NCBI GenBank assembly: GCA_947303255.1 | Contig: CAMYXL010000006.1 | Location: 1-64,000, forward strand | DNA: 64,000 bases | DNA from: an uncultured Clostridia bacterium | Lineage (GTDB): Bacteria > Bacillota > Clostridia > Saccharofermentanales > Saccharofermentanaceae | Direction: 5' to 3' | Part shown: piece after piece, positions 1 through 64,000 of the stretch | How the letters are laid out: every line of letters starts with the position of its first letter | Position numbering within the stretch: position 1 is the first letter of the stretch | Translations under genes and position numbers: made by a program | The notes under the pieces: generated by a model | Told to the model about the DNA's origin: nothing | Seen by the model: the letters and a program-made list of their open reading frames with translations, nothing else | Databases searched by the model: none

Positions 1-1
1 T

Positions 2-3000
2 CCAACGGCTAACGGAATGCCGCATATCGGTCATATCAAGACCAGAGTAATTAAGGATTTGATCCCTAGATTCTATGCTATGAAGGGAGCAAATGTTACA
101 TTTAAGGCCGGTTGGGATACACACGGTCTTCCTGTCGAGCTCGAAGTCGAGAAGATGCTCGGTATCAACGGTAAGCCTCAGATCGAGGATTACGGTGTTG
201 AGCCTTTTATCAAGAAGTGTAAGGAATCCGTATGGAAGTACAAGGGCGAGTGGGAGCAGATGAGTGACCGCGTAGGCTTCTGGGCTGACATGGAGCATCC
301 TTACGTTACATATGACAATAACTACATCGAGTCCGAGTGGTGGGCTTTGAAGACGATCTGGGATAAGGACCTTCTTTATAAGGGTCATAAGATTGTTCCA
401 TACTGCCCACGTTGCGGTACGGCTCTTTCCAGCCATGAGGTTGCTCAGGGTTATAAGTGCGTAAAGGAGAATTCCGTATACGTAAGATTCAAGGTTAAAG
501 GTCAGGAAGATACTTACCTTGCAGCATGCACCACAACTCCATGGACACTTCCTTCAAACGTTGCTCTTTGCGTAAGCCCAACAGACGAGTACGTAAAGAT
601 CAAGGTTGACGAGGACCTCGACGGAACAGCTAAGCCTGTTTACTACTACATGGCTAATGAGCTTGTAGCATCCCTTTTCGAGAAGGTTGAAGTATTGGAA
701 TCCATGAAGGGTTCTGACCTTTGCGGTATGGAATACGAGCCGCTTCTTCCTTATGCTACAGACGATCTTGCAGCAACTAAGAAGAAGAGCCACTACGTTG
801 TATCTGACAGCTACGTAACAATGAGCGATGGTACAGGTATCGTTCATATCGCTCCTGCTTTCGGTGAAGACGACGCCAGAGTAGGTAGAGACAATGATCT
901 TCCTTTCATCCAGCTCGTTAATGAAGACGGTACAATGCCTGAGTGCTGCGGTGAGGTTAAGGGTCTTTTCGTTAAGGATGCTGATCCTATCATCATCAAG
1001 AAACTCAACATGGAGGCTAAGCTTCTTAAGAAGATGCCTTATGAGCATGACTATCCGTTCTGCTGGAGATGTGATACACCACTCATCTACTATGCTAGAT
1101 CTACATGGTTCATCGCTATGAGCACAAAGAAGGAAGAACTTCTTGCTTCCAACAGAATGGTCAACTGGTATCCGGAGACCATCAGAGACGGACGTATGGG
1201 TAACTTCCTCGAGAACGTAATCGACTGGGGTATCTCCCGTGAGAGATATTGGGGTACACCACTTCCTGTATGGGAGTGCGAGTGCGGCCACAGACACTGC
1301 ATCGGTTCTATCGAAGAACTCAAGAGCATGAGTGATGATTGTCCGGATGATATCGAGCTTCATAAGCCATATATCGACAATGTTCATCTTAAGTGCCCTA
1401 AGTGCGACGGCAAGATGACCAGAGTTCCAGAGGTTATCGACTGTTGGTTCGACTCCGGTGCAATGCCATTTGCACAGTACCACTATCCATTTGAGAACAA
1501 GGAGTTCTTTGAGTCCCACTATCCGTGTGACTTCATCTCCGAGGCTTTGGACCAGACAAGAGGATGGTTCTATTCTCTTATCGCTATCAGTACTGTTCTT
1601 TTCGGAAAAGCTCCGTTTAAGAACTGTATCGTTATGGGTCTTGTTCAGGATGAGAACGGTCAGAAGATGAGTAAGCACAAGGGTAACGTAGTAAGTCCTT
1701 GGGATATCCTTAATAATCAGGGTGCTGATGCTGCTAGATGGTATTTCTACAGCGCTAACTCACCATGGCTTTCCAACAGATTCTCTGATGCTGCAGTTAA
1801 TGAAGGCCAGAGAAAGTTCATGGGAACACTTTGGAACACATATGCGTTCTACGTAATGTATGCTGATATCGATAACTTCGATCCTACTAAGTACACTCTT
1901 GATACCAAGAACCTCTGCGCAATGGACAGATGGGTACTTTCCAGACTTAACACTCTCATCAAGAATGTTAACGAGGAGATGGCTGGTTACGATATCACAA
2001 CAGCTGCAAGACTCATCCAGGATTTCACAGATGAGCTTTCCAACTGGTACGTAAGAAGAGGCCGTGAGAGATATTGGGGCGGCGAGATGACAAAGGATAA
2101 GGTCGATGCATTCATGACCCTTTATACGGTTCTTGATGAGTTCACAAGACTTATCGCTCCGTTCGTTCCGTTCATCTCTGAGTCTATCTATCAGAACATC
2201 GTAAGAACAGTTAATCCTGATGCACCTTTGTCGATCCACATGTGTGATTGCCCGGAGGTTAAGGAAGAACTTATCGATAAGAACCTTGAAGAGGAGATGG
2301 ATCTCGTTCAGAACATCGTTGTTCTCGGCCGTGCTGCAAGAGCTCAGGCTAACATGAAGAACAGACAGCCATTGTCTGAGATCTTCGTAGTAGCTGATAA
2401 GAAACTTGACGAAGAGTATGGTCAGATCGTATGCGAAGAGCTTAACGTAAGAACCATCAAGTGCCTTGAGGATGCAGGCGAGCTCGTAGATTATAAGCTC
2501 AAGCCACAGCTCAGAACTTGCGGACGTAAGTTCGGTCCTAAGCTCAACGCTGCTAAGGAAGTAATCGCTAACCTTAACGGTAAGGAGATCGTATCTAAGG
2601 TTAAGGAAGGCCCTGTGACCATCACTGTTGACGGTGAGGACTTCGAGATGAACGAGGAAGATTTCCTTGTTGAGACTATCCAGCCTGAAGGTCTTTCCAC
2701 TCAGGAAGACAAGGGCATCACGGTTTCCCTCAACATCGTTCTTACTGATGACCTTATCGAAGACGGTTTCGTTAGAGAGATGATCTCCAAGATCCAGACT
2801 CAGCGTAAGGAGACAGGTCTTGAGGTTATCGACAGAATAGTATTATCATATAGCGGTAATGCTAAGCTTGCTGAGATCATCGAGAAGAAGAAGGAGTTCA
2901 TCGCTTCTGAAGTTCTCGCTGCTGAGATCAAGGAAGGCGAAGGTTCAAATATGAAGGAATGGTCCATCAACGGTGAGAAGGTATTCTTCAACGTTGAGAA

Positions 3001-3007
3001 GGCCTAA
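2..3007 (+). CDS. ileS: isoleucyl-tRNA synthetase, type 2-like, 5' truncated by window edge
   Basis: Frame open from base 2 (PTANGMPHIGHIKTR), HIGH motif, KMSKHKGNVVSPWDIL; C-terminal anticodon-binding region; stop at 3007. Confidence 0.95.
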   Translation, partial: PTANGMPHIGHIKTRVIKDLIPRFYAMKGANVTFKAGWDTHGLPVELEVEKMLGINGKPQIEDYGVEPFIKKCKESVWKYKGEWEQMSDRVGFWADMEHPYVTYDNNYIESEWWALKTIWDKDLLYKGHKIVPYCPRCGTALSSHEVAQGYKCVKENSVYVRFKVKGQEDTYLAACTTTPWTLPSNVALCVSPTDEYVKIKVDEDLDGTAKPVYYYMANELVASLFEKVEVLESMKGSDLCGMEYEPLLPYATDDLAATKKKSHYVVSDSYVTMSDGTGIVHIAPAFGEDDARVGRDNDLPFIQLVNEDGTMPECCGEVKGLFVKDADPIIIKKLNMEAKLLKKMPYEHDYPFCWRCDTPLIYYARSTWFIAMSTKKEELLASNRMVNWYPETIRDGRMGNFLENVIDWGISRERYWGTPLPVWECECGHRHCIGSIEELKSMSDDCPDDIELHKPYIDNVHLKCPKCDGKMTRVPEVIDCWFDSGAMPFAQYHYPFENKEFFESHYPCDFISEALDQTRGWFYSLIAISTVLFGKAPFKNCIVMGLVQDENGQKMSKHKGNVVSPWDILNNQGADAARWYFYSANSPWLSNRFSDAAVNEGQRKFMGTLWNTYAFYVMYADIDNFDPTKYTLDTKNLCAMDRWVLSRLNTLIKNVNEEMAGYDITTAARLIQDFTDELSNWYVRRGRERYWGGEMTKDKVDAFMTLYTVLDEFTRLIAPFVPFISESIYQNIVRTVNPDAPLSIHMCDCPEVKEELIDKNLEEEMDLVQNIVVLGRAARAQANMKNRQPLSEIFVVADKKLDEEYGQIVCEELNVRTIKCLEDAGELVDYKLKPQLRTCGRKFGPKLNAAKEVIANLNGKEIVSKVKEGPVTITVDGEDFEMNEEDFLVETIQPEGLSTQEDKGITVSLNIVLTDDLIEDGFVREMISKIQTQRKETGLEVIDRIVLSYSGNAKLAEIIEKKKEFIASEVLAAEIKEGEGSNMKEWSINGEKVFFNVEKA

Positions 3008-3020
3008 GAGGAAATAGTAA

Positions 3021-3728
3021 ATGCTGTTTTATCTTATACGTGCGACTCGTGACCCGAAAGAGATTTTGTACATCCTCGTGATGTACATTCTCGCGCTGTC
3101 CGTAGCGTTTGCGTGTCATGAGTTTGCACATGCCTTTGCGGCATTGAAACTTGGTGACGATACTGCCAAACACATGGGTCGTGTAACTTTAAATCCTTTG
3201 GCACATATCGATCTGAAGGCATTGATCCCTTTGTTGCTCATGGGATTCGGTTGGGGTAAACCTGTACCGGTCGATCCTTCAAGACTTACTAAGTTAAAAA
3301 GCAGATCGTTATCTATTATCCTTGTTTCAATAGCAGGTGTAACAGCCAATTTCATATTGGCAATTATTGCCGGAATACTTTATGTTTTGGCGTATGAGCT
3401 TATCCCTCAGGACTTCCAGTTCTTACCGATGATAAACAGTTTTTTGGAAATGTGCATAACGCTCAATCTCGGACTTTTGGCATTCAACCTTCTCCCGATC
3501 CCGCCTCTTGACGGATTCAGGGTAATCTATGAGTTGCTTCCGGTAAAGTTAAGATATACGGGATTCTTCAAATGGTATGCAACATATGCTCCTATGATCC
3601 TTTTCGGATTGATCGTTATCGGAGCTATGTCCAATATATCGTTTTTCTCAGGAATTATTACTATTATCGAGTGGCCGTTCCAGAAAGTCGTATTTTGGAT
3701 AATGGAACTTGTAGCCAAACTATTTTAA
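3021..3728 (+). CDS. site-2 protease family (M50) membrane metalloprotease
   Basis: HEFAHAF (HExxH) plus NLLPIPPLDG motif; multiple TM segments. Confidence 0.9.
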   Translation: MLFYLIRATRDPKEILYILVMYILALSVAFACHEFAHAFAALKLGDDTAKHMGRVTLNPLAHIDLKALIPLLLMGFGWGKPVPVDPSRLTKLKSRSLSIILVSIAGVTANFILAIIAGILYVLAYELIPQDFQFLPMINSFLEMCITLNLGLLAFNLLPIPPLDGFRVIYELLPVKLRYTGFFKWYATYAPMILFGLIVIGAMSNISFFSGIITIIEWPFQKVVFWIMELVAKLF

Positions 3729-3740
3729 AGGAGAAAGCAG

Positions 3741-4508
3741 ATGGAAGAGACTATTCATCAGAAGCCTGAATTGAAGATCAGGCATTTTGAAGGTCCTCTC
3801 GACCTGCTTTTTCATTTGATCGAAAAAAACGACATAGATATCTACGATATACCTATATCCGATATCACAAAGCAGTATATGGACCATCTCGAAAAAATGC
3901 AGCAGCTCGACATGGAGGTCGCTTCAGAGTTCCTTGTCATGGCCGCCACATTGGTCCACATAAAATCCAGGATGATGCTTCCGAACAGAAAAGCGGAAGA
4001 TCAGACAGAGGAAGAAGATCCGAGAGAAGAACTCGTTATCAGTCTTTTGCGCTATAAGCGCTGTAAGTTCCTTGCAGGTGAGCTTAAGGTAAGACATGAG
4101 GACTTCCAGAATTGCTACTACAGAGTTCCAATGACAGCCAAATCCCTGGATATCGAGTTTGAGGCTCCACCTCAGGAATTCGATCCGGAACTTTTCAACG
4201 AAGCAGTTGATGTCATATGTAAGCGTAACGAGATAAGATTCGCAGATATCTCCGCCAAGATCACTCACATCCTTAAAAGAGACAAGCTCTCTGTAAGAGA
4301 GAGGATGAAGTCACTTTTCAAGTCGATCACCAAGAGAGGCAAATGCTTCTTCCACGAACTCTTTCCTAAGGGAAAAGTCGAGAAGATCGACAGGATCGTC
4401 GGTTTTCTTGCCGTACTCGAACTTTTGAGAAACAACAGTATCAAGGCAGAACAGAAGAAACCGTTTGACGTAATACTTCTTGAAGAGAAAAGAGCAGGGG
4501 AAACATAA
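3741..4508 (+). CDS. scpA: segregation and condensation protein A
   Basis: FEGPLDLLFHLIEKNDIDIYDIPI signature; followed by scpB. Confidence 0.95.
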   Translation: MEETIHQKPELKIRHFEGPLDLLFHLIEKNDIDIYDIPISDITKQYMDHLEKMQQLDMEVASEFLVMAATLVHIKSRMMLPNRKAEDQTEEEDPREELVISLLRYKRCKFLAGELKVRHEDFQNCYYRVPMTAKSLDIEFEAPPQEFDPELFNEAVDVICKRNEIRFADISAKITHILKRDKLSVRERMKSLFKSITKRGKCFFHELFPKGKVEKIDRIVGFLAVLELLRNNSIKAEQKKPFDVILLEEKRAGET

Positions 4509-5311
4509 TGGACGTAAAGAAAGACTACAATGCAGAAGATCTTCCGATCGAAGGCGAGCAGACCTTGGACGGATTTTTCGAGCAGGAAAAGATGCCGAAA
4601 AAATCCAAGTCCGATAATCTCGTGGATGATTTCGAACTTCCGATCCAGGAACTTTCCAGTGCGCTTGAAGCGATCCTGTTCGTAAGCGGTGAGTCAGTTT
4701 CTCTTGCAAGACTTGAAGAGATAACAGGAATCAATAAGGAACTTATCGTTAAAGCGATGGACAAACTGATAAGTGAGTATCAGAATAATCCTTGGGGAGG
4801 TCTTTTGATCAGAAAAGCCGAGGATTCCTATATCATGTGTACTAAGCCTTCAATGAAGAAGGTTTTGGAGAGAATGTTCATGCCTAGGATGAAGGCTCCG
4901 CTTTCTCAGGCTTCCTACGAGACACTGGCTATCGTAGCTTATAACCAGCCGGTAACAAGAGCTCAGGTTGAAGCAGTTCGAGGAGTATCGAGCGACAGCA
5001 TCATCTCAAGGCTCTTGGACAGGGGATGGATAGAAGAAGCAGGTTACCTGGATGCTCCGGGCAGACCAACGCTTTTTAAGACATCCGAACAGTTCCTCTT
5101 GGAGTTCGGCATAAAATCCATCGATGAATTGCCATCCATGGAGCTTATGAGCTATAAGACTATCAGAGATCTCGAGCAGTCCCTTGAGGATGCTGCGGGA
5201 GCAAATGATAACAGACAGATTTCCATTGACGGACTTCTTGAAGAAAAGAAGGCTGAGGATGAAAATGAAGGGAAGGAAGAATTCCCGGAAAGCGATTTTG
5301 ACGAGAAGTAA
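4508..5311 (+). CDS. scpB: segregation and condensation protein B
   Basis: ALEAILFVSGE...LAIVAYNQPVTRAQVEAVRGVSSDSII signature; overlaps scpA stop. Confidence 0.95.
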   Translation: MDVKKDYNAEDLPIEGEQTLDGFFEQEKMPKKSKSDNLVDDFELPIQELSSALEAILFVSGESVSLARLEEITGINKELIVKAMDKLISEYQNNPWGGLLIRKAEDSYIMCTKPSMKKVLERMFMPRMKAPLSQASYETLAIVAYNQPVTRAQVEAVRGVSSDSIISRLLDRGWIEEAGYLDAPGRPTLFKTSEQFLLEFGIKSIDELPSMELMSYKTIRDLEQSLEDAAGANDNRQISIDGLLEEKKAEDENEGKEEFPESDFDEK

Positions 5312-5323
5312 GAAGGTCACGTT

Positions 5324-6205
5324 ATGAGTTTGATTTTTGACGAGATTACTAACAGAATGGATTCCATGAGTAAGGGCCACAAAGCCATTGCTTCATACAT
5401 CCTCGACAATTACGATAAAGCAGCTTACATGACTGCATCAAAGCTCGGTGAGGCTACCGGTGTAAGTGAGTCTACAGTAGTACGATTCACGATGGAACTT
5501 GGTTTTGACGGCTATCCTCATTTCCAGAACACTCTTAAGGAAGAACTTAAGAGCAAGCTTACTTCCGTACAGCGTCTTGATGCTACTGAGCGTTTCGCTG
5601 ATGATGCCACAGCCATTAGAGATATCATGCAGGCTGATATCGATAATCTTAAGGCAACTCTTAATGAAGTATCTACCGAATCTTTTGAGCAGGCAGTAAA
5701 GACCATCCTCGGAGCAAAGAAGATATATCTCATGGGTCTTCGTTCCAGTTCTCCGCTGTCATCGTTCATGCATTTTTATATGACACTTCTTTTCGATGAT
5801 GTCATCCATATCCACAGTAACAGCGCCAACGAAGTTTTCGAGCAGATCCTGCCTATAACAAAAGACGATGTAATGATCGGAATCTCTTTCCCGAGATATT
5901 CCACACGTACCGTTAACTCCATGGCTTATGCAAAGGACAAGGGCGCCAAGGTTATCGTAATTACCGATAAGGACAACACGGCACTTACAGAGAATGCAGA
6001 TATAAAACTCTTCGCTAGATCCAGCATGGCGTCATTCGTTGATTCTCTTTCTGCACCTCTTTCACTTATCAATGCACTTCTTGTTACTCTCGGAATGCAC
6101 AGAAAAGACCACATCAAGAGTTCCTTTGAAGCACTCGAGAACCTCTGGTCCAAGTACAGCGTATATGAGGGCGACCGCGTAAAGAAGGAGGATAATAATG
6201 AGTAA
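5324..6205 (+). CDS. MurR/RpiR family transcriptional regulator (HTH + SIS domain)
   Basis: N-terminal HTH_6 (GVSESTVVRFTMELGFDGYPHFQ), C-terminal SIS domain. Confidence 0.9.
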   Translation: MSLIFDEITNRMDSMSKGHKAIASYILDNYDKAAYMTASKLGEATGVSESTVVRFTMELGFDGYPHFQNTLKEELKSKLTSVQRLDATERFADDATAIRDIMQADIDNLKATLNEVSTESFEQAVKTILGAKKIYLMGLRSSSPLSSFMHFYMTLLFDDVIHIHSNSANEVFEQILPITKDDVMIGISFPRYSTRTVNSMAYAKDKGAKVIVITDKDNTALTENADIKLFARSSMASFVDSLSAPLSLINALLVTLGMHRKDHIKSSFEALENLWSKYSVYEGDRVKKEDNNE

Positions 6206-6614
6206 TATCCCTGAAAGCAAGTTCACTTCATCCGCTGTCATCATGCTCGCCATCACCGAGAGCAGAGAAGAGGAAAACGAGCTCAAGGCAAAGTTCCAGG
6301 CACAGAACATCAAGTGTGCCGCAGTCGATTTCGGAGGTGAATTTATTTCATCCGTCTCGAAAATAATCGAAAAAGCTATCGTTACTTCTCAGAAAGCAGG
6401 CATCATCTCAGATTCCCATAACGAGGAAGGAGCAGTTGCAGGAGCCGCAAGAGAAGCAGTTTCACAGATCTCACAAAAGGCGATCGGTCTTAACGTCGGA
6501 GGCAAGATCGCAGTTGCAAGATACGGTAATCATTTAAGCGTATGTTGTTATTTTGGAATAGGAATGTTGAATCTTAACGAGATCGCTATAGGTCTCGGAC
6601 ACAGAGCAATCTAA
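6198..6614 (+). CDS. HutP-like protein
   Basis: 138 aa; AVIMLAITESREEENELK start, AIGLGH C-terminus resemble HutP; overlaps the RpiR gene. Confidence 0.7.
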   Translation: MSNIPESKFTSSAVIMLAITESREEENELKAKFQAQNIKCAAVDFGGEFISSVSKIIEKAIVTSQKAGIISDSHNEEGAVAGAAREAVSQISQKAIGLNVGGKIAVARYGNHLSVCCYFGIGMLNLNEIAIGLGHRAI

Positions 6615-6626
6615 GGAGGAATGCAA

Positions 6627-7292
6627 ATGGATATTTATCAGATCGCTATCGACGGACCTTCAGGTTCAGGAAAGAGTACTCTTGCAAAGGGTGTATCGAA
6701 AAGACTCGGTATCATGTATCTCGACACCGGAGCAATGTATCGTACATGCGGTTTATATGCAATAAAGAAGGGCGTTGATCCTAAGGACGAGGCTAAGGTA
6801 AAAGAACTCATGGATCAGATGGATCTCAAGATCGAATTCAAAGACGGTGAGCAGCATATGATCATCGACGGCGAGGACGTAACAGGCCAGATCAGAACAC
6901 CTGAGGTATCCAGAGCAGCTTCAAATATCAGCACACTTCCTGTCGTAAGAAGCAAGATGGTCGACATGCAAAGAAAGATCGCCAAAGAGCAGAGTTTCGT
7001 TCTCGACGGAAGAGACATCGGTTCCAACGTTCTTCCTGATGCTAAATACAAGTTCTTCCTTACTGCATCTGCTGAGATCAGAGCAGAAAGAAGAGTCAAG
7101 GAGTTAAACGAGCGCGGTGATTTTTCTCAGAACTACGAGGAAGTCCTCAAGGATATCAAGTGGCGAGACGAACAGGATTCCACAAGATCCAATGCTCCGC
7201 TCGTTAAGGTTGCAGATGCTATCGAGATCGATACTTCAAAGATAACAATAGAGGAGACACTCGAGGCTCTTCTGGCACAGGTTAAGGAGTAA
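6627..7292 (+). CDS. cmk: cytidylate kinase
   Basis: IAIDGPSGSGKSTLAKGVSKRLG...YLDTGAMYR...DGRDIGSNVLPDA; start after AAGGAGG (track start 6621). Confidence 0.95.
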   Translation: MDIYQIAIDGPSGSGKSTLAKGVSKRLGIMYLDTGAMYRTCGLYAIKKGVDPKDEAKVKELMDQMDLKIEFKDGEQHMIIDGEDVTGQIRTPEVSRAASNISTLPVVRSKMVDMQRKIAKEQSFVLDGRDIGSNVLPDAKYKFFLTASAEIRAERRVKELNERGDFSQNYEEVLKDIKWRDEQDSTRSNAPLVKVADAIEIDTSKITIEETLEALLAQVKE

Positions 7293-7294
7293 GC

Positions 7295-9391
7295 ATGGAA
7301 ATAAAGGTCGCTAAGCAGGCAGGTTTTTGTTTTGGAGTCAAGAATGCGGTTGATACTGCATACAGATCAGTTGAGACGATCAAGGACAGAAAGCTTTACA
7401 TGCTTGGTGAGCTTACTCATAATGATTTTGTTGTAAATGAATTGATTTCAAAAGGCTTCATTCTGATCGATTCCCCTGAGGAGGCGACAGAAGGGAGCCT
7501 TGTTCTTTTAAGGGCACACGGAGTTACCTGCGAGGTAAAAGAAAAACTCAAAAAACTCAATTGCGAAGTGCTTGATTGCACTTGTCCGTTTGTAGACAAG
7601 ATACACAAGATCGTAAAAGAACAAGCCGATAACGGAAAAAACATAGTTGTAACGGGAGCAAAAGGTCATCCGGAAGTAGTCGGTATTTGTAGTGAAGCTC
7701 CGGCTGACAAAGTGTTCGTAATAAGCTCTGCAGAGGAGATTTCGGACATTCCGTTTCCTCTCGACAGTGCCGTTATTGTGTCACAAACTACATTCTCAAC
7801 AGTAGAATTCGAGAAAATTTGTGCAAATGTCAAAAATCAAATTGCAAAATCTTGCATTTTTGATACAATATGTATTACGACGGAAAGCAGGCAAAAAGAA
7901 GCTTTACAGTTATCCATGGATTCTGATGTCATGTTAGTCATAGGCTCAGGGCACAGTTCCAATACCCGTAAACTCTTTGATATTTGCAGAAGTCATTGCG
8001 TAAGAACGTACCTAGTTTCTGACGCCTCTGAAGTAAGGAAACTTATAAAGGAAGGATCAATTTCTTCCTCTGACAGAGTCGGAGTAACAGCTGGTGCTTC
8101 TACGCCTCAATGTATTATTTTGGAGGTTGTCGGCGAGATGAGCGAGAACGAAGTTATGACGAATCAGGAACAGACTGATATCAATTTTGGGGACTATATC
8201 GATAGTATTCCACAACTAAGGAGAGGAGCTACCGTTAAGGGTTCTGTAACTTCGGCAGACGCAGATTACGTTTATGTAGATGTTCGTGACAAATCCGAAG
8301 GAAAGATTCCAAGAAGAGAAGTAGATAATGATCCAGACTTCGATCTTGAGAAAGCAATTGCAGAGCGTCAGGAAGTTACGACTATCGTAAAGAGCATTCG
8401 TAATTCCGATATGGGCAAGGAGATCATCCTTTCTAAGTCCCAGGTAGATATGGACAAGCATAAGAAAGCAATCGAGGATGCTTTCGAGAATAAGACACCA
8501 GTTACACTTAAGATCACAAACGTTGTTAAAGACGGTGTAATCGGTAACTACGCAGGTAACATTGACGTATATATTCACAAGACACAGCTTAAGATGGCTG
8601 GCGGTGAGGATATCGATCTCGAGTCCTACAAGGGACAGAACATCGACGTTATCATCACAAAGATGGATACAGATGCTAGACATCGTTTGAGAATCTCCGG
8701 TTCGCACCGTGCTATCATCTCCAACGAGCGTAAGGAAAAGGCTGACGCTCTCTGGTCCGGTATCGAAGTAGGCAAGCACTACAAGGGTATCGTTAGAAGC
8801 CTTCCTGATTTCGGTGCATTCATCGATATCGGCGGTGTAGACGGACTCCTTCACAACTCCGAGATTTCCTGGAAGAGAATCAAGAGATCCTCTGATGTTC
8901 TTTCCGTAGGTCAGGAAGTTGATGTATATGTTAAGGATTTCGACAAGGAAACAAAGAAGATCTCCTTGGGCTATAAGAAGGAAGAGGATGATCCTTACTA
9001 CAATATTGAAGAGAGAATCCCGGTTGGTTCTATCGTTAAGGGTACAGTTGTTAGACTTACTGACTTCGGTGCTTTCGTACAGCTTGAGCCAAACCTCGAT
9101 GCACTCTGCCACGTATCTGAGATCTCTACAGTAAGACTTCAGAAGCCATCTGATGTTCTTTCAGTAGGTATGGAGATCGAGGCTAAGGTTATCGATGTTA
9201 AGAAGGATCAGAGAAGAATCTCCATCAGCATCAAGGAAGTAGCTCCTATCGATCCTGTAACAGAGGATGAGGATATCTACGCTATCGCTGAGGAAGATGC
9301 TGCTCCTGCTGCTGAAGAAGCACCTGCAGTTGAGGAGGCTCCTGTTGAGGAAGCACCTGCTGCTGAGGCTGAGGCTCCTGCAGCTGAGTAA
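7295..9391 (+). CDS. ispH-rpsA: fused HMBPP reductase (IspH) / 30S ribosomal protein S1
   Basis: IspH Cys motifs (GFCFGVKNAV, DCTCPFVDKIH, FDTICITTESRQ) followed in frame by S1 repeats. Confidence 0.95.
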   Translation: MEIKVAKQAGFCFGVKNAVDTAYRSVETIKDRKLYMLGELTHNDFVVNELISKGFILIDSPEEATEGSLVLLRAHGVTCEVKEKLKKLNCEVLDCTCPFVDKIHKIVKEQADNGKNIVVTGAKGHPEVVGICSEAPADKVFVISSAEEISDIPFPLDSAVIVSQTTFSTVEFEKICANVKNQIAKSCIFDTICITTESRQKEALQLSMDSDVMLVIGSGHSSNTRKLFDICRSHCVRTYLVSDASEVRKLIKEGSISSSDRVGVTAGASTPQCIILEVVGEMSENEVMTNQEQTDINFGDYIDSIPQLRRGATVKGSVTSADADYVYVDVRDKSEGKIPRREVDNDPDFDLEKAIAERQEVTTIVKSIRNSDMGKEIILSKSQVDMDKHKKAIEDAFENKTPVTLKITNVVKDGVIGNYAGNIDVYIHKTQLKMAGGEDIDLESYKGQNIDVIITKMDTDARHRLRISGSHRAIISNERKEKADALWSGIEVGKHYKGIVRSLPDFGAFIDIGGVDGLLHNSEISWKRIKRSSDVLSVGQEVDVYVKDFDKETKKISLGYKKEEDDPYYNIEERIPVGSIVKGTVVRLTDFGAFVQLEPNLDALCHVSEISTVRLQKPSDVLSVGMEIEAKVIDVKKDQRRISISIKEVAPIDPVTEDEDIYAIAEEDAAPAAEEAPAVEEAPVEEAPAAEAEAPAAE

Positions 9392-9418
9392 TCTCAGTAA
9401 TTAATCAGTTAACGAAAA

Positions 9419-9450
9419 AGATCACTTCGTAATGAAGTGATCTTTTTTTG
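9419..9450 (+). terminator. intrinsic terminator after ispH-rpsA
   Basis: AGATCACTTC-gtaat-GAAGTGATCT followed by T7. Confidence 0.9.
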
Positions 9451-9472
9451 TGTTAATTATTTCTTGTTATGA

Positions 9473-11311
9473 TCAGATTGGCTCATCAAACATAGACTCA
9501 TTCGCTTTGTACCATTTTGCAAAATCCTTAAAGACATTATCACCGTATGCTTTCTTAACGGCAGCTGCTGAGTCCTCGCGTGATAAGCAGTCTGAATATC
9601 CCTCCTTTGGCTGGAAATCATTAGCAGCAGTAAGGATCTTTTTATAGCACTCGCTGCCGTATTTGGTCTTGAGATATATCATAAATCTATATCCGTATGT
9701 ATATTCATCCCAACCGTCTTCAAATCCCTGGATAAATAGAGATTCAGCATTGCTTTCATTAATCTCATATTTGATATAACAGTAGTTGTAATGATATTGC
9801 TTTTCATCAGTGTCCATATTATCAACGGCTTTTATGCAGTCGTAAGTAAATGCAGTAGTAAAGCCTTCATTAAGAATGGAACAGAAGTAGTATCCGTTGT
9901 TGCAATTGAGCACATGTAAAAGCTCATGAGGGAGAGCCCAATTACCTCCGTTGTAACCCAATTCATCGTTAAAGTCTATATCACATGGGTTAACAATGAC
10001 GGCTCTGCCGTAAGCGCTTGGTTCACAATTGTCTGCAACAAAGATGGAAAACTTGGAAGTTGGCTTTGGAACATCCTTAAAAGCACCATTAAGATAACAA
10101 TCATCTACCAATCCCCAATCGTCGAGCATATCTAAACTGGCTCCGAATGATTTGGTAAGGAAATCACCTGAATATGAAAGCCCCGTGTTTTTCTCATTTG
10201 CTTTGAATATGTCATCGATTACTTTTGCCGAATCTCCTCTTACAGGGATACCCTTGTCGACAAATACATACGAATACTCAGTTATAAAGTAGCATGGCTC
10301 AGTAGTAGTAACCCATGTATTTTTGTTACCATCGAGTTCAAGCATCTTTACTGAACAAGTCGGCTCGGGCGTTGTTGTTGCAACTGTTGGAACCGGAGTA
10401 GTCGTATTGGTTGATGTAGGGTTTGCAGTTGTTGGAGTAGTAGTATCAACTGGCTTCTTAGGATCTTTTCGTCCGATCGGTGTGAAAGATCCCTTAGGGA
10501 TACCATACGTATCACAGATTTTTTGAAATTCAGGAGCTGAAGCAAATCCTGCAAAAACCTGTTCTCTTGTAACACCTTTCTTTAGTTCACTGAGCCAGAA
10601 AGCTTTGCCGCCTTCTTCGGAAGCTCTGCCCATGAAAAGCTTATATAAGGACTCAACATAATCCTCATTTGATAAATACAATGAGATATATTCATCACTG
10701 AAGATAAAGAAAGAAGCACAGTCAACGCCTGTTATCTTACCGTCGAGAAGATTCTGGACCCAGTACTGCTGGCCGCCTTTGTCGCCCTTTCTGTTGAAAC
10801 AGCATTCATAGAACCTGTCTACGAATATGTTTACTTTCTGAAGTTTGTCAAAGTTGTAGGAAGAAGAGTAGTAACCAGGAGTGATTCCGTTTTGGATGCA
10901 CAGTTCATAAAACTCTTCGGAATTTGCAAAGCCGTCAAAGACTCCGTTTCGGCCAAGCGTGCTTATATTCTTTTTCCAGAATTCGTATCCTTCCGTATCC
11001 GCCTTACGCCCCATGAAAAGAGTGTAGAGGTCATTGATATAAACTTCATCGGAAGTGTTCTTGGATTGGTATTCCTCGCTGGTGATAAAAAGAAGGGCAG
11101 TACCTGTTCCGGTAAGCTTGCCGTCATTTAATTGTCCGAGCCAGAAATTGAAACCGTCTTCGTCAGCATCACGTCCAAGTGCGATCTGATAACATCTGTT
11201 AACGAAGTTCTTTGCACCATCATCTTTTTCGTCTGCTCTGACAATTCCCGCAAGCGGCATGAATACCATAAACAGTGCCAGGAGCAGAGCTGTAAATTTG
11301 GATTTCATCAT
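9473..11311 (-). CDS. secreted protein with repeated DUF4214 domains, TP-rich linker and HExxH metallopeptidase-like domain
   Basis: Signal peptide MMKSKFTALLLALFMVFMPLAGIVRA; repeats FVNRCYQIALGRDADEDGFNFWLGQL; WALPHELLHVLN...NEGFTTAF. Confidence 0.8.
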   Translation of the reverse strand: MMKSKFTALLLALFMVFMPLAGIVRADEKDDGAKNFVNRCYQIALGRDADEDGFNFWLGQLNDGKLTGTGTALLFITSEEYQSKNTSDEVYINDLYTLFMGRKADTEGYEFWKKNISTLGRNGVFDGFANSEEFYELCIQNGITPGYYSSSYNFDKLQKVNIFVDRFYECCFNRKGDKGGQQYWVQNLLDGKITGVDCASFFIFSDEYISLYLSNEDYVESLYKLFMGRASEEGGKAFWLSELKKGVTREQVFAGFASAPEFQKICDTYGIPKGSFTPIGRKDPKKPVDTTTPTTANPTSTNTTTPVPTVATTTPEPTCSVKMLELDGNKNTWVTTTEPCYFITEYSYVFVDKGIPVRGDSAKVIDDIFKANEKNTGLSYSGDFLTKSFGASLDMLDDWGLVDDCYLNGAFKDVPKPTSKFSIFVADNCEPSAYGRAVIVNPCDIDFNDELGYNGGNWALPHELLHVLNCNNGYYFCSILNEGFTTAFTYDCIKAVDNMDTDEKQYHYNYCYIKYEINESNAESLFIQGFEDGWDEYTYGYRFMIYLKTKYGSECYKKILTAANDFQPKEGYSDCLSREDSAAAVKKAYGDNVFKDFAKWYKANESMFDEPI

Positions 11312-11687
11312 GGATATACCTTTTTCTTTCAGAATGACTTTTATAGTCAAAGGCCTGTGTGTTCTCTAAGATTTTATCATCGGGTTCAGATGCAAGGCAA
11401 CAAGACTCTTTGCATTAATCAACAAAATATGAGCGTTTATAGTGTTAATCTGGACAATTTTTAAGAAATTTTACCTGAGAGCAGATGTCAATTTTTTTCG
11501 AAAAAGGAAAGAAAAATGAGCAGATGAAAGGTGGGTGTTTTCGAGGGAAGGACACATGAAATATAGACGGAGATAAATCTCAAAACGATTTGTTAAGGGT
11601 AAAAACTTTGACTTTCAAAGATTACAAATATGCTACAAACACCTGTTTTCACGCATTTTCGGGATTTTTCAATGATATAATCTAGTC

Positions 11688-12980
11688 ATGTTCAAAAAAA
11701 CAGACAAACAAATCGTATTTCACGTTTCGGACAGAACGCTCAACAATACTGTCCGCGTGAGCAGTATCTTGGTCGCAGGAATTATTACTGTGAGCTTCTT
11801 TGGCGTTTCCCTTTGCGGTGCATCCGATGACATTACTATCCAATTGGATAAGAATCCTCTAACTACTAATAGTGAAGTCATTAATACAGGTGCCAAGGGA
11901 ATATCAGGTGTTGCATATTCAAAACCTAATAAACTTGCTGCACACCTTGAAGCGAACACATTTACAGTTCAGCAGTCTACTGACGACAATGGTATTCCTG
12001 TGGAAATTTTGGCTTCTCAGGAATTTACTCCGGACGGATCCAATAACTGGATTTCCTGTAATCAGGCAAATGTCCGATTGGAACCATCGGTTGAATCCGA
12101 TAAGCTCGCAGATGTAGTTTATGCCGATAAGGTCATCCGACTTTCTTATGGCTCATCATGGTCTAAGATTAGGTTGGAGGACGGAACAGAAGGTTATATA
12201 TTAAGCAATCTTCTTTCCAGTTCGGAAATACTTGCTCCTACCGCAACTCCGACACCTTCTCCTACGCCGACTGCAGCACCTACCGCTACGCCGACGCCTA
12301 TTCCTGAGCCTAAGGCAGAAGAAACAACTACAAATACTGCTCCAGAGCCTGCAAAAGAAGAAACTGTATCGGAAACTGAATTAAACGTTACTGTCTATGC
12401 TTCCTGCACAGCAAATCTGCGTTTGGGCCCAAGTACCGGAGCTGAACTTGTAAGAGTACTTAATGCCGGAGACGAGATCACAGTTGTTGCTGAGACATCG
12501 AACGGTTGGTATAAGACGGTTAACGGAAATTATATCAAGGCATCTCTGACTACAACAGAAAAGCCTGCTGAACCGGAGCTGGCTCCGGAATCATCATCTG
12601 AAGAGAGTTCATCCGGTGAAGTAAGTGATTTCGCATCATATTGTTTGCAGTATGTAGGATGTCCTTACGTTTATGCAGGTGCAAGTCCGTCAGGTTTTGA
12701 CTGTTCAGGTTTTGTATCGTACGTATATGCCAACTGGTACGGAATATCACTCCCGCACAGTGCGGATTCTATCTACCAGATGGGTTATGCAGTAACAAGC
12801 GATGAGATGCAGGTCGGTGACGTTGTATGTAACGACCATAACGGAGACGGATACATCGATCATGTAAGTGTGTATATAGGAGGCGGAACAGTAGTTCACG
12901 CATCGACTTCAACAACCGGAGTCATCACAAGTAATTTCTCTGATCTTAAAGATGTGGTATCGATCAGAAGATTAACGTAA
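11688..12980 (+). CDS. SH3-domain NlpC/P60 cell-wall hydrolase
   Basis: Two SH3 segments (NVRLEPS, NLRLGPS), TP-rich linker, NlpC/P60 core YVGCPYVYAGASPSGFDCSGFVSYVY...HSADSIYQMG...DHVSVYIGGGTVVHAS. Confidence 0.93.
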   Translation: MFKKTDKQIVFHVSDRTLNNTVRVSSILVAGIITVSFFGVSLCGASDDITIQLDKNPLTTNSEVINTGAKGISGVAYSKPNKLAAHLEANTFTVQQSTDDNGIPVEILASQEFTPDGSNNWISCNQANVRLEPSVESDKLADVVYADKVIRLSYGSSWSKIRLEDGTEGYILSNLLSSSEILAPTATPTPSPTPTAAPTATPTPIPEPKAEETTTNTAPEPAKEETVSETELNVTVYASCTANLRLGPSTGAELVRVLNAGDEITVVAETSNGWYKTVNGNYIKASLTTTEKPAEPELAPESSSEESSSGEVSDFASYCLQYVGCPYVYAGASPSGFDCSGFVSYVYANWYGISLPHSADSIYQMGYAVTSDEMQVGDVVCNDHNGDGYIDHVSVYIGGGTVVHASTSTTGVITSNFSDLKDVVSIRRLT

Positions 12981-12985
12981 AAAGT

Positions 12986-13020
12986 AAAGTGTCGCTCAAT
13001 CGGGCGACACTTTTTTTGTG
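12986..13020 (+). terminator. intrinsic terminator after the NlpC/P60 gene
   Basis: AAAGTGTCGC...GCGACACTTT followed by a T tract. Confidence 0.9.
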
Positions 13021-13021
13021 A

Positions 13022-13181
13022 AACGAAAACCACGCGATAGTCGCGTGGTTCCATAAAGCTTAAGCGGTGAACAAAAATCTCCTGATGTTAAGTATGTGCG
13101 TGACCTGCCAGTTACGCAAAACATCAGGAGAAATGTGTCAGGAAAAAATACCGACACAAAATTTTATCATAAATAATTATA
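13022..13181 (-). ncRNA. candidate small RNA with tandem terminator-like hairpins
   Basis: On the minus strand: TATAAT (13181-13176), GTGTC..GACAC hairpin, compound stem TCTCCTGATGTT..AACATCAGGAGA followed by TTTTT, then AACCACGCGA-cta-TCGCGTGGTT followed by TTCGTTT. No good -35. Confidence 0.45.
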
Positions 13182-13265
13182 CCCGTGGCTTATCTGAAAA
13201 GGTGCTATATCAAAGTATCATGTAGCTGATATCGACAAATTTGAGAGTGGCAAAGATACAACCCA

Positions 13266-14942
13266 TTAATGGGTAGCAGGTAACCCGTCGCGTGGCTGAC
13301 AGGCCCTCAAAAAACACACTTGTGTGTGGCTAGTAGTATTAGGGCTGTGCCCGAAAAAGAAAAACCACCGGCTATGCCGGTGGATATTTATTGTGCTCAT
13401 CTGTTCGTATGTTATTCCGTATTTCTCGGCTATTGCTTTGGCATGGGAACTGGTATCCGGTGCATCGCGTTTTACCTTGAAAGTATTTTGTCCGTTTACT
13501 CTTTCCATGACGATACTTATTATGTTGCTTTCGCCGTCCCATTTATCCATCTCGGAGGTCTCTCTTCCAAGATCATGGATATGAGTATTGAAGATAACGT
13601 ATGAACCTTTTTCCTTGAGGATCCTTATGAGATCTCTCGACAGATAAAGTCCGTCAGCCATAGATGTTGTGGAGTATGTCTCGTTAAACAGGATCAGTGT
13701 CTTTTCATCTGATTCGTTAACGATACTCTTTACTCTTATTGCTTCCTCTCCGAGACGACCGTAGTTAATGGTCAGATTCTCGTCGATAGGGAAGTGGGTG
13801 AGGATATTAGTAAAATTCATTCCCGTACAAGATGATGCAGTGATAAATGATCCTAATGAAGCCATAAGCACGCATATTCCAAGTCCCTGTTCGAGGATAG
13901 TCTTTCCTCCGCGGTTTGGTCCTGTGAGGATAAAGATCCTCTCATTAGAACTGAATTCGAAATCGTTCTTTACTATGTCTTTTTCACCTGCGACAGCAAG
14001 TCTCAGATTATAGAAATCCTTTATCGAGAAATCCTTGTTGTCCGATGAAGTAGGGAAACAGATATCACAGTTATCCGAACGGAGCTTTCTTCCAAACCTG
14101 GCCATTGCGAGGTAGTAGGTAAGGCCCTCGTAGCTTTCGGTTATGGATTTGGAATCGAAATCAGCATATTTGTGGAATATCTTTTTTATATCAGAATAGT
14201 TATGCTTGAGATGCTTCTCGAGCTTCGGAGCCATCTGGGCAAGAAGAGGATCTGCAACGAGATTATGTGATCTTCTGAAGCCTGTGGATTCAGGTGTAAA
14301 CAAAGTAGTCGTTGTAAGCTTTTCAGCAAGACTGTATTTCGGTCTGAAATGATAAGGAACGAATTCCATTGCTGCAACTTCTTTTATGTTCAGATCAGGA
14401 GTAAAGTTAACTCCGACAATGCATCCTCTTACAACAGAAAGGTCTTTGATGATAAGTTCGAGATCATCTTTAAGCACTTTGAAATCAGGAGATGATACGA
14501 TCTTTATCTGTTCGTCTCTGAATGCTTTAAGACCTTCGGACTTAAGTTCATGCGCGCCTAAACAATCGGCTAGTTTTTCTGTTGTCTTTGCGTACACTTC
14601 CAATTCTCTCAGATCTTCAAGAAGAGAGAATAAAGTAGCATCCTGTTTACGAAGATTCTTATAAGTGCCGCTGTAGTTTTTGAGGACGAAGATATCACCG
14701 ATGCATTCGGAAAGTTCTTCGCAGAGCTTGGCGTTTTCGAGAAGGTCGGAAAGGATGCTTCGTCTGTATTCGATGTCGCTGATGTTATGCGGTATCTTGG
14801 AAAGGACTTTCATGACGATGTCGCGTTCTTCCTTGATCGAGCAGATGCGCTCGGAAAGCTCTGAGATGGCAAGATCCTTTATTGTCTTATCGGAAAGTTC
14901 CGTAACTTTTTTATCTGAATCAGGTGTAAATAAAATATCCAT
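13266..14942 (-). CDS. MutS-family ATPase (no N-terminal mismatch-recognition domain)
   Basis: Walker A FILTGPNRGGKT, Walker B-like LILFNETYSTTS, FNTHIHDLG; start MDILFTPD at 14942. The C-terminal approx. 40 aa are probably spurious (see findings). Confidence 0.8.
   Translation of the reverse strand: MDILFTPDSDKKVTELSDKTIKDLAISELSERICSIKEERDIVMKVLSKIPHNISDIEYRRSILSDLLENAKLCEELSECIGDIFVLKNYSGTYKNLRKQDATLFSLLEDLRELEVYAKTTEKLADCLGAHELKSEGLKAFRDEQIKIVSSPDFKVLKDDLELIIKDLSVVRGCIVGVNFTPDLNIKEVAAMEFVPYHFRPKYSLAEKLTTTTLFTPESTGFRRSHNLVADPLLAQMAPKLEKHLKHNYSDIKKIFHKYADFDSKSITESYEGLTYYLAMARFGRKLRSDNCDICFPTSSDNKDFSIKDFYNLRLAVAGEKDIVKNDFEFSSNERIFILTGPNRGGKTILEQGLGICVLMASLGSFITASSCTGMNFTNILTHFPIDENLTINYGRLGEEAIRVKSIVNESDEKTLILFNETYSTTSMADGLYLSRDLIRILKEKGSYVIFNTHIHDLGRETSEMDKWDGESNIISIVMERVNGQNTFKVKRDAPDTSSHAKAIAEKYGITYEQMSTINIHRHSRWFFFFGHSPNTTSHTQVCFLRACQPRDGLPATH
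13364..13384 (-). terminator. intrinsic terminator of the MutS-family gene
   Basis: Minus strand CCACCGGCATAGCCGGTGG followed by TTTTTC. Confidence 0.8.
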
Positions 14943-15044
14943 GGCTGTCTCCTTATTTCTCGTTTGATTATACAAATTAAGTCGGAACAGGAATATAATA
15001 ATCTTACGATTTGTATCATGATATTGTTTTCGAAAAGGAGCATT

Positions 15045-15806
15045 ATGAGAAAAGATACTGAGATCCTGATCAATGCTGATGAGATCAGAAAGCTGATGTA
15101 TAAGAATGCAGAGCATTCATTTGCGCATACGGCGTACAGGGAGGAACTCAAGAGGTTCTATCTTCTCGAGCAGGGTGATTATGCTGCAGTCGATGAATCT
15201 ATGAAGATGATGAATGCGGATATTCAGGGAACACTCTCGTCAGATCCTGTGAAAAACTACAGATATCTTTTTATCGTTAATACGGGACTTGCGACACGAT
15301 CGGCGATAGAAGCAGGTGCGCCTCAGGAATTGGTCTATTCCATGAGTGATCTGTATATACAAAGGTCTGATTCGGAAAACACGATTGAAGGGATCAAGAA
15401 TCTTAACAGGGAATTCTGGATAAAGATGGTAGATACGATCCGTGCTTCTCGAAAAGAAAAGAAGTATTCAAGACCTGTTAAAAAATGCATAGATCATATA
15501 ACTTCAAACTTCAATAAAAAGATCACGCTTAATGAACTGTCGGAAGTATCAGGACTTACGCCGTGTTATCTGGCGTCATTGTTCAAGAAAGAAACCGGAG
15601 TACCCTTCGGAGAATATCTGACGCGATTCAGGATGGACTCGGCAAGAGCACTTCTTTCGAGGACGGATTACAGTTATTCTAATATCGCACTGTCGCTCGG
15701 GTTTTGTTCCCAAAGTCACTTTACGAAAACATTCAAGGCACAGGTGAAAATGACGCCAAAAGAATACCGCACCGCTTATAGCGATACGGCATTTAGTCTG
15801 TCTTGA
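15045..15806 (+). CDS. AraC family transcriptional regulator
   Basis: C-terminal HTH_18: CIDHITSNFNKKITLNELSEVSGLTPCYLASLFKKETGVPFGEYLTRFRMDSARALL; AAGGAG SD before ATG 15045. Confidence 0.93.
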   Translation: MRKDTEILINADEIRKLMYKNAEHSFAHTAYREELKRFYLLEQGDYAAVDESMKMMNADIQGTLSSDPVKNYRYLFIVNTGLATRSAIEAGAPQELVYSMSDLYIQRSDSENTIEGIKNLNREFWIKMVDTIRASRKEKKYSRPVKKCIDHITSNFNKKITLNELSEVSGLTPCYLASLFKKETGVPFGEYLTRFRMDSARALLSRTDYSYSNIALSLGFCSQSHFTKTFKAQVKMTPKEYRTAYSDTAFSLS

Positions 15807-15814
15807 TCTTGGTG

Positions 15815-17092
15815 TTACTTTGAAAGCTTGATTATCGATTCGTAGATAACATCGATCATTACTTCAAAGTCGTTTACGCTTATATGCTCGTTAGCCTGAT
15901 GACACTGATCTTCGCTCCATGGAGTCTGCGGTCCGAAAGCAACGATGTTCGGCACATGCCTTGCATAAGTTCCGCCGCCTATGGCGATCGCTTCGTTATA
16001 CTTATCGTACTCTTCTTTATAACCAGTGAAGCGGGATCTGTTCTTGTTCCAACTCTCCATTACTGCTGTTATAAGAGGTGAATCTTTCTCGAAAACAATA
16101 GGCTTCATGTGATGCTTATCGTATTCTCCGACAAGACCGAATTTGGAAGCTGCTGCTTTCAATGAGTCGATGAGCTTATCGCTCGGGAAAGTTGCCGGAT
16201 ATCTGAAGTCTATCGTTACTGACTGACATTTCTCATCAACTTTCAATATGCCGACGTTTGAAGTAAGCTCGCCTGAAAGATCAGTAATATCGCAGCCGGT
16301 TAGTTCCTTTATGTTATCATTCAGAAAATAGTACTTGATGAAATCGAATACTTCGCAATTAAAGTAATGTTCATCTACAAACTTAGTGATCGCGTTGATT
16401 CCGAGATCAGGCTTTGAAGCATGAGCAGGCTTACCGATGCTCTCGAATTCATTAGCGTCGATCGTTCCTTTGCAAATGGCAGGAACCATGTTAGCGGCAC
16501 TTCCTCCGTTAACGTTTACATTGCTTACACCGGAAGTCTGGAACGTTGCCTGAAGGATTCCTTTCTCGGCAAAGATAGCAGGGAATTCAGCATCAGGTGT
16601 AAAGCCGCAATCAGGAATTATAGTATCAGGATTAGTAACGTATTCGTGCATGCAGTCGCATGTTCTTTCTTCATCTGTTCCAAGGATAAGTCTTATCCTG
16701 CAACCGAGATCTCTTGCTTCTTCCTTGAGCTTACAAAGTGCAAAGAAAGAGGCGAGAGCAGGACCCTTATCATCAACGATTCCTCTGGCGTAAAAAGCAT
16801 CATCCTTAACTGTCAATGTAAACGGATCAGTTTCCCATCCGTCTCCTTCAGGAACAACGTCAAGGTGACAAACGATCGCTACAGTCTTTTCGCCTTCGCC
16901 GAAGTCTATGTATCCGACTTTGTCGTTAAATACGTTTGTCTCAAATCCGAGAGACTTTGCTTTGTTAAGAAATACTTCAAGTACCTCACGGTTCTTCAAT
17001 CCGAATGGAGCTCCCGGAACCGGATCGGATCCTACGCTTCTTATGGATATGATCTCAGACATGAAGTCGATATTTGATTTGGTAAGTTTCAT
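15815..17092 (-). CDS. M20 family dipeptidase (Sapep/PepV-like)
   Basis: VAIVCHLDVVPEGDGW, ARGIVDDKGPALASFFAL, LGTDEERTCDCMHEY, GGGTYARHVPNIVAFGP. Confidence 0.92.
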   Translation of the reverse strand: MKLTKSNIDFMSEIISIRSVGSDPVPGAPFGLKNREVLEVFLNKAKSLGFETNVFNDKVGYIDFGEGEKTVAIVCHLDVVPEGDGWETDPFTLTVKDDAFYARGIVDDKGPALASFFALCKLKEEARDLGCRIRLILGTDEERTCDCMHEYVTNPDTIIPDCGFTPDAEFPAIFAEKGILQATFQTSGVSNVNVNGGSAANMVPAICKGTIDANEFESIGKPAHASKPDLGINAITKFVDEHYFNCEVFDFIKYYFLNDNIKELTGCDITDLSGELTSNVGILKVDEKCQSVTIDFRYPATFPSDKLIDSLKAAASKFGLVGEYDKHHMKPIVFEKDSPLITAVMESWNKNRSRFTGYKEEYDKYNEAIAIGGGTYARHVPNIVAFGPQTPWSEDQCHQANEHISVNDFEVMIDVIYESIIKLSK

Positions 17093-17188
17093 ATGTAAAC
17101 CTCTATCTAGTTTAGTAAAAACAATTATACGATAAATGTTTGATTCTTAGGATACATCTGTTACGAACTTATGTTATAACTTAACTCT

Positions 17189-18541
17189 ATGGATCAGAAA
17201 AAAGGATTTGCAGGCAAGCTTATAAAGATAATCTTGCCGATAACAATACAGAATTTCATGTTTTCTCTCGTCCCGATATCGGACGCGATGATGCTCGTAT
17301 ACCTTGATCAGGATCAGATGTCTGCTGTCTCTCTTGCAGCGCAGGCTATGTTCGTGCTCAACATTTTCCTTTATGCAATAGTAAGCGGAATGAGTCTTTT
17401 CGCAGCTCAATACTGGGGTAAAGGTGATATCAGATCATTCGAGAAGATGGTAGGTTATTCTTTGAAACTTTCATTTCCGATCCTGTTGGTCTTCTTCGGC
17501 TTGGGAATGTTTAATCCGATGGGAGTCATGCGTATCTATACCAATGATCCCGTTATCATCGCTCACGGAATGAAGTATCTCAGATTCGTCTCATTTGCAT
17601 ATATCTTTACCGGACTTGCTCAGATATTCGGAAATGTTTTAAAGAATTCCGGACTTGTTATTTGGAGTACTGTGATAAGTGTTGCAATGGTCATATCGAA
17701 TGTGCTTCTTAATGCCGTTTTCATCTACGGTCTTCTGGGAGCTCCTAAGCTCGAATCCAGAGGTGCGGCGCTTGCTACTACCATTTCATCGGCGATCGGA
17801 TGTATCAGTGCGCTTATCCTGATACTCGTAAAGAAAACGATCAAGATCCGCATTAAGGATATTCTTAAGACTGATCTTGATATGCGTAAGGACTTCAGTA
17901 AATACTCCGGTCCGCTCCTGTTTAATAACATCTCATGGGGAATCGGTTTTACCATGATCTCCGTTATCATCGGTCATCTTAATTCCGATGTTGTTGCGGC
18001 AAATGCTATCGCAGCAGTCGTAAAAGATCTCGTATCCTGTTTCTGTTTCGCGCTTGCAGCGGGTGGCTCTATCGTAGTTGGTAATGAACTTGGAGCAGGT
18101 GATCTTAAGCACGGAAAAGAATACGGTGATAAGATATTCAAGATCTCGATAATAAGCGGAATAATTCTCGGATTATTGACAGCTGCGTCAACACCGGTTG
18201 TCCTTCGTATAGTAGGTCTTACTCCTAAGGCTGAGTATTACCTTATGTGGATGCTCATCATGTGTTCCTACTATATCCTCGGAAGATCTATTAATTCGGT
18301 CGTTATATCAGGCATTCTTGCAGCAGGCGGAGATACCAAGTTCGGAATGATATGCGATACGGTCACTATGTGGGCTTTTATCGTTCCTATCGGAGCACTT
18401 CTTGCTTTCGTCGTTAAGATACCTGTAGTTTGGGTCTGCTTCTTCCTTTATCTCGATGAGATGGTCAAGATCCCTGTGGTCTATTGGTACTACAAAAGGT
18501 ATCGATGGGTCAAAAATATCGTCAACAAAGAAGACGCCTAA
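17189..18541 (+). CDS. MATE family efflux transporter
   Basis: 12-TM MATE pattern; ISDAMMLVYLDQDQMSAVSLAAQ. Confidence 0.93.
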   Translation: MDQKKGFAGKLIKIILPITIQNFMFSLVPISDAMMLVYLDQDQMSAVSLAAQAMFVLNIFLYAIVSGMSLFAAQYWGKGDIRSFEKMVGYSLKLSFPILLVFFGLGMFNPMGVMRIYTNDPVIIAHGMKYLRFVSFAYIFTGLAQIFGNVLKNSGLVIWSTVISVAMVISNVLLNAVFIYGLLGAPKLESRGAALATTISSAIGCISALILILVKKTIKIRIKDILKTDLDMRKDFSKYSGPLLFNNISWGIGFTMISVIIGHLNSDVVAANAIAAVVKDLVSCFCFALAAGGSIVVGNELGAGDLKHGKEYGDKIFKISIISGIILGLLTAASTPVVLRIVGLTPKAEYYLMWMLIMCSYYILGRSINSVVISGILAAGGDTKFGMICDTVTMWAFIVPIGALLAFVVKIPVVWVCFFLYLDEMVKIPVVYWYYKRYRWVKNIVNKEDA

Positions 18542-18631
18542 AAATATTTTCAAAATTTTTTTCGAAAAAATGAACCTGAGCAAACTTCCTTACGTCTATT
18601 GGTTATAAGACGCTGATAAGGAGGTCAAGAT

Positions 18632-18781
18632 GTGTTGGAAAGAATCAAGTTCCTGACGAGGTTTTTCAAAGCGGTAGCAGAGGACATGGAATTGCCTGAC
18701 GAGAATAAAACAGGTTGTAACAAAATCGAAGAAAGTGAGAAAATAGAAAATGATGAAGCAGGAGACAATAACAATGAGTGA
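18632..18781 (+). CDS. small ORF (49 aa) coupled to the sigma factor gene
   Basis: GTG start after AAGGAGG; MLERIKFLTRFFKAVAEDMELPDENKTG...; stop overlaps the downstream ATG region (AATGAGTGA). Confidence 0.5.
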   Translation: MLERIKFLTRFFKAVAEDMELPDENKTGCNKIEESEKIENDEAGDNNNE

Positions 18782-21071
18782 CGATAAGATCTTTGCAGAG
18801 TATGCACAGCTGGTAAGAAGGATCAAGAGCGGGGACGAGGGCGCCTGCGATGAGATCTACAATAAATCCAAGCGACTTGTATATGCAACGTGCTATGGAA
18901 TCTTAAATAACAACGAAGATGCACAGGACGCCATGCAGGAAACCTACATGACAGTCTTTACAAAGATAGATGAGCTTAGTGACGAGAGTAAGTTTCTCGG
19001 ATGGCTTAAAAGAGTTGCCGCTTCCAAATCTCTTGATATGTACCGCAAAAAGCGCGGTGATATCTCCTATGATGAAATTCCGGTAACAGAAGGAGACGAT
19101 GATCTTGAATCGCTTCCTGATGCCTATATCATGGAAAAGACTAAGAGGGATATATTGAATCAGATCATAAGAAGGGAACTTTCCGATGTACAATATCAGA
19201 CCATCCTTCTTTATTACTACGATGAGTTGCCGATCGAGACTATCGCCAAACTCATGAATTGTCCTGAAGGAACAGTCAAGACCAGACTTAAGTCTTCCAG
19301 GATCAAGATCAAGGCAGCAATTGAAGAGTACGAGGATAAGAATAAGGATTACTTCGCAGCATTTACCGGGGTACCGTTCCTTGCTAAGTTCTTCATGGAG
19401 ATCGAGAGAAATCTTAATGTTCCGCAGGTTAAGCTCACAGCTCGCAGACCTTCCTCAGGTAAAAGACCATATGAAAATACCAAGGTCGCTCGTAAGGCAG
19501 TTACAAGAGGAGCAAGGAAAACGGCAGGCAAGACTTTCATTTCGACCATCGGAGGCAAGATCGCAGTCGGTGCTGCTGCTATCGTCGTACTTGCTACAGG
19601 TACCATTGTTGTTAAGACAATTATCGATAAGATGGATGAACCCGGATCAAATCGTCATTCTGAGAAGGAAGCCGATGATGAAGAAGTATATGAGAATGAA
19701 GAGACAGAAGAGATTACTGAGACTTCTGAGCCTTCGGAAGAAACAGAGCCGACAGTCGTTATCTATGACGAGCCTGTTGAACTTAATACAGATGAAGTTC
19801 CTGAGTATGATCAGCTTACACGTTTGATCGGTCGGTTTGATATACCAAACTACGACTGCAATTCTGTTCCGGATGATTTTATCAATGAATTCATGTTCAC
19901 GGATGGCGGGATCATGATCGATCTTTCCACATACTTCGATGATTACAGTTCCGATAAAGGTGTTTCAGATCCGTTGGGACTTTTCGATCCGATTTACTGT
20001 TCAAAGGTAAATTATGACTACCTGGTATGGACAGAGGAGAATATCTTAAATATCTCTTCGGAGGATATCGAGCGAATCAACGTTTTCGAAGAAGTGCCTT
20101 CTGAATACGGAGCTGGATGGGGACACTACCTTAATTCCGACGGTTATATCTATATGGCCAAAGGCGAGGCCGGAGACAGTGTTTCCGAAGAAATCATTAA
20201 GATCACCTTCGATGGAGAGTACTACTATGTGATCAGCAATGTTTATGACATGATGTTTACGGCTAGCGATCCTAACTATGATCCAATGGAAGACGGTACT
20301 AAATATCTTAACGTGATGCTTCTTAAGGAGATCGACGGCAAGTATTACTGGTCTTTCATCAGCCGAAGCGTTACAACATTGGATGCTTCTGATAATACTT
20401 CTGAGACAGAGCAGGTATCTGCTGAGACTGTTGATCTTACAGGTGATGTAGACTTTAGAACACTTGAGGATAACGGCTGGAAAGCTGCTTATCTTGAAAG
20501 GATCGATTCACTTACCAAGGATGACTTTGGTAACGGTCAGATGGGGATCTCAGATGATTACACCATGGGTTATGATCTCGTATTCATCAATGACGATCAG
20601 ATCCCTGAACTGGTCTGCTGTCTTAACGAAGACATGGGAACATCATGGATCAATATCTACACATATGCCAATGATGAGACTATCAAGCTCGGAAACAGCA
20701 TGTACAGATATAAGATAGATATCACTTACGTTCCTGCAGGAAACATGATCGGTGCAGGTGGTGGTATCTCCGATGCAGGTGCTGCAGTCTCTTCCATGTA
20801 CTGGATGATGAGTGATGACTGCACCATCCTTGAAACCATAGAATACTGCTCATACGCATATGACCGCACTAAGTACAGCAATGTACAGGAAGCGATCGAA
20901 GCAGGTGAATACGAAGAAGGAGTCTGGTACAATTATATCTATGATCCTGAAACCGATTCTCTTATTGAGATCTCGGAGGAAGAGAATAGCAGGATCGATG
21001 AGGAACTTCGAAATCAGAAGAGTCTTTATACGACCAAAACGCTGGATCAGTTCAAGGAAATGATAGGCTGA
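18774..21071 (+). CDS. ECF-type sigma-70 factor with C-terminal TM helix and large extracytoplasmic region
   Basis: Sigma2 (DAQDAMQETYMTVFTKIDEL) and sigma4 (PIETIAKLMNCPEGTVKTRLKSSRIKIK) followed by IGGKIAVGAAAIVVLATGTIVV, acidic Thr/Glu linker and C-terminal domain. Confidence 0.88.
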   Translation: MSDDKIFAEYAQLVRRIKSGDEGACDEIYNKSKRLVYATCYGILNNNEDAQDAMQETYMTVFTKIDELSDESKFLGWLKRVAASKSLDMYRKKRGDISYDEIPVTEGDDDLESLPDAYIMEKTKRDILNQIIRRELSDVQYQTILLYYYDELPIETIAKLMNCPEGTVKTRLKSSRIKIKAAIEEYEDKNKDYFAAFTGVPFLAKFFMEIERNLNVPQVKLTARRPSSGKRPYENTKVARKAVTRGARKTAGKTFISTIGGKIAVGAAAIVVLATGTIVVKTIIDKMDEPGSNRHSEKEADDEEVYENEETEEITETSEPSEETEPTVVIYDEPVELNTDEVPEYDQLTRLIGRFDIPNYDCNSVPDDFINEFMFTDGGIMIDLSTYFDDYSSDKGVSDPLGLFDPIYCSKVNYDYLVWTEENILNISSEDIERINVFEEVPSEYGAGWGHYLNSDGYIYMAKGEAGDSVSEEIIKITFDGEYYYVISNVYDMMFTASDPNYDPMEDGTKYLNVMLLKEIDGKYYWSFISRSVTTLDASDNTSETEQVSAETVDLTGDVDFRTLEDNGWKAAYLERIDSLTKDDFGNGQMGISDDYTMGYDLVFINDDQIPELVCCLNEDMGTSWINIYTYANDETIKLGNSMYRYKIDITYVPAGNMIGAGGGISDAGAAVSSMYWMMSDDCTILETIEYCSYAYDRTKYSNVQEAIEAGEYEEGVWYNYIYDPETDSLIEISEEENSRIDEELRNQKSLYTTKTLDQFKEMIG

Positions 21072-21115
21072 TTCTATTAAATATAATATTTATACGGGAT
21101 TTTCGAAAAAAATCC

Positions 21116-21144
21116 TTGCCTGATCAATATCTTTCTGCTAGTAT
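21116..21144 (+). promoter_or_regulatory. putative rpsB promoter
   Basis: TTGCCT-N17-TAGTAT. Confidence 0.6.
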
Positions 21145-21233
21145 TATTGAGCATAAAAAACACGTGCCGTATCTTTTTGTGCCCAAAATCAAGGGTTAAC
21201 GGCTCGGAAGAATTAACAAGGAGGAATATTTTT

Positions 21234-22022
21234 ATGCCAGTAATTTTAATGAAGCAGCTCTTGGAAGCAGGTGTACACTTCGGTCACCAGACACGTCGTT
21301 GGAACCCAAAAATGAAGGAGTACATCTTCACAGAGCGTAACGGAATCCACATCATCGATCTTCAGAAGACAGTTAAGAAGGTAGACGACGCTTACATGGC
21401 AATGAGAGACATTGCTGCTGAGGGCGGAGACATTCTTTTCGTTGGTACAAAGAAGCAGGCTCAGGATTCCATCGCAGAAGAAGCACAGCGTTGCGGTATG
21501 TTCTATGTTAACAACCGTTGGCTCGGTGGTACTCTCACAAACTTCAAGACAATCCAGACAAGAGTTAATCGTCTTCTTGAGCTCCGTCAGATGGAGCAGG
21601 ACGGAACATTTGATGTTCTCCCTAAGAAGGAAGTTGCTAAGCTCAAGCTCGACATGGAGAAGCTCGACAAGAACCTTGGCGGTATCGTAGGAATGAATGG
21701 TCTTCCTGCTGCATTGTTCGTAGTTGACACAAAGAAGGAGCACCTCGCTGTTGCAGAAGCTAGAAGACTTAACATCCCGATCATCGCTATCGTTGATACA
21801 AACTGCGATCCAGAGGAAGTTGACCACGTTATCCCAGGTAACGACGATGCTATCCGTGCAGTTAAGCTCATCGCTGGTAAGATGGCTGACGCTATCATCG
21901 AGGCTCGTCAGGGCGAGCAGCTCACTGACGTAACTGCTGAGGTTTCCGAAGAGGGAGCTGAGGTTTCAGAGGACGCTTCAATCGAAGAGATCGCAGAGTC
22001 TGAAGAGACAGCAGAGGCATAA
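21234..22022 (+). CDS. rpsB: 30S ribosomal protein S2
   Basis: [36 protein letters not shown] before ATG 21234. Confidence 0.97.
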
Positions 22023-22066
22023 TTCATAAACTAATTATTTCGATTTATTTCTAGGAGGAAACAATT

Positions 22067-22999
22067 ATGGCAATTACAGCTCAGCAGGTTAAGGAACTTC
22101 GTGAGTTAACAGATTGCGGTATCATGGACTGTAAGAAGGCTCTTACAGAGTGCGACGGTGATATCGAGAAGGCTAAGGACTGGCTTCGTGAGAAGGGTAT
22201 GGCTAAGGCCGAGAAGAAGTCCGGCAGAGCAGCAGCTGAGGGTGTTGTAGCATCCAATATCGATGCTGACGGTAAGAAGGGTTGTATCGTTGAGGTTAAC
22301 ATCGAGACAGACTTCGCAGCTAAGACAGAGAAGTTCGTTAAGTTCGTAAATACTATTTCCGCTCAGGTTATGTCCCAGGATGCAGCTGATGCAGAGGCTC
22401 TCCTTAAGACAACAATCGACGGCAAGGATGTTGATACATTCCGTAAGGAAGCTATCGCAGATATCGGAGAGAACATCTCCATCCGTCGTTTCGCTAAGTA
22501 CGAAGTAAACGGTTGCGGTGCAGTTACATCTTACATCCACGCTGGTGGACGTGTTGGTGTTCTCGTTGAGATCGTTACAGACAACGATGACGTTCTTGCT
22601 AAGGACGAGTTCAAGCAGTTCGCTAAGGATATCGGAATGCAGATCGCAGCTTCCAACCCAACATGGGTTGCTAAGGAAGACGTTCCTGCAGACGCTATCG
22701 AGCGTGAGACAGAGATCATCAAGAACAAAGCTCTTGCAGAAGGCAAGCCTGAGAAGATCGTTGAGGAGCGTATCGTTCCTGGTCAGATCAAGAACTTCTA
22801 TTCCATCAACTGCCTCTTGCAGCAGGAGTTCGTAAAGTCTGAGAACGGTGCTTCCGTTGAGTCCTACATCGCTGATACAGCTAAGGCTCTCGGTTGTGAC
22901 ATCTCCATCGCTCGTTTCACAAGATTCGGAATGGGTGAAGGCCTTGAGAAGAAGGAAGACGACTTTGCAGCTGAGGTTATGAAGCAGGCTGGTCTCTAA
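22067..22999 (+). CDS. tsf: elongation factor Ts
   Basis: VKELRELTDCGIMDCKKALTECDGDIEKAKDWLREKG. Confidence 0.97.
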   Translation: MAITAQQVKELRELTDCGIMDCKKALTECDGDIEKAKDWLREKGMAKAEKKSGRAAAEGVVASNIDADGKKGCIVEVNIETDFAAKTEKFVKFVNTISAQVMSQDAADAEALLKTTIDGKDVDTFRKEAIADIGENISIRRFAKYEVNGCGAVTSYIHAGGRVGVLVEIVTDNDDVLAKDEFKQFAKDIGMQIAASNPTWVAKEDVPADAIERETEIIKNKALAEGKPEKIVEERIVPGQIKNFYSINCLLQQEFVKSENGASVESYIADTAKALGCDISIARFTRFGMGEGLEKKEDDFAAEVMKQAGL

Positions 23000-23021
23000 T
23001 TCTTTAGACAGATCAATTAAT

Positions 23022-23054
23022 AAGGACGGTTCCGTTTGGAATCGTCCTTTTTTT
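23022..23054 (+). terminator. intrinsic terminator after tsf
   Basis: AAGGACGGTTCC-gttt-GGAATCGTCCTT followed by T tract. Confidence 0.9.
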
Positions 23055-23192
23055 ATCTTCGAAAAAACTATTTAATTATGTATTAAGCTCCCTGAAAAAA
23101 TATCAGTATTTTTACATACTCCTTTCCAATGCTTTTAAATCCGTTATAATGAGATTATTCAAACAGAAAACACATCAATACGGAGGGGTATT

Positions 23193-25427
23193 ATGAAAAA
23201 GATAGTGGCTTTGTTGCTTTCTGTCACTTTCCTTTTTAGTCTTGCAGCATGCAAAAAGACTACTGAGGAAACGACAGAATCTACCACTGAAGTTGTTGAT
23301 CCGCAGGCACCAGGTTTCCGTGAGACAACGGAACTTTTTGACGGTGCATATGCATTGGATTACACATTTGAAGATCCTGAGAATTTCCCGTGGACAACAT
23401 ATACTGAAGGCGGTGCTCTGACCTTGGTATGTGAAGACGGAAAGATGATCGCCAAGATAGAGAATCCTGGTGTAAAGAAGCACTCTTGTCAAGTCTATCA
23501 TGACGGTTTCCAGATCTATCAGAATGCAGAATATCAGGTTGATTTTGACATTTGGGGAGATGTGGAAAGAGACTTTGAATGGCGTATCCAGATAAACGGC
23601 AGTGACTATCATGCATACTATGTTGAGGAAGCAGCCCACATGGGAACAGAACCAACACATATTACTGCTGTTTTTACAATGTATGAGCCAAGTGATCCTG
23701 CACCTCGTTTTGCTTTCAACCTCGGAGCAGCAGGCGACGGAGCTCATAACGTATACATCGATAATCTTACAATGCAGGTACTTAACTGTTCAAATGCAGT
23801 TGCTATCGAAGGTCCTGAGCCACCGAATCCGGTTGCGCTTAATCAGGTAGGTTATCGTCCTAATGATCCTAAGACAGTTTTCATTGCATCTCCGTCTGAT
23901 ACTTCATTTGATATCGTAAAAGCTGATTCGGGTGAGGTTGTATATACAGGTACTTTGTCTGATCCTTATATGTGCCGTTTTGCTAGCTACAAAGTTGCAG
24001 AAGGTAACTTTAGCGACTTTAAGGAGCCTGGTACATACATCGTAAAGACTGCTAACAGCGGTGAATCATATTCGTTTACCATCGCAGATAATGTTTACGA
24101 TGATGCATTGCGTGCTTCTATCCTGATGATCTATACACAGCGTTGCGGTTGTGAAGTAACGGCTGATATCGGAGAAGAATATAAGGATTTCGCTCATCCT
24201 GCATGTCATACAGATATAGCAACTGTTTATGGAACTGATAAGAAGATCGATGTAACAGGCGGTTGGCATGATGCAGGAGACTATGGTCGTTATGTAGTTC
24301 CTGGAGCTAAGACTATTGCAGATCTTCTTATGACATATACAGATACAGGTTTTGATGCTGATGATCTCGGAATTCCTGAAAGCGGTAATGAGATCCCTGA
24401 TCTTCTTGATGAGGCACGCTATGAACTCGAGTGGATGTTCAAGATGCAGGATGAAAACGGCGGAGTATATCACAAGGTAACCTGTGCTAATTTCCCTGAT
24501 ACAGTAATGCCTCAGGATGAGACAGCAGAGCTTCTTGTTATGCCTGTATCAACAACTGCTACAGGTGACTTTGCAGCTGTTATGGCCCGTGCATCAGTTG
24601 TTTACGCTCCGTTTGATGAGGAGTTCTCGCTTAAGTGTCTTGAAGCTTCCAAGAAAGCATATGACTATATGCTGAGCAATGCAGCTTCAGATACGACCGG
24701 ATATCTTAATCCAACTGATGTTGCAACAGGTGAGTATTCTGATGCAGTTAACCAGGATGAATTCTTCTGGGCTGCTATCGAGTTGTTCGTTGCTACAGGT
24801 GAGCAGTCTTATCTTGATAAAGCCAAGGAGCTTTATAACAACAACATGGAACTCGGATTAGGTTGGATCGAGATGGGTCTTTACGGAATCCACACATATC
24901 TTCTTTCCGATGCTTCAGCTCAGGATACCGCTTTTACCAAGGAACTTAAGGACCGCATCATTGAAGAGATGGATAAATCTGTAATGCTTGCCAACCGTGA
25001 GGGCTACTTTAACAAGATGTCCAGTTTCCCATGGGGAAGTAATCTTACTATCAGTAATAACGGAATACTTTATAACCTCGGTTATTTGTTGACCGGTAAC
25101 GAAGAATACAAAGAACTTATGTATTACCAGGTTGACTATATCATGGGTATGAATGCCTGCGGCTACAGCTTCCTTACCGGATTTGGCGAGCACGCGGCTC
25201 AGTTCCCGCACCACAGACCATCACAGTTTAACGGTCATGCGGTACCTGGTATGGTCGTAGGCGGTCCGAACGGAGATCCTGCTGATCCGTATGCAATGAG
25301 TGTTCTTTACGATACACCGGCTGCCCTTTGTTACGTGGACAATGACACTGCTTATTCGATAAACGAGGTAGCAATCTATTGGAACTCTCCGTTTATCTAT
25401 ATCCTGGCCGCCAAAGTCCAGTCTTGA
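23193..25427 (+). CDS. lipoprotein glycoside hydrolase family 9 (endoglucanase-like)
   Basis: Lipobox LFSLAAC; CBM-like region; CelD_N Ig-like VALNQVGYRPNDPK; GH9 GGWHDAGDYGRYVVPGA, FLTGFGEHAAQFPHHRPS, NEVAIYWNSPF. Confidence 0.92.
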   Translation: MKKIVALLLSVTFLFSLAACKKTTEETTESTTEVVDPQAPGFRETTELFDGAYALDYTFEDPENFPWTTYTEGGALTLVCEDGKMIAKIENPGVKKHSCQVYHDGFQIYQNAEYQVDFDIWGDVERDFEWRIQINGSDYHAYYVEEAAHMGTEPTHITAVFTMYEPSDPAPRFAFNLGAAGDGAHNVYIDNLTMQVLNCSNAVAIEGPEPPNPVALNQVGYRPNDPKTVFIASPSDTSFDIVKADSGEVVYTGTLSDPYMCRFASYKVAEGNFSDFKEPGTYIVKTANSGESYSFTIADNVYDDALRASILMIYTQRCGCEVTADIGEEYKDFAHPACHTDIATVYGTDKKIDVTGGWHDAGDYGRYVVPGAKTIADLLMTYTDTGFDADDLGIPESGNEIPDLLDEARYELEWMFKMQDENGGVYHKVTCANFPDTVMPQDETAELLVMPVSTTATGDFAAVMARASVVYAPFDEEFSLKCLEASKKAYDYMLSNAASDTTGYLNPTDVATGEYSDAVNQDEFFWAAIELFVATGEQSYLDKAKELYNNNMELGLGWIEMGLYGIHTYLLSDASAQDTAFTKELKDRIIEEMDKSVMLANREGYFNKMSSFPWGSNLTISNNGILYNLGYLLTGNEEYKELMYYQVDYIMGMNACGYSFLTGFGEHAAQFPHHRPSQFNGHAVPGMVVGGPNGDPADPYAMSVLYDTPAALCYVDNDTAYSINEVAIYWNSPFIYILAAKVQS

Positions 25428-25433
25428 TAACCT

Positions 25434-25475
25434 GAAATGCCGATGCCTTACCGCTCTTGAGCGGTAGGGCATTTC
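25434..25475 (+). terminator. hairpin after GH9 gene
   Basis: GAAATGCC..TACCGCTC-tt-GAGCGGTA-g-GGCATTTC; weak T tract. Confidence 0.65.
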
Positions 25476-25588
25476 TTTGCCCTGATACCAGGACGTTTCA
25501 GGCCTTGCTCGAAAAATATCACACCTTTGCCCTTTTCTTATTAACAAAAGAAATATAAAATAGAACGAGTATAGACGGAGGTAACTTT

Positions 25589-26296
25589 ATGGGTGACTTA
25601 AAGTATAAAAGAGTGCTTCTCAAGATATCAGGAGAAGCTCTGGCCGGCGATAAAAAGCAGGGCATCAATGATGAGGTATTGAAGAATATAACCGAGAAGA
25701 TCAAGGCTGTTTCGGATCTCGGAGTTGAGGTTGCAGTAGTAGTCGGCGGAGGTAATTTCTGGAGAGGCAGATCCTCTGAAGCTATGGACCGAGTAACGGC
25801 TGACCACATGGGAATGCTCGCTACGACAATGAATGCTCTTGCTATCTCTGATGCTCTTGAACAGCACGGTGCAGTTACAAGAGTTATGTCTGCCATCGAG
25901 ATCAGACAGATGTGTGAGCCTTATATCAGAAAGAGGGCCGTAAGACACTTGGAGAAGGGCAGGATCGTTATCTTTGCATGCGGTACCGGTAACCCTTATT
26001 TCTCTACAGATACTGGTGCAGCCCTTAGAGCAACTGAGATCGGTGCCGATATCTTCCTTAAGGCTACAATGGTCGATGGTGTTTATGATAAAGATCCTAA
26101 GGTTTATCCGGACGCTAAGAAGTATGAGACAGTCAGCCATGATGAAGTTCTCAGACTCAATCTTAAGGTTATGGATTCAACAGCAGCAGCTCTTTGCCGA
26201 GACAATAAGACAAAGATCCTCGTATTCTCCATGGAAGACCCTGAGAATATCGTAAGAATCGCAAAGGGCGAGAATCTTGGTACTTTGGTAGAATAA
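25589..26296 (+). CDS. pyrH: UMP kinase
   Basis: [14 protein letters not shown]...[12 protein letters not shown]. Confidence 0.97.
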
Positions 26297-26321
26297 AGAA
26301 AAAGATACGGAGGTATTTACT

Positions 26322-26888
26322 ATGATCGAGATCACAAAAGCAGATTATGATTCAATTGAGACAAAGATGGATAAGACAATGTCTAATCTTGCAGAGAACT
26401 TCAATGCTATTCGTGCAGGAAGAGCTAATCCACACGTACTCGACAAGATCACTGTAGATTATTACGGAGCACCGTCTCCTTTGAACGCAGTAGCAAATAT
26501 CCAGGTTCCTGAAGCAAGAATGATCACTCTTGCGCCTTGGGATCCTTCAATGCTTAAAGAGATCGAGAGAGCTATTCAGTCATCTGATCTCGGTATCAAT
26601 CCTACAAATGACGGTAAGATCATAAGACTTATCTTCCCAATCCTTACAGAGGAGAGACGTAAGGAACTTGTTAAGGTAGTTAAGACTTACGGTGAGGAAG
26701 CAAAGGTTGCTATCCGTAACGTAAGAAGAGATGCTATCGACAAGATGCGTGCAGTCAACAAGAAGAAAGAACTTACAGATGATGATCTTAAGGATTACGA
26801 AGAGAAAGTTCAGAAAATCACAGATAAGTATGTCAAAGATGTTGAGAAGGCATGCGAAGTCAAAGAGAAAGAGCTCATGGAGATCTGA
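26322..26888 (+). CDS. frr: ribosome recycling factor
   Basis: NFNAIRAGRANPHVLDKITVDYYGAPSPLN. Confidence 0.97.
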   Translation: MIEITKADYDSIETKMDKTMSNLAENFNAIRAGRANPHVLDKITVDYYGAPSPLNAVANIQVPEARMITLAPWDPSMLKEIERAIQSSDLGINPTNDGKIIRLIFPILTEERRKELVKVVKTYGEEAKVAIRNVRRDAIDKMRAVNKKKELTDDDLKDYEEKVQKITDKYVKDVEKACEVKEKELMEI

Positions 26889-26905
26889 TCTTATCACGAT
26901 TATTC

Positions 26906-26936
26906 AGGGCGGAACGACCTTCCGCCCTTTATTTTG
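26906..26936 (+). terminator. hairpin after frr
   Basis: AGGGCGGAA-cgacc-TTCCGCCCT followed by TTATTTT. Confidence 0.65.
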
Positions 26937-26955
26937 ATGAAGGGGAAAAAGTTTA

Positions 26956-27723
26956 ATGGCAATTTTGGGCTTCGGTAAGAAGAATACAATTAACGAAGAC
27001 GAACAACTCAAGATACCTGTATCTCTCGGCGTCATCATGGACGGTAACGGCAGATGGGCCAAGAAGAGAATGCTTCCTAGAAGTGCAGGTCACAGAGCAG
27101 GTGCAGAGAATCTTAAAGAGCTTTGCAGGAACTGTGGTAACTATGGAGTTAAGTATCTTACAGTCTATGCTTTTTCCACTGAGAATTGGTCGAGACCGAC
27201 CGATGAAGTTAATACTCTTATGGATCTTTTTGTTGAGTTCTGGGAAAAGTACGATCCGGAACTTGAGCAGGAGGGTATAAGAGTCAGATTTACAGGTGAT
27301 ATCGATGCTCTTCCTGACAGGATCAAAGAAGTCTGCAAAAAAGGCGAGGAAAGATCCAAGCACAGACAGAAGATGCAGCTTATCGTTGCATTCAATTACG
27401 GCGGCAGAAGAGAGATAGTCCACAGTTGTCAGAACATTGCCAGACTTGTTAAGGAAGGCAAGCTTAACGTTGAAGATATTTCAGAAGAGACCATTTCCGA
27501 TAATCTTTATCTTCCTGATGTTCCGGATCCTGATCTTATCATCAGACCGAGCGGTGAGCAGAGATTGTCGAATTTCCTTTTGTGGGAATCTGCATATTCC
27601 GAGCTTTGGGTATCAGATTGTCTGTGGCCTGATTTCGGATTTGATGAGCTGACTGAGGCATTCAGAGCTTATACAAACCGTGACAGGAGATTTGGCGGTC
27701 TTTCTAAGGAGGACAATAAATGA
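26956..27723 (+). CDS. uppS: isoprenyl (undecaprenyl) diphosphate synthase
   Basis: GVIMDGNGRWAKKRMLPRSAGHRAGAENL. Confidence 0.96.
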   Translation: MAILGFGKKNTINEDEQLKIPVSLGVIMDGNGRWAKKRMLPRSAGHRAGAENLKELCRNCGNYGVKYLTVYAFSTENWSRPTDEVNTLMDLFVEFWEKYDPELEQEGIRVRFTGDIDALPDRIKEVCKKGEERSKHRQKMQLIVAFNYGGRREIVHSCQNIARLVKEGKLNVEDISEETISDNLYLPDVPDPDLIIRPSGEQRLSNFLLWESAYSELWVSDCLWPDFGFDELTEAFRAYTNRDRRFGGLSKEDNK

Positions 27724-28577
27724 AGCAACGAGTAATCACGGGTTTGATCTTTTTGATCGTAATGCTCGCTTTTGTAGTGGGCTTCTATTTTGTTCCGTTT
27801 GTAGCTGTCATTCTTGCATTGATAGTCGGTACCGTATCGACGATCGAGATCATAAAGGCACTTAAGAGCGGTGGCTACAAACCATCTAATGTCCTTATGA
27901 TAATCGGAGAAGTCATGGGTCTTGCCGTTCTTCTTTGCGGCTGGTTCTTTAATTTGGGTATCTTTGTTACTTCTACGCTGTTTTTCTTGATAATGCTCAT
28001 GTATTGTCTTGGAATGGCTATATTCCCTCAGATCGCAAAACCTGAAGCTTTACTTAAGGATTCGGTCACATCCATTGCTGCGATGCTTTATATCGCTTTC
28101 CCGATGTACTGTCTTTGTGCAATGGCTTTGTTCTTTGAGCATGGATGGCTTTACCTTATAGTAGGTCTTTTTGCTTCATGGGTATCTGATACATGTGCCT
28201 ACTTTACAGGTGTTCTTTTTGGAAAACACAAGATCGTTCCGCATATCAGTCCTAAGAAGACTTGGGAAGGATGTATTGGAGGAGCTTTCTTCTGTGGTGT
28301 TTTCCTGGCTCTTTATTTTGGTTTCATAGTTTATATGATCGACGATATTAAACTGGACAGAATACCATTCATGATCATTATGTTCCTTTTTGGACTCGTT
28401 ATTTCTGCTATGTCTCAGATAGGAGACTGGCTTGCTTCTGCTATTAAGCGTTCAGTCGGTATCAAGGACTACGGTAAATTCATGCCTGGTCACGGCGGTA
28501 TGCTCGACAGATTTGACAGTGTGTTCTTCACACTTCCTATCGCACTTGGTATCGCGATCTTAAGTCTATATATTTGA
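27720..28577 (+). CDS. cdsA: phosphatidate cytidylyltransferase
   Basis: FGKHKIVPHISPKKTWEGCIGG...SQIGDWLASAIKRSVGIKDYGKFMPGHGGMLDRFDS. Confidence 0.96.
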   Translation: MKQRVITGLIFLIVMLAFVVGFYFVPFVAVILALIVGTVSTIEIIKALKSGGYKPSNVLMIIGEVMGLAVLLCGWFFNLGIFVTSTLFFLIMLMYCLGMAIFPQIAKPEALLKDSVTSIAAMLYIAFPMYCLCAMALFFEHGWLYLIVGLFASWVSDTCAYFTGVLFGKHKIVPHISPKKTWEGCIGGAFFCGVFLALYFGFIVYMIDDIKLDRIPFMIIMFLFGLVISAMSQIGDWLASAIKRSVGIKDYGKFMPGHGGMLDRFDSVFFTLPIALGIAILSLYI

Positions 28578-28587
28578 TGGTGATTTG

Positions 28588-29775
28588 ATGAAAAAGATAT
28601 CTATTTTGGGTTCTACAGGTTCTATCGGAACACAGACTTTGGAAGTCGTCAGAAACAGCGACGGCGAATTTGAAGTCGCAGGTTTGTGTTGCGGTAAAAA
28701 CATCGAACTCCTTTTCGAGCAGGTCAAGGAATTCAGACCAAGAGTAATCGGAATATCCGACGAAGAAAAGGCCAATGAATTTATTGACAGACTTAAGACT
28801 GAACTTCCGGACCTCGATGCGGAAGTTTATGTCGGAGAATCCGCTCCGACCGCAGTAGCTACCATCGATGACGTCCGGATCGTTGTCGGTGCAATGGTTG
28901 GTGTAAGCGGATTAAGACCTGTTATCGATGCCATTAACTGTGGTAAGGATATAGCGCTCGCGAACAAAGAGACTTTGGTCGCAGGCGGCGATATCGTAAT
29001 GCCTTTGGCTAAGGAGAAGGGCATCAAATTGTTGCCCGTAGACAGCGAACATTCGGCTATCTGGCAGTGCCTTTGGGGACAACCGGAGGGTAGTCTTGAC
29101 AGGATCCTCATTACTGCATCCGGCGGACCTTTCAGAGGTTACACAAAGGATATGCTCAAGGATGTTACGCTCGAGAAAGCCCTCGCTCATCCAACATGGA
29201 AGATGGGAGGCAAAGTAACTATCGATTCTTCGACTATGATGAACAAAGGTCTTGAGATCATTGAGGCAAGTCATTTGTTCTCTATCGGAGTAGATAACAT
29301 CGATGTTGTTGTTCATCCGCAAAGCATCATTCATTCAATGATCAGGCTCAAAGACGGTTCGGTATTGGCTCAGATGGGCAAACCGAATATGATGATGCCT
29401 ATTGAGGTTGCACTTTATTATCCGAGGAGAGGTCCCGGATTTATGGAGAAGTTCGATCCGTTTGCGCAAGGAGCGAATACACTCAATTTTGAAAAGTGCG
29501 ACACCAAAGTCTTCGGACTTTTGGGACTCGCTTATTATGCGGGAAGAAAGAAGGGACTTTTGCCTTCTGTCATGAATGGTGCAAATGAAGTTGCCGTTAA
29601 TGCATTTTTGAACGGCAAGATCGGATACCTTGATATCGAGAGGATCGTATCAGGTGTCATGAATGAATATGAGAAAACTAATTCCGCATCTAAGGCAGGA
29701 TCATTGGAAGATATCCTGAATGCGGATAAAGAAGCAAGAATACTTGCTTCCAGATTAATGGAAACAGAGGATTAA
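28588..29775 (+). CDS. dxr: 1-deoxy-D-xylulose 5-phosphate reductoisomerase
   Basis: KKISILGSTGSIGTQTLEVV...LLPVDSEHSAIWQCL. Confidence 0.96.
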   Translation: MKKISILGSTGSIGTQTLEVVRNSDGEFEVAGLCCGKNIELLFEQVKEFRPRVIGISDEEKANEFIDRLKTELPDLDAEVYVGESAPTAVATIDDVRIVVGAMVGVSGLRPVIDAINCGKDIALANKETLVAGGDIVMPLAKEKGIKLLPVDSEHSAIWQCLWGQPEGSLDRILITASGGPFRGYTKDMLKDVTLEKALAHPTWKMGGKVTIDSSTMMNKGLEIIEASHLFSIGVDNIDVVVHPQSIIHSMIRLKDGSVLAQMGKPNMMMPIEVALYYPRRGPGFMEKFDPFAQGANTLNFEKCDTKVFGLLGLAYYAGRKKGLLPSVMNGANEVAVNAFLNGKIGYLDIERIVSGVMNEYEKTNSASKAGSLEDILNADKEARILASRLMETED

Positions 29776-29776
29776 A

Positions 29777-31108
29777 ATGTCAGTCGTTATCAGCATAATT
29801 ACTGTATTACTTGTGCTTGGAATCTTGTCTGCAGCTCATGAGTTGGGACATTTTTTTGTTGCCAGATTAATGAAGGTTAAGGCCTATGAAGTGTCTATCT
29901 TTGTAGGACCTGCGCTCTTTAAATGGAGAAAAAAAGATGTGGACTATTCCATAAGATGCATTCCTATCGGAGCATATGTAAGGTTTAGCGAAGTAGATAA
30001 CGAGGGCAAGCCTATCGAGAGTGATGATCCGACATTGCTTTTGAATCAGCCACGTTGGAAAAGACTTATCATTGCTCTTGCAGGACCTTTTGTAAACCTT
30101 ATTTTGGGTATCCTCATCTTTATCGTGTTCTTCTGTGCTACCGGATACACATCTTTGGATCTTGATTCTACAGAACCGGGAACACAGCTTTATGAGCAGC
30201 ACTACGAAGTAGGCGATACTATCGTTGCTCTTAACGGAAAAAGAGTATATACCTATGATGAGCTTTACATTGCTTTCAACTTCATCAATGATGTTGATCC
30301 TGTAGAACTTACTATTAAGTCCAAAGAAACAGGTGAGAAGTACAACATTACTTTGACTCCTGAGATCAAGAGACAGACTATGCTCGGTATTAACAGATTG
30401 AAAGATCTGGATGCTGAAACCGGAGGATGGGTTATAGCTGCCAATTGGAACGAAGAATCTGATCTTCTTAAGGAAGGCGATATTCTCGTTACTATCGACG
30501 GCAAACCGATGGATGAGAATATATCCGAGTACGTATCTTCCAAATCTGAAGATGACACTGTTGTTATCGAGTATATAAGAAACGGCCAGAAGCAGACAGG
30601 TGAAGTTCCTTTATTTGCGTACGATCATACCAATTACAGAGGTATTATCTTGCAGGAACATAGTGTCAGAAGTGTTGGTGAGTTCTTCGGTGCAGTTGGA
30701 AATGCAGTTAAGATGCCTGTTTCCATCTTAAGATTGACAGGACTTGTTATCTCTAACGCCATTGGCGGTAAAGTTGAGATATACAATGTTATATCAGGAC
30801 CTGTAGGTGTTGTTAATGTAGTAGACACCGTGGTCGCAAATGAGAACGTTAATACCGGTATAAAGGTAAGCACTCTCGTAATGCTTGCAGGAATGATCTC
30901 CGTTGCACTTACGATCTCCAACATGCTTCCTTTGCCTGGTCTTGACGGTGCTCAGGTCATTATACTTGTTGTAGAAATGGTCATTGGCAGAAAACTGCCG
31001 AAGAAAGCCGAGAATGCAATCACGGTTATCGGTTTCTTTGTCCTTCTGGGACTGGTTTTGTTGGCGTTTGCATCAGATATAGCAAAGATCGTATTTGAGG
31101 GTTGGTAA
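29777..31108 (+). CDS. rseP: RIP metalloprotease RseP-like (M50 + PDZ)
   Basis: AAHELGHFFVARLMKVKAYEVSIFVGP, PDZ region, MLPLPGLDGAQ. Confidence 0.93.
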   Translation: MSVVISIITVLLVLGILSAAHELGHFFVARLMKVKAYEVSIFVGPALFKWRKKDVDYSIRCIPIGAYVRFSEVDNEGKPIESDDPTLLLNQPRWKRLIIALAGPFVNLILGILIFIVFFCATGYTSLDLDSTEPGTQLYEQHYEVGDTIVALNGKRVYTYDELYIAFNFINDVDPVELTIKSKETGEKYNITLTPEIKRQTMLGINRLKDLDAETGGWVIAANWNEESDLLKEGDILVTIDGKPMDENISEYVSSKSEDDTVVIEYIRNGQKQTGEVPLFAYDHTNYRGIILQEHSVRSVGEFFGAVGNAVKMPVSILRLTGLVISNAIGGKVEIYNVISGPVGVVNVVDTVVANENVNTGIKVSTLVMLAGMISVALTISNMLPLPGLDGAQVIILVVEMVIGRKLPKKAENAITVIGFFVLLGLVLLAFASDIAKIVFEGW

Positions 31109-31109
31109 C

Positions 31110-32192
31110 ATGGATAACTTTTACGGTAGAAAAGGTACAAGAGTAATCAATGTCGGAGGTCTTAAGATCGGCGGTGATAATCCGATCGCGGTTCAGTCCA
31201 TGAACAACACCAAGACTTCGGATGTGGAAGCAACCCTTAAGCAGATCAATGATCTTTACGAGGCAGGCTGTGATCTTACCAGAGTTGCAATACCTGATAT
31301 GGCTGCAGCAGAAGCTCTTAAGGAGATAACAAAAAGATCTCCGATACCTGTTGTCGCAGATATTCATTTCGACTACAGGCTGGCTCTTGAAGCAGTTAAG
31401 AACGGAGCAGCTAAGATAAGGATCAATCCGGGTAACATCGGAGGCAGTGAGAATGTATTCAAAGTTGCATCAGCTTGTAAGGAGAGAAATATTCCGATAA
31501 GAGTCGGTGTTAACTCAGGTTCAATAGAAAAACGTCTGTTGGAAAAGTACGGAAAGGTATGCCCTAAAGCCATGACAGAGAGTGCTTTGGGTGCAGTTAA
31601 GCTTCTTGAGGATGTTGATTTTGATGACATCATCATCAGCATTAAATCCTCCAGTCCGAGACTTACTATTGAGACATATAAGATGCTTTCGGGCATGACT
31701 GATTATCCTTTGCACGTTGGTGTAACGGAAGCAGGAACAGTTCGTGAGGGCATCATCAAATCAGCTGTCGGAATCGGTTCTTTGTTGTCATCCGGAATAG
31801 GTGATACCATCAGAGTTTCACTTACAGGTGATCCTGTAGATGAGGTTCTTGCTGGTATCGGTATCCTTAAGGCTCTTGATCTTCGAAAAGGAGGAATTAC
31901 TTTTGTTTCCTGTCCTACATGCGGAAGAACCAGAGTTCCTTTGATAGAACTTGCTTCAGAGATCGAGAAGCGTATCTGTAAGCTTCCTTATGACCTTAAG
32001 GTAGCTGTTATGGGTTGCGTCGTTAACGGCCCTGGAGAGGCAAAAGATGCTGACATTGGATTGGCCGGAGGGATAGATGAATTCATTCTTTTCGAAAAGG
32101 GTGAGACCATTAGGCGCATTAAGGCTGAAAATGCGGTGGATGAGTTTGTTGAAGAAGTGATTAAATTGGGAGAAAAGAATAATGTCAGGTAA
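31110..32192 (+). CDS. ispG: 4-hydroxy-3-methylbut-2-enyl diphosphate synthase
   Basis: GGDNPIAVQSMNNTKTSD..., FVSCPTCGRTR, VMGCVVNGPGEAKDADIG; likely start ATG 31110 (MDNFYGRKG). Confidence 0.95.
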   Translation: MDNFYGRKGTRVINVGGLKIGGDNPIAVQSMNNTKTSDVEATLKQINDLYEAGCDLTRVAIPDMAAAEALKEITKRSPIPVVADIHFDYRLALEAVKNGAAKIRINPGNIGGSENVFKVASACKERNIPIRVGVNSGSIEKRLLEKYGKVCPKAMTESALGAVKLLEDVDFDDIIISIKSSSPRLTIETYKMLSGMTDYPLHVGVTEAGTVREGIIKSAVGIGSLLSSGIGDTIRVSLTGDPVDEVLAGIGILKALDLRKGGITFVSCPTCGRTRVPLIELASEIEKRICKLPYDLKVAVMGCVVNGPGEAKDADIGLAGGIDEFILFEKGETIRRIKAENAVDEFVEEVIKLGEKNNVR

Positions 32193-35100
32193 ATTGACGG
32201 ATCTGTTCGACTTCCTTGAGCCTGAGGAAAAAGAACAGTTATGTTTTTTGAATATTGAAAAAATAAACCTTAACAAAAAAACTTCACGACTTGATATCTA
32301 TTTGTCCGGTGGTGAATTTTTATCTGAGGAAAATTTGCTCGCTTTGGCCGAATACAAGGCTAAGGCTGAGTTTGACTGTGACGTAAAGTTCATTTTCCAG
32401 GGCTTTACGGACATGGGTTATGCGATGAAGTGTCTTTCGGATCTTATCGTAAGCGAGCTGTCTCTCGAAAACTATGAGTATTGTCAGATCTCCAGATCAT
32501 CGAGATTTTCCATAACGGATAACAAGCTCTTGATCGAATCTGATTCGATGAACAGAGAACTTTCAGATATGCTTCTTAATTCATACGGAAGAACATTTAT
32601 GGATATCTTCGAGTCTCATACTGGAATGAGACCTGAGGCGTTTTCCTATGAGTTTGTAGATGAGATCGAGACGGCATATTTTACATCAGACATCCCGTCA
32701 GATGACTTTGAGACTTACGATACTCCTCAGGAAGTTCCTGAAGAATATTGGGAGCCTGAAGAGAAGAAGAAAAAGACTGAAGATAAAGAGGAAAAAGTAT
32801 CTTCAACTGATAAGAATTCATGGGAATATAAGGCTAAAGTGCAGAAGAAGCTCATGAAGGAGAACGAAGGCGATAAGAAGAACTTCCGTAAGGCAAATGC
32901 TGAGTCTTTGTTCGGTCGTGTAAAGAAGGATGTTCCGTTCTATGCCATCAAGGATATTGATGTAAGTGAACGTGAAGTCAACTTCGAAGGAAGGATCAAG
33001 CTTGATGAGGACGGATTAAGACTTGCCAAGAGCGGTAAGTGTGTAATCGCGAACTTCAAGGTTTTCGATGAGACGGGCGGAGTAAGCTGCGTTATGTTCG
33101 TTAAGCCTGAAGAAGCTGATGCTTTTGAAAAGAAGTTTGAAAAGGGCGGATACGCAGGATTCCAGGGAGAACCTACCGATAACAGAGGTGAGTTCGGTAT
33201 CAAGGTGTCGGGTATTTTCGAGAGAGAAAAGCCGAAGCCTCGTATGGAGAACTGCGAATACAAGCGAGTTGAGCTTCATGCCCATACAAAGATGAGTGCA
33301 CAGGATGCAACTATCGTTCCTGCTGATCTTATGAAGACGGCTGCAAGGTTCGGTCATAAGGCTTGTGCTGTAACAGACCACGGTGTTGTTCAGGCATTCC
33401 CTGAAGTGTTTAATACTGCAAAGAAATTGACGGTAGGAGATTCCGACGAGAAGTTCAAGCCTATCCTTGGTGATGAGGGTTACGTAGTAGATGACGGACC
33501 TACGATCTGCTACAACCTTCCTTTTGAAAAGCCGGAAAGATCAGCTATCGGTTATATCGTTTCCGTTGCCGTAAAGACAACCGGAGATGATTGTTGTACC
33601 GATACGATGCAGGAAATATGTCTTCGTAAGTATCATCTTAAGGGATATGTTTCTCCAAGGCCTTATAGAGAGGGAGAAGATCCTGAGGCTGCTCGTGAAT
33701 TCTCTGAAAGAGATATCGACAGATCTCTTTGGACAGAAGGAGAATACGAGGACTTTTCCATTGAACCTGCTAAGGCAAGAGGTTATGTAAAAGAGGACTA
33801 TGACGAGAAGTTCTGGTCTAGTATCAAAAACAGCGATGAAATTGATTCAATGACACTCGGAAATACGGGAACAGATGATCCTGTTATTCCTGAGGGCATT
33901 GAGTATGAATTCGTTTCTGAGTACAGAACTCTCTTTACGGGTGATGTATGGCAGGTACCGGGAAATGAGCCTGTTGATTCATACTTTAAAGCAGGTGAGA
34001 TCGTTGAGTTTATTGGAGACGGTTACCTTTGCGGTAATGACGTCTTCAAGGCTATGGGATTTTTGCGTAAGGCAGGATATGCGATCAATATCGAGGATCA
34101 CCTGTACTACAGACATAAATTCCTTCAGCCAGTTGTAAGTGTTTATGATATAAGACTGCTTAGCGGCAAGGAATTATATAAGCAATATCCTGATCTTGAA
34201 ACTGAGTGTGCAGAAGTAGCTCAGGAGATCATCGACTATCTTAAGGAGACAGGAACAGTTGATCCTTATGAGATCAATGATAAGGTAGGCCATTATCCGT
34301 TAAGTCAGATAAAGAGCAAAGAGAACAGAGCGTTCCATATTATCTATCTCACCAGAAATAATATGGGTCTTTATAATCTGTATAGACTTGTATCTGAATC
34401 CAATGTTCACTATTTTTATCGTCGTCCGAGAACACCGAGAAGTCTTGTTAAGTATTTCTCATCGGGTCTTATCATTGGAGGCGCATGCGAGCAAGGTGAG
34501 ATATATAGAGCTATCCTTAACAAGTACAGAGAACTTAATAAGGATTACCAGGGTACTCTGGAATTCCTTAAGAATGATCCTAAGTTTGGTGAAATGATCA
34601 AGCTTTATGATTATTTCGAAATACAGCCTTTGACTAACAATATGTTCTTAACAAGAGAAGAAGTTGAGCCAAGGTTAAATAAGGATGATGTCCTTAATAT
34701 CAACAAGCTTATCGTAGCGCTTGCAGATGCATACGGATACCCTTGTTGTGCGACTTGTGATGCCCACTTCCTCAATAAAGAAGACGGAAAATACCGTATG
34801 TATCTTCTTATGTCCATGGGATTTGCAGATGCAACACAGCAGGCAGATCTCTACTTCAGGACAACGGAAGAGATGCTCGAGGAATTCTCATATCTCGGAG
34901 AAGAAAAAGCAATTGAAGTTGTTTGCACAAACACATGTAAATTTGCTGATATGTGCGAGGACGGAATCAAGCCGTTCCCGGATGGTTCTTATCCGCCTAT
35001 CATTGCAACTGCTGCATCTGATGTTCAGGATCTTACTTGGACAAAAGCTAACAGGATGTACCGACATAACGGTGTACTTAATGAGTTCGTTAAAGAAAGA

Positions 35101-36903
35101 CTTGAGAAAGAACTTAAGTCTATTATCGGTAACGGTTATGCGATCATGTACTATATCGCTTACCGTCTTGTTAAGCAGTCCAATAACGATGGTTATATCG
35201 TAGGTTCGAGAGGTTCTGTCGGATCTTCACTTGTTGCGACGATGTGTGGTATATCGGAGGTTAATCCATTGCCGCCTCATCATAGATGTCCGAAGTGTAA
35301 TTTTGTTGAGTTCAATAACACAGGTGAATACGGTTCAGGTTTTGATCTTCCAAAGAAGAATTGTCCTCACTGTGGAGTTGAGATGATCTGTGACGGTCAA
35401 GATATCCCATTCGAGACGTTCCTTGGATTCTATGGAGATAAAGCACCTGATATCGATCTTAACTTCAGTAGTGAATATCAGCCTAGAGCACATAAGTACG
35501 TTGAGTATCTGTTCGGTAAGACTCATACATTTAGAGCAGGAACGATAAGTGGTTACGCTGATAAAAACGCTGAAGGTGTTGCCAGAAAAGCAGCAGAAGA
35601 TCTTGGAATCACATATACAAGAGCTCAGCTTGAATATATGTCACAAGGCATTATCGATGTTAAGAGAACCACAGGTCAGCATCCTGGCGGTATCGTCGTT
35701 ATTCCTCAGGAACAGGATATCTATGAGTTTACTCCTATCCAGTATCCTGCAGATAAGGAAGAAAGCTCGATAACAACGCACTTTGACTTTAACTCTTTGC
35801 ATGATACGATCTTGAAACTCGATATTCTTGGCCATGCTGACCCTACGGTACTACGTATGCTTCAGGTTTTGCCGGATATCGATGTAACTACTATTCCGAT
35901 ACCTGATCCGAAGGTAATGAGCCTTCTCGAATCAACGGATGCATTGGGATTTGATGTATCTGAAACGGATGCCGGATCAGCTACGCTTGGTCTTTCTGAG
36001 CTTGGAACGAACATGGCCCGTGGAATGATCAAGGAAGCTGCACCAAGAAGATTCTATGATCTCGTTCAGCTCATGGGTCTTTCACACGGTACTGACGTAT
36101 GGAGTGGTAACGCACAGGATCTCATCAGAGACGGTATCTGTGACCTTAACTCTGTTATCGGATGTCGTGACTCTATCATGACTACACTGATTTATTGGGG
36201 ACTTCCAAATAAGGATGCATTCGACATCATGGAGAATGTCCGTAAGGGTAAAGTTGCTAAGGGTGCTGTTGCAGAAAAGTGGGAAAAGTGGAAGCAGATG
36301 ATGAAGGATAACAATGTGCCTGATTGGTACATCGGTTCTTGTGAAAAGATCAAGTACATGTTCCCGAAAGCTCACGCTGCTGCATACTGTATCTCTACTT
36401 TGCGTGTTGCATGGTTCAAGGTCTATTATCCTGAAGAATATTACTGCGCATTCTTCTCGATTCGTGGTGAAGAATTTGATGCTGAGACTATGTGTCTTGA
36501 TAAGAATGTACTTATTGAGAGACGTAAGTTCCTGGCTGAAGAAATGCACAGAGATCCGAACCCGAAGATCAAGAGTGAGTTCTATCTTTGTGAGATAGTA
36601 GAGGAAATGTATGCCCGTGGTATTACTTTTGCTCCTATCGATCTTGAGAAGTCAGATGCTACTAAGTTTGTTAAGGTCGAGAAGGGCGTCATAAGACCTC
36701 CTCTTGATGTTATTGATACTATTTCTGAGAGTATGGCTACGCGTATTGTTAATGCCAGAGAAGAAGAGCCGTTTAAGAACAGAGAAGATCTTAAGTCCAG
36801 AAGCGGTATTGGTGATTCTGCTATCAATAAACTTGCTGATTATGGTCTGTTGGAAGGTATGCCGGAGTCTGCTCAGGTAAGTCTTTTTGACCTGATGATG
36901 TGA
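32182..36903 (+). CDS. polC: DNA polymerase III PolC-type alpha subunit with degenerate exonuclease insert
   Basis: OB region, PHP (RVELHAHTKMSAQDAT), GSRGSVGSSLVATMCGISEVNPLPPHHRCPKC, APDIDLNFSSEYQ; exonuclease motifs altered. Confidence 0.95.
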   Translation: MSGKLTDLFDFLEPEEKEQLCFLNIEKINLNKKTSRLDIYLSGGEFLSEENLLALAEYKAKAEFDCDVKFIFQGFTDMGYAMKCLSDLIVSELSLENYEYCQISRSSRFSITDNKLLIESDSMNRELSDMLLNSYGRTFMDIFESHTGMRPEAFSYEFVDEIETAYFTSDIPSDDFETYDTPQEVPEEYWEPEEKKKKTEDKEEKVSSTDKNSWEYKAKVQKKLMKENEGDKKNFRKANAESLFGRVKKDVPFYAIKDIDVSEREVNFEGRIKLDEDGLRLAKSGKCVIANFKVFDETGGVSCVMFVKPEEADAFEKKFEKGGYAGFQGEPTDNRGEFGIKVSGIFEREKPKPRMENCEYKRVELHAHTKMSAQDATIVPADLMKTAARFGHKACAVTDHGVVQAFPEVFNTAKKLTVGDSDEKFKPILGDEGYVVDDGPTICYNLPFEKPERSAIGYIVSVAVKTTGDDCCTDTMQEICLRKYHLKGYVSPRPYREGEDPEAAREFSERDIDRSLWTEGEYEDFSIEPAKARGYVKEDYDEKFWSSIKNSDEIDSMTLGNTGTDDPVIPEGIEYEFVSEYRTLFTGDVWQVPGNEPVDSYFKAGEIVEFIGDGYLCGNDVFKAMGFLRKAGYAINIEDHLYYRHKFLQPVVSVYDIRLLSGKELYKQYPDLETECAEVAQEIIDYLKETGTVDPYEINDKVGHYPLSQIKSKENRAFHIIYLTRNNMGLYNLYRLVSESNVHYFYRRPRTPRSLVKYFSSGLIIGGACEQGEIYRAILNKYRELNKDYQGTLEFLKNDPKFGEMIKLYDYFEIQPLTNNMFLTREEVEPRLNKDDVLNINKLIVALADAYGYPCCATCDAHFLNKEDGKYRMYLLMSMGFADATQQADLYFRTTEEMLEEFSYLGEEKAIEVVCTNTCKFADMCEDGIKPFPDGSYPPIIATAASDVQDLTWTKANRMYRHNGVLNEFVKERLEKELKSIIGNGYAIMYYIAYRLVKQSNNDGYIVGSRGSVGSSLVATMCGISEVNPLPPHHRCPKCNFVEFNNTGEYGSGFDLPKKNCPHCGVEMICDGQDIPFETFLGFYGDKAPDIDLNFSSEYQPRAHKYVEYLFGKTHTFRAGTISGYADKNAEGVARKAAEDLGITYTRAQLEYMSQGIIDVKRTTGQHPGGIVVIPQEQDIYEFTPIQYPADKEESSITTHFDFNSLHDTILKLDILGHADPTVLRMLQVLPDIDVTTIPIPDPKVMSLLESTDALGFDVSETDAGSATLGLSELGTNMARGMIKEAAPRRFYDLVQLMGLSHGTDVWSGNAQDLIRDGICDLNSVIGCRDSIMTTLIYWGLPNKDAFDIMENVRKGKVAKGAVAEKWEKWKQMMKDNNVPDWYIGSCEKIKYMFPKAHAAAYCISTLRVAWFKVYYPEEYYCAFFSIRGEEFDAETMCLDKNVLIERRKFLAEEMHRDPNPKIKSEFYLCEIVEEMYARGITFAPIDLEKSDATKFVKVEKGVIRPPLDVIDTISESMATRIVNAREEEPFKNREDLKSRSGIGDSAINKLADYGLLEGMPESAQVSLFDLMM

Positions 36904-36917
36904 TATTGGAGGTAAGA

Positions 36918-39155
36918 ATGCTTCTTGCTGAGGTAATTTTGCGTAACAGCGTGGATAATACGGATCTTATCTATACGTATAAGATCCCTGATGATCTCGC
37001 GGGCAAGATCTCTGCCGGAATGCTCGTCGATGTTCCGTTTGGAATGCATAACGGAACACGTGACGCTCTTGTATTGTCAGTAAAAGACGGAGAGTATGAA
37101 GGTAAGTTCAGACTTAAATCCATTAAGAGCATAAAAGATCCGCTTCCTGTAATGAAGCCTGATCAGATTGCTCTCATTGAATATATTCAGAAACGTTATG
37201 TCTGCCGCAAAGGCGATGCCCTCTCTTTGATGGTACCGTCTGTTGTGGCAGAACATAAAAATCCACAGGTAAGATGTGTTGAACTTACTGATGAAAAGAA
37301 GGCAAGAGAACTTCTGGCTTCAAATAGGATAAAGAGCATAAACCAGATAAGGATACTTGAATCCCTTTTCGAGAAAAGCCCTGTACAGGCTCAGGAACTT
37401 CTTGTTGTTACGTCATCTTCAAATGCGAATCTTTATGCACTTGTTGATAAGGGACTTATCCGTATCTTCAAGGAAGAAGATATGACAGAGACTGTTGACG
37501 AGAAGGCTGAATATGTAAGAGGACCTGTGCATGATCTTAATGTTGAACAGCAGTATGCCGTAAACAGGATCTGCGAAGAAAGGAAGAATCATAAGGTATT
37601 CCTTCTTCACGGAATCACGGGTTCAGGTAAGACGGAAGTATTTCTTAAGTGTGCGGAAAGTTATCTCGAGAAAGGACACAGTGTTCTTTATCTTGTTCCT
37701 GAGATATCTCTTACTCCGCAGACCATAAGATGGATCACCGGAAGATTTAACAGGGAAGTAGCTGTGCTACACAGCAGACTCACGTCCAAAGAAAGATATG
37801 AGCAGTGGGATAAGATCAGAAAGGGAGAAGCTAAGATAATCGTAGCTGCAAGAAGCGGCGTGTTTGCTCCTATAGATGGCCTTAAGCTGATCATAATTGA
37901 TGAGGAACATGATTCATCATATAAATCGGATAAGCATCCTAAGTACAGTGCAAGGGATATAGCGATTGCCCGTGCAAAGCTTACAGGTGCAACTGTAGTT
38001 TTGGGTTCTGCTACTCCGTCTATCGAGACGTACTATGCGGCTAAGAATGATTACTATGAACTTTTGAAGCTGACGCAGAGGGCTAATCCTAATGCGCATC
38101 TTCCAAAGGTTACCATTGTAGATATGAAAGAGCAGATCAAGCAGGGTGCGGGAAGCTTTTTCTCAATACCGCTCAAGAACAAGATGCTCAAGGCTCTTGA
38201 TGAGGATAAACAGATAATACTGTTCCTCAACAGAAGAGGTTATTCGAGAACACTTATCTGTAAGGATTGCGGTGAGCCTTTGAACTGTCCTTCATGTTCT
38301 GTGGGTATGACTCTTCATACGAACAGGCACAGCAAGGAAAAGCTTCTGATCTGTCATTACTGCGGTTATGCGATCCCTGTGTCGGAGGCAAAGTGCAATG
38401 CCTGCGGAAGTAAGGAACTTGATTCCATAGGATTTGGTACGCAACAGTTGGAGGAGCAGGTTAAGACTACTTTCCCGGGTGTATCTGTTCTTCGTATGGA
38501 TCAGGATTCGACTGCGGGAATAGGTGCTCATGAGAAGATATTAAGTGCTTTTCGAGAGAAAAAAGCATCGATACTTATTGGAACGCAGATGATCGCGAAG
38601 GGACATGATTTTCCTGAGGTTACCGTAGTAGGAATACTCGATACGGATATCATCGCGGCAAGCCCTGACTACAGAGGATCTGAGAGGGCTTTCCAGCTTA
38701 TAACCCAGGCATCGGGAAGAGCCGGAAGAGACAACGATCCGGGTGAGGTCTTCATACAGACATATAAGCCTGATAATCCGCTTATCATGTACGCGGCATG
38801 CCAGGACTATGACAGCTTCTTTGATGCACAGCTCGAGTACAGACAGGCGATGAATCTGCCGCCGTTTAAGGCATCCGGAGAGATCATGATCCAGTCATCT
38901 GATGAAGATGAACTTATGAGAATATCCGATGACCTCGCGAAGTACTTGAGAGATTACTTAAGTTATCAGAGCAAGGACTTCGGTTTTGAACTATACGGAC
39001 CGATACCTTCTGCGATATATGAGCTTCGCGGAAACTACAGAAATGTTTTCAATATAAAGGCAAAGAACAAGTCTTCGCTCAACGCGGTGTTTAAACAGGT
39101 TTTCGAAGATTTTGATTATACGAGATATCCGATCTCTGTTGATTCCGACAAGTAA
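36918..39155 (+). CDS. priA: primosomal protein N' (PriA helicase)
   Basis: LLHGITGSGKTEVFLK, IIDEEHDSSYKSDKHPKYSARD, Zn-binding CPSCSVGMTLH...CHYCGY; start after GGAGGT. Confidence 0.95.
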   Translation: MLLAEVILRNSVDNTDLIYTYKIPDDLAGKISAGMLVDVPFGMHNGTRDALVLSVKDGEYEGKFRLKSIKSIKDPLPVMKPDQIALIEYIQKRYVCRKGDALSLMVPSVVAEHKNPQVRCVELTDEKKARELLASNRIKSINQIRILESLFEKSPVQAQELLVVTSSSNANLYALVDKGLIRIFKEEDMTETVDEKAEYVRGPVHDLNVEQQYAVNRICEERKNHKVFLLHGITGSGKTEVFLKCAESYLEKGHSVLYLVPEISLTPQTIRWITGRFNREVAVLHSRLTSKERYEQWDKIRKGEAKIIVAARSGVFAPIDGLKLIIIDEEHDSSYKSDKHPKYSARDIAIARAKLTGATVVLGSATPSIETYYAAKNDYYELLKLTQRANPNAHLPKVTIVDMKEQIKQGAGSFFSIPLKNKMLKALDEDKQIILFLNRRGYSRTLICKDCGEPLNCPSCSVGMTLHTNRHSKEKLLICHYCGYAIPVSEAKCNACGSKELDSIGFGTQQLEEQVKTTFPGVSVLRMDQDSTAGIGAHEKILSAFREKKASILIGTQMIAKGHDFPEVTVVGILDTDIIAASPDYRGSERAFQLITQASGRAGRDNDPGEVFIQTYKPDNPLIMYAACQDYDSFFDAQLEYRQAMNLPPFKASGEIMIQSSDEDELMRISDDLAKYLRDYLSYQSKDFGFELYGPIPSAIYELRGNYRNVFNIKAKNKSSLNAVFKQVFEDFDYTRYPISVDSDK

Positions 39156-39160
39156 TAAAT

Positions 39161-39196
39161 GACTCCTTATGATCATCCGGGTCGTAAGGAGTCTTT
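39161..39196 (+). terminator. hairpin after priA
   Basis: GACTCCTTATGA...TCGTAAGGAGTC (12 bp with one G-U) then TTT. Confidence 0.6.
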
Positions 39197-39296
39197 ACAT
39201 GTTAAATGATGTTTGCAGCATGTATCATATATTATAATATGTCAGTTTTCGATGTGGTATAATACATTGTTAGATTAATGAATGAGGTTTTATAAC

Positions 39297-39776
39297 ATGG
39301 CATTAAGAAATATAGTTTTAGAGAATGAAGAACTTATACGTAAAAAGAGCAGACCTGTAGATGAGATCACACCAAGGATCCTTACATTGCTCGATGATAT
39401 GGCTGATACGATGTACTACGAGAACAGAGGTATCGGTATAGCTGCTCCTCAGGTAGGTGTTTTAAGACGTGTATTTATCGTTGATGTAGGTGATGATCAC
39501 GGTCTTATCGAGTTTATCAATCCTGAGATCACAAGAAGAGAAGGAACTCAGGTTTATACCGAAGGTTGCCTTTCTTGCCCTGGTAAGAACGCAGAGGTCG
39601 AAAGACCTGCTGAGATAACAGTTAAGGCTCTCGACAGAAACGGCAAAGAGTTTACTCTTGATGCTGACGGTCTTTTGGCTGTTTGTATCTGTCACGAATA
39701 TGATCATCTCGACGGAATCCTTTTTATTGATAAGGCAATAAACGGCGAGATCTATGAAGTGGAGTCCGATTCATGA
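39297..39776 (+). CDS. def: peptide deformylase
   Basis: GIGIAAPQVGV, EGCLSCPG, CHEYDHLDGILF. Confidence 0.95.
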   Translation: MALRNIVLENEELIRKKSRPVDEITPRILTLLDDMADTMYYENRGIGIAAPQVGVLRRVFIVDVGDDHGLIEFINPEITRREGTQVYTEGCLSCPGKNAEVERPAEITVKALDRNGKEFTLDADGLLAVCICHEYDHLDGILFIDKAINGEIYEVESDS

Positions 39777-40717
39777 GTGATCTGAAAATCTGTTTTATGG
39801 GTACACCTGACTTTGCCAGGACTGTTTTGGAATCACTGGTAAACGAAGGATATAAGGTAGTTCTTTGTTGCTGCCAGCCTGATAAGCCTGTTGGCCGTAA
39901 GAAGATAATCACAGCCCCTCCGGTTAAAGTTTTCGCGCAGGAAAAAGGAATTGATGTATTCCAACCTGATTCAATGAGAACGGATGAGGCTTATGAGACT
40001 ATCTCAAAGTATGAACCGGATCTTATCATCACGGCTGCTTACGGCAAGATCCTTCCATCGAAGATACTTAACATCCCTACGATGGGATGCGTTAATGTTC
40101 ATGCTTCGCTCCTTCCTAAGTACAGGGGTGCAGCTCCTGTTCAGTATGCCATCATGAACGGTGATAAGGTTACGGGTGTAACTATCATGGAGATGGACGA
40201 GGGCATGGATACCGGCGCCATGATCGATAAGGTTGAAGTAGCCATAAGAGATGACGTTGATACTGAAACTTTGATGAGTGAACTTGCGGTAGCAGGAAGT
40301 AAGCTTCTTATCGATACTCTTCCAAAGTACCTTAACGGCGAGATCCTCGCACATGCACAGAATAACGATGAAGCTACTGTATGCGGTCAGATAAAGCCGG
40401 ATCAGGGCGTTATCGATTGGAACTGGAGTGCTCAGAAGATCCACGATATGGTAAGAGCTCTTACTAACTGGCCTGGTGCATCTACTATCCTGGACGGAAA
40501 TAAGCTCAAGATATATAAGACCCACGTTGCGGAATTTGAAGATACTGACCTTAAGCCTGGTCAGATAGCCAAAGCTCACAAAAAGGATCTCTTCGTCAAG
40601 TGCGGCGAAGGTTACCTTGCAATTGACGAGCTCCAGACAGCAGGCGGCAAGCGCCTTCAGGCTATCGATTGTGCCCATAACTTCAAGGTCGGAACTATGC
40701 TCGGTGAAGGTGTATGA
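39773..40717 (+). CDS. fmt: methionyl-tRNA formyltransferase
   Basis: ICFMGTPDFARTVLESL, GCVNVHASLLPKYRGAAPVQYAI. Confidence 0.96.
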   Translation: MSDLKICFMGTPDFARTVLESLVNEGYKVVLCCCQPDKPVGRKKIITAPPVKVFAQEKGIDVFQPDSMRTDEAYETISKYEPDLIITAAYGKILPSKILNIPTMGCVNVHASLLPKYRGAAPVQYAIMNGDKVTGVTIMEMDEGMDTGAMIDKVEVAIRDDVDTETLMSELAVAGSKLLIDTLPKYLNGEILAHAQNNDEATVCGQIKPDQGVIDWNWSAQKIHDMVRALTNWPGASTILDGNKLKIYKTHVAEFEDTDLKPGQIAKAHKKDLFVKCGEGYLAIDELQTAGGKRLQAIDCAHNFKVGTMLGEGV

Positions 40718-42024
40718 TCTCAGATCGCGAGATTGCATATGAAATGCTCTATGATGTCTTCGAGAAAGAAGGCTTCAGTAATCTCGTCCTCAAGGATTAC
40801 GAGACTACGGGATTTGTATCTGCCATGTTTTATGGCACGATCCTTAGGTCCGTGACCATTGATTTTATCCTCAAGCACGTAACTAAGACTGACGTGAACG
40901 ATATGGATCCTTCAACGAGGACTATCGTTCGCATGGGCGCCTGGCAGATACTCTTTTCTGACAAAGTCCCGACATTTGCCGCATGCAATACATCAGTCGA
41001 GCTTTGCAAGAAGTATAGGCCCCAGAGCAGTTCTTTTGTTAATGCTATTCTTCGAAAACTCGCGTCAGCTGATATCGATATAGATTCTTTTAAACCTGAG
41101 ATCCGTACTTCTCTAAAAAGCGAGATCTTCGGCATCCTCAAAAAAAGCTACGGCAAAGAAAAAGCCCTTAGCATCGGCGAAGCTCTTTTAAACAGACCGA
41201 ACATCGCTATCAGACCTAACAGGCTTAAGACTGATAAGGAAAAACTCAGGAAGCTTTTGCTCGAAGAGGTAGCAAGTATCTCGGATTCCACGCTGATCCC
41301 TGATGCTCTCCTCATAGACGGAACCAATATCGAGAATCTCCAAAGCTTTAAAGACGGATTGTTCTTTGTTCAGAATGAAGCCGCACAGCTGGCATCCATC
41401 GTGGCAGATCCTTCCGAGGATACGGATATCCTTGATTGCTGCGCAGCTCCGGGAGGAAAGAGCACGCATCTTGCGGAACTAAGTAATGACAGCTCCAGGA
41501 TCCTGTCTCTTGATATCAACGAGAGCAGACTAAAGCTCATCGATGATAACGCCAAGCGTCTCGGACTTAGCTCAGTTAAGACGATGTGCGCTGACAGCAC
41601 TGATCTTAAAGCTTCACTGGGTGACAGGAGTTTTGATCTTGTTCTTTGTGATGTTCCTTGCAGCGGACTTGGTCTGATGGCACGTAAACCTGATATCAGA
41701 CTTACTATTTCGTATGACAGGATAGAGGAACTCTTGCCGCGTCAGAAGATTATCCTTAAGAATGCTTCGGAGTACGTTAGACCGGGAGGTTTCCTCATAT
41801 ACAGTACATGCACGATGAATAAGGCTGAAAATGAAGAAACGATACAAGATTTCCTCGCGAACAGCCCCGATTTTGTGCCATGTGATATAACTGATATATT
41901 GCCTTCGTCTCTTATAATGGATGAAGGAAGAAAAGAATCTTGCAGGAATGGTATGCTTACACTGTTCCCGGATACCGACGGATGCGACGGTTTCTTTATC
42001 TGTAAGATGGAAAGGAGAGCCTGA
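40714..42024 (+). CDS. rsmB: 16S rRNA (cytosine-967-C5)-methyltransferase RsmB
   Basis: NusB-like N-terminus; DILDCCAAPGGKSTHLAEL, DVPCSGLGLMARKPDIR, STCTMNKAENEE. Confidence 0.93.
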   Translation: MISDREIAYEMLYDVFEKEGFSNLVLKDYETTGFVSAMFYGTILRSVTIDFILKHVTKTDVNDMDPSTRTIVRMGAWQILFSDKVPTFAACNTSVELCKKYRPQSSSFVNAILRKLASADIDIDSFKPEIRTSLKSEIFGILKKSYGKEKALSIGEALLNRPNIAIRPNRLKTDKEKLRKLLLEEVASISDSTLIPDALLIDGTNIENLQSFKDGLFFVQNEAAQLASIVADPSEDTDILDCCAAPGGKSTHLAELSNDSSRILSLDINESRLKLIDDNAKRLGLSSVKTMCADSTDLKASLGDRSFDLVLCDVPCSGLGLMARKPDIRLTISYDRIEELLPRQKIILKNASEYVRPGGFLIYSTCTMNKAENEETIQDFLANSPDFVPCDITDILPSSLIMDEGRKESCRNGMLTLFPDTDGCDGFFICKMERRA

Positions 42025-43055
42025 TGGATAAGAGATTTTGTCTTGATCTGAATCTTAATGATATCAAGGATTGGTGCGCGGAAAAGTCATTTCCGTCCTA
42101 TCGTGCCGACCAACTTTTTAAGTGGCTCTCCACAGGCGTTATCTGTCTTGATGACATGACCAATATCCCTAAGGATATGCGTGCTTCCTTAAGTGAAGAT
42201 TTCATTTTCGATGAGGGAATGAAGATAGAGCATGAATTTGTTTCTCAGATAGACGGTACGGTTAAGCTTGTGTTCAGGATGTATGACGGTCACATCATCG
42301 AGACCGTAATCATGAGATATAAGCAGGGATTATCCATCTGCATCTCTTCACAGGCAGGCTGCAAGATGGGATGTACATTCTGTGCTTCTGCTCATGCAGG
42401 ATTCGGAAGAAACCTCACAGGCGGTGAGATGCTCGGTCAGGTCCTTCTTTCACAGAAGAGAATGAACGAGAGAATAAGAAGTGTCGTTGTCATGGGCATA
42501 GGTGAGCCTTTTGATAATTACGATAATCTGATGCGATTTATTGAACTCGTTACCTGCGAAGAGGGAAACAACCTTGGTTCCAGACACATAACAGTCTCGA
42601 CATGCGGTCTTGTTCCTAAGATGAAGGAATTTACCGCTTTGAAGTCACAGGTCAATCTGTCTGTTTCTTTGCATGCACCTAACGACGAGCTTCGTAAGCA
42701 GCTCATGCCGATCGCGAATAAGTACAGTCTTGATGAACTTATCAAGGCTTGTGATGAATATATTAAAGCTACTAACAGAAGGATTACTTTCGAGTATTCG
42801 CTTTTTGACGGCGTTAATGACGGACCTGAATCAGCCCGTGAACTCTATAGACTTTTAAGAGGACTTCATTGCCATGTTAACCTTATCGCGGCTAACGAAT
42901 TCCCGGGAAGTCCGTACAAGAGAAGCCGTAAGGAACATATTGAGGCATTCAGATCGTCTCTAGAACGATACAAGATAAATGCAACATTAAGAAGAGAAAT
43001 GGGAACTGACATCATGGCTGCCTGCGGACAGCTTCGAAGAGGACTGGAGCAATGA
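42024..43055 (+). CDS. rlmN: dual-specificity rRNA/tRNA methyltransferase RlmN
   Basis: Radical SAM CKMGCTFCAS; GIGEPFDNYDN; LRREMGTDIMAACGQLR. Confidence 0.96.
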   Translation: MDKRFCLDLNLNDIKDWCAEKSFPSYRADQLFKWLSTGVICLDDMTNIPKDMRASLSEDFIFDEGMKIEHEFVSQIDGTVKLVFRMYDGHIIETVIMRYKQGLSICISSQAGCKMGCTFCASAHAGFGRNLTGGEMLGQVLLSQKRMNERIRSVVVMGIGEPFDNYDNLMRFIELVTCEEGNNLGSRHITVSTCGLVPKMKEFTALKSQVNLSVSLHAPNDELRKQLMPIANKYSLDELIKACDEYIKATNRRITFEYSLFDGVNDGPESARELYRLLRGLHCHVNLIAANEFPGSPYKRSRKEHIEAFRSSLERYKINATLRREMGTDIMAACGQLRRGLEQ

Positions 43056-43819
43056 AGTATTTTGCTATCTCAGACAAAGGTCTCGTAAGAGACAATAACG
43101 AAGACAGCATCGCCTGCGAGAAGTTCGGCGATACTCTTTGCATGGTCGTAGCAGACGGTCTAGGCGGACAGGAAAAGGGCGAAATCGCCAGTATGATCGC
43201 CGTCACAGGTATGATGGATATCCTTCGCGAAAACTCTGATAAGCTCATCAACTTTGATGAATCTTCTATCGTTGAGATACTTGAAGGAAGTTACCAGAAG
43301 ATCAACAGTAAGATACTTCTTCGTGCCTGCTACAACAAAGAATGTATTGGCATGTCCACGACTCTTACATGTGCGATCCTTAACGATAAGCGTCTTATCA
43401 TTTCCCATTTGGGTGACTGCCGTGCCTATCTTTTGCACGGATCCAAACTTGAGGTTCTTACGCTTGACCATACCTATGCTGCAGAGCTCATAAAGAGCAA
43501 CGCACCGGGCATAAGTGAGGAAGAGTATAAGGCTGCCAGAAACATGCTCACAAAGTACCTCGGAGAAAACATTTTTATCACTCCGGATATTTACAGGTAT
43601 AATGTAATGTATGGAGATTTGATCCTTCTTTGTTCAGACGGGCTTTATGCCTATATCGACGAGGATAAGATGAGATCTCTCTTGAGGATACATTCTGATC
43701 TTCAGAAGTGTGCCAAAAGCTTAATAGATGAAGTTTTTGAAAACGGGGCCAATGATAATGTGTCACTTATACTGGCACATAACAGACCCGATGATAAAAA
43801 GGAGTTTATATCATTATGA
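43052..43819 (+). CDS. stp: PP2C-type serine/threonine phosphatase
   Basis: SDKGLVRDNNEDSI, VADGLGGQEKGEIAS, adjacent to PASTA kinase. Confidence 0.93.
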   Translation: MKYFAISDKGLVRDNNEDSIACEKFGDTLCMVVADGLGGQEKGEIASMIAVTGMMDILRENSDKLINFDESSIVEILEGSYQKINSKILLRACYNKECIGMSTTLTCAILNDKRLIISHLGDCRAYLLHGSKLEVLTLDHTYAAELIKSNAPGISEEEYKAARNMLTKYLGENIFITPDIYRYNVMYGDLILLCSDGLYAYIDEDKMRSLLRIHSDLQKCAKSLIDEVFENGANDNVSLILAHNRPDDKKEFISL

Positions 43820-45981
43820 ACGAACAGGGACCAGAAGGCTTGTTGTTTGCAGGTAAGTATAAGATTACCAAGATGATCGGCAAGGGCGGAATGGCCAATG
43901 TCTATCTTGCTGTAGATATGTCTACGGGAACCAATGTCGCAGTAAAGATCTTAAAACCTGAATATTCAAACAACGACGAATTCATTAAACGATTCGATAC
44001 CGAGGCTCGTGCTGTTTCATCATTGAATCATGCTAATATCGTTAAGGTCTACGGAGTAGGTCATGAGCATAACTACAGATATATCATCCAGGAGTATGTT
44101 CAGGGAATTACCGTAAAAGAACTCATTAATCAGAACGGTCATCTTGACTGGCGTGTGGCTGTACCGATCGCTATCCAGGTCGGAATGGCAGTAGAGCACG
44201 CTCACAGGAACGGAATCGTTCACAGAGATATAAAGCCGCAGAATATTCTCATCAACAGAGAGAGAATAGCAAAGATCACCGACTTCGGTATCGCTCGTGC
44301 GGCTACTTCTAATACGATCACAATGAATTCCGGCGGAGCTTTGGGATCAGTCCATTATTTCTCACCTGAGCAGGCAAGAGGCGGTAATGTAGGTCCTAGT
44401 TCCGATATCTATTCGATGGGTGTAATGCTTTTCGAGATGGTTACGGGAAGACTTCCTTTTGACGGTGATACTGATGTTGAGGTTGCTCTTAAGCATCTTC
44501 AGGATAAGCCACCGGTCCCGTCAAGCCTTCAGTCAGGAATTCCTGCAGGTCTTGATTCCATCATCCTTAAGTGTATGCAGAAGAACCCTGAGAGACGTTA
44601 CTCTTCAATGCGTCAGATGGTCGAGGAACTCGACGGTTTGATGGTTGACCCTAACGGTGTTTTCGGTGTTATCAATACTGACCCGGGTAAGCCGGCAGAA
44701 GAAGAGATCAATTCTTCTTTCAGACAGAACCCTAGCTACAACAAGATCGATGAGTTTGAAAAGACCATCGAGAGCAGACGTAAGGCAAGGATCGTATCGA
44801 TCATTTTAACTTCACTTATTGTTTTGGTTATTGTCGGAGTTCTTGTGGGTGGATCTGCGCTTTTGATGAAATTGTTGTCAGGTTTTACGAAGAACGAGAA
44901 AAAGGTCGAATATGTTGTTGAAGATTATAAAGGAATGACCAGAGACGAGGTCGATGCAATCCTTACGAAGAATAATATTCAGCACGACTTTAAGTTCGTA
45001 ATCGATGAATCTCTGGCTGAAGGTATCGTTATCGATCAGAGTATCGAACCTGGAACAAAGATCGCATCAGGTTCCAATCTTAAGACAATAGTCCTCAGTA
45101 TATCCCAGAAATCGGATTCCATAATCCTTGCTGACTATACGGGACTTAACTATAACGATGTATGTACAACGCTTGAAGCTCTGGGACTTGTTCCGATGAA
45201 GATAAGCGAGATATCGACTGAAGTCGATTCGGATATCGTCCTTCGTACTGATCCGGCTGACGGAACAGCAGTTGCTCCGGGAAGTACGGTAATCGTTTAT
45301 TATGCTGTAGAACCTACCAGCAGTACAGTTCCAAGTATCGTTGGTATGAACGTGTCTGATGCTAAGTCTGCCATCGAAGCGGCAGGTCTTACGGCATCAT
45401 TTGATGCAGCTCCTGAAGTATTTGATCTCCCTGAATCAGAGCAGATCGTAATCCAGATCAATCCAGAAGAGGGTACCACTGTACCTCATAACTCAACCAT
45501 CAAGGTATGGCTCGGTACACAGGAAGATTATCAGCGCGGCGGTACTCCGACTCCGACACCTCCTAAGATCAAGGTCGAGCCTATGATCGTAGGTTCAGGT
45601 AAAGTCGAGGGATCAGGTGAATATGATCCTGAGACAACGGTTAACCTTAAGGCTGTTCCGGATGAAGGATTCAAGTTTGATTATTGGCAGGATAGTCTCG
45701 GTAATGTTGTATCCGTAAAGGAAGAATACACATTTATCGTTACGGAGAATAACCATATTTTCGTAGCAGTGTTTACGGCTAATCCGACATCAACGCCGAC
45801 ACCTACGCCGACGCCGTCACCGGCACCGACAGCTACGTCGACTCCGACACCGACGCCAAGTCCGACAGCTACTCCGACACCAACACAGGTGCCTGATAAT
45901 AATACGCCTCCGCCACCACCGCCACAGGATCCTAACCAGAATCCAGGAAACCAGGGTGACAATAATAACGGAGGATTCTGA
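43816..45981 (+). CDS. prkC: PASTA-domain Ser/Thr kinase with InlB-type repeat and TP/Asn-rich tail
   Basis: HRDIKPQNILI...DFGIARA; TM; three PASTA units; IVGSGKVEGSGEYDPETTVNLKAVPDEGFKFDYW; (PT)n tail. Confidence 0.93.
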   Translation: MNEQGPEGLLFAGKYKITKMIGKGGMANVYLAVDMSTGTNVAVKILKPEYSNNDEFIKRFDTEARAVSSLNHANIVKVYGVGHEHNYRYIIQEYVQGITVKELINQNGHLDWRVAVPIAIQVGMAVEHAHRNGIVHRDIKPQNILINRERIAKITDFGIARAATSNTITMNSGGALGSVHYFSPEQARGGNVGPSSDIYSMGVMLFEMVTGRLPFDGDTDVEVALKHLQDKPPVPSSLQSGIPAGLDSIILKCMQKNPERRYSSMRQMVEELDGLMVDPNGVFGVINTDPGKPAEEEINSSFRQNPSYNKIDEFEKTIESRRKARIVSIILTSLIVLVIVGVLVGGSALLMKLLSGFTKNEKKVEYVVEDYKGMTRDEVDAILTKNNIQHDFKFVIDESLAEGIVIDQSIEPGTKIASGSNLKTIVLSISQKSDSIILADYTGLNYNDVCTTLEALGLVPMKISEISTEVDSDIVLRTDPADGTAVAPGSTVIVYYAVEPTSSTVPSIVGMNVSDAKSAIEAAGLTASFDAAPEVFDLPESEQIVIQINPEEGTTVPHNSTIKVWLGTQEDYQRGGTPTPTPPKIKVEPMIVGSGKVEGSGEYDPETTVNLKAVPDEGFKFDYWQDSLGNVVSVKEEYTFIVTENNHIFVAVFTANPTSTPTPTPTPSPAPTATSTPTPTPSPTATPTPTQVPDNNTPPPPPPQDPNQNPGNQGDNNNGGF

Positions 45982-46893
45982 GTGGAAGGTAAGATAACCA
46001 AAGGTCTGGGCGGAATCTATAGTGTCCGCACATCATCAGGTGATACTGTCAGTGCTTCTGCCAGAGGTATTTTTCGAAAAGCAAAGATAACGCCTACAGT
46101 GGGAGATAATGTAGTCATTTCTCCCTCAGGCGATCCTGATGTCGAATACGTTATCGACAAGATCGAGAAGAGAAAAAACTGGCTCGTAAGACCGCCTGTA
46201 GCAAACATTGATGTGCTTATCCTTTGTTTTGCCGTAAAGGATCCGGAGCCTGACCTTAAGCTTCTTGATAAGATGCTCATTATCTGCGGCCTTTTGGATA
46301 TCAAGCCGTGCATTATCTTTACCAAATGCGATCTTAATGACGAATACGGACAAAGCCTTCTTGAGACATATTCCAAGGCAGGATTTGATTGTTTTCGATC
46401 AGGAATAGATGAAGATGTAGACCCTGAGGAGATCATCAAGGTAGGCGGCAAGAATGCCATCTTCGGATTTGCAGGGCCATCTGGCGTCGGCAAGAGTACG
46501 CTTTGTAACGGACTTCTTGAAGGCGACATCATGAAAGTCGGTGATATTAGCGACAGGCTCAAACGAGGAAAACACACAACAAGACACGTCGAATTGTTTG
46601 ATTTTTTCGGCGGTTTTATAATGGATACTCCGGGTTTTACATCTTTGAGTTTGTTAGAATTGGGTGTAGAGTATAAGAGTGTGATCTTAGGTTATCCGGA
46701 GATCGCCAAAGAAGGTCTTAATTGCCGATTTGATGACTGCAGACATGCATCCGAACGTGATTGTGCCGTTATCGAAAATGTCGGCGTAACAATAGATGAG
46801 GGAAGATATTCTCGTTATCGCGAGTTCGAAGAGGAACTCTACCAAAAGAGAAACGAATATACCGGAAGGAAGAAGTTTTATTATGAGCAGTGA
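45982..46893 (+). CDS. rsgA: ribosome small subunit GTPase A
   Basis: FAGPSGVGKSTLCNGL, TTRHVELF, DTPGFTSLSL; GTG start abutting prkC stop. Confidence 0.94.
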   Translation: MEGKITKGLGGIYSVRTSSGDTVSASARGIFRKAKITPTVGDNVVISPSGDPDVEYVIDKIEKRKNWLVRPPVANIDVLILCFAVKDPEPDLKLLDKMLIICGLLDIKPCIIFTKCDLNDEYGQSLLETYSKAGFDCFRSGIDEDVDPEEIIKVGGKNAIFGFAGPSGVGKSTLCNGLLEGDIMKVGDISDRLKRGKHTTRHVELFDFFGGFIMDTPGFTSLSLLELGVEYKSVILGYPEIAKEGLNCRFDDCRHASERDCAVIENVGVTIDEGRYSRYREFEEELYQKRNEYTGRKKFYYEQ

Positions 46894-47551
46894 TGTGAAA
46901 TTCGAGATTGCACCGTCAATCCTGTCAGCGGATTTCTGTTGTCTCCTAGACGAGATCAAACAAGTTGAGGGACATGCCAAATACCTGCACATCGATGTTA
47001 TGGACGGACACTATGTTCCTAATATTTCCTTTGGTATTCCGGTTATCAATAAGATTCGCCCTCATACGGATATGATCTTTGATGTTCATCTCATGATCAC
47101 CAATCCTGAAGAATTCGTCGAGAAATTTGCAAAGGTCGGAGCTGATGCGATCACATTCCATATTGAATGCACTGATGATCCTAAAGCTCTTATCGATAAG
47201 ATCCATTCATTGGGAAAGAAAGCAGGAATCGCCATTCATCCTGATACACCTGTTGAGAAGGTTTTCCCTTATCTTAAGGATCTGGAGATCGTGCTTCTTA
47301 TGTCTGTTATTCCGGGCCTCGGCGGTCAAAAATTCATGGAAGATGCACCTTCACGTTTAAAGGCTATCCGTGAAGAACTCGACAGAGTTGGTTCCAAGGC
47401 TCTTCTTTCCGTTGACGGCGGAATACATACACAGACGATCGAGACTGCAGTTAAGTCAGGAGCTCGTCTTCTTGTTGCCGGCAGTGCAGTCTTTGATACT
47501 CCTGATCACGGTAAAGCCGTAGAGGATCTTATATGTGCGGTAAAGCTCTGA
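46883..47551 (+). CDS. rpe: ribulose-phosphate 3-epimerase
   Basis: IAPSILSADFCCL...LHIDVMDGHYVPNISFG; start ATG 46883 overlaps rsgA end. Confidence 0.96.
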   Translation: MSSDVKFEIAPSILSADFCCLLDEIKQVEGHAKYLHIDVMDGHYVPNISFGIPVINKIRPHTDMIFDVHLMITNPEEFVEKFAKVGADAITFHIECTDDPKALIDKIHSLGKKAGIAIHPDTPVEKVFPYLKDLEIVLLMSVIPGLGGQKFMEDAPSRLKAIREELDRVGSKALLSVDGGIHTQTIETAVKSGARLLVAGSAVFDTPDHGKAVEDLICAVKL

Positions 47552-48198
47552 CAAGAACAGTAGTAATAACAGGCGGTCCCATCTTTGACGAGGCCGCTTC
47601 TTTGATATTGCCGGGAGATAGAGTTGTCTGTGCTGACAGCGGAGTTGATTATGCCATCGCCAACAGCATCAGGCCTGATGAAGTCTACGGCGATCTTGAT
47701 TCCATTTCAGCTGAGGGAAAGAACTTTATTGAGGTAAGCGGCATTCCTTTGAAGACATTCCCCGTCGAGAAAGATATGACTGATACCGAACTTGCAATAA
47801 GAAGCTGTGATCCGTCTTCCGAGATATTGCTGATCTGCTCTTTGCAGGGACGTCCTGATCATGTTCTTACCAATATATTATTAGTCTCCCGATTAAGACG
47901 TGAGGGAAGAAGCATAATCTGTTCTGACGGACATACGGATATTATCCCGTTATACGGTAAAGATGAGATCAACATTGATGAAGTGTTGGATCCTTCTTAT
48001 AAAGCGATATCTCTTATTCCTGTTTCAGATGAAGTCACAGGTGTTACAGCAAATGGACTTTATTATCCTCTTAATGATGCAACTATAGTCCGCGGCAGTT
48101 CTTTTACAAACAGCAATGAACTTTCGAGAGGATCATCCTCATTTTCAGTATCTGTTGACTCGGGAGAATTACTCGTTGTCATAACTGACAAAGTATAA
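47533..48198 (+). CDS. thiN: thiamine pyrophosphokinase
   Basis: VCADSGVDYAIANSIRPDEVYGDLDSIS...FPVEKDMTDTELAI. Confidence 0.93.
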   Translation: MCGKALTRTVVITGGPIFDEAASLILPGDRVVCADSGVDYAIANSIRPDEVYGDLDSISAEGKNFIEVSGIPLKTFPVEKDMTDTELAIRSCDPSSEILLICSLQGRPDHVLTNILLVSRLRREGRSIICSDGHTDIIPLYGKDEINIDEVLDPSYKAISLIPVSDEVTGVTANGLYYPLNDATIVRGSSFTNSNELSRGSSSFSVSVDSGELLVVITDKV

Positions 48199-48228
48199 GC
48201 TGCCAAATAGAAAAATAAGACAAAAGAT

Positions 48229-48258
48229 AAGGGCTGTTCATCGAAGTGAACTGCCCTT
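48229..48258. terminator. bidirectional hairpin between thiN and aminotransferase
   Basis: AAGGGC-t-GTTCA-tcgaag-TGAAC-t-GCCCTT. Confidence 0.6.
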
Positions 48259-48283
48259 TGATCTGTTTAGACAAATAATCGGA

Positions 48284-49459
48284 TTACTTAAGTCCCAACT
48301 CAGCTGCAACAGCTTCAAAAGCTTTTCTTGAGTTGATGATAGTCTGCTCTGATACGCAGAATGCAAGTCTGCAGTAGCCAGGACGGCTGAAGCTTGCACC
48401 AGGTACCAAAAGGAGATTGTGTTTAGCACAGATTTCACCGAACTCTGAATCGGAAAGACCGTTAGGAGTTTTCATGAAGATGTAAAGAGCTCCGTTTGGC
48501 TTAACAGCCTCAAAACCTGATTCTACGATGTTAGCATAAAGGAGATTACGGCGGTGCTCGTAGTTAGGTACATCTACCTTTGCATAAAGAGCACGTTCAA
48601 CAACCTTCTGCCAAATAGCAGGAGCATTAACGCTTCCGAGTGTTCTGTTGGAAAGAACGATGGCAGCTGTGAGATCTTCGTAATCAGCGTGCTTAGGGCT
48701 TACGAGAGTGTAGCCGATACGCTCACCAGGAAGAGACAAAGCCTTACTCCATGAATAGCAGATGATGAGGTTATCGAAACAGTCGAGAGCAGAAGGAACT
48801 TTAATTCCATCGTAAGCAAGCTCGATATATGGCTCATCAGAGATTACGTGGATAACGTGATCACACTTAAGAAGAGCTGCATTAAGAGACTTAAGGAGCT
48901 CCTCAGAATAGACAACACCTGACGGGTTGTTAGGTGAGTTGATAACGATAGCCTTTGTCTTAGGTGTAACAGCAGCGATGATGGCGTCAACGTCAGGCAT
49001 GAACTTGTCGTCCGTCTGAACGATGACAGGTACACCGCCGTGATTATCGATATAGTTGTTATATTCCATGAAGAAAGGAGCAAGAAGGATAACTTCATCG
49101 CCTTGATCAAGGATCGAATGGAATACGTCGTTCATAGCTGCAGCAGCACCGACTGTCATACATACGGCACCTGCATCAACTGTTACTGAAGATTCCTCGG
49201 AACGCTTCTTGGCGATAGCGGCGCGTGTTGCTTCGTAACCGCTGTTGCTCATGTAACCGTGTCCGCCAGGAACATCCTCTTCAACGATAGCCTTAAGAGC
49301 GTCTTTTACTTCCTTTGGAGGCTCAAGGTCAGGGTTTCCTATGGAGAAGTCGAAAACATTCTCTGCACCGTAGATAGCCTTTCTCTTGTTGCCTTCTTCA
49401 AACATCTTTCTGATGAGAGAGCCCGACTGGAGCTTCTCTTTGATATGTGATGAGATCAT
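48284..49459 (-). CDS. PLP-dependent aminotransferase (aspartate aminotransferase-like)
   Basis: INSPNNPSGVVYSEE, ICYSWSKALSLPGERIGY, YCRLAFCV. Confidence 0.93.
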   Translation of the reverse strand: MISSHIKEKLQSGSLIRKMFEEGNKRKAIYGAENVFDFSIGNPDLEPPKEVKDALKAIVEEDVPGGHGYMSNSGYEATRAAIAKKRSEESSVTVDAGAVCMTVGAAAAMNDVFHSILDQGDEVILLAPFFMEYNNYIDNHGGVPVIVQTDDKFMPDVDAIIAAVTPKTKAIVINSPNNPSGVVYSEELLKSLNAALLKCDHVIHVISDEPYIELAYDGIKVPSALDCFDNLIICYSWSKALSLPGERIGYTLVSPKHADYEDLTAAIVLSNRTLGSVNAPAIWQKVVERALYAKVDVPNYEHRRNLLYANIVESGFEAVKPNGALYIFMKTPNGLSDSEFGEICAKHNLLLVPGASFSRPGYCRLAFCVSEQTIINSRKAFEAVAAELGLK

Positions 49460-49531
49460 ATTCTGTACTCCTTGAAAGTCATAATAAAGTATTATACTCT
49501 GATATCAGAATTTAAAAAGAGGTATAGATAT

Positions 49532-49984
49532 ATGCTAAGTGTTGGTACGAAAGCTCCCGATTTTACATTGCCTGATCAGAACGGTGATATGCATTCTCTT
49601 TCCGACTATAAGGGTAAGAGAGTTATCCTTTATTTCTATCCGAAGGACAATACTCCAGGCTGCTCCAAGCAGGCATGTGGTTTCTCTGAAAGATATCCTC
49701 AGATCATCTCAAAGGGAGCTGTTGTTCTCGGAATAAGCAAGGATTCTGTAGCATCCCACAAGAAGTTTGAGACCAATTATAACCTCGGTTTTACGCTTCT
49801 TTCTGATCCTGATCGAAAAGTAATCGAGGCATACGATGTCTGGAAGGAAAAGAAGAACTACGGCAAAGTTTCGATGGGTGTTGTAAGAACAACGTATCTT
49901 ATTGATGAAAACGGCATCATAGTTATGGCTAACGACAAAGTAAAAGCAGCTGAAGATCCGGAGAATATGCTCGGAAAACTATAA
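49532..49984 (+). CDS. bcp: thiol peroxidase / peroxiredoxin (BCP type)
   Basis: GTKAPDFTLPDQNGDMHSLSDYKGKRVILYFYPKDNTPGCSKQAC. Confidence 0.94.
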   Translation: MLSVGTKAPDFTLPDQNGDMHSLSDYKGKRVILYFYPKDNTPGCSKQACGFSERYPQIISKGAVVLGISKDSVASHKKFETNYNLGFTLLSDPDRKVIEAYDVWKEKKNYGKVSMGVVRTTYLIDENGIIVMANDKVKAAEDPENMLGKL

Positions 49985-49995
49985 GGAAGAGACCT

Positions 49996-50733
49996 ATGAT
50001 CAAGAAAGCAGTCGGATTCTTCATATCATTCATGATCGTTATCGGCGTCCTTTTTACATTCGGCGTTAGGTTATTCATGAATATGCAGAGTAAGACAATG
50101 ATGTATGCTTTGGGTGATCAGCAGATCAACGGCCTTCTTGAAGAGGATCAGGAAAGCCCTAAAGTAGAGCAGAAAGATGATTCTCTTTTTAACGAGATAC
50201 TTACTATAGTTCTCATAATAAGTTCCGGTATGACCATAGTATTCGGCATCTTGCTTTTCAGTGAACTCAGGAACAATAAAGCTCAAAAAGAAAAACTGAA
50301 TATGGCTATAGAGATGCTGATACAAAAAGAAAGGACCAAGAAGGAACATGAGGATTCTGGTGAAACTGTTCCTGATACTTCGCCGTTGGTACCGCATACT
50401 ACCAGATTTGAACTTGGAGGTTTTGTCGAGTCCGAGATGAACCGTCTCTTGATCGAGAACTATGAAGGACCGGATAAAAAACTGACCGTCATGTCCGACA
50501 TGAATCTTCTTTCCAACGTGATAGAGAAGATAACCGATAAGATCGGTTCAGGTGTTAACGTAAAAGTAAGATCCGAACTTGCTGCATCAATAGTATTCAC
50601 CGGCGATAACATGGTTTTCGAGGATGATGAAATAGAGAAGATATCAGGTATTGTTACGGAGGCAATGGGTTCTTTTGTTTTCGAAAACAATGAAGCGATA
50701 ATTAAACTTCCGATAATTCCTGATTTCGGTTAA
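49996..50733 (+). CDS. hypothetical membrane protein
   Basis: 245 aa; two predicted TM segments then soluble C-terminus; SD upstream. Confidence 0.75.
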   Translation: MIKKAVGFFISFMIVIGVLFTFGVRLFMNMQSKTMMYALGDQQINGLLEEDQESPKVEQKDDSLFNEILTIVLIISSGMTIVFGILLFSELRNNKAQKEKLNMAIEMLIQKERTKKEHEDSGETVPDTSPLVPHTTRFELGGFVESEMNRLLIENYEGPDKKLTVMSDMNLLSNVIEKITDKIGSGVNVKVRSELAASIVFTGDNMVFEDDEIEKISGIVTEAMGSFVFENNEAIIKLPIIPDFG

Positions 50734-50847
50734 ATGAATAGAAAGACAGATTTTTCATTCACTATATTTACGATCAAGCTTATCAGAAGTAATCTGACTA
50801 CAGGCAAGGCGGAAACCCTGGAAAAAGCGAATAATTTTGTATAACAA

Positions 50848-50875
50848 AAATGCCGGTGAGATCTCACCGGCATTT
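50848..50875. terminator. bidirectional terminator
   Basis: Perfect 28-bp palindrome AAATGCCGGTGAGA|TCTCACCGGCATTT between convergent genes. Confidence 0.8.
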
Positions 50876-50895
50876 CTTATATATTCATATTTCGA

Positions 50896-51666
50896 TCAAA
50901 TTGCTGTATAACCGCCGTCAACTGCGATGTTCTGTCCGTTTACATAGGAAGAAGCAGGGGATGCGAGGAACAAAGCTGCTGTATCGAGCTCACCCTCGTT
51001 ACCGTAACGTCCGATCGGGATAGCACCCTTAGCGTATGCTGCGAACCAATCTGTCTCAAGAGTATCCTTTGTAAGTGGAGTCCAGAAGTAACCCGGGCAG
51101 ATAGCATTAACAGTGATGCCTTCCTTACCCCATTCAGCAGCAAGAGCACGTGTGAGGTTAACTACACCACCCTTAGCAGCGTGGTAAGGAGCACATGTAG
51201 CAGCCATGTTACCAACAAGACCGTACATGGAAGAGATGTTGATGATACGGCCGTACTTAGCCTTGAGCATCTCTTTAGCAAACTCACGAGCACATGTGAA
51301 TGTACCGAAGAGGTCAACGTTGATCTCGTTCATGAATGTCTCGTCAGAGATCTCGATTGTTGGAGCAACTGCGCCTGTACCTGCGTTATTAACAAGGATG
51401 TCTACGCGGCCGAATGTATCCATTGTAGCCTTAACAGCACTCTTAACCTTTTCTGTATCTGTAATGTCACATGCATAAGCAAGACACTTTACACCGTACT
51501 CTTTCTCGATTTCTGCCTTGTTCTCGTCAAGAAGGTTCTGACGGCGAGCGAGGAGAACGAGGTTAGCGCCCTGGCTGGCAAAAGCCTTAGCCATCTGAAG
51601 GCCCAAACCTGTGGAAGCACCTGTAACAACTGCAACTTGTCCTGTAAGATCGAAATAGTTTTTCAT
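50896..51666 (-). CDS. SDR family oxidoreductase (gluconate 5-dehydrogenase-like)
   Basis: VVTGASTGLGLQMAKAFA, LVNNAGTGA, YHAAKGG, DGGYTAI. Confidence 0.9.
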   Translation of the reverse strand: MKNYFDLTGQVAVVTGASTGLGLQMAKAFASQGANLVLLARRQNLLDENKAEIEKEYGVKCLAYACDITDTEKVKSAVKATMDTFGRVDILVNNAGTGAVAPTIEISDETFMNEINVDLFGTFTCAREFAKEMLKAKYGRIINISSMYGLVGNMAATCAPYHAAKGGVVNLTRALAAEWGKEGITVNAICPGYFWTPLTKDTLETDWFAAYAKGAIPIGRYGNEGELDTAALFLASPASSYVNGQNIAVDGGYTAI

Positions 51667-51818
51667 ATGAAAGCCTCCTGAAAATCATTTTTTTATTTCT
51701 TCCGCAGATATTCTATCATATGAAAATGTCAAACGGGTGTATAATAACAACGAAAAAAGTCGCAAAAAAACAAGTTTTGTCGTCTAAATGTCAAAAATCG
51801 CTCAAAAGAAAATCACTA

Positions 51819-51847
51819 TTGACTTTTGAAATGCGAATGTATATTAT
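51819..51847 (+). promoter_or_regulatory. putative infC operon promoter
   Basis: TTGACT-N17-TATTAT. Confidence 0.75.
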
Positions 51848-51879
51848 TATCTAGTCACAAAAAGCAGAACATGTTTCTC

Positions 51880-51976
51880 ACCTCAAGCGAACAGTTAAGA
51901 GGTACATACTTAAAACATCTTACTATATAGATGTATTTTGTAGAGGAACGGGTTTTGCATGACCGTTCTTTTTTTG
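51880..51976 (+). promoter_or_regulatory. structured infC-rpmI-rplT leader with attenuator-like terminator
   Basis: ACCTC..GAGGT, ACATCT..AGATGT stems, then GAACGG..CCGTTC followed by T7. Confidence 0.65.
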
Positions 51977-51995
51977 TTTAAGGAGGTGTATTCGT

Positions 51996-52517
51996 ATCGC
52001 TAAACCAACATCAAATCAAATGATCAACGAAGAGATCAAATTCAGCAATGTTCGTCTTATCACTAGTGAAGGAGAGATGGTCGGAGTCGTGCCGATTGAG
52101 AAGGCATTGGCAGCAGCTGATGAAGCAGGCCTTGATCTGGTTTGCATATCACCTAATCCTGACAACCCGGTTTGCCGAGTAATGGATTACGGCAAGTATC
52201 TTTTCGAGCAGGGGAAGCGAGAGAAAGAAGCCAAGAAAAAGCAGAAAGAGACTGAGCTCAAAGAGATCGGAATCAAGCTTACAACAGATGTTCATGATAT
52301 CGAGGTTAAGCAGAAGGCCGTTATCAAGTTCTTGAAGAACGGCGATCGTGTTAAGATCAACATCCGATTCAGAGGTCGTGAGATGGCATACCAGCAGCAG
52401 GGCTTTGCAGTTATGGAGAAGTTCGCTGAAGGAATCGCCGAGTTCGGTCAGGTTGATAAACAGCCTAAGATCGAGGGACGTAATATGGTCATGTACCTTG
52501 TCCCTAAGAAGAATTAA
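51996..52517 (+). CDS. infC: translation initiation factor IF-3
   Basis: IAKPTSNQMINEEIKFSNVRLI; AUC (or AUU 51990) start after AAGGAGG; track start 52020 is internal. Confidence 0.92.
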   Translation: MAKPTSNQMINEEIKFSNVRLITSEGEMVGVVPIEKALAAADEAGLDLVCISPNPDNPVCRVMDYGKYLFEQGKREKEAKKKQKETELKEIGIKLTTDVHDIEVKQKAVIKFLKNGDRVKINIRFRGREMAYQQQGFAVMEKFAEGIAEFGQVDKQPKIEGRNMVMYLVPKKN

Positions 52518-52546
52518 GCAAATCAAGTTCAAGGAGGAACAGTAAA

Positions 52547-52744
52547 ATGCCTAAGCAGAAAACACACAGCTCATCTAAGAAGAGATTTAAGGTAACAGGT
52601 ACAGGTAAAGTTTTGTACTCTCAGGCTTTCCGTCGTCACATCCTTAGCAAGAGACCTACTAAGAGAATGAGACATCTTCGTCACACAGCAGTTTGCTCTG
52701 AAGCTAATGCAAAAGTAATCAGAAAAATGATCCCTTATATGTAA
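52547..52744 (+). CDS. rpmI: 50S ribosomal protein L35
   Basis: MPKQKTHSSSKKRFKVTGTGKV. Confidence 0.97.
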   Translation: MPKQKTHSSSKKRFKVTGTGKVLYSQAFRRHILSKRPTKRMRHLRHTAVCSEANAKVIRKMIPYM

Positions 52745-52790
52745 TTTCAGGATCTGAATTAGAATTGAAACCGACTAGGAGGAAAATAAA

Positions 52791-53144
52791 ATGTCAAGAG
52801 TAAAAAGAGGCGTTCGCACAAGAGCTCGTCATCGTAAGGTATTGAAGGCAGCTAAGGGATATTTTGGTCACAAGAGCAAGCTCTTCAAGGTAGCTAATCA
52901 GGCTGTCATGAAGTCAGGTGCTTATGCATATAGAGATCGTCGTACAAAGAAAAGAGAGTTCAGAAAGCTCTGGATCGCAAGAATCAACGCAGCAGCAAGA
53001 ATCAATGGTCTTTCTTACAGCAAGTTCATGAACGGACTTAAGAAGGCTGATATCGCTCTCGATCGTAAGGTTCTTTCCGATATCGCAATCTCCGATCCAA
53101 ACGGATTTGCAAAGCTTTGTGAGCAGGCTAAGGCAGCTCTCTAA
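52791..53144 (+). CDS. rplT: 50S ribosomal protein L20
   Basis: [39 protein letters not shown]. Confidence 0.97.
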
Positions 53145-53318
53145 TTTGGAAAAACATAGATTTGAATTTTCAGGTGTCCCTGTTTGTTGGGGCACCTTTT
53201 TTGTTCCCTGAAAACTGTAACTGATCAGATAATACACTATTTCTCAAATATATTAGATTGGTGGTATAATAATTGTTGTATTTAGTGTCATGTGCTTCTT
53301 TAATCGGGGGAAAAACAT

Positions 53319-55670
53319 ATGAGAAGAAAGTCACTTATTGAACTTACAGCAGTTTTCCTTACAGTTGCTATTATCTTTTGCCTGTTCCCAAGTCAGAGAC
53401 TCAAGGCTTATGGTGAACAAGAAACTAAAGAAATTGACGGTTATGAATTCGTTTATGATTCCGATATGGGGTTTTATGTTGCTGATCTGAATAATGGTTG
53501 GGGTAGCGCACCATACTACCTTATCGATCAGGGGCTGGTCGATAAATTCGGCGGAACTCTTCCTTATTATGTTATGGAAGGACAGGATATGTCCCGAACG
53601 ACTAGGTTTTATCTCGGCGAGGATATAACGGTTTCCAAAGGTTTGACAGTTCCTTATCATACGACGATCTCTATTATGATGCAGGGAAGGAAGATTACTT
53701 TTAATCCTTCTGATAATAATGAAATAATGTGGGACGGAATAACTAATGCTCCGGTCTCTCTTGATCTTTATAATTCATATGACTACAGTTATGTCCCTTA
53801 TACGAACGGTCAAGTCTATTCTCCTAATGGAGCAACCTTGTTCACTGCCGGAAGCGAGAGATATTATACCAGTTCGGTTACTATAAGGGATGTTGATCTT
53901 ATCGGCGGATATAAGTCCGTTTATTCCGATGTCAGGAACAGTGCCGTTAAACTTGTAGGAAACGGACAATTCAGTGCATACTTTGACAGAAACGGCTGTG
54001 TGATCAGAAATTTCTCGGCTCCATACGGAGGCGCGTTCTATGTTGAAGGATCAAAGTTTGAATTGGACGGCGGCGGTTATACTTACGGAGCCGGTCTTAC
54101 TCTTGAAAAGGCTACTGTAACCGATTGCTATGCTTATGCAGGCGGCGCGGTTTACCTACAGGGACAAATGAGGATCTCAGGTAACTATGATTATGATAGT
54201 CAGACTTCTGATTTTAAATACGGTATAAAGGATTGTGAAGCCAGAGACCGAGGCGGAGCGATCTGCGCAGAAGGAAAGTATAGTTCCATCGAAGCAGACC
54301 ACGGCACAGTGATACTTGGTAATTGTGTCGAAAAAGGTTTGGGAGGAGGAATCTATATTGAATCCGATACCGATCAGATGACATACAAACTGCAGATCAC
54401 CGGATGCACACTTATTGGCGGCAATTTTAACAAATACGGCGGCGGGGATAATGACGTTTATCTTAACTACAAAGGCGGGGTTTATGATTGTATTTATGTG
54501 GATATGTCCAGGGTTCACGCAAGCCGGATCGGTGTTACCGGAACCGGGTTTGACAGCGGAGACACAATAATCAGGGGAGACTATTATCACCAGTCTTACG
54601 AAGAAGACCTGAATAATGCTATCTTCTTTGAAAATTCGGAATATAAGTTGCTTCCGGTCAGGAAGGACTCAGAAGGTACAGCAGGCTACATGATCGTCGT
54701 AGAGGGAGACGGATCGGATCCTGTTGCGCTCAAAGGTTATTCACTTTTGACAGGCGGTGCCGGTGTCGGTATCAAGTTCCATGTATATATTCCTGAGAAC
54801 GAAGATATCGGTTCCCAAGGTAATGATATCTGGACGGCTAATGTAAGCGCTGTTTCCGATCCGCTTTATGTTCGCGGAACTAACGAGCAGACTCTTAAGC
54901 TTGATAAGTATGAGAGAGACGGTAATTTCGTAACATTCACTTATTACGTGGATCCGACTGATATGACGGTTCCTCTTAAGTTTGAGCTATATAAAGGCGA
55001 TATACTGGTTGATTCCATGGAAGGTTTTACTGTCAGGGATTATATTGATGCGATCTGTAAGGATTATCGCAAATATGATCTTCGTTCCTGCAATCCTGCC
55101 GTAAGTCTTGCTCTTTATGGTGCCGCTTCACAGGAATACTTCGGATTCAGGACCGATGATCTTGCGGATAAGAACCTGACAGAAGAAATGAAGAATAATA
55201 CGGCGTTCAGAGATTGGGAAATCTCCAATCTCATACACGATTACACTCCTAATGAAGGAAATATGCCGTACTACGTTCCTTCGGGAGATCATGTTTCATT
55301 CTACGGCTGGACGATGGTATTTTCGGGTGAACCTTCCGTGAAATACTATTTCTACGTTCCGAATAAGGCTGATATGGATAAGATAAATATTAATGTTTCA
55401 ATATATTATGATGAAGATCAGATCCAGATATATAAGACGAGCGGATCTTATTACTGCGTTAAGTTCAGCGGATTGTCTATGTATCAGTTTGGCGGAACGA
55501 TCCACTTTACCGTAACATATGACGGTTCTGAAGAAGCAGAGATAGAATTTAACAGCAAACCGATCAATTATTTGCTCTGGATCAGAAATGATATCGGTTC
55601 GACATATTCTTCAAAGGCACATAAACTTGCAGATGCATTCATCCTGTACTGGAAGAGATACAGTTATTGA
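53319..55670 (+). CDS. large secreted surface protein with Gly-rich beta-helix-like repeats
   Basis: Signal peptide; repeats GGAFYVEG, GGAVYLQG, GGAICAEG, GGGIYIES; C-terminal SLALYGAASQEYFGFRTDDL region. Confidence 0.8.
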   Translation: MRRKSLIELTAVFLTVAIIFCLFPSQRLKAYGEQETKEIDGYEFVYDSDMGFYVADLNNGWGSAPYYLIDQGLVDKFGGTLPYYVMEGQDMSRTTRFYLGEDITVSKGLTVPYHTTISIMMQGRKITFNPSDNNEIMWDGITNAPVSLDLYNSYDYSYVPYTNGQVYSPNGATLFTAGSERYYTSSVTIRDVDLIGGYKSVYSDVRNSAVKLVGNGQFSAYFDRNGCVIRNFSAPYGGAFYVEGSKFELDGGGYTYGAGLTLEKATVTDCYAYAGGAVYLQGQMRISGNYDYDSQTSDFKYGIKDCEARDRGGAICAEGKYSSIEADHGTVILGNCVEKGLGGGIYIESDTDQMTYKLQITGCTLIGGNFNKYGGGDNDVYLNYKGGVYDCIYVDMSRVHASRIGVTGTGFDSGDTIIRGDYYHQSYEEDLNNAIFFENSEYKLLPVRKDSEGTAGYMIVVEGDGSDPVALKGYSLLTGGAGVGIKFHVYIPENEDIGSQGNDIWTANVSAVSDPLYVRGTNEQTLKLDKYERDGNFVTFTYYVDPTDMTVPLKFELYKGDILVDSMEGFTVRDYIDAICKDYRKYDLRSCNPAVSLALYGAASQEYFGFRTDDLADKNLTEEMKNNTAFRDWEISNLIHDYTPNEGNMPYYVPSGDHVSFYGWTMVFSGEPSVKYYFYVPNKADMDKININVSIYYDEDQIQIYKTSGSYYCVKFSGLSMYQFGGTIHFTVTYDGSEEAEIEFNSKPINYLLWIRNDIGSTYSSKAHKLADAFILYWKRYSY

Positions 55671-55683
55671 TGGAGGGTGAAAT

Positions 55684-55806
55684 ATGGATAATAAAGAAAA
55701 ATACTTAGTACCTGAACTGGACATAGTTGTTTTGAGTGCCGATCCTCTCGTTGATTCGGAACAGCTTCAAGGAGAATTAATCCCGAATAATCCTAATAAC
55801 GGATGA
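55684..55806 (+). CDS. small peptide, 40 aa (MDNKEKYLVPELDIVVLSADPLVDSEQLQGELIPNNPNNG)
   Basis: GGAGGGTGAAAT SD; between surface protein stop and intrinsic terminator; not in ORF track. Confidence 0.65.
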   Translation: MDNKEKYLVPELDIVVLSADPLVDSEQLQGELIPNNPNNG

Positions 55807-55829
55807 TAGATCGATAAAAACGATATTAA

Positions 55830-55857
55830 GAAGCGTCTGTGGTCAGACGCTTCTTTT
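55830..55857 (+). terminator. intrinsic terminator
   Basis: GAAGCGTCTG-tggt-CAGACGCTTC followed by TTTT. Confidence 0.85.
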
Positions 55858-55865
55858 ATGGTATT

Positions 55866-56651
55866 ATGGATATCATCAGAAGTAAGGACAATTCAAAGGT
55901 CAAGAGACTGACACTTCTCCACGACAGAAAGAAAGCCGCGAAAGAGGGTCTTGTATTCATTGAAGGAACAAGGCTTTGTGAGGATGCGCTCTTGTCGGGT
56001 GTTAAGCCTGTCACGTTTGTCTTTTGCGAAAACAAAAAGGACCTGGCTGATGAATTGATCCGTAAGTATGATATCTCATGTGAGATCACGGTTCTTTCTC
56101 AGGAGTGCTTCGAAAAGGTAGCTTCAACCGTTAATCCGCAGGGAATAGCCATGGTCGTAAGAGAACCCGATATGGGATCTGATATTCCGTTCAGGGGAAA
56201 AGATGATATTTACCTTTGCCTGGAGGAACTTCAGGATCCGGGAAATCTCGGAACTGTCATAAGACTTGCAGATGCCTTTGACTTTACGGCGGTGATCCTT
56301 GTTAAGGGAACGGCTGATCCGTTTAACGAGAAGGTATTACGAGCTTCCATGGGTTCCGTATGGCATTTACCGATACTGAAGGTCGATTCGGTGGACAGTG
56401 TTTTCGAGTTTTGTAAAAAGCATGATATAAGGACACTTGCGGCTCATCTTAAGGGAGCACCGATCGAGAAGGCTGAGATAACGCTTCCGAGCTGTTATTT
56501 CATAGGAAATGAGGGCAACGGACTTACTGATTCATGTTCGTCACGTTGTGATACAATGGTTAAGATAACGATGCAGGGTAAAGCTGAGTCGCTTAATGCG
56601 GCGTCGGCGGCATCCATCATCGGATATATTTTGTCAACTAAGAGGACGTAA
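55866..56651 (+). CDS. TrmH/SpoU family RNA 2'-O-methyltransferase
   Basis: LLHDRKKAAKEGLVFIEGTRL, LEELQDPGNLGTVIRLADAF, YFIGNEGNGL. Confidence 0.9.
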   Translation: MDIIRSKDNSKVKRLTLLHDRKKAAKEGLVFIEGTRLCEDALLSGVKPVTFVFCENKKDLADELIRKYDISCEITVLSQECFEKVASTVNPQGIAMVVREPDMGSDIPFRGKDDIYLCLEELQDPGNLGTVIRLADAFDFTAVILVKGTADPFNEKVLRASMGSVWHLPILKVDSVDSVFEFCKKHDIRTLAAHLKGAPIEKAEITLPSCYFIGNEGNGLTDSCSSRCDTMVKITMQGKAESLNAASAASIIGYILSTKRT

Positions 56652-56652
56652 T

Positions 56653-57282
56653 ATGCAGATAGTTGTTTTGGGTACTTCTACTAATGCGATAATCTTGGCC
56701 GGACGTCTTTGCAAGACTCACGATGTTATTCTCGTTGATGTCGATGCGAGCGAGAAGGCTGCTTATCATAAATTGGATGTTCAGTCGGTAGACGGCGTTA
56801 TCATTGATACAGTTATTTTGGAAGAGGCAGGCGTCAGGGACGCTGATGTAGTCTGTGCGTTAAGTGACAAAGAGAACACAAACCTTGTTGCAGCGCAGAT
56901 CGCCAGGAACATTTTCGGAGTACGGAAGGTCATTGCCTGTACCTATGATACGGAAGAGTTCCAGATGTTCGAGAATGTGGGAGTTTATCCGATATCAGCT
57001 ACGGATCTTACGGTTGATGCTTTTATCAATGCAATCCACGAGAGCAATGAGCAGCCTGAAAACAGGATAGGCGTTTCGCTTGTTAATCTTTTCGGTGATA
57101 ACTTTAAGTTTAAGATGTTCAAGGTCGAAGACGAACTTGACGGAGTTAAGCTCAAGAATGTCGCTGATACTGAAGGCGGTATTGTCGTAGGTGTTATGCG
57201 TGACGGATCACTCCATAATTTCGATCCGAATTTTAAATTGGCCTTAAGAGATAAGGTCATCGTTGCTGAAGTTTACGAATAA
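56653..57282 (+). CDS. trkA: TrkA-type RCK subunit with degenerate nucleotide-binding motif
   Basis: RCK_N/RCK_C layout; Rossmann loop reads VVLGTSTNAIILAG. Confidence 0.85.
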   Translation: MQIVVLGTSTNAIILAGRLCKTHDVILVDVDASEKAAYHKLDVQSVDGVIIDTVILEEAGVRDADVVCALSDKENTNLVAAQIARNIFGVRKVIACTYDTEEFQMFENVGVYPISATDLTVDAFINAIHESNEQPENRIGVSLVNLFGDNFKFKMFKVEDELDGVKLKNVADTEGGIVVGVMRDGSLHNFDPNFKLALRDKVIVAEVYE

Positions 57283-57297
57283 GCGGGAGATATTTGT

Positions 57298-57957
57298 ATG
57301 AAGATAGTAATCGTTGGTGCCGGTAAAGTTGGTTTCTTTTTGGCAAGTGAGCTTGTTTCAAAGGGCCAGAAAGTTACCGTGGTTGATGTAAGACAAAAGG
57401 CTTGTGAGCATATCGCTAATTCTCTCGGTGTAGAGACTGTATGCGCTGATGCATCAACCGTACAGGGCTTATCAAGTGTGTGCACGGATGTAGATATTCT
57501 TGTCGCTCTTACGGGCAATGATGAGAACAATCTCATTACTTGTCAGATAGCCAAGAAGTACTATAAAGTCCCTACGACCATCTCCAGGATCAACAATCCT
57601 AAGAATAATGACATAGCAGCTATGTTTGGCGTTGATAAGCATTTCTGCGGAACTGACATCATCGTTGATCTGGTTGACAATGAGATCGAATTTAAGGGCA
57701 TGAGGATAGTTACCAAGATCGAAGGTACCGATCACGTTATCGTTGAGTTTAAGTTGTCTCCGTCTTCAGCTGCATGTGAGAAGAAACTTATGGACTACAA
57801 ATTCGTCAAGGATGCCAAGGTAGTTGTTATAACTTCTTCCGACGGCAAGGCTATCACTCCACAAGGTGATACCGTCATGCACGCAGGCGATGACATGCTC
57901 ATGGTATGTACGAAGCGCCGTATTGAAGATCTGTGGGAAGCGATGGTGAAAAATTAA
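57298..57957 (+). CDS. trkA: TrkA-type K+ uptake regulatory subunit
   Basis: IVIVGAGKVGFFLASELVSKGQKVTVVD; RCK_C. Confidence 0.92.
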   Translation: MKIVIVGAGKVGFFLASELVSKGQKVTVVDVRQKACEHIANSLGVETVCADASTVQGLSSVCTDVDILVALTGNDENNLITCQIAKKYYKVPTTISRINNPKNNDIAAMFGVDKHFCGTDIIVDLVDNEIEFKGMRIVTKIEGTDHVIVEFKLSPSSAACEKKLMDYKFVKDAKVVVITSSDGKAITPQGDTVMHAGDDMLMVCTKRRIEDLWEAMVKN

Positions 57958-57960
57958 CCG

Positions 57961-59370
57961 ATGCTTGTTAAGAGAAACTTTGTACATAGAGTCCTTGACT
58001 GGGTATTCAAGAATCCGAGCCGACTGATCATATCTTCATTCCTGTTCGTTATTCTTATCGGAAGTATATTATTATTCCTTCCGTTCTCGACATATTCAGG
58101 TCATCATCTTAATTATTTTGAGGCTTTGTTTACGGCTGTATCTGCCGTATGCGTTACCGGTCTCATCGTAGCCGATACAGCAACGACATTTACGATATTC
58201 GGCAAGATAATAATCATTATTCTGATCCAGATCGGCGGTCTTGGTCTTATTACCATCACATCGTTTATCTTTTCTTTTACTCGAAAAAAACAGGATTTCC
58301 GCACACGTCTCGTAGCTCTTGAAACCTCGGGCAGCTTCAGTTTCAAAGAAGCTCCGCTTCTGTTAAAGTTTATCTTCGGCATTACTTTCGGCTGCGAATT
58401 TGTTGGCGGGGTATTATTAAGTCTCGTATATGTTCCTATTTACGGATGGTTCCACGGAATCTCCAAGGCCTTCTTCCAGAGTATCTCTGCTTTCTGTAAT
58501 GCTGGTTTTGACCTGATGGGTAATACCGAATTCGGTCCGTATTCATCTCTTACAGGTTATATGGGTTCTCCGCTCGTTGTTCTTACGACCTGCGGTCTTA
58601 TCCTTATCGGCGGTCTTGGCTTTACCGTGTGGGTAGACCTTTTCGGAAAGATAAAGAATCATAAGAAAAACAGGCTCAAGGTTCATTCAAAGATCGTTCT
58701 TGAATGGTCCCTTGGACTTGTACTTGTTGGTTTTATCGCAATGTTTATTCTGGAGTATTCCAATAAGGCAACGATGGGTGATATGAACTTCGTTGAAAGG
58801 ATACTTGCTTCATTCTTCCAGTCAGTTACATTCAGAACGGCAGGTTTTAATACCATTGACCTTGGTGCACTTACAAATCCATCCAAGACAGTCGGCATCT
58901 TATTGATGTTCATAGGTGCAGGATCAGGTTCTACCGGTGGTGGTATCAAGATCACGACATTTGCCATTATCGTTTATTCGGTTGTAAGTGAGATAAAAGG
59001 TAATAAGGATACGATCACGCACAGACACACCTTGTCGGCTGCGATCGTAAGAAGGGCAGTGGCTATCTTCTTTATTGGTATAACAGTAGTTATCAGTTTG
59101 TCGCTGCTTTTATCCATTACTGAGCATAATGCCATTATGGCAGGTAATTTCAATTTTATAGATGTAGTCTTTGAGGTAACATCAGCATTTGCTACTGTTG
59201 GTGTATCATCTCTCGGAACACCAAATCTTTTGACTGTCAGCAAAGCCCTGTTGATTCCGGCTATGTTCCTTGGCAGAGTAGGTCCTATATCCCTTGCTCT
59301 TAGCCTTGCAATGCGCGATACCCGTAAGATCGGAGAGGTATATCCGGAAGGAAAGATCCATATCGGCTAA
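57961..59370 (+). CDS. trkH: TrkH/KtrB family potassium uptake protein
   Basis: TAVSAVCVTGLIV, ISAFCNAGFDL, SVTFRTAGFNT, SAFATVGVS selectivity-loop pattern. Confidence 0.93.
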   Translation: MLVKRNFVHRVLDWVFKNPSRLIISSFLFVILIGSILLFLPFSTYSGHHLNYFEALFTAVSAVCVTGLIVADTATTFTIFGKIIIIILIQIGGLGLITITSFIFSFTRKKQDFRTRLVALETSGSFSFKEAPLLLKFIFGITFGCEFVGGVLLSLVYVPIYGWFHGISKAFFQSISAFCNAGFDLMGNTEFGPYSSLTGYMGSPLVVLTTCGLILIGGLGFTVWVDLFGKIKNHKKNRLKVHSKIVLEWSLGLVLVGFIAMFILEYSNKATMGDMNFVERILASFFQSVTFRTAGFNTIDLGALTNPSKTVGILLMFIGAGSGSTGGGIKITTFAIIVYSVVSEIKGNKDTITHRHTLSAAIVRRAVAIFFIGITVVISLSLLLSITEHNAIMAGNFNFIDVVFEVTSAFATVGVSSLGTPNLLTVSKALLIPAMFLGRVGPISLALSLAMRDTRKIGEVYPEGKIHIG

Positions 59371-59399
59371 AAAATTATTAATACTTTGTAAACAAATTG

Positions 59400-59572
59400 T
59401 TGCAAAATTGTGAACAGTTTGGTAGTATTTTCTCATGAAGGTATATGACATGAGAAGGAGCATTAAGTCTGGCAAGATTATCTAGGTTTATCTGATGTCC
59501 ATGATGTTAAATTGAGTTTGTGTTTTTTGTAAACATCGGGACATGCTCAACCGCTAGGTAAGAGCTTTTTAT
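59400..59572 (+). ncRNA. candidate standalone small RNA
   Basis: Promoter TTGCAA-N17-TAGTAT (59400-59428), 5' hairpin TCTCATG..CATGAGA, long stem TGTCC-at-GATGTT..AACATC-g-GGACA, terminator GCTC-a-ACC-gcta-GGT-aa-GAGC TTTTT; no ORF. Confidence 0.55.
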
Positions 59573-59744
59573 TTCGGCAATGGTGTCGGTTCTCTTTTTG
59601 TTCAGAATAGTCTGACTAGTTTTCACTATGACATATGCTTAAATACTACAATTTATTAAGACACTTTCGTATTGATGAAATACTGTTTTCTGTTTGCAGA
59701 AGCCGTCCGCTCCCTCGGGCGGCTTCACCCATGTAAGGAAAAAA

Positions 59745-59768
59745 AAGACCGCTCACATGAGCGGTCTT
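59745..59768 (-). terminator. glnS terminator
   Basis: AAGACCGCTCA-ca-TGAGCGGTCTT with A tract on plus (U tract on minus). Confidence 0.85.
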
Positions 59769-59789
59769 ATCTTATGCTTAATAACTTGA

Positions 59790-61454
59790 TCAGTTTCCCG
59801 GTTTGTAGCTGTCCTTAAGGGAAACGGCTCTGTTAAATACGAGATTATCAGATGTGAAATCCTTGTTGTCTGCGCAAAAGTATCCGAGTCTTAAGAACTG
59901 GAATCTGTCTTCCGGCTTAGCGTTCTTCAAGGAAGCTTCAACCTTAGCACCCTTAACGATCTCGAGTGAATCCGGATTGATGAAGTCGAGATAGTTACAA
60001 TCAGCAAGGTCAGGAGCTTCTACAGTGAAGAGTCTGTCATAAAGACGGATCTCAGCATCAAGAGCTGTAGCAGCATCTACCCAGTGGATAGTTGACTTGA
60101 TCTTTCTTCCGTCAGCTGTGTTTCCGCCTCTTGATTCTTCATCGAAAGTAGCATGTACAGCGATAACGTTACCGTCAGCATCTTTGTCACAGCCTACACA
60201 CTTAACAACGTAAGCACTCTTAAGACGGACTTCATTACCAGGGAACAAACGGAAATATTTCTTCTCAGGTACTTCCATGAAATCTTCAGCTTCGATCCAA
60301 AGTTCTCTGGAGAATGTGATCTCACGCTTTCCTGTCTCTGGCTTTTCAGGATTGTTCTCAACTTCGAAAGTCTCACTCTTTCCCTCAGGGTAGTTATCAA
60401 GAATGAGCTTAACAGGATGAACAACACCCATTACACGCTGAGCGTTTGTATTAAGATCTTCACGCAGGCAGTACTCGAGGAATGCGAAATCAACAACAGC
60501 ATTAACCTTGGATACGCCGTTACGTGCGTGGAAGGCACGGATAGACTCAGGTGTATAACCTCTACGGCGAAGTCCGCACAAAGTAGGCATACGAGGATCG
60601 TCCCAGCCTGCAACAAGACCTGACTCAACGAGGTTTCTGAGCTTACGCTTACTTAATACAGTATGTGTGATACCAAGTCTTGCGAACTCGATCTGACGTG
60701 GCTTGCAAGGAACGGATACATTATTGATTACCCAATCATAAAGAGGTCTGTGTGCCTCGAACTCGAGGGAACAGAGGGAGTGGGTGATACCCTCAAGAGC
60801 ATCCTCGATAGGATGAGCGAAGTCATACATCGGATAGATACACCACTTATTACCCTGACGGTGGTGTGGAATCCTGTTGATACGATAGATAACAGGGTCT
60901 CTCATGTTGAAGTTACCTGAAGCCAGGTCGATCTTAGCACGAAGTGTAAGCTTACCGTCCTCGAACTCTCCGTTCTTCATTCTCTCGAAAAGGTCCAGAC
61001 TCTCTTCGATAGGACGATCACGGAACGGGCTCTGTGCAGGTGTTGTCGTATCACCACGCATATCTTTCATCTGCTCAGGTGTGAGCTCACAAACATAAGC
61101 CAAGCCCTTCTTGATGAGTTCAACTGCGTACTCGTACATCTTGTCGAAGTAATCAGATGCATAGAAGAATCTGTCGTCCCAGTCGTGACCGAGCCAGTGG
61201 ATGTCTTCCTTAATAGCATCTACGTATTCTTCGTCTTCCTTTGTAGGGTTTGTATCATCCATACGAAGGTTACAAAGTCCGCCGTATTTCTCGGCTGTAC
61301 CAAAGTCGATCTCGAGAGCCTTTGCATGACCGATATGGAGATATCCGTTCGGCTCAGGAGGGAAACGGGTGTGTACTTTCTGTCCGTAACAACGTCCGCC
61401 TTCCTTAAGCTCTTCGTCTATGATTTCATGAATAAAATGCTTATATTCTTCCAT
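59790..61454 (-). CDS. glnS: glutaminyl-tRNA synthetase
   Basis: RFPPEPNGYLHIGHAKALEIDFG; WDDPRMPTLCGLRRRGYTPESIR; VLSKRKL. Confidence 0.96.
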   Translation of the reverse strand: MEEYKHFIHEIIDEELKEGGRCYGQKVHTRFPPEPNGYLHIGHAKALEIDFGTAEKYGGLCNLRMDDTNPTKEDEEYVDAIKEDIHWLGHDWDDRFFYASDYFDKMYEYAVELIKKGLAYVCELTPEQMKDMRGDTTTPAQSPFRDRPIEESLDLFERMKNGEFEDGKLTLRAKIDLASGNFNMRDPVIYRINRIPHHRQGNKWCIYPMYDFAHPIEDALEGITHSLCSLEFEAHRPLYDWVINNVSVPCKPRQIEFARLGITHTVLSKRKLRNLVESGLVAGWDDPRMPTLCGLRRRGYTPESIRAFHARNGVSKVNAVVDFAFLEYCLREDLNTNAQRVMGVVHPVKLILDNYPEGKSETFEVENNPEKPETGKREITFSRELWIEAEDFMEVPEKKYFRLFPGNEVRLKSAYVVKCVGCDKDADGNVIAVHATFDEESRGGNTADGRKIKSTIHWVDAATALDAEIRLYDRLFTVEAPDLADCNYLDFINPDSLEIVKGAKVEASLKNAKPEDRFQFLRLGYFCADNKDFTSDNLVFNRAVSLKDSYKPGN

Positions 61455-61457
61455 AAC

Positions 61458-62921
61458 TTAACTCCTCATAAGTCTTTCAAGTCCGATGTTGATCCTTCTA
61501 AGTGATTCGTCTTTACCGAGAAGGATAAGTACCTCAGCGCATCCTCCAGGTGTAACTGCAACTCCTGCAGCAGCGATTCTTACAGGCCACATTACAAGTG
61601 CGTTCTTCATCTCGTGCTCAGTAGCATATCCGGTAAGAAGTTCGCTTATTGCTTCTCTTGTCCAGTCGCATTGCTGGAGCTTAGGAACGATGTCCGTAAG
61701 GATAGCCTTGGATGAATCAAGAGTTGATTTACTTTTCTTATGCTCGAAAAGGCTTAAGTCAAAGTCCTCAAACTTTGTAAGGAACTCGAGCTTTTCAGGA
61801 AGCTGAGTAAATCTTGTAATACGAGGCTTCAAGATCTCCTCGAGCATAGCGTAGTTTGCTTCACCGATACCAAGCTGATCAAAGAACGGCTTAGCATGAG
61901 AGATAAATTCATCAAAACTCATATTTTTGATGTGCTCGGCATTGACCCACTCAAGCTTATCGTAATCGAAAACACTAGGGGACTTGGAGATGCCCTTAGG
62001 ATCGAAGTTCTTGATAAGCTCTTCCATCGTAAAGATCTCCTGGTTGTCAGATGGAGCCCATCCCAAAAGTGCGATGTAGTTGATGATCGCCTCAGGAAGG
62101 AAACCGTCATTTACGAGATCCATAAAGCCTGTGCTTCCGTGTCTCTTGGAAAGCTTGGAGATTACTTCGTTGCCTTCCTCGTCTACGGATTTACCCATGA
62201 TGAGCGGAAGATGCATGTATGTCGGGATCTCCCATCCGAAAGCCTCGTACAGAGCATTGTACTTAGGTGTTGAAGAAAGATACTCAGATCCTCTAACAAC
62301 GTGTGTGATACCCATGAGATGATCATCGATAACGTTAGCGAAGTTGTAAGTAGGGAAGCCGTCAGCCTTCAAGAGAACCTGGTCATCCATATCCTCGTTA
62401 GGAATGGAGATCTCACCGTAAACCAGGTCAGTATATGTGGAAACGCCTGTAAGAGGCATCTTCTGTCTGATAACGTAAGGTGTGCCCGCATCGAGATTCT
62501 TCTGGATCTCTTCAGCTGAGAGGTCACGGCAGTGACGGTCATAACCTGACTCGCTCTGCTCACGAAGTGCCTCGAGACGCTCCTTTGAGCAGAAGCATCT
62601 GTATGCTTTGCCCTCGTTAACGAGCTGCTCGGCATATGGCTTATATAATCCGAGTCTCTCACTTTGTACGTAAGGACCGAAATCACCGCCGATGTCCGGA
62701 CCTTCGTCATGTGTAAGGCCTGCGAGCTTCAAAGTATCATATATAACTTGTGTTGCACCTTCGACATAACGTTCTTGGTCTGTATCCTCGATCCTGAGGA
62801 CGAAAGTACCGTCTTCATGTTTTGCCGTCAAGAACTCATAAAGAGCTGTTCTCAGATTGCCTACATGCATGAATCCTGTAGGACTTGGTGCAAATCTTGT
62901 TCTGATCTTCATATGAATCAC
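61458..62921 (-). CDS. gltX: glutamyl-tRNA synthetase
   Basis: RFAPSPTGFMHVGNLRTALYEFL; ISKLSKRHGSTGFMDLVNDGFLPEA. Confidence 0.96.
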   Translation of the reverse strand: MIHMKIRTRFAPSPTGFMHVGNLRTALYEFLTAKHEDGTFVLRIEDTDQERYVEGATQVIYDTLKLAGLTHDEGPDIGGDFGPYVQSERLGLYKPYAEQLVNEGKAYRCFCSKERLEALREQSESGYDRHCRDLSAEEIQKNLDAGTPYVIRQKMPLTGVSTYTDLVYGEISIPNEDMDDQVLLKADGFPTYNFANVIDDHLMGITHVVRGSEYLSSTPKYNALYEAFGWEIPTYMHLPLIMGKSVDEEGNEVISKLSKRHGSTGFMDLVNDGFLPEAIINYIALLGWAPSDNQEIFTMEELIKNFDPKGISKSPSVFDYDKLEWVNAEHIKNMSFDEFISHAKPFFDQLGIGEANYAMLEEILKPRITRFTQLPEKLEFLTKFEDFDLSLFEHKKSKSTLDSSKAILTDIVPKLQQCDWTREAISELLTGYATEHEMKNALVMWPVRIAAAGVAVTPGGCAEVLILLGKDESLRRINIGLERLMRS

Positions 62922-62994
62922 CTATATTATTAATAATAAAATACGAACTGTATTCTACCATAAAAAAATATTTTTAGTGGTATAATTCAAAAGT

Positions 62995-64000
62995 ATGGAT
63001 AAATTGGAAATCAACAGACCTGCAGATTACTACTGCGGCAACGGTATTGCTTTTGAAGTCGTTGCTCCTTTTATTGTGCGTAAATCAGGTGAGAATACCC
63101 CTAAGATCATTATATGTTCCGATAGGGAAGTAAGCGGATATTACTATAACCGCTTTGAGGAGCAGTTCTTAAAGCTCGGCATTAAGCCGGTTCTCGTTTC
63201 TGTAGATGCAAGAACCAAGAACAAGGGACTTGTTTCTGCCGATCAGCTTTTCAAGGCACTTGTTGATTTTGATTTCAGATCAGAAGATTGGCTTATCGCA
63301 TTAGGCGGTGGCGGTGTTATTGACATCTGCGGATTTGTAGCGGCTGTATTTAACGGCGGTATCAATCTTCTTGCCGTACCTACAACTCTTAACTCCATGA
63401 TAGAAAGCGTTCTTTCTTCCAAAGCCTACCTTAATTCTTCAGGCCACAAAAACGAGATCTCTGTTGAGATCACGCCTTCCGTTTCCATCTTGGATCCTTT
63501 GTTTCTTAATACTGTTCCGCCTAAGGTCAGATCCAACGGTTATGCTTCCGTTATAAGACTTGCGCTTCTTTATGATCTTGATCTTCTGACAGGTATCGAA
63601 GGCAAAAAGGATTTCAGAGTTTTCGTAAACGATCTTTATAAGGCCAGGGTAGCGATTGAGGATAAAGATCCGCTTTTATTGACCCTTGGAGATGAGCTTG
63701 CTCTAAGTATCGAAAACTATTTCAGATTTATGAATTATTCCGAAGGTGAAGCACTTGCACTCAGTCTGCTCGCATCTGTAAAAGAGTCCAAGCGTGAGCC
63801 TTTGAAAAAGATATATGCGGCTTTGGGACTTCCTGTTAAACTTGAAGGCTGTACCGAGAAGATGATCGTAAAGACTCTTAATGATCAGTTTGAGCATAAG
63901 GGTTCAGTAAAGATCAAGATGGTAGACCTTGACGGCGGGAAATGGAATGTTTTCGAGTATGATATCGAAGATGCGATGAAGGTCCTTCAGAGCCGACTTA
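62995..64000 (+). CDS. 3-dehydroquinate synthase-like protein, divergent, 3' truncated by window edge
   Basis: Open frame from ATG 62995 to window end (not in track): MDKLEINRPADYYCGNG...LIALGGGGVIDICGFVAAVFNGGINLLAVPTTLNSM. Confidence 0.8.
   Translation, partial: MDKLEINRPADYYCGNGIAFEVVAPFIVRKSGENTPKIIICSDREVSGYYYNRFEEQFLKLGIKPVLVSVDARTKNKGLVSADQLFKALVDFDFRSEDWLIALGGGGVIDICGFVAAVFNGGINLLAVPTTLNSMIESVLSSKAYLNSSGHKNEISVEITPSVSILDPLFLNTVPPKVRSNGYASVIRLALLYDLDLLTGIEGKKDFRVFVNDLYKARVAIEDKDPLLLTLGDELALSIENYFRFMNYSEGEALALSLLASVKESKREPLKKIYAALGLPVKLEGCTEKMIVKTLNDQFEHKGSVKIKMVDLDGGKWNVFEYDIEDAMKVLQSRL

Follow-up and report, generated by a model that had tools for sequence, protein, structure and literature searches.

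Comparison of its sequence with those of its relatives strongly suggests that the AroB-like protein encoded at the 3' edge of the window (the whole stretch of DNA analysed, 64,000 nt) is a pseudoenzyme of the dehydroquinate synthase (DHQS), or sugar-phosphate cyclase, family. That it is not a DHQS is close to certain. An earlier note on this DNA had described it as a repurposed or pseudo-enzyme. Support for this reading comes from the missing metal, substrate and base residues, from a canonical aroB elsewhere in the genome and from the purifying selection acting on a clade that extends over two families.

Gene and family assignment

The open reading frame begins with the ATG at 62995 and contains no stop before the window ends, 335 residues later (Table 1). 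The earlier note had it running off the edge; when the 3' end was retrieved, the gene was found to overrun the window by 17 bases, with a TGA stop at 64015-64017 of the 66,990-base contig, giving a protein of 340 aa. There were zero Rfam matches within the 64,000 nt.

Table 1 Features of the AroB-like gene and its neighbours. Residues are numbered as in the window protein and counts refer to the 47 aligned orthologues
Feature	Position	Strand	Remarks
glnS-like gene	59790-61454		comes after the gltX-like gene
gltX-like glutamyl-tRNA synthetase, divergent neighbour	61458..62921	-	conserved family context, outside the pair
AroB-like CDS (putative pseudoenzyme)	62995..64000	+	335 of 340 aa inside window; stop beyond window
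K77, NAD-site Lys (GExxK position)	63223..63225	+	46/47 in clade
GGGGVID: G104-G106 and D110, NAD site	63304..63324	+	47/47
T130-T131, NAD site	63382..63387	+	T130 47/47
K152, NAD-site Lys	63448..63450	+	46/47
S185, Zn-ligand Glu position	63547..63549	+	free variation in clade: Q, R, S, P, A, T, D, E
D233, first Zn-ligand His position	63691..63693	+	varies in clade: D, N, S, Q, K, R, C, L, H
F243-R244-F245, conserved motif specific to clade	63721..63729	+	R244 47/47
E250, second Zn-ligand His position	63742..63744	+	varies in clade: E, H, P, S, D

The protein passed the cut-off of the Pfam DHQ_synthase family (PF01761; E = 9.8e-21, 74 bits, cut-off 24.2) and failed that of the NCBIfam aroB equivalog, which marks functional AroB (TIGR01357; E = 2.7e-30, 105.7 bits, cut-off 305). 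A profile of the AroB-like family matched DHQS structures with E = 2.7e-49, its relatives in the PDB being DHQSs. These matches bear out the DHQS fold signature that had been read from the letters. Judged in this way, the AroB-like protein is a DHQS homologue that falls within the DHQS fold family but outside functional AroB. An AroB (5eks) was also the top Foldseek match of a weak AlphaFold model of the protein (pLDDT 59.8; E = 1.7e-13, TM 0.41). The structure predictions were built from only four and three sequences (pLDDT 59.8 and 49.9) and therefore nothing is asserted at the level of the pocket.

Other members of the superfamily were less similar. 2-Deoxy-scyllo-inosose synthase (2gru), the EEVS ValA (4p53) and DDGS (5tpr) were matched by both sequence and fold search, but with scores below that of AroB, and unlike the AroB-like protein they keep the metal site, having been solved with Zn or Co. 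The AroB-related putative phospholyase family TIGR04425 showed weak similarity, 76 bits, which fails its cut-off of 400. Glycerol-1-phosphate and glycerol dehydrogenases (Fe-ADH, PF00465) belong to the same superfamily and share the NAD domain; the PF00465 score was 33.3 bits (cut-off 31.3), a much weaker match than that to DHQS, and retention of Fe-ADH-type metal ligands is not expected. Membership of TIGR04425 or of the glycerol-1-phosphate or glycerol dehydrogenases was rejected, the scores lying far under cut-off.

Active-site residues

Residues were mapped by aligning 47 AroB-like orthologues with 23 canonical AroBs, and the canonical residues are given in the numbering of the A. nidulans DHQS. 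The Glu/His/His zinc ligands, which the earlier note had reported missing, are all replaced in the window protein (E194 by S185, H271 by D233 and H287 by E250). The motif replacements that it had quoted were correct to the letter; they line up with the motifs of canonical AroB, and six residues are deleted just ahead of the NFGH motif. The substrate and base set has gone as well: R130 is replaced by G, K197 and K250 by R, R264 by P, N268 by T, H275 by L and K356 by F, and E260 is absent, as it sits in the deletion. D146 is replaced by E. K152 and N162 (A. nidulans numbering) are present in the window protein, yet they are variable among the orthologues.

All three zinc ligands are gone in 37 of the 47 orthologues; one or two His are left in nine, and a single orthologue, from genome G181, has the complete set. 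The earlier note had also allowed for metal ligands conserved at shifted positions. No His is conserved across the 47 orthologues and therefore there is no sign of shifted ligands or of an alternative metal site; with all three ligand positions varying freely, this possibility was rejected. It is thus hardly credible that the protein still works with displaced ligands, whether as a DHQ synthase or as some other metal-dependent cyclase. The retained fold and NAD site and the one basal relative with E/H/H would be in its favour, but E260, R264, N268, H275 and K356 are all lost and a canonical aroB is present.

The NAD-site set (GGGxxxD, PT[TS], the K of GExxK and the K of GKN), on the other hand, is kept in 46-47 of the 47 orthologues (98-100%). 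As the NAD site is kept and the metal and substrate sites are lost, it can be argued that the protein still binds NAD(H), and not DAHP; NAD(H) binding is considered probable.

Other residues have become newly conserved in the clade: R44, L146-N147, F243-R244-F245 and Y248, and also E252. The polar residues among these (R44, N147, R244, Y248 and E252) would equally suit a new enzyme. The main rival explanation is neofunctionalisation: the protein would be an NAD-dependent oxidoreductase or lyase that needs no metal, has a new active site made up of R244, Y248 and E252 and acts on a small molecule, perhaps an envelope precursor. The related dehydroquinate-synthase-like/Fe-ADH superfamily does include metal-free members, the NAD site is retained, R244 is invariant in the clade and N147, Y248 and E252 are conserved. 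However, no His is conserved, there are few candidates for catalytic residues, and the catalytic residues of the partner protein described below have also gone, which is a better fit to a non-catalytic module. A new enzyme is considered unlikely, though not strongly so.

Canonical aroB in the same genome

The earlier note had proposed a search for a second, canonical aroB. One was found on contig C38 (4436-5461) within a complete shikimate operon, where its neighbours, identified by eye from sequence, resemble DAHP synthase, a TyrA-like dehydrogenase, AroA, AroC, PheA, an AroE-AroK fusion and AroQ. The presence of a canonical aroB and the full pathway in the genome makes the paralogue dispensable for DHQ synthesis. 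Compared with AroB (TIGR01357; PF01761; PDB 5eks, 3okf, 1dqs), the AroB-like protein is alike in its fold as judged by sequence profile, its NAD-site residues, its length and its general motif order. It is unlike AroB in that the zinc, substrate and base residues are replaced and six residues deleted ahead of NFGH, and in that its gene lies outside the aro operon and has a lipoprotein gene as partner.

DHQS is a dimer, and the paralogue might instead be a regulatory subunit of canonical AroB, forming inactive or modulating heterodimers. It is common for a pseudoenzyme to regulate an active paralogue (PMC10211241), and the AroB-like gene and canonical aroB occur together in the 22 genus genomes with the paralogue. 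Against this, the window protein is only about 26% identical to its own AroB, and the AroB-like gene was outside the aro operon in all loci seen, being coupled to the lipoprotein gene instead. This minor alternative seems distinctly improbable.

Distribution, phylogeny and selection

AroB-like orthologues were found by profile search in about 116 of the 188 genomes of the order (78 of the 85 genus genomes, 29 more of family f1 and nine of a second family, f3), a tally made by hand in which weaker matches, at or below about 173 bits, were counted as canonical AroBs. The gene is missing from seven genus genomes, which are 64-88% complete. None of the 375 genomes from outside the order (of 391 class genomes) contained it; scores there went no higher than 228 bits, and the top three matches were canonical AroBs. 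A scan of the genome contigs gave three relatives only. Within these samples the AroB-like clade is, by profile search, confined to one order of Clostridia.

In a tree made by a quick method, with long branches flagged, the AroB-like proteins form one clade (SH-aLRT 100) that tracks taxonomy, with f3 basal and f1 nested. The ligand triplets along the clade are EHH (G181, basal), QHH, QLH and RQH, then QKE, QRP, QKS and SDE (window). The zinc ligands appear to have been lost stepwise, the basal relative still having Glu/His/His. With the metal site intact in a basal member and missing in its descendants, the clade offers a natural series for the change from enzyme to non-enzyme. The G181 relative (L134:5935-6975, family f3), in which E/H/H is kept, has no six-residue deletion, and is a possible intermediate form.

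The dN/dS of the AroB-like gene was 0.02-0.18, similar to that of aroB in matched species pairs, 0.04-0.12; these figures are approximate because many of the dS values are near or above 1. The AroB-like frame is open and full-length across the clade. A decaying pseudogene copy of aroB, to which the lost catalytic residues might point, is next to impossible given this frame, the invariant residues and the synteny conserved over two families; the dN/dS values and invariant sites refute it.

Two marks of a pseudoenzyme, the loss of catalytic motifs and continued selection, were found, and the AroB-like protein resembles the class as reviewed in keeping its fold (PMC10211241). The roles described there are allosteric regulation, signal integration, scaffolding and competition, and migrated catalytic residues are possible in pseudoenzymes generally (PMC10211241). 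No example of a DHQS-family pseudoenzyme was found in that review or in the open-access literature searched. Pseudoenzymes as such are already known; what appears to be undescribed in this literature is one of the DHQS family that is under selection.

The M28-like partner

The next gene, on the same strand, encodes an M28-peptidase-like lipoprotein and overlaps the AroB-like gene or lies <=20 nt from it in 28 of 28 loci (genus and f3). Most further f1 and f3 loci likewise have it immediately after the AroB-like gene, at distances of -38 to +78 nt as measured from mechanically set ORF starts. G181 departs from this pattern, its M28-like gene being nearby but on the opposite strand, beyond another gene. 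The outer context varies, with divergent gltX-glnS in most of f1 and other genes in f3. The seven incomplete genus genomes that have no AroB-like gene have no M28-like gene either. Order-wide, the partner is present in 178 of 188 genomes and in all 30 genera, and in families f2 and f4 it occurs without the AroB-like gene.

The partner passed the cut-off of Peptidase family M28 (PF04389; 57.2 bits, cut-off 21.3). Its HYD and DNASG motifs are recognisable and its lipobox Cys is invariant in a 28-row alignment. Unlike that family, it has FGAGx or similar in place of the catalytic FGAEE. Of the partner proteins read, all but L044 have Gly, Ser, Ala or Asn instead of the first Glu of AEE, the base; the second Glu is left only in a few f3 partners, and both are found together in none. 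At the position of the last M28 His, the window genus has Tyr (one member has Phe), and several other lineages retain the His. Catalytic residues are missing from the AroB-like and M28-like proteins alike, and neither member of the pair has the complete catalytic set of its family.

Possible function

The strong selection on both proteins makes a new job probable, and the tight coupling of the AroB-like gene with that of an exported lipoprotein indicates an envelope-linked role. The AroB-like protein should be found in the cytosol and the lipoprotein at the outer membrane face, however, and for this reason the coupling of the genes does not show contact between the proteins.

On balance, and by a small measure, a non-catalytic sensor or scaffold is the favoured role. 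The cytosolic AroB-like protein would bind NAD(H) and make no dehydroquinate, while its altered active site, near the invariant Phe-Arg-Phe motif, may take a different ligand or partner. It would then do its work non-catalytically, responding to NAD(H) as a sensor or serving as a scaffold, and through it an envelope module containing the M28-like lipoprotein could be altered in amount, assembly or activity. The presence of the partner without the AroB-like gene in f2 and f4 counts against a sensor or scaffold. A wider proposal, that catalytically disabled homologues of S11 DD-carboxypeptidase, AroB and M28 peptidase, three unrelated enzymes, make up a single conserved envelope module and that its exported proteins are informed of the NAD redox state by the cytosolic AroB-like one, is rather improbable.

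Similarity-based annotation may call these genes 'aroB' and 'M28 peptidase', misleading pathway reconstruction. Known models do little to explain why a cytosolic and an exported protein, both catalytically disabled, should form a conserved pair; the pair sits in a lineage of gut Clostridia, an anaerobic order.

Other genes were seen repeatedly in these neighbourhoods. A protein of ~140 aa (L003:5217-5639; contig C6:65216-65638, - strand) is conserved near the pair in many f1 loci and some f3 loci, and has sub-threshold similarity only, to the GH127 middle domain. In families f2 and f3 and in genus g13 of f1, the M28-like or the AroB-like gene often has a divergent Peptidase_S11 gene, DD-carboxypeptidase-like, next to it (for example L133:3353-4837, L139:3853-5334 and L120:7209-8609, with 16 others). 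None of these 19 copies has an intact SxxK, the nucleophile Ser usually being Ala, Val or Gly. In the window genome the S11 match is limited to a canonical DacA-like protein (C68). In f2 and f3 (L138-L157) the M28-like gene often precedes genes that, named by eye, look like nfeD, stomatin/SPFH, hemW, hrcA, grpE and dnaK, hinting at an ancestral membrane quality-control neighbourhood.
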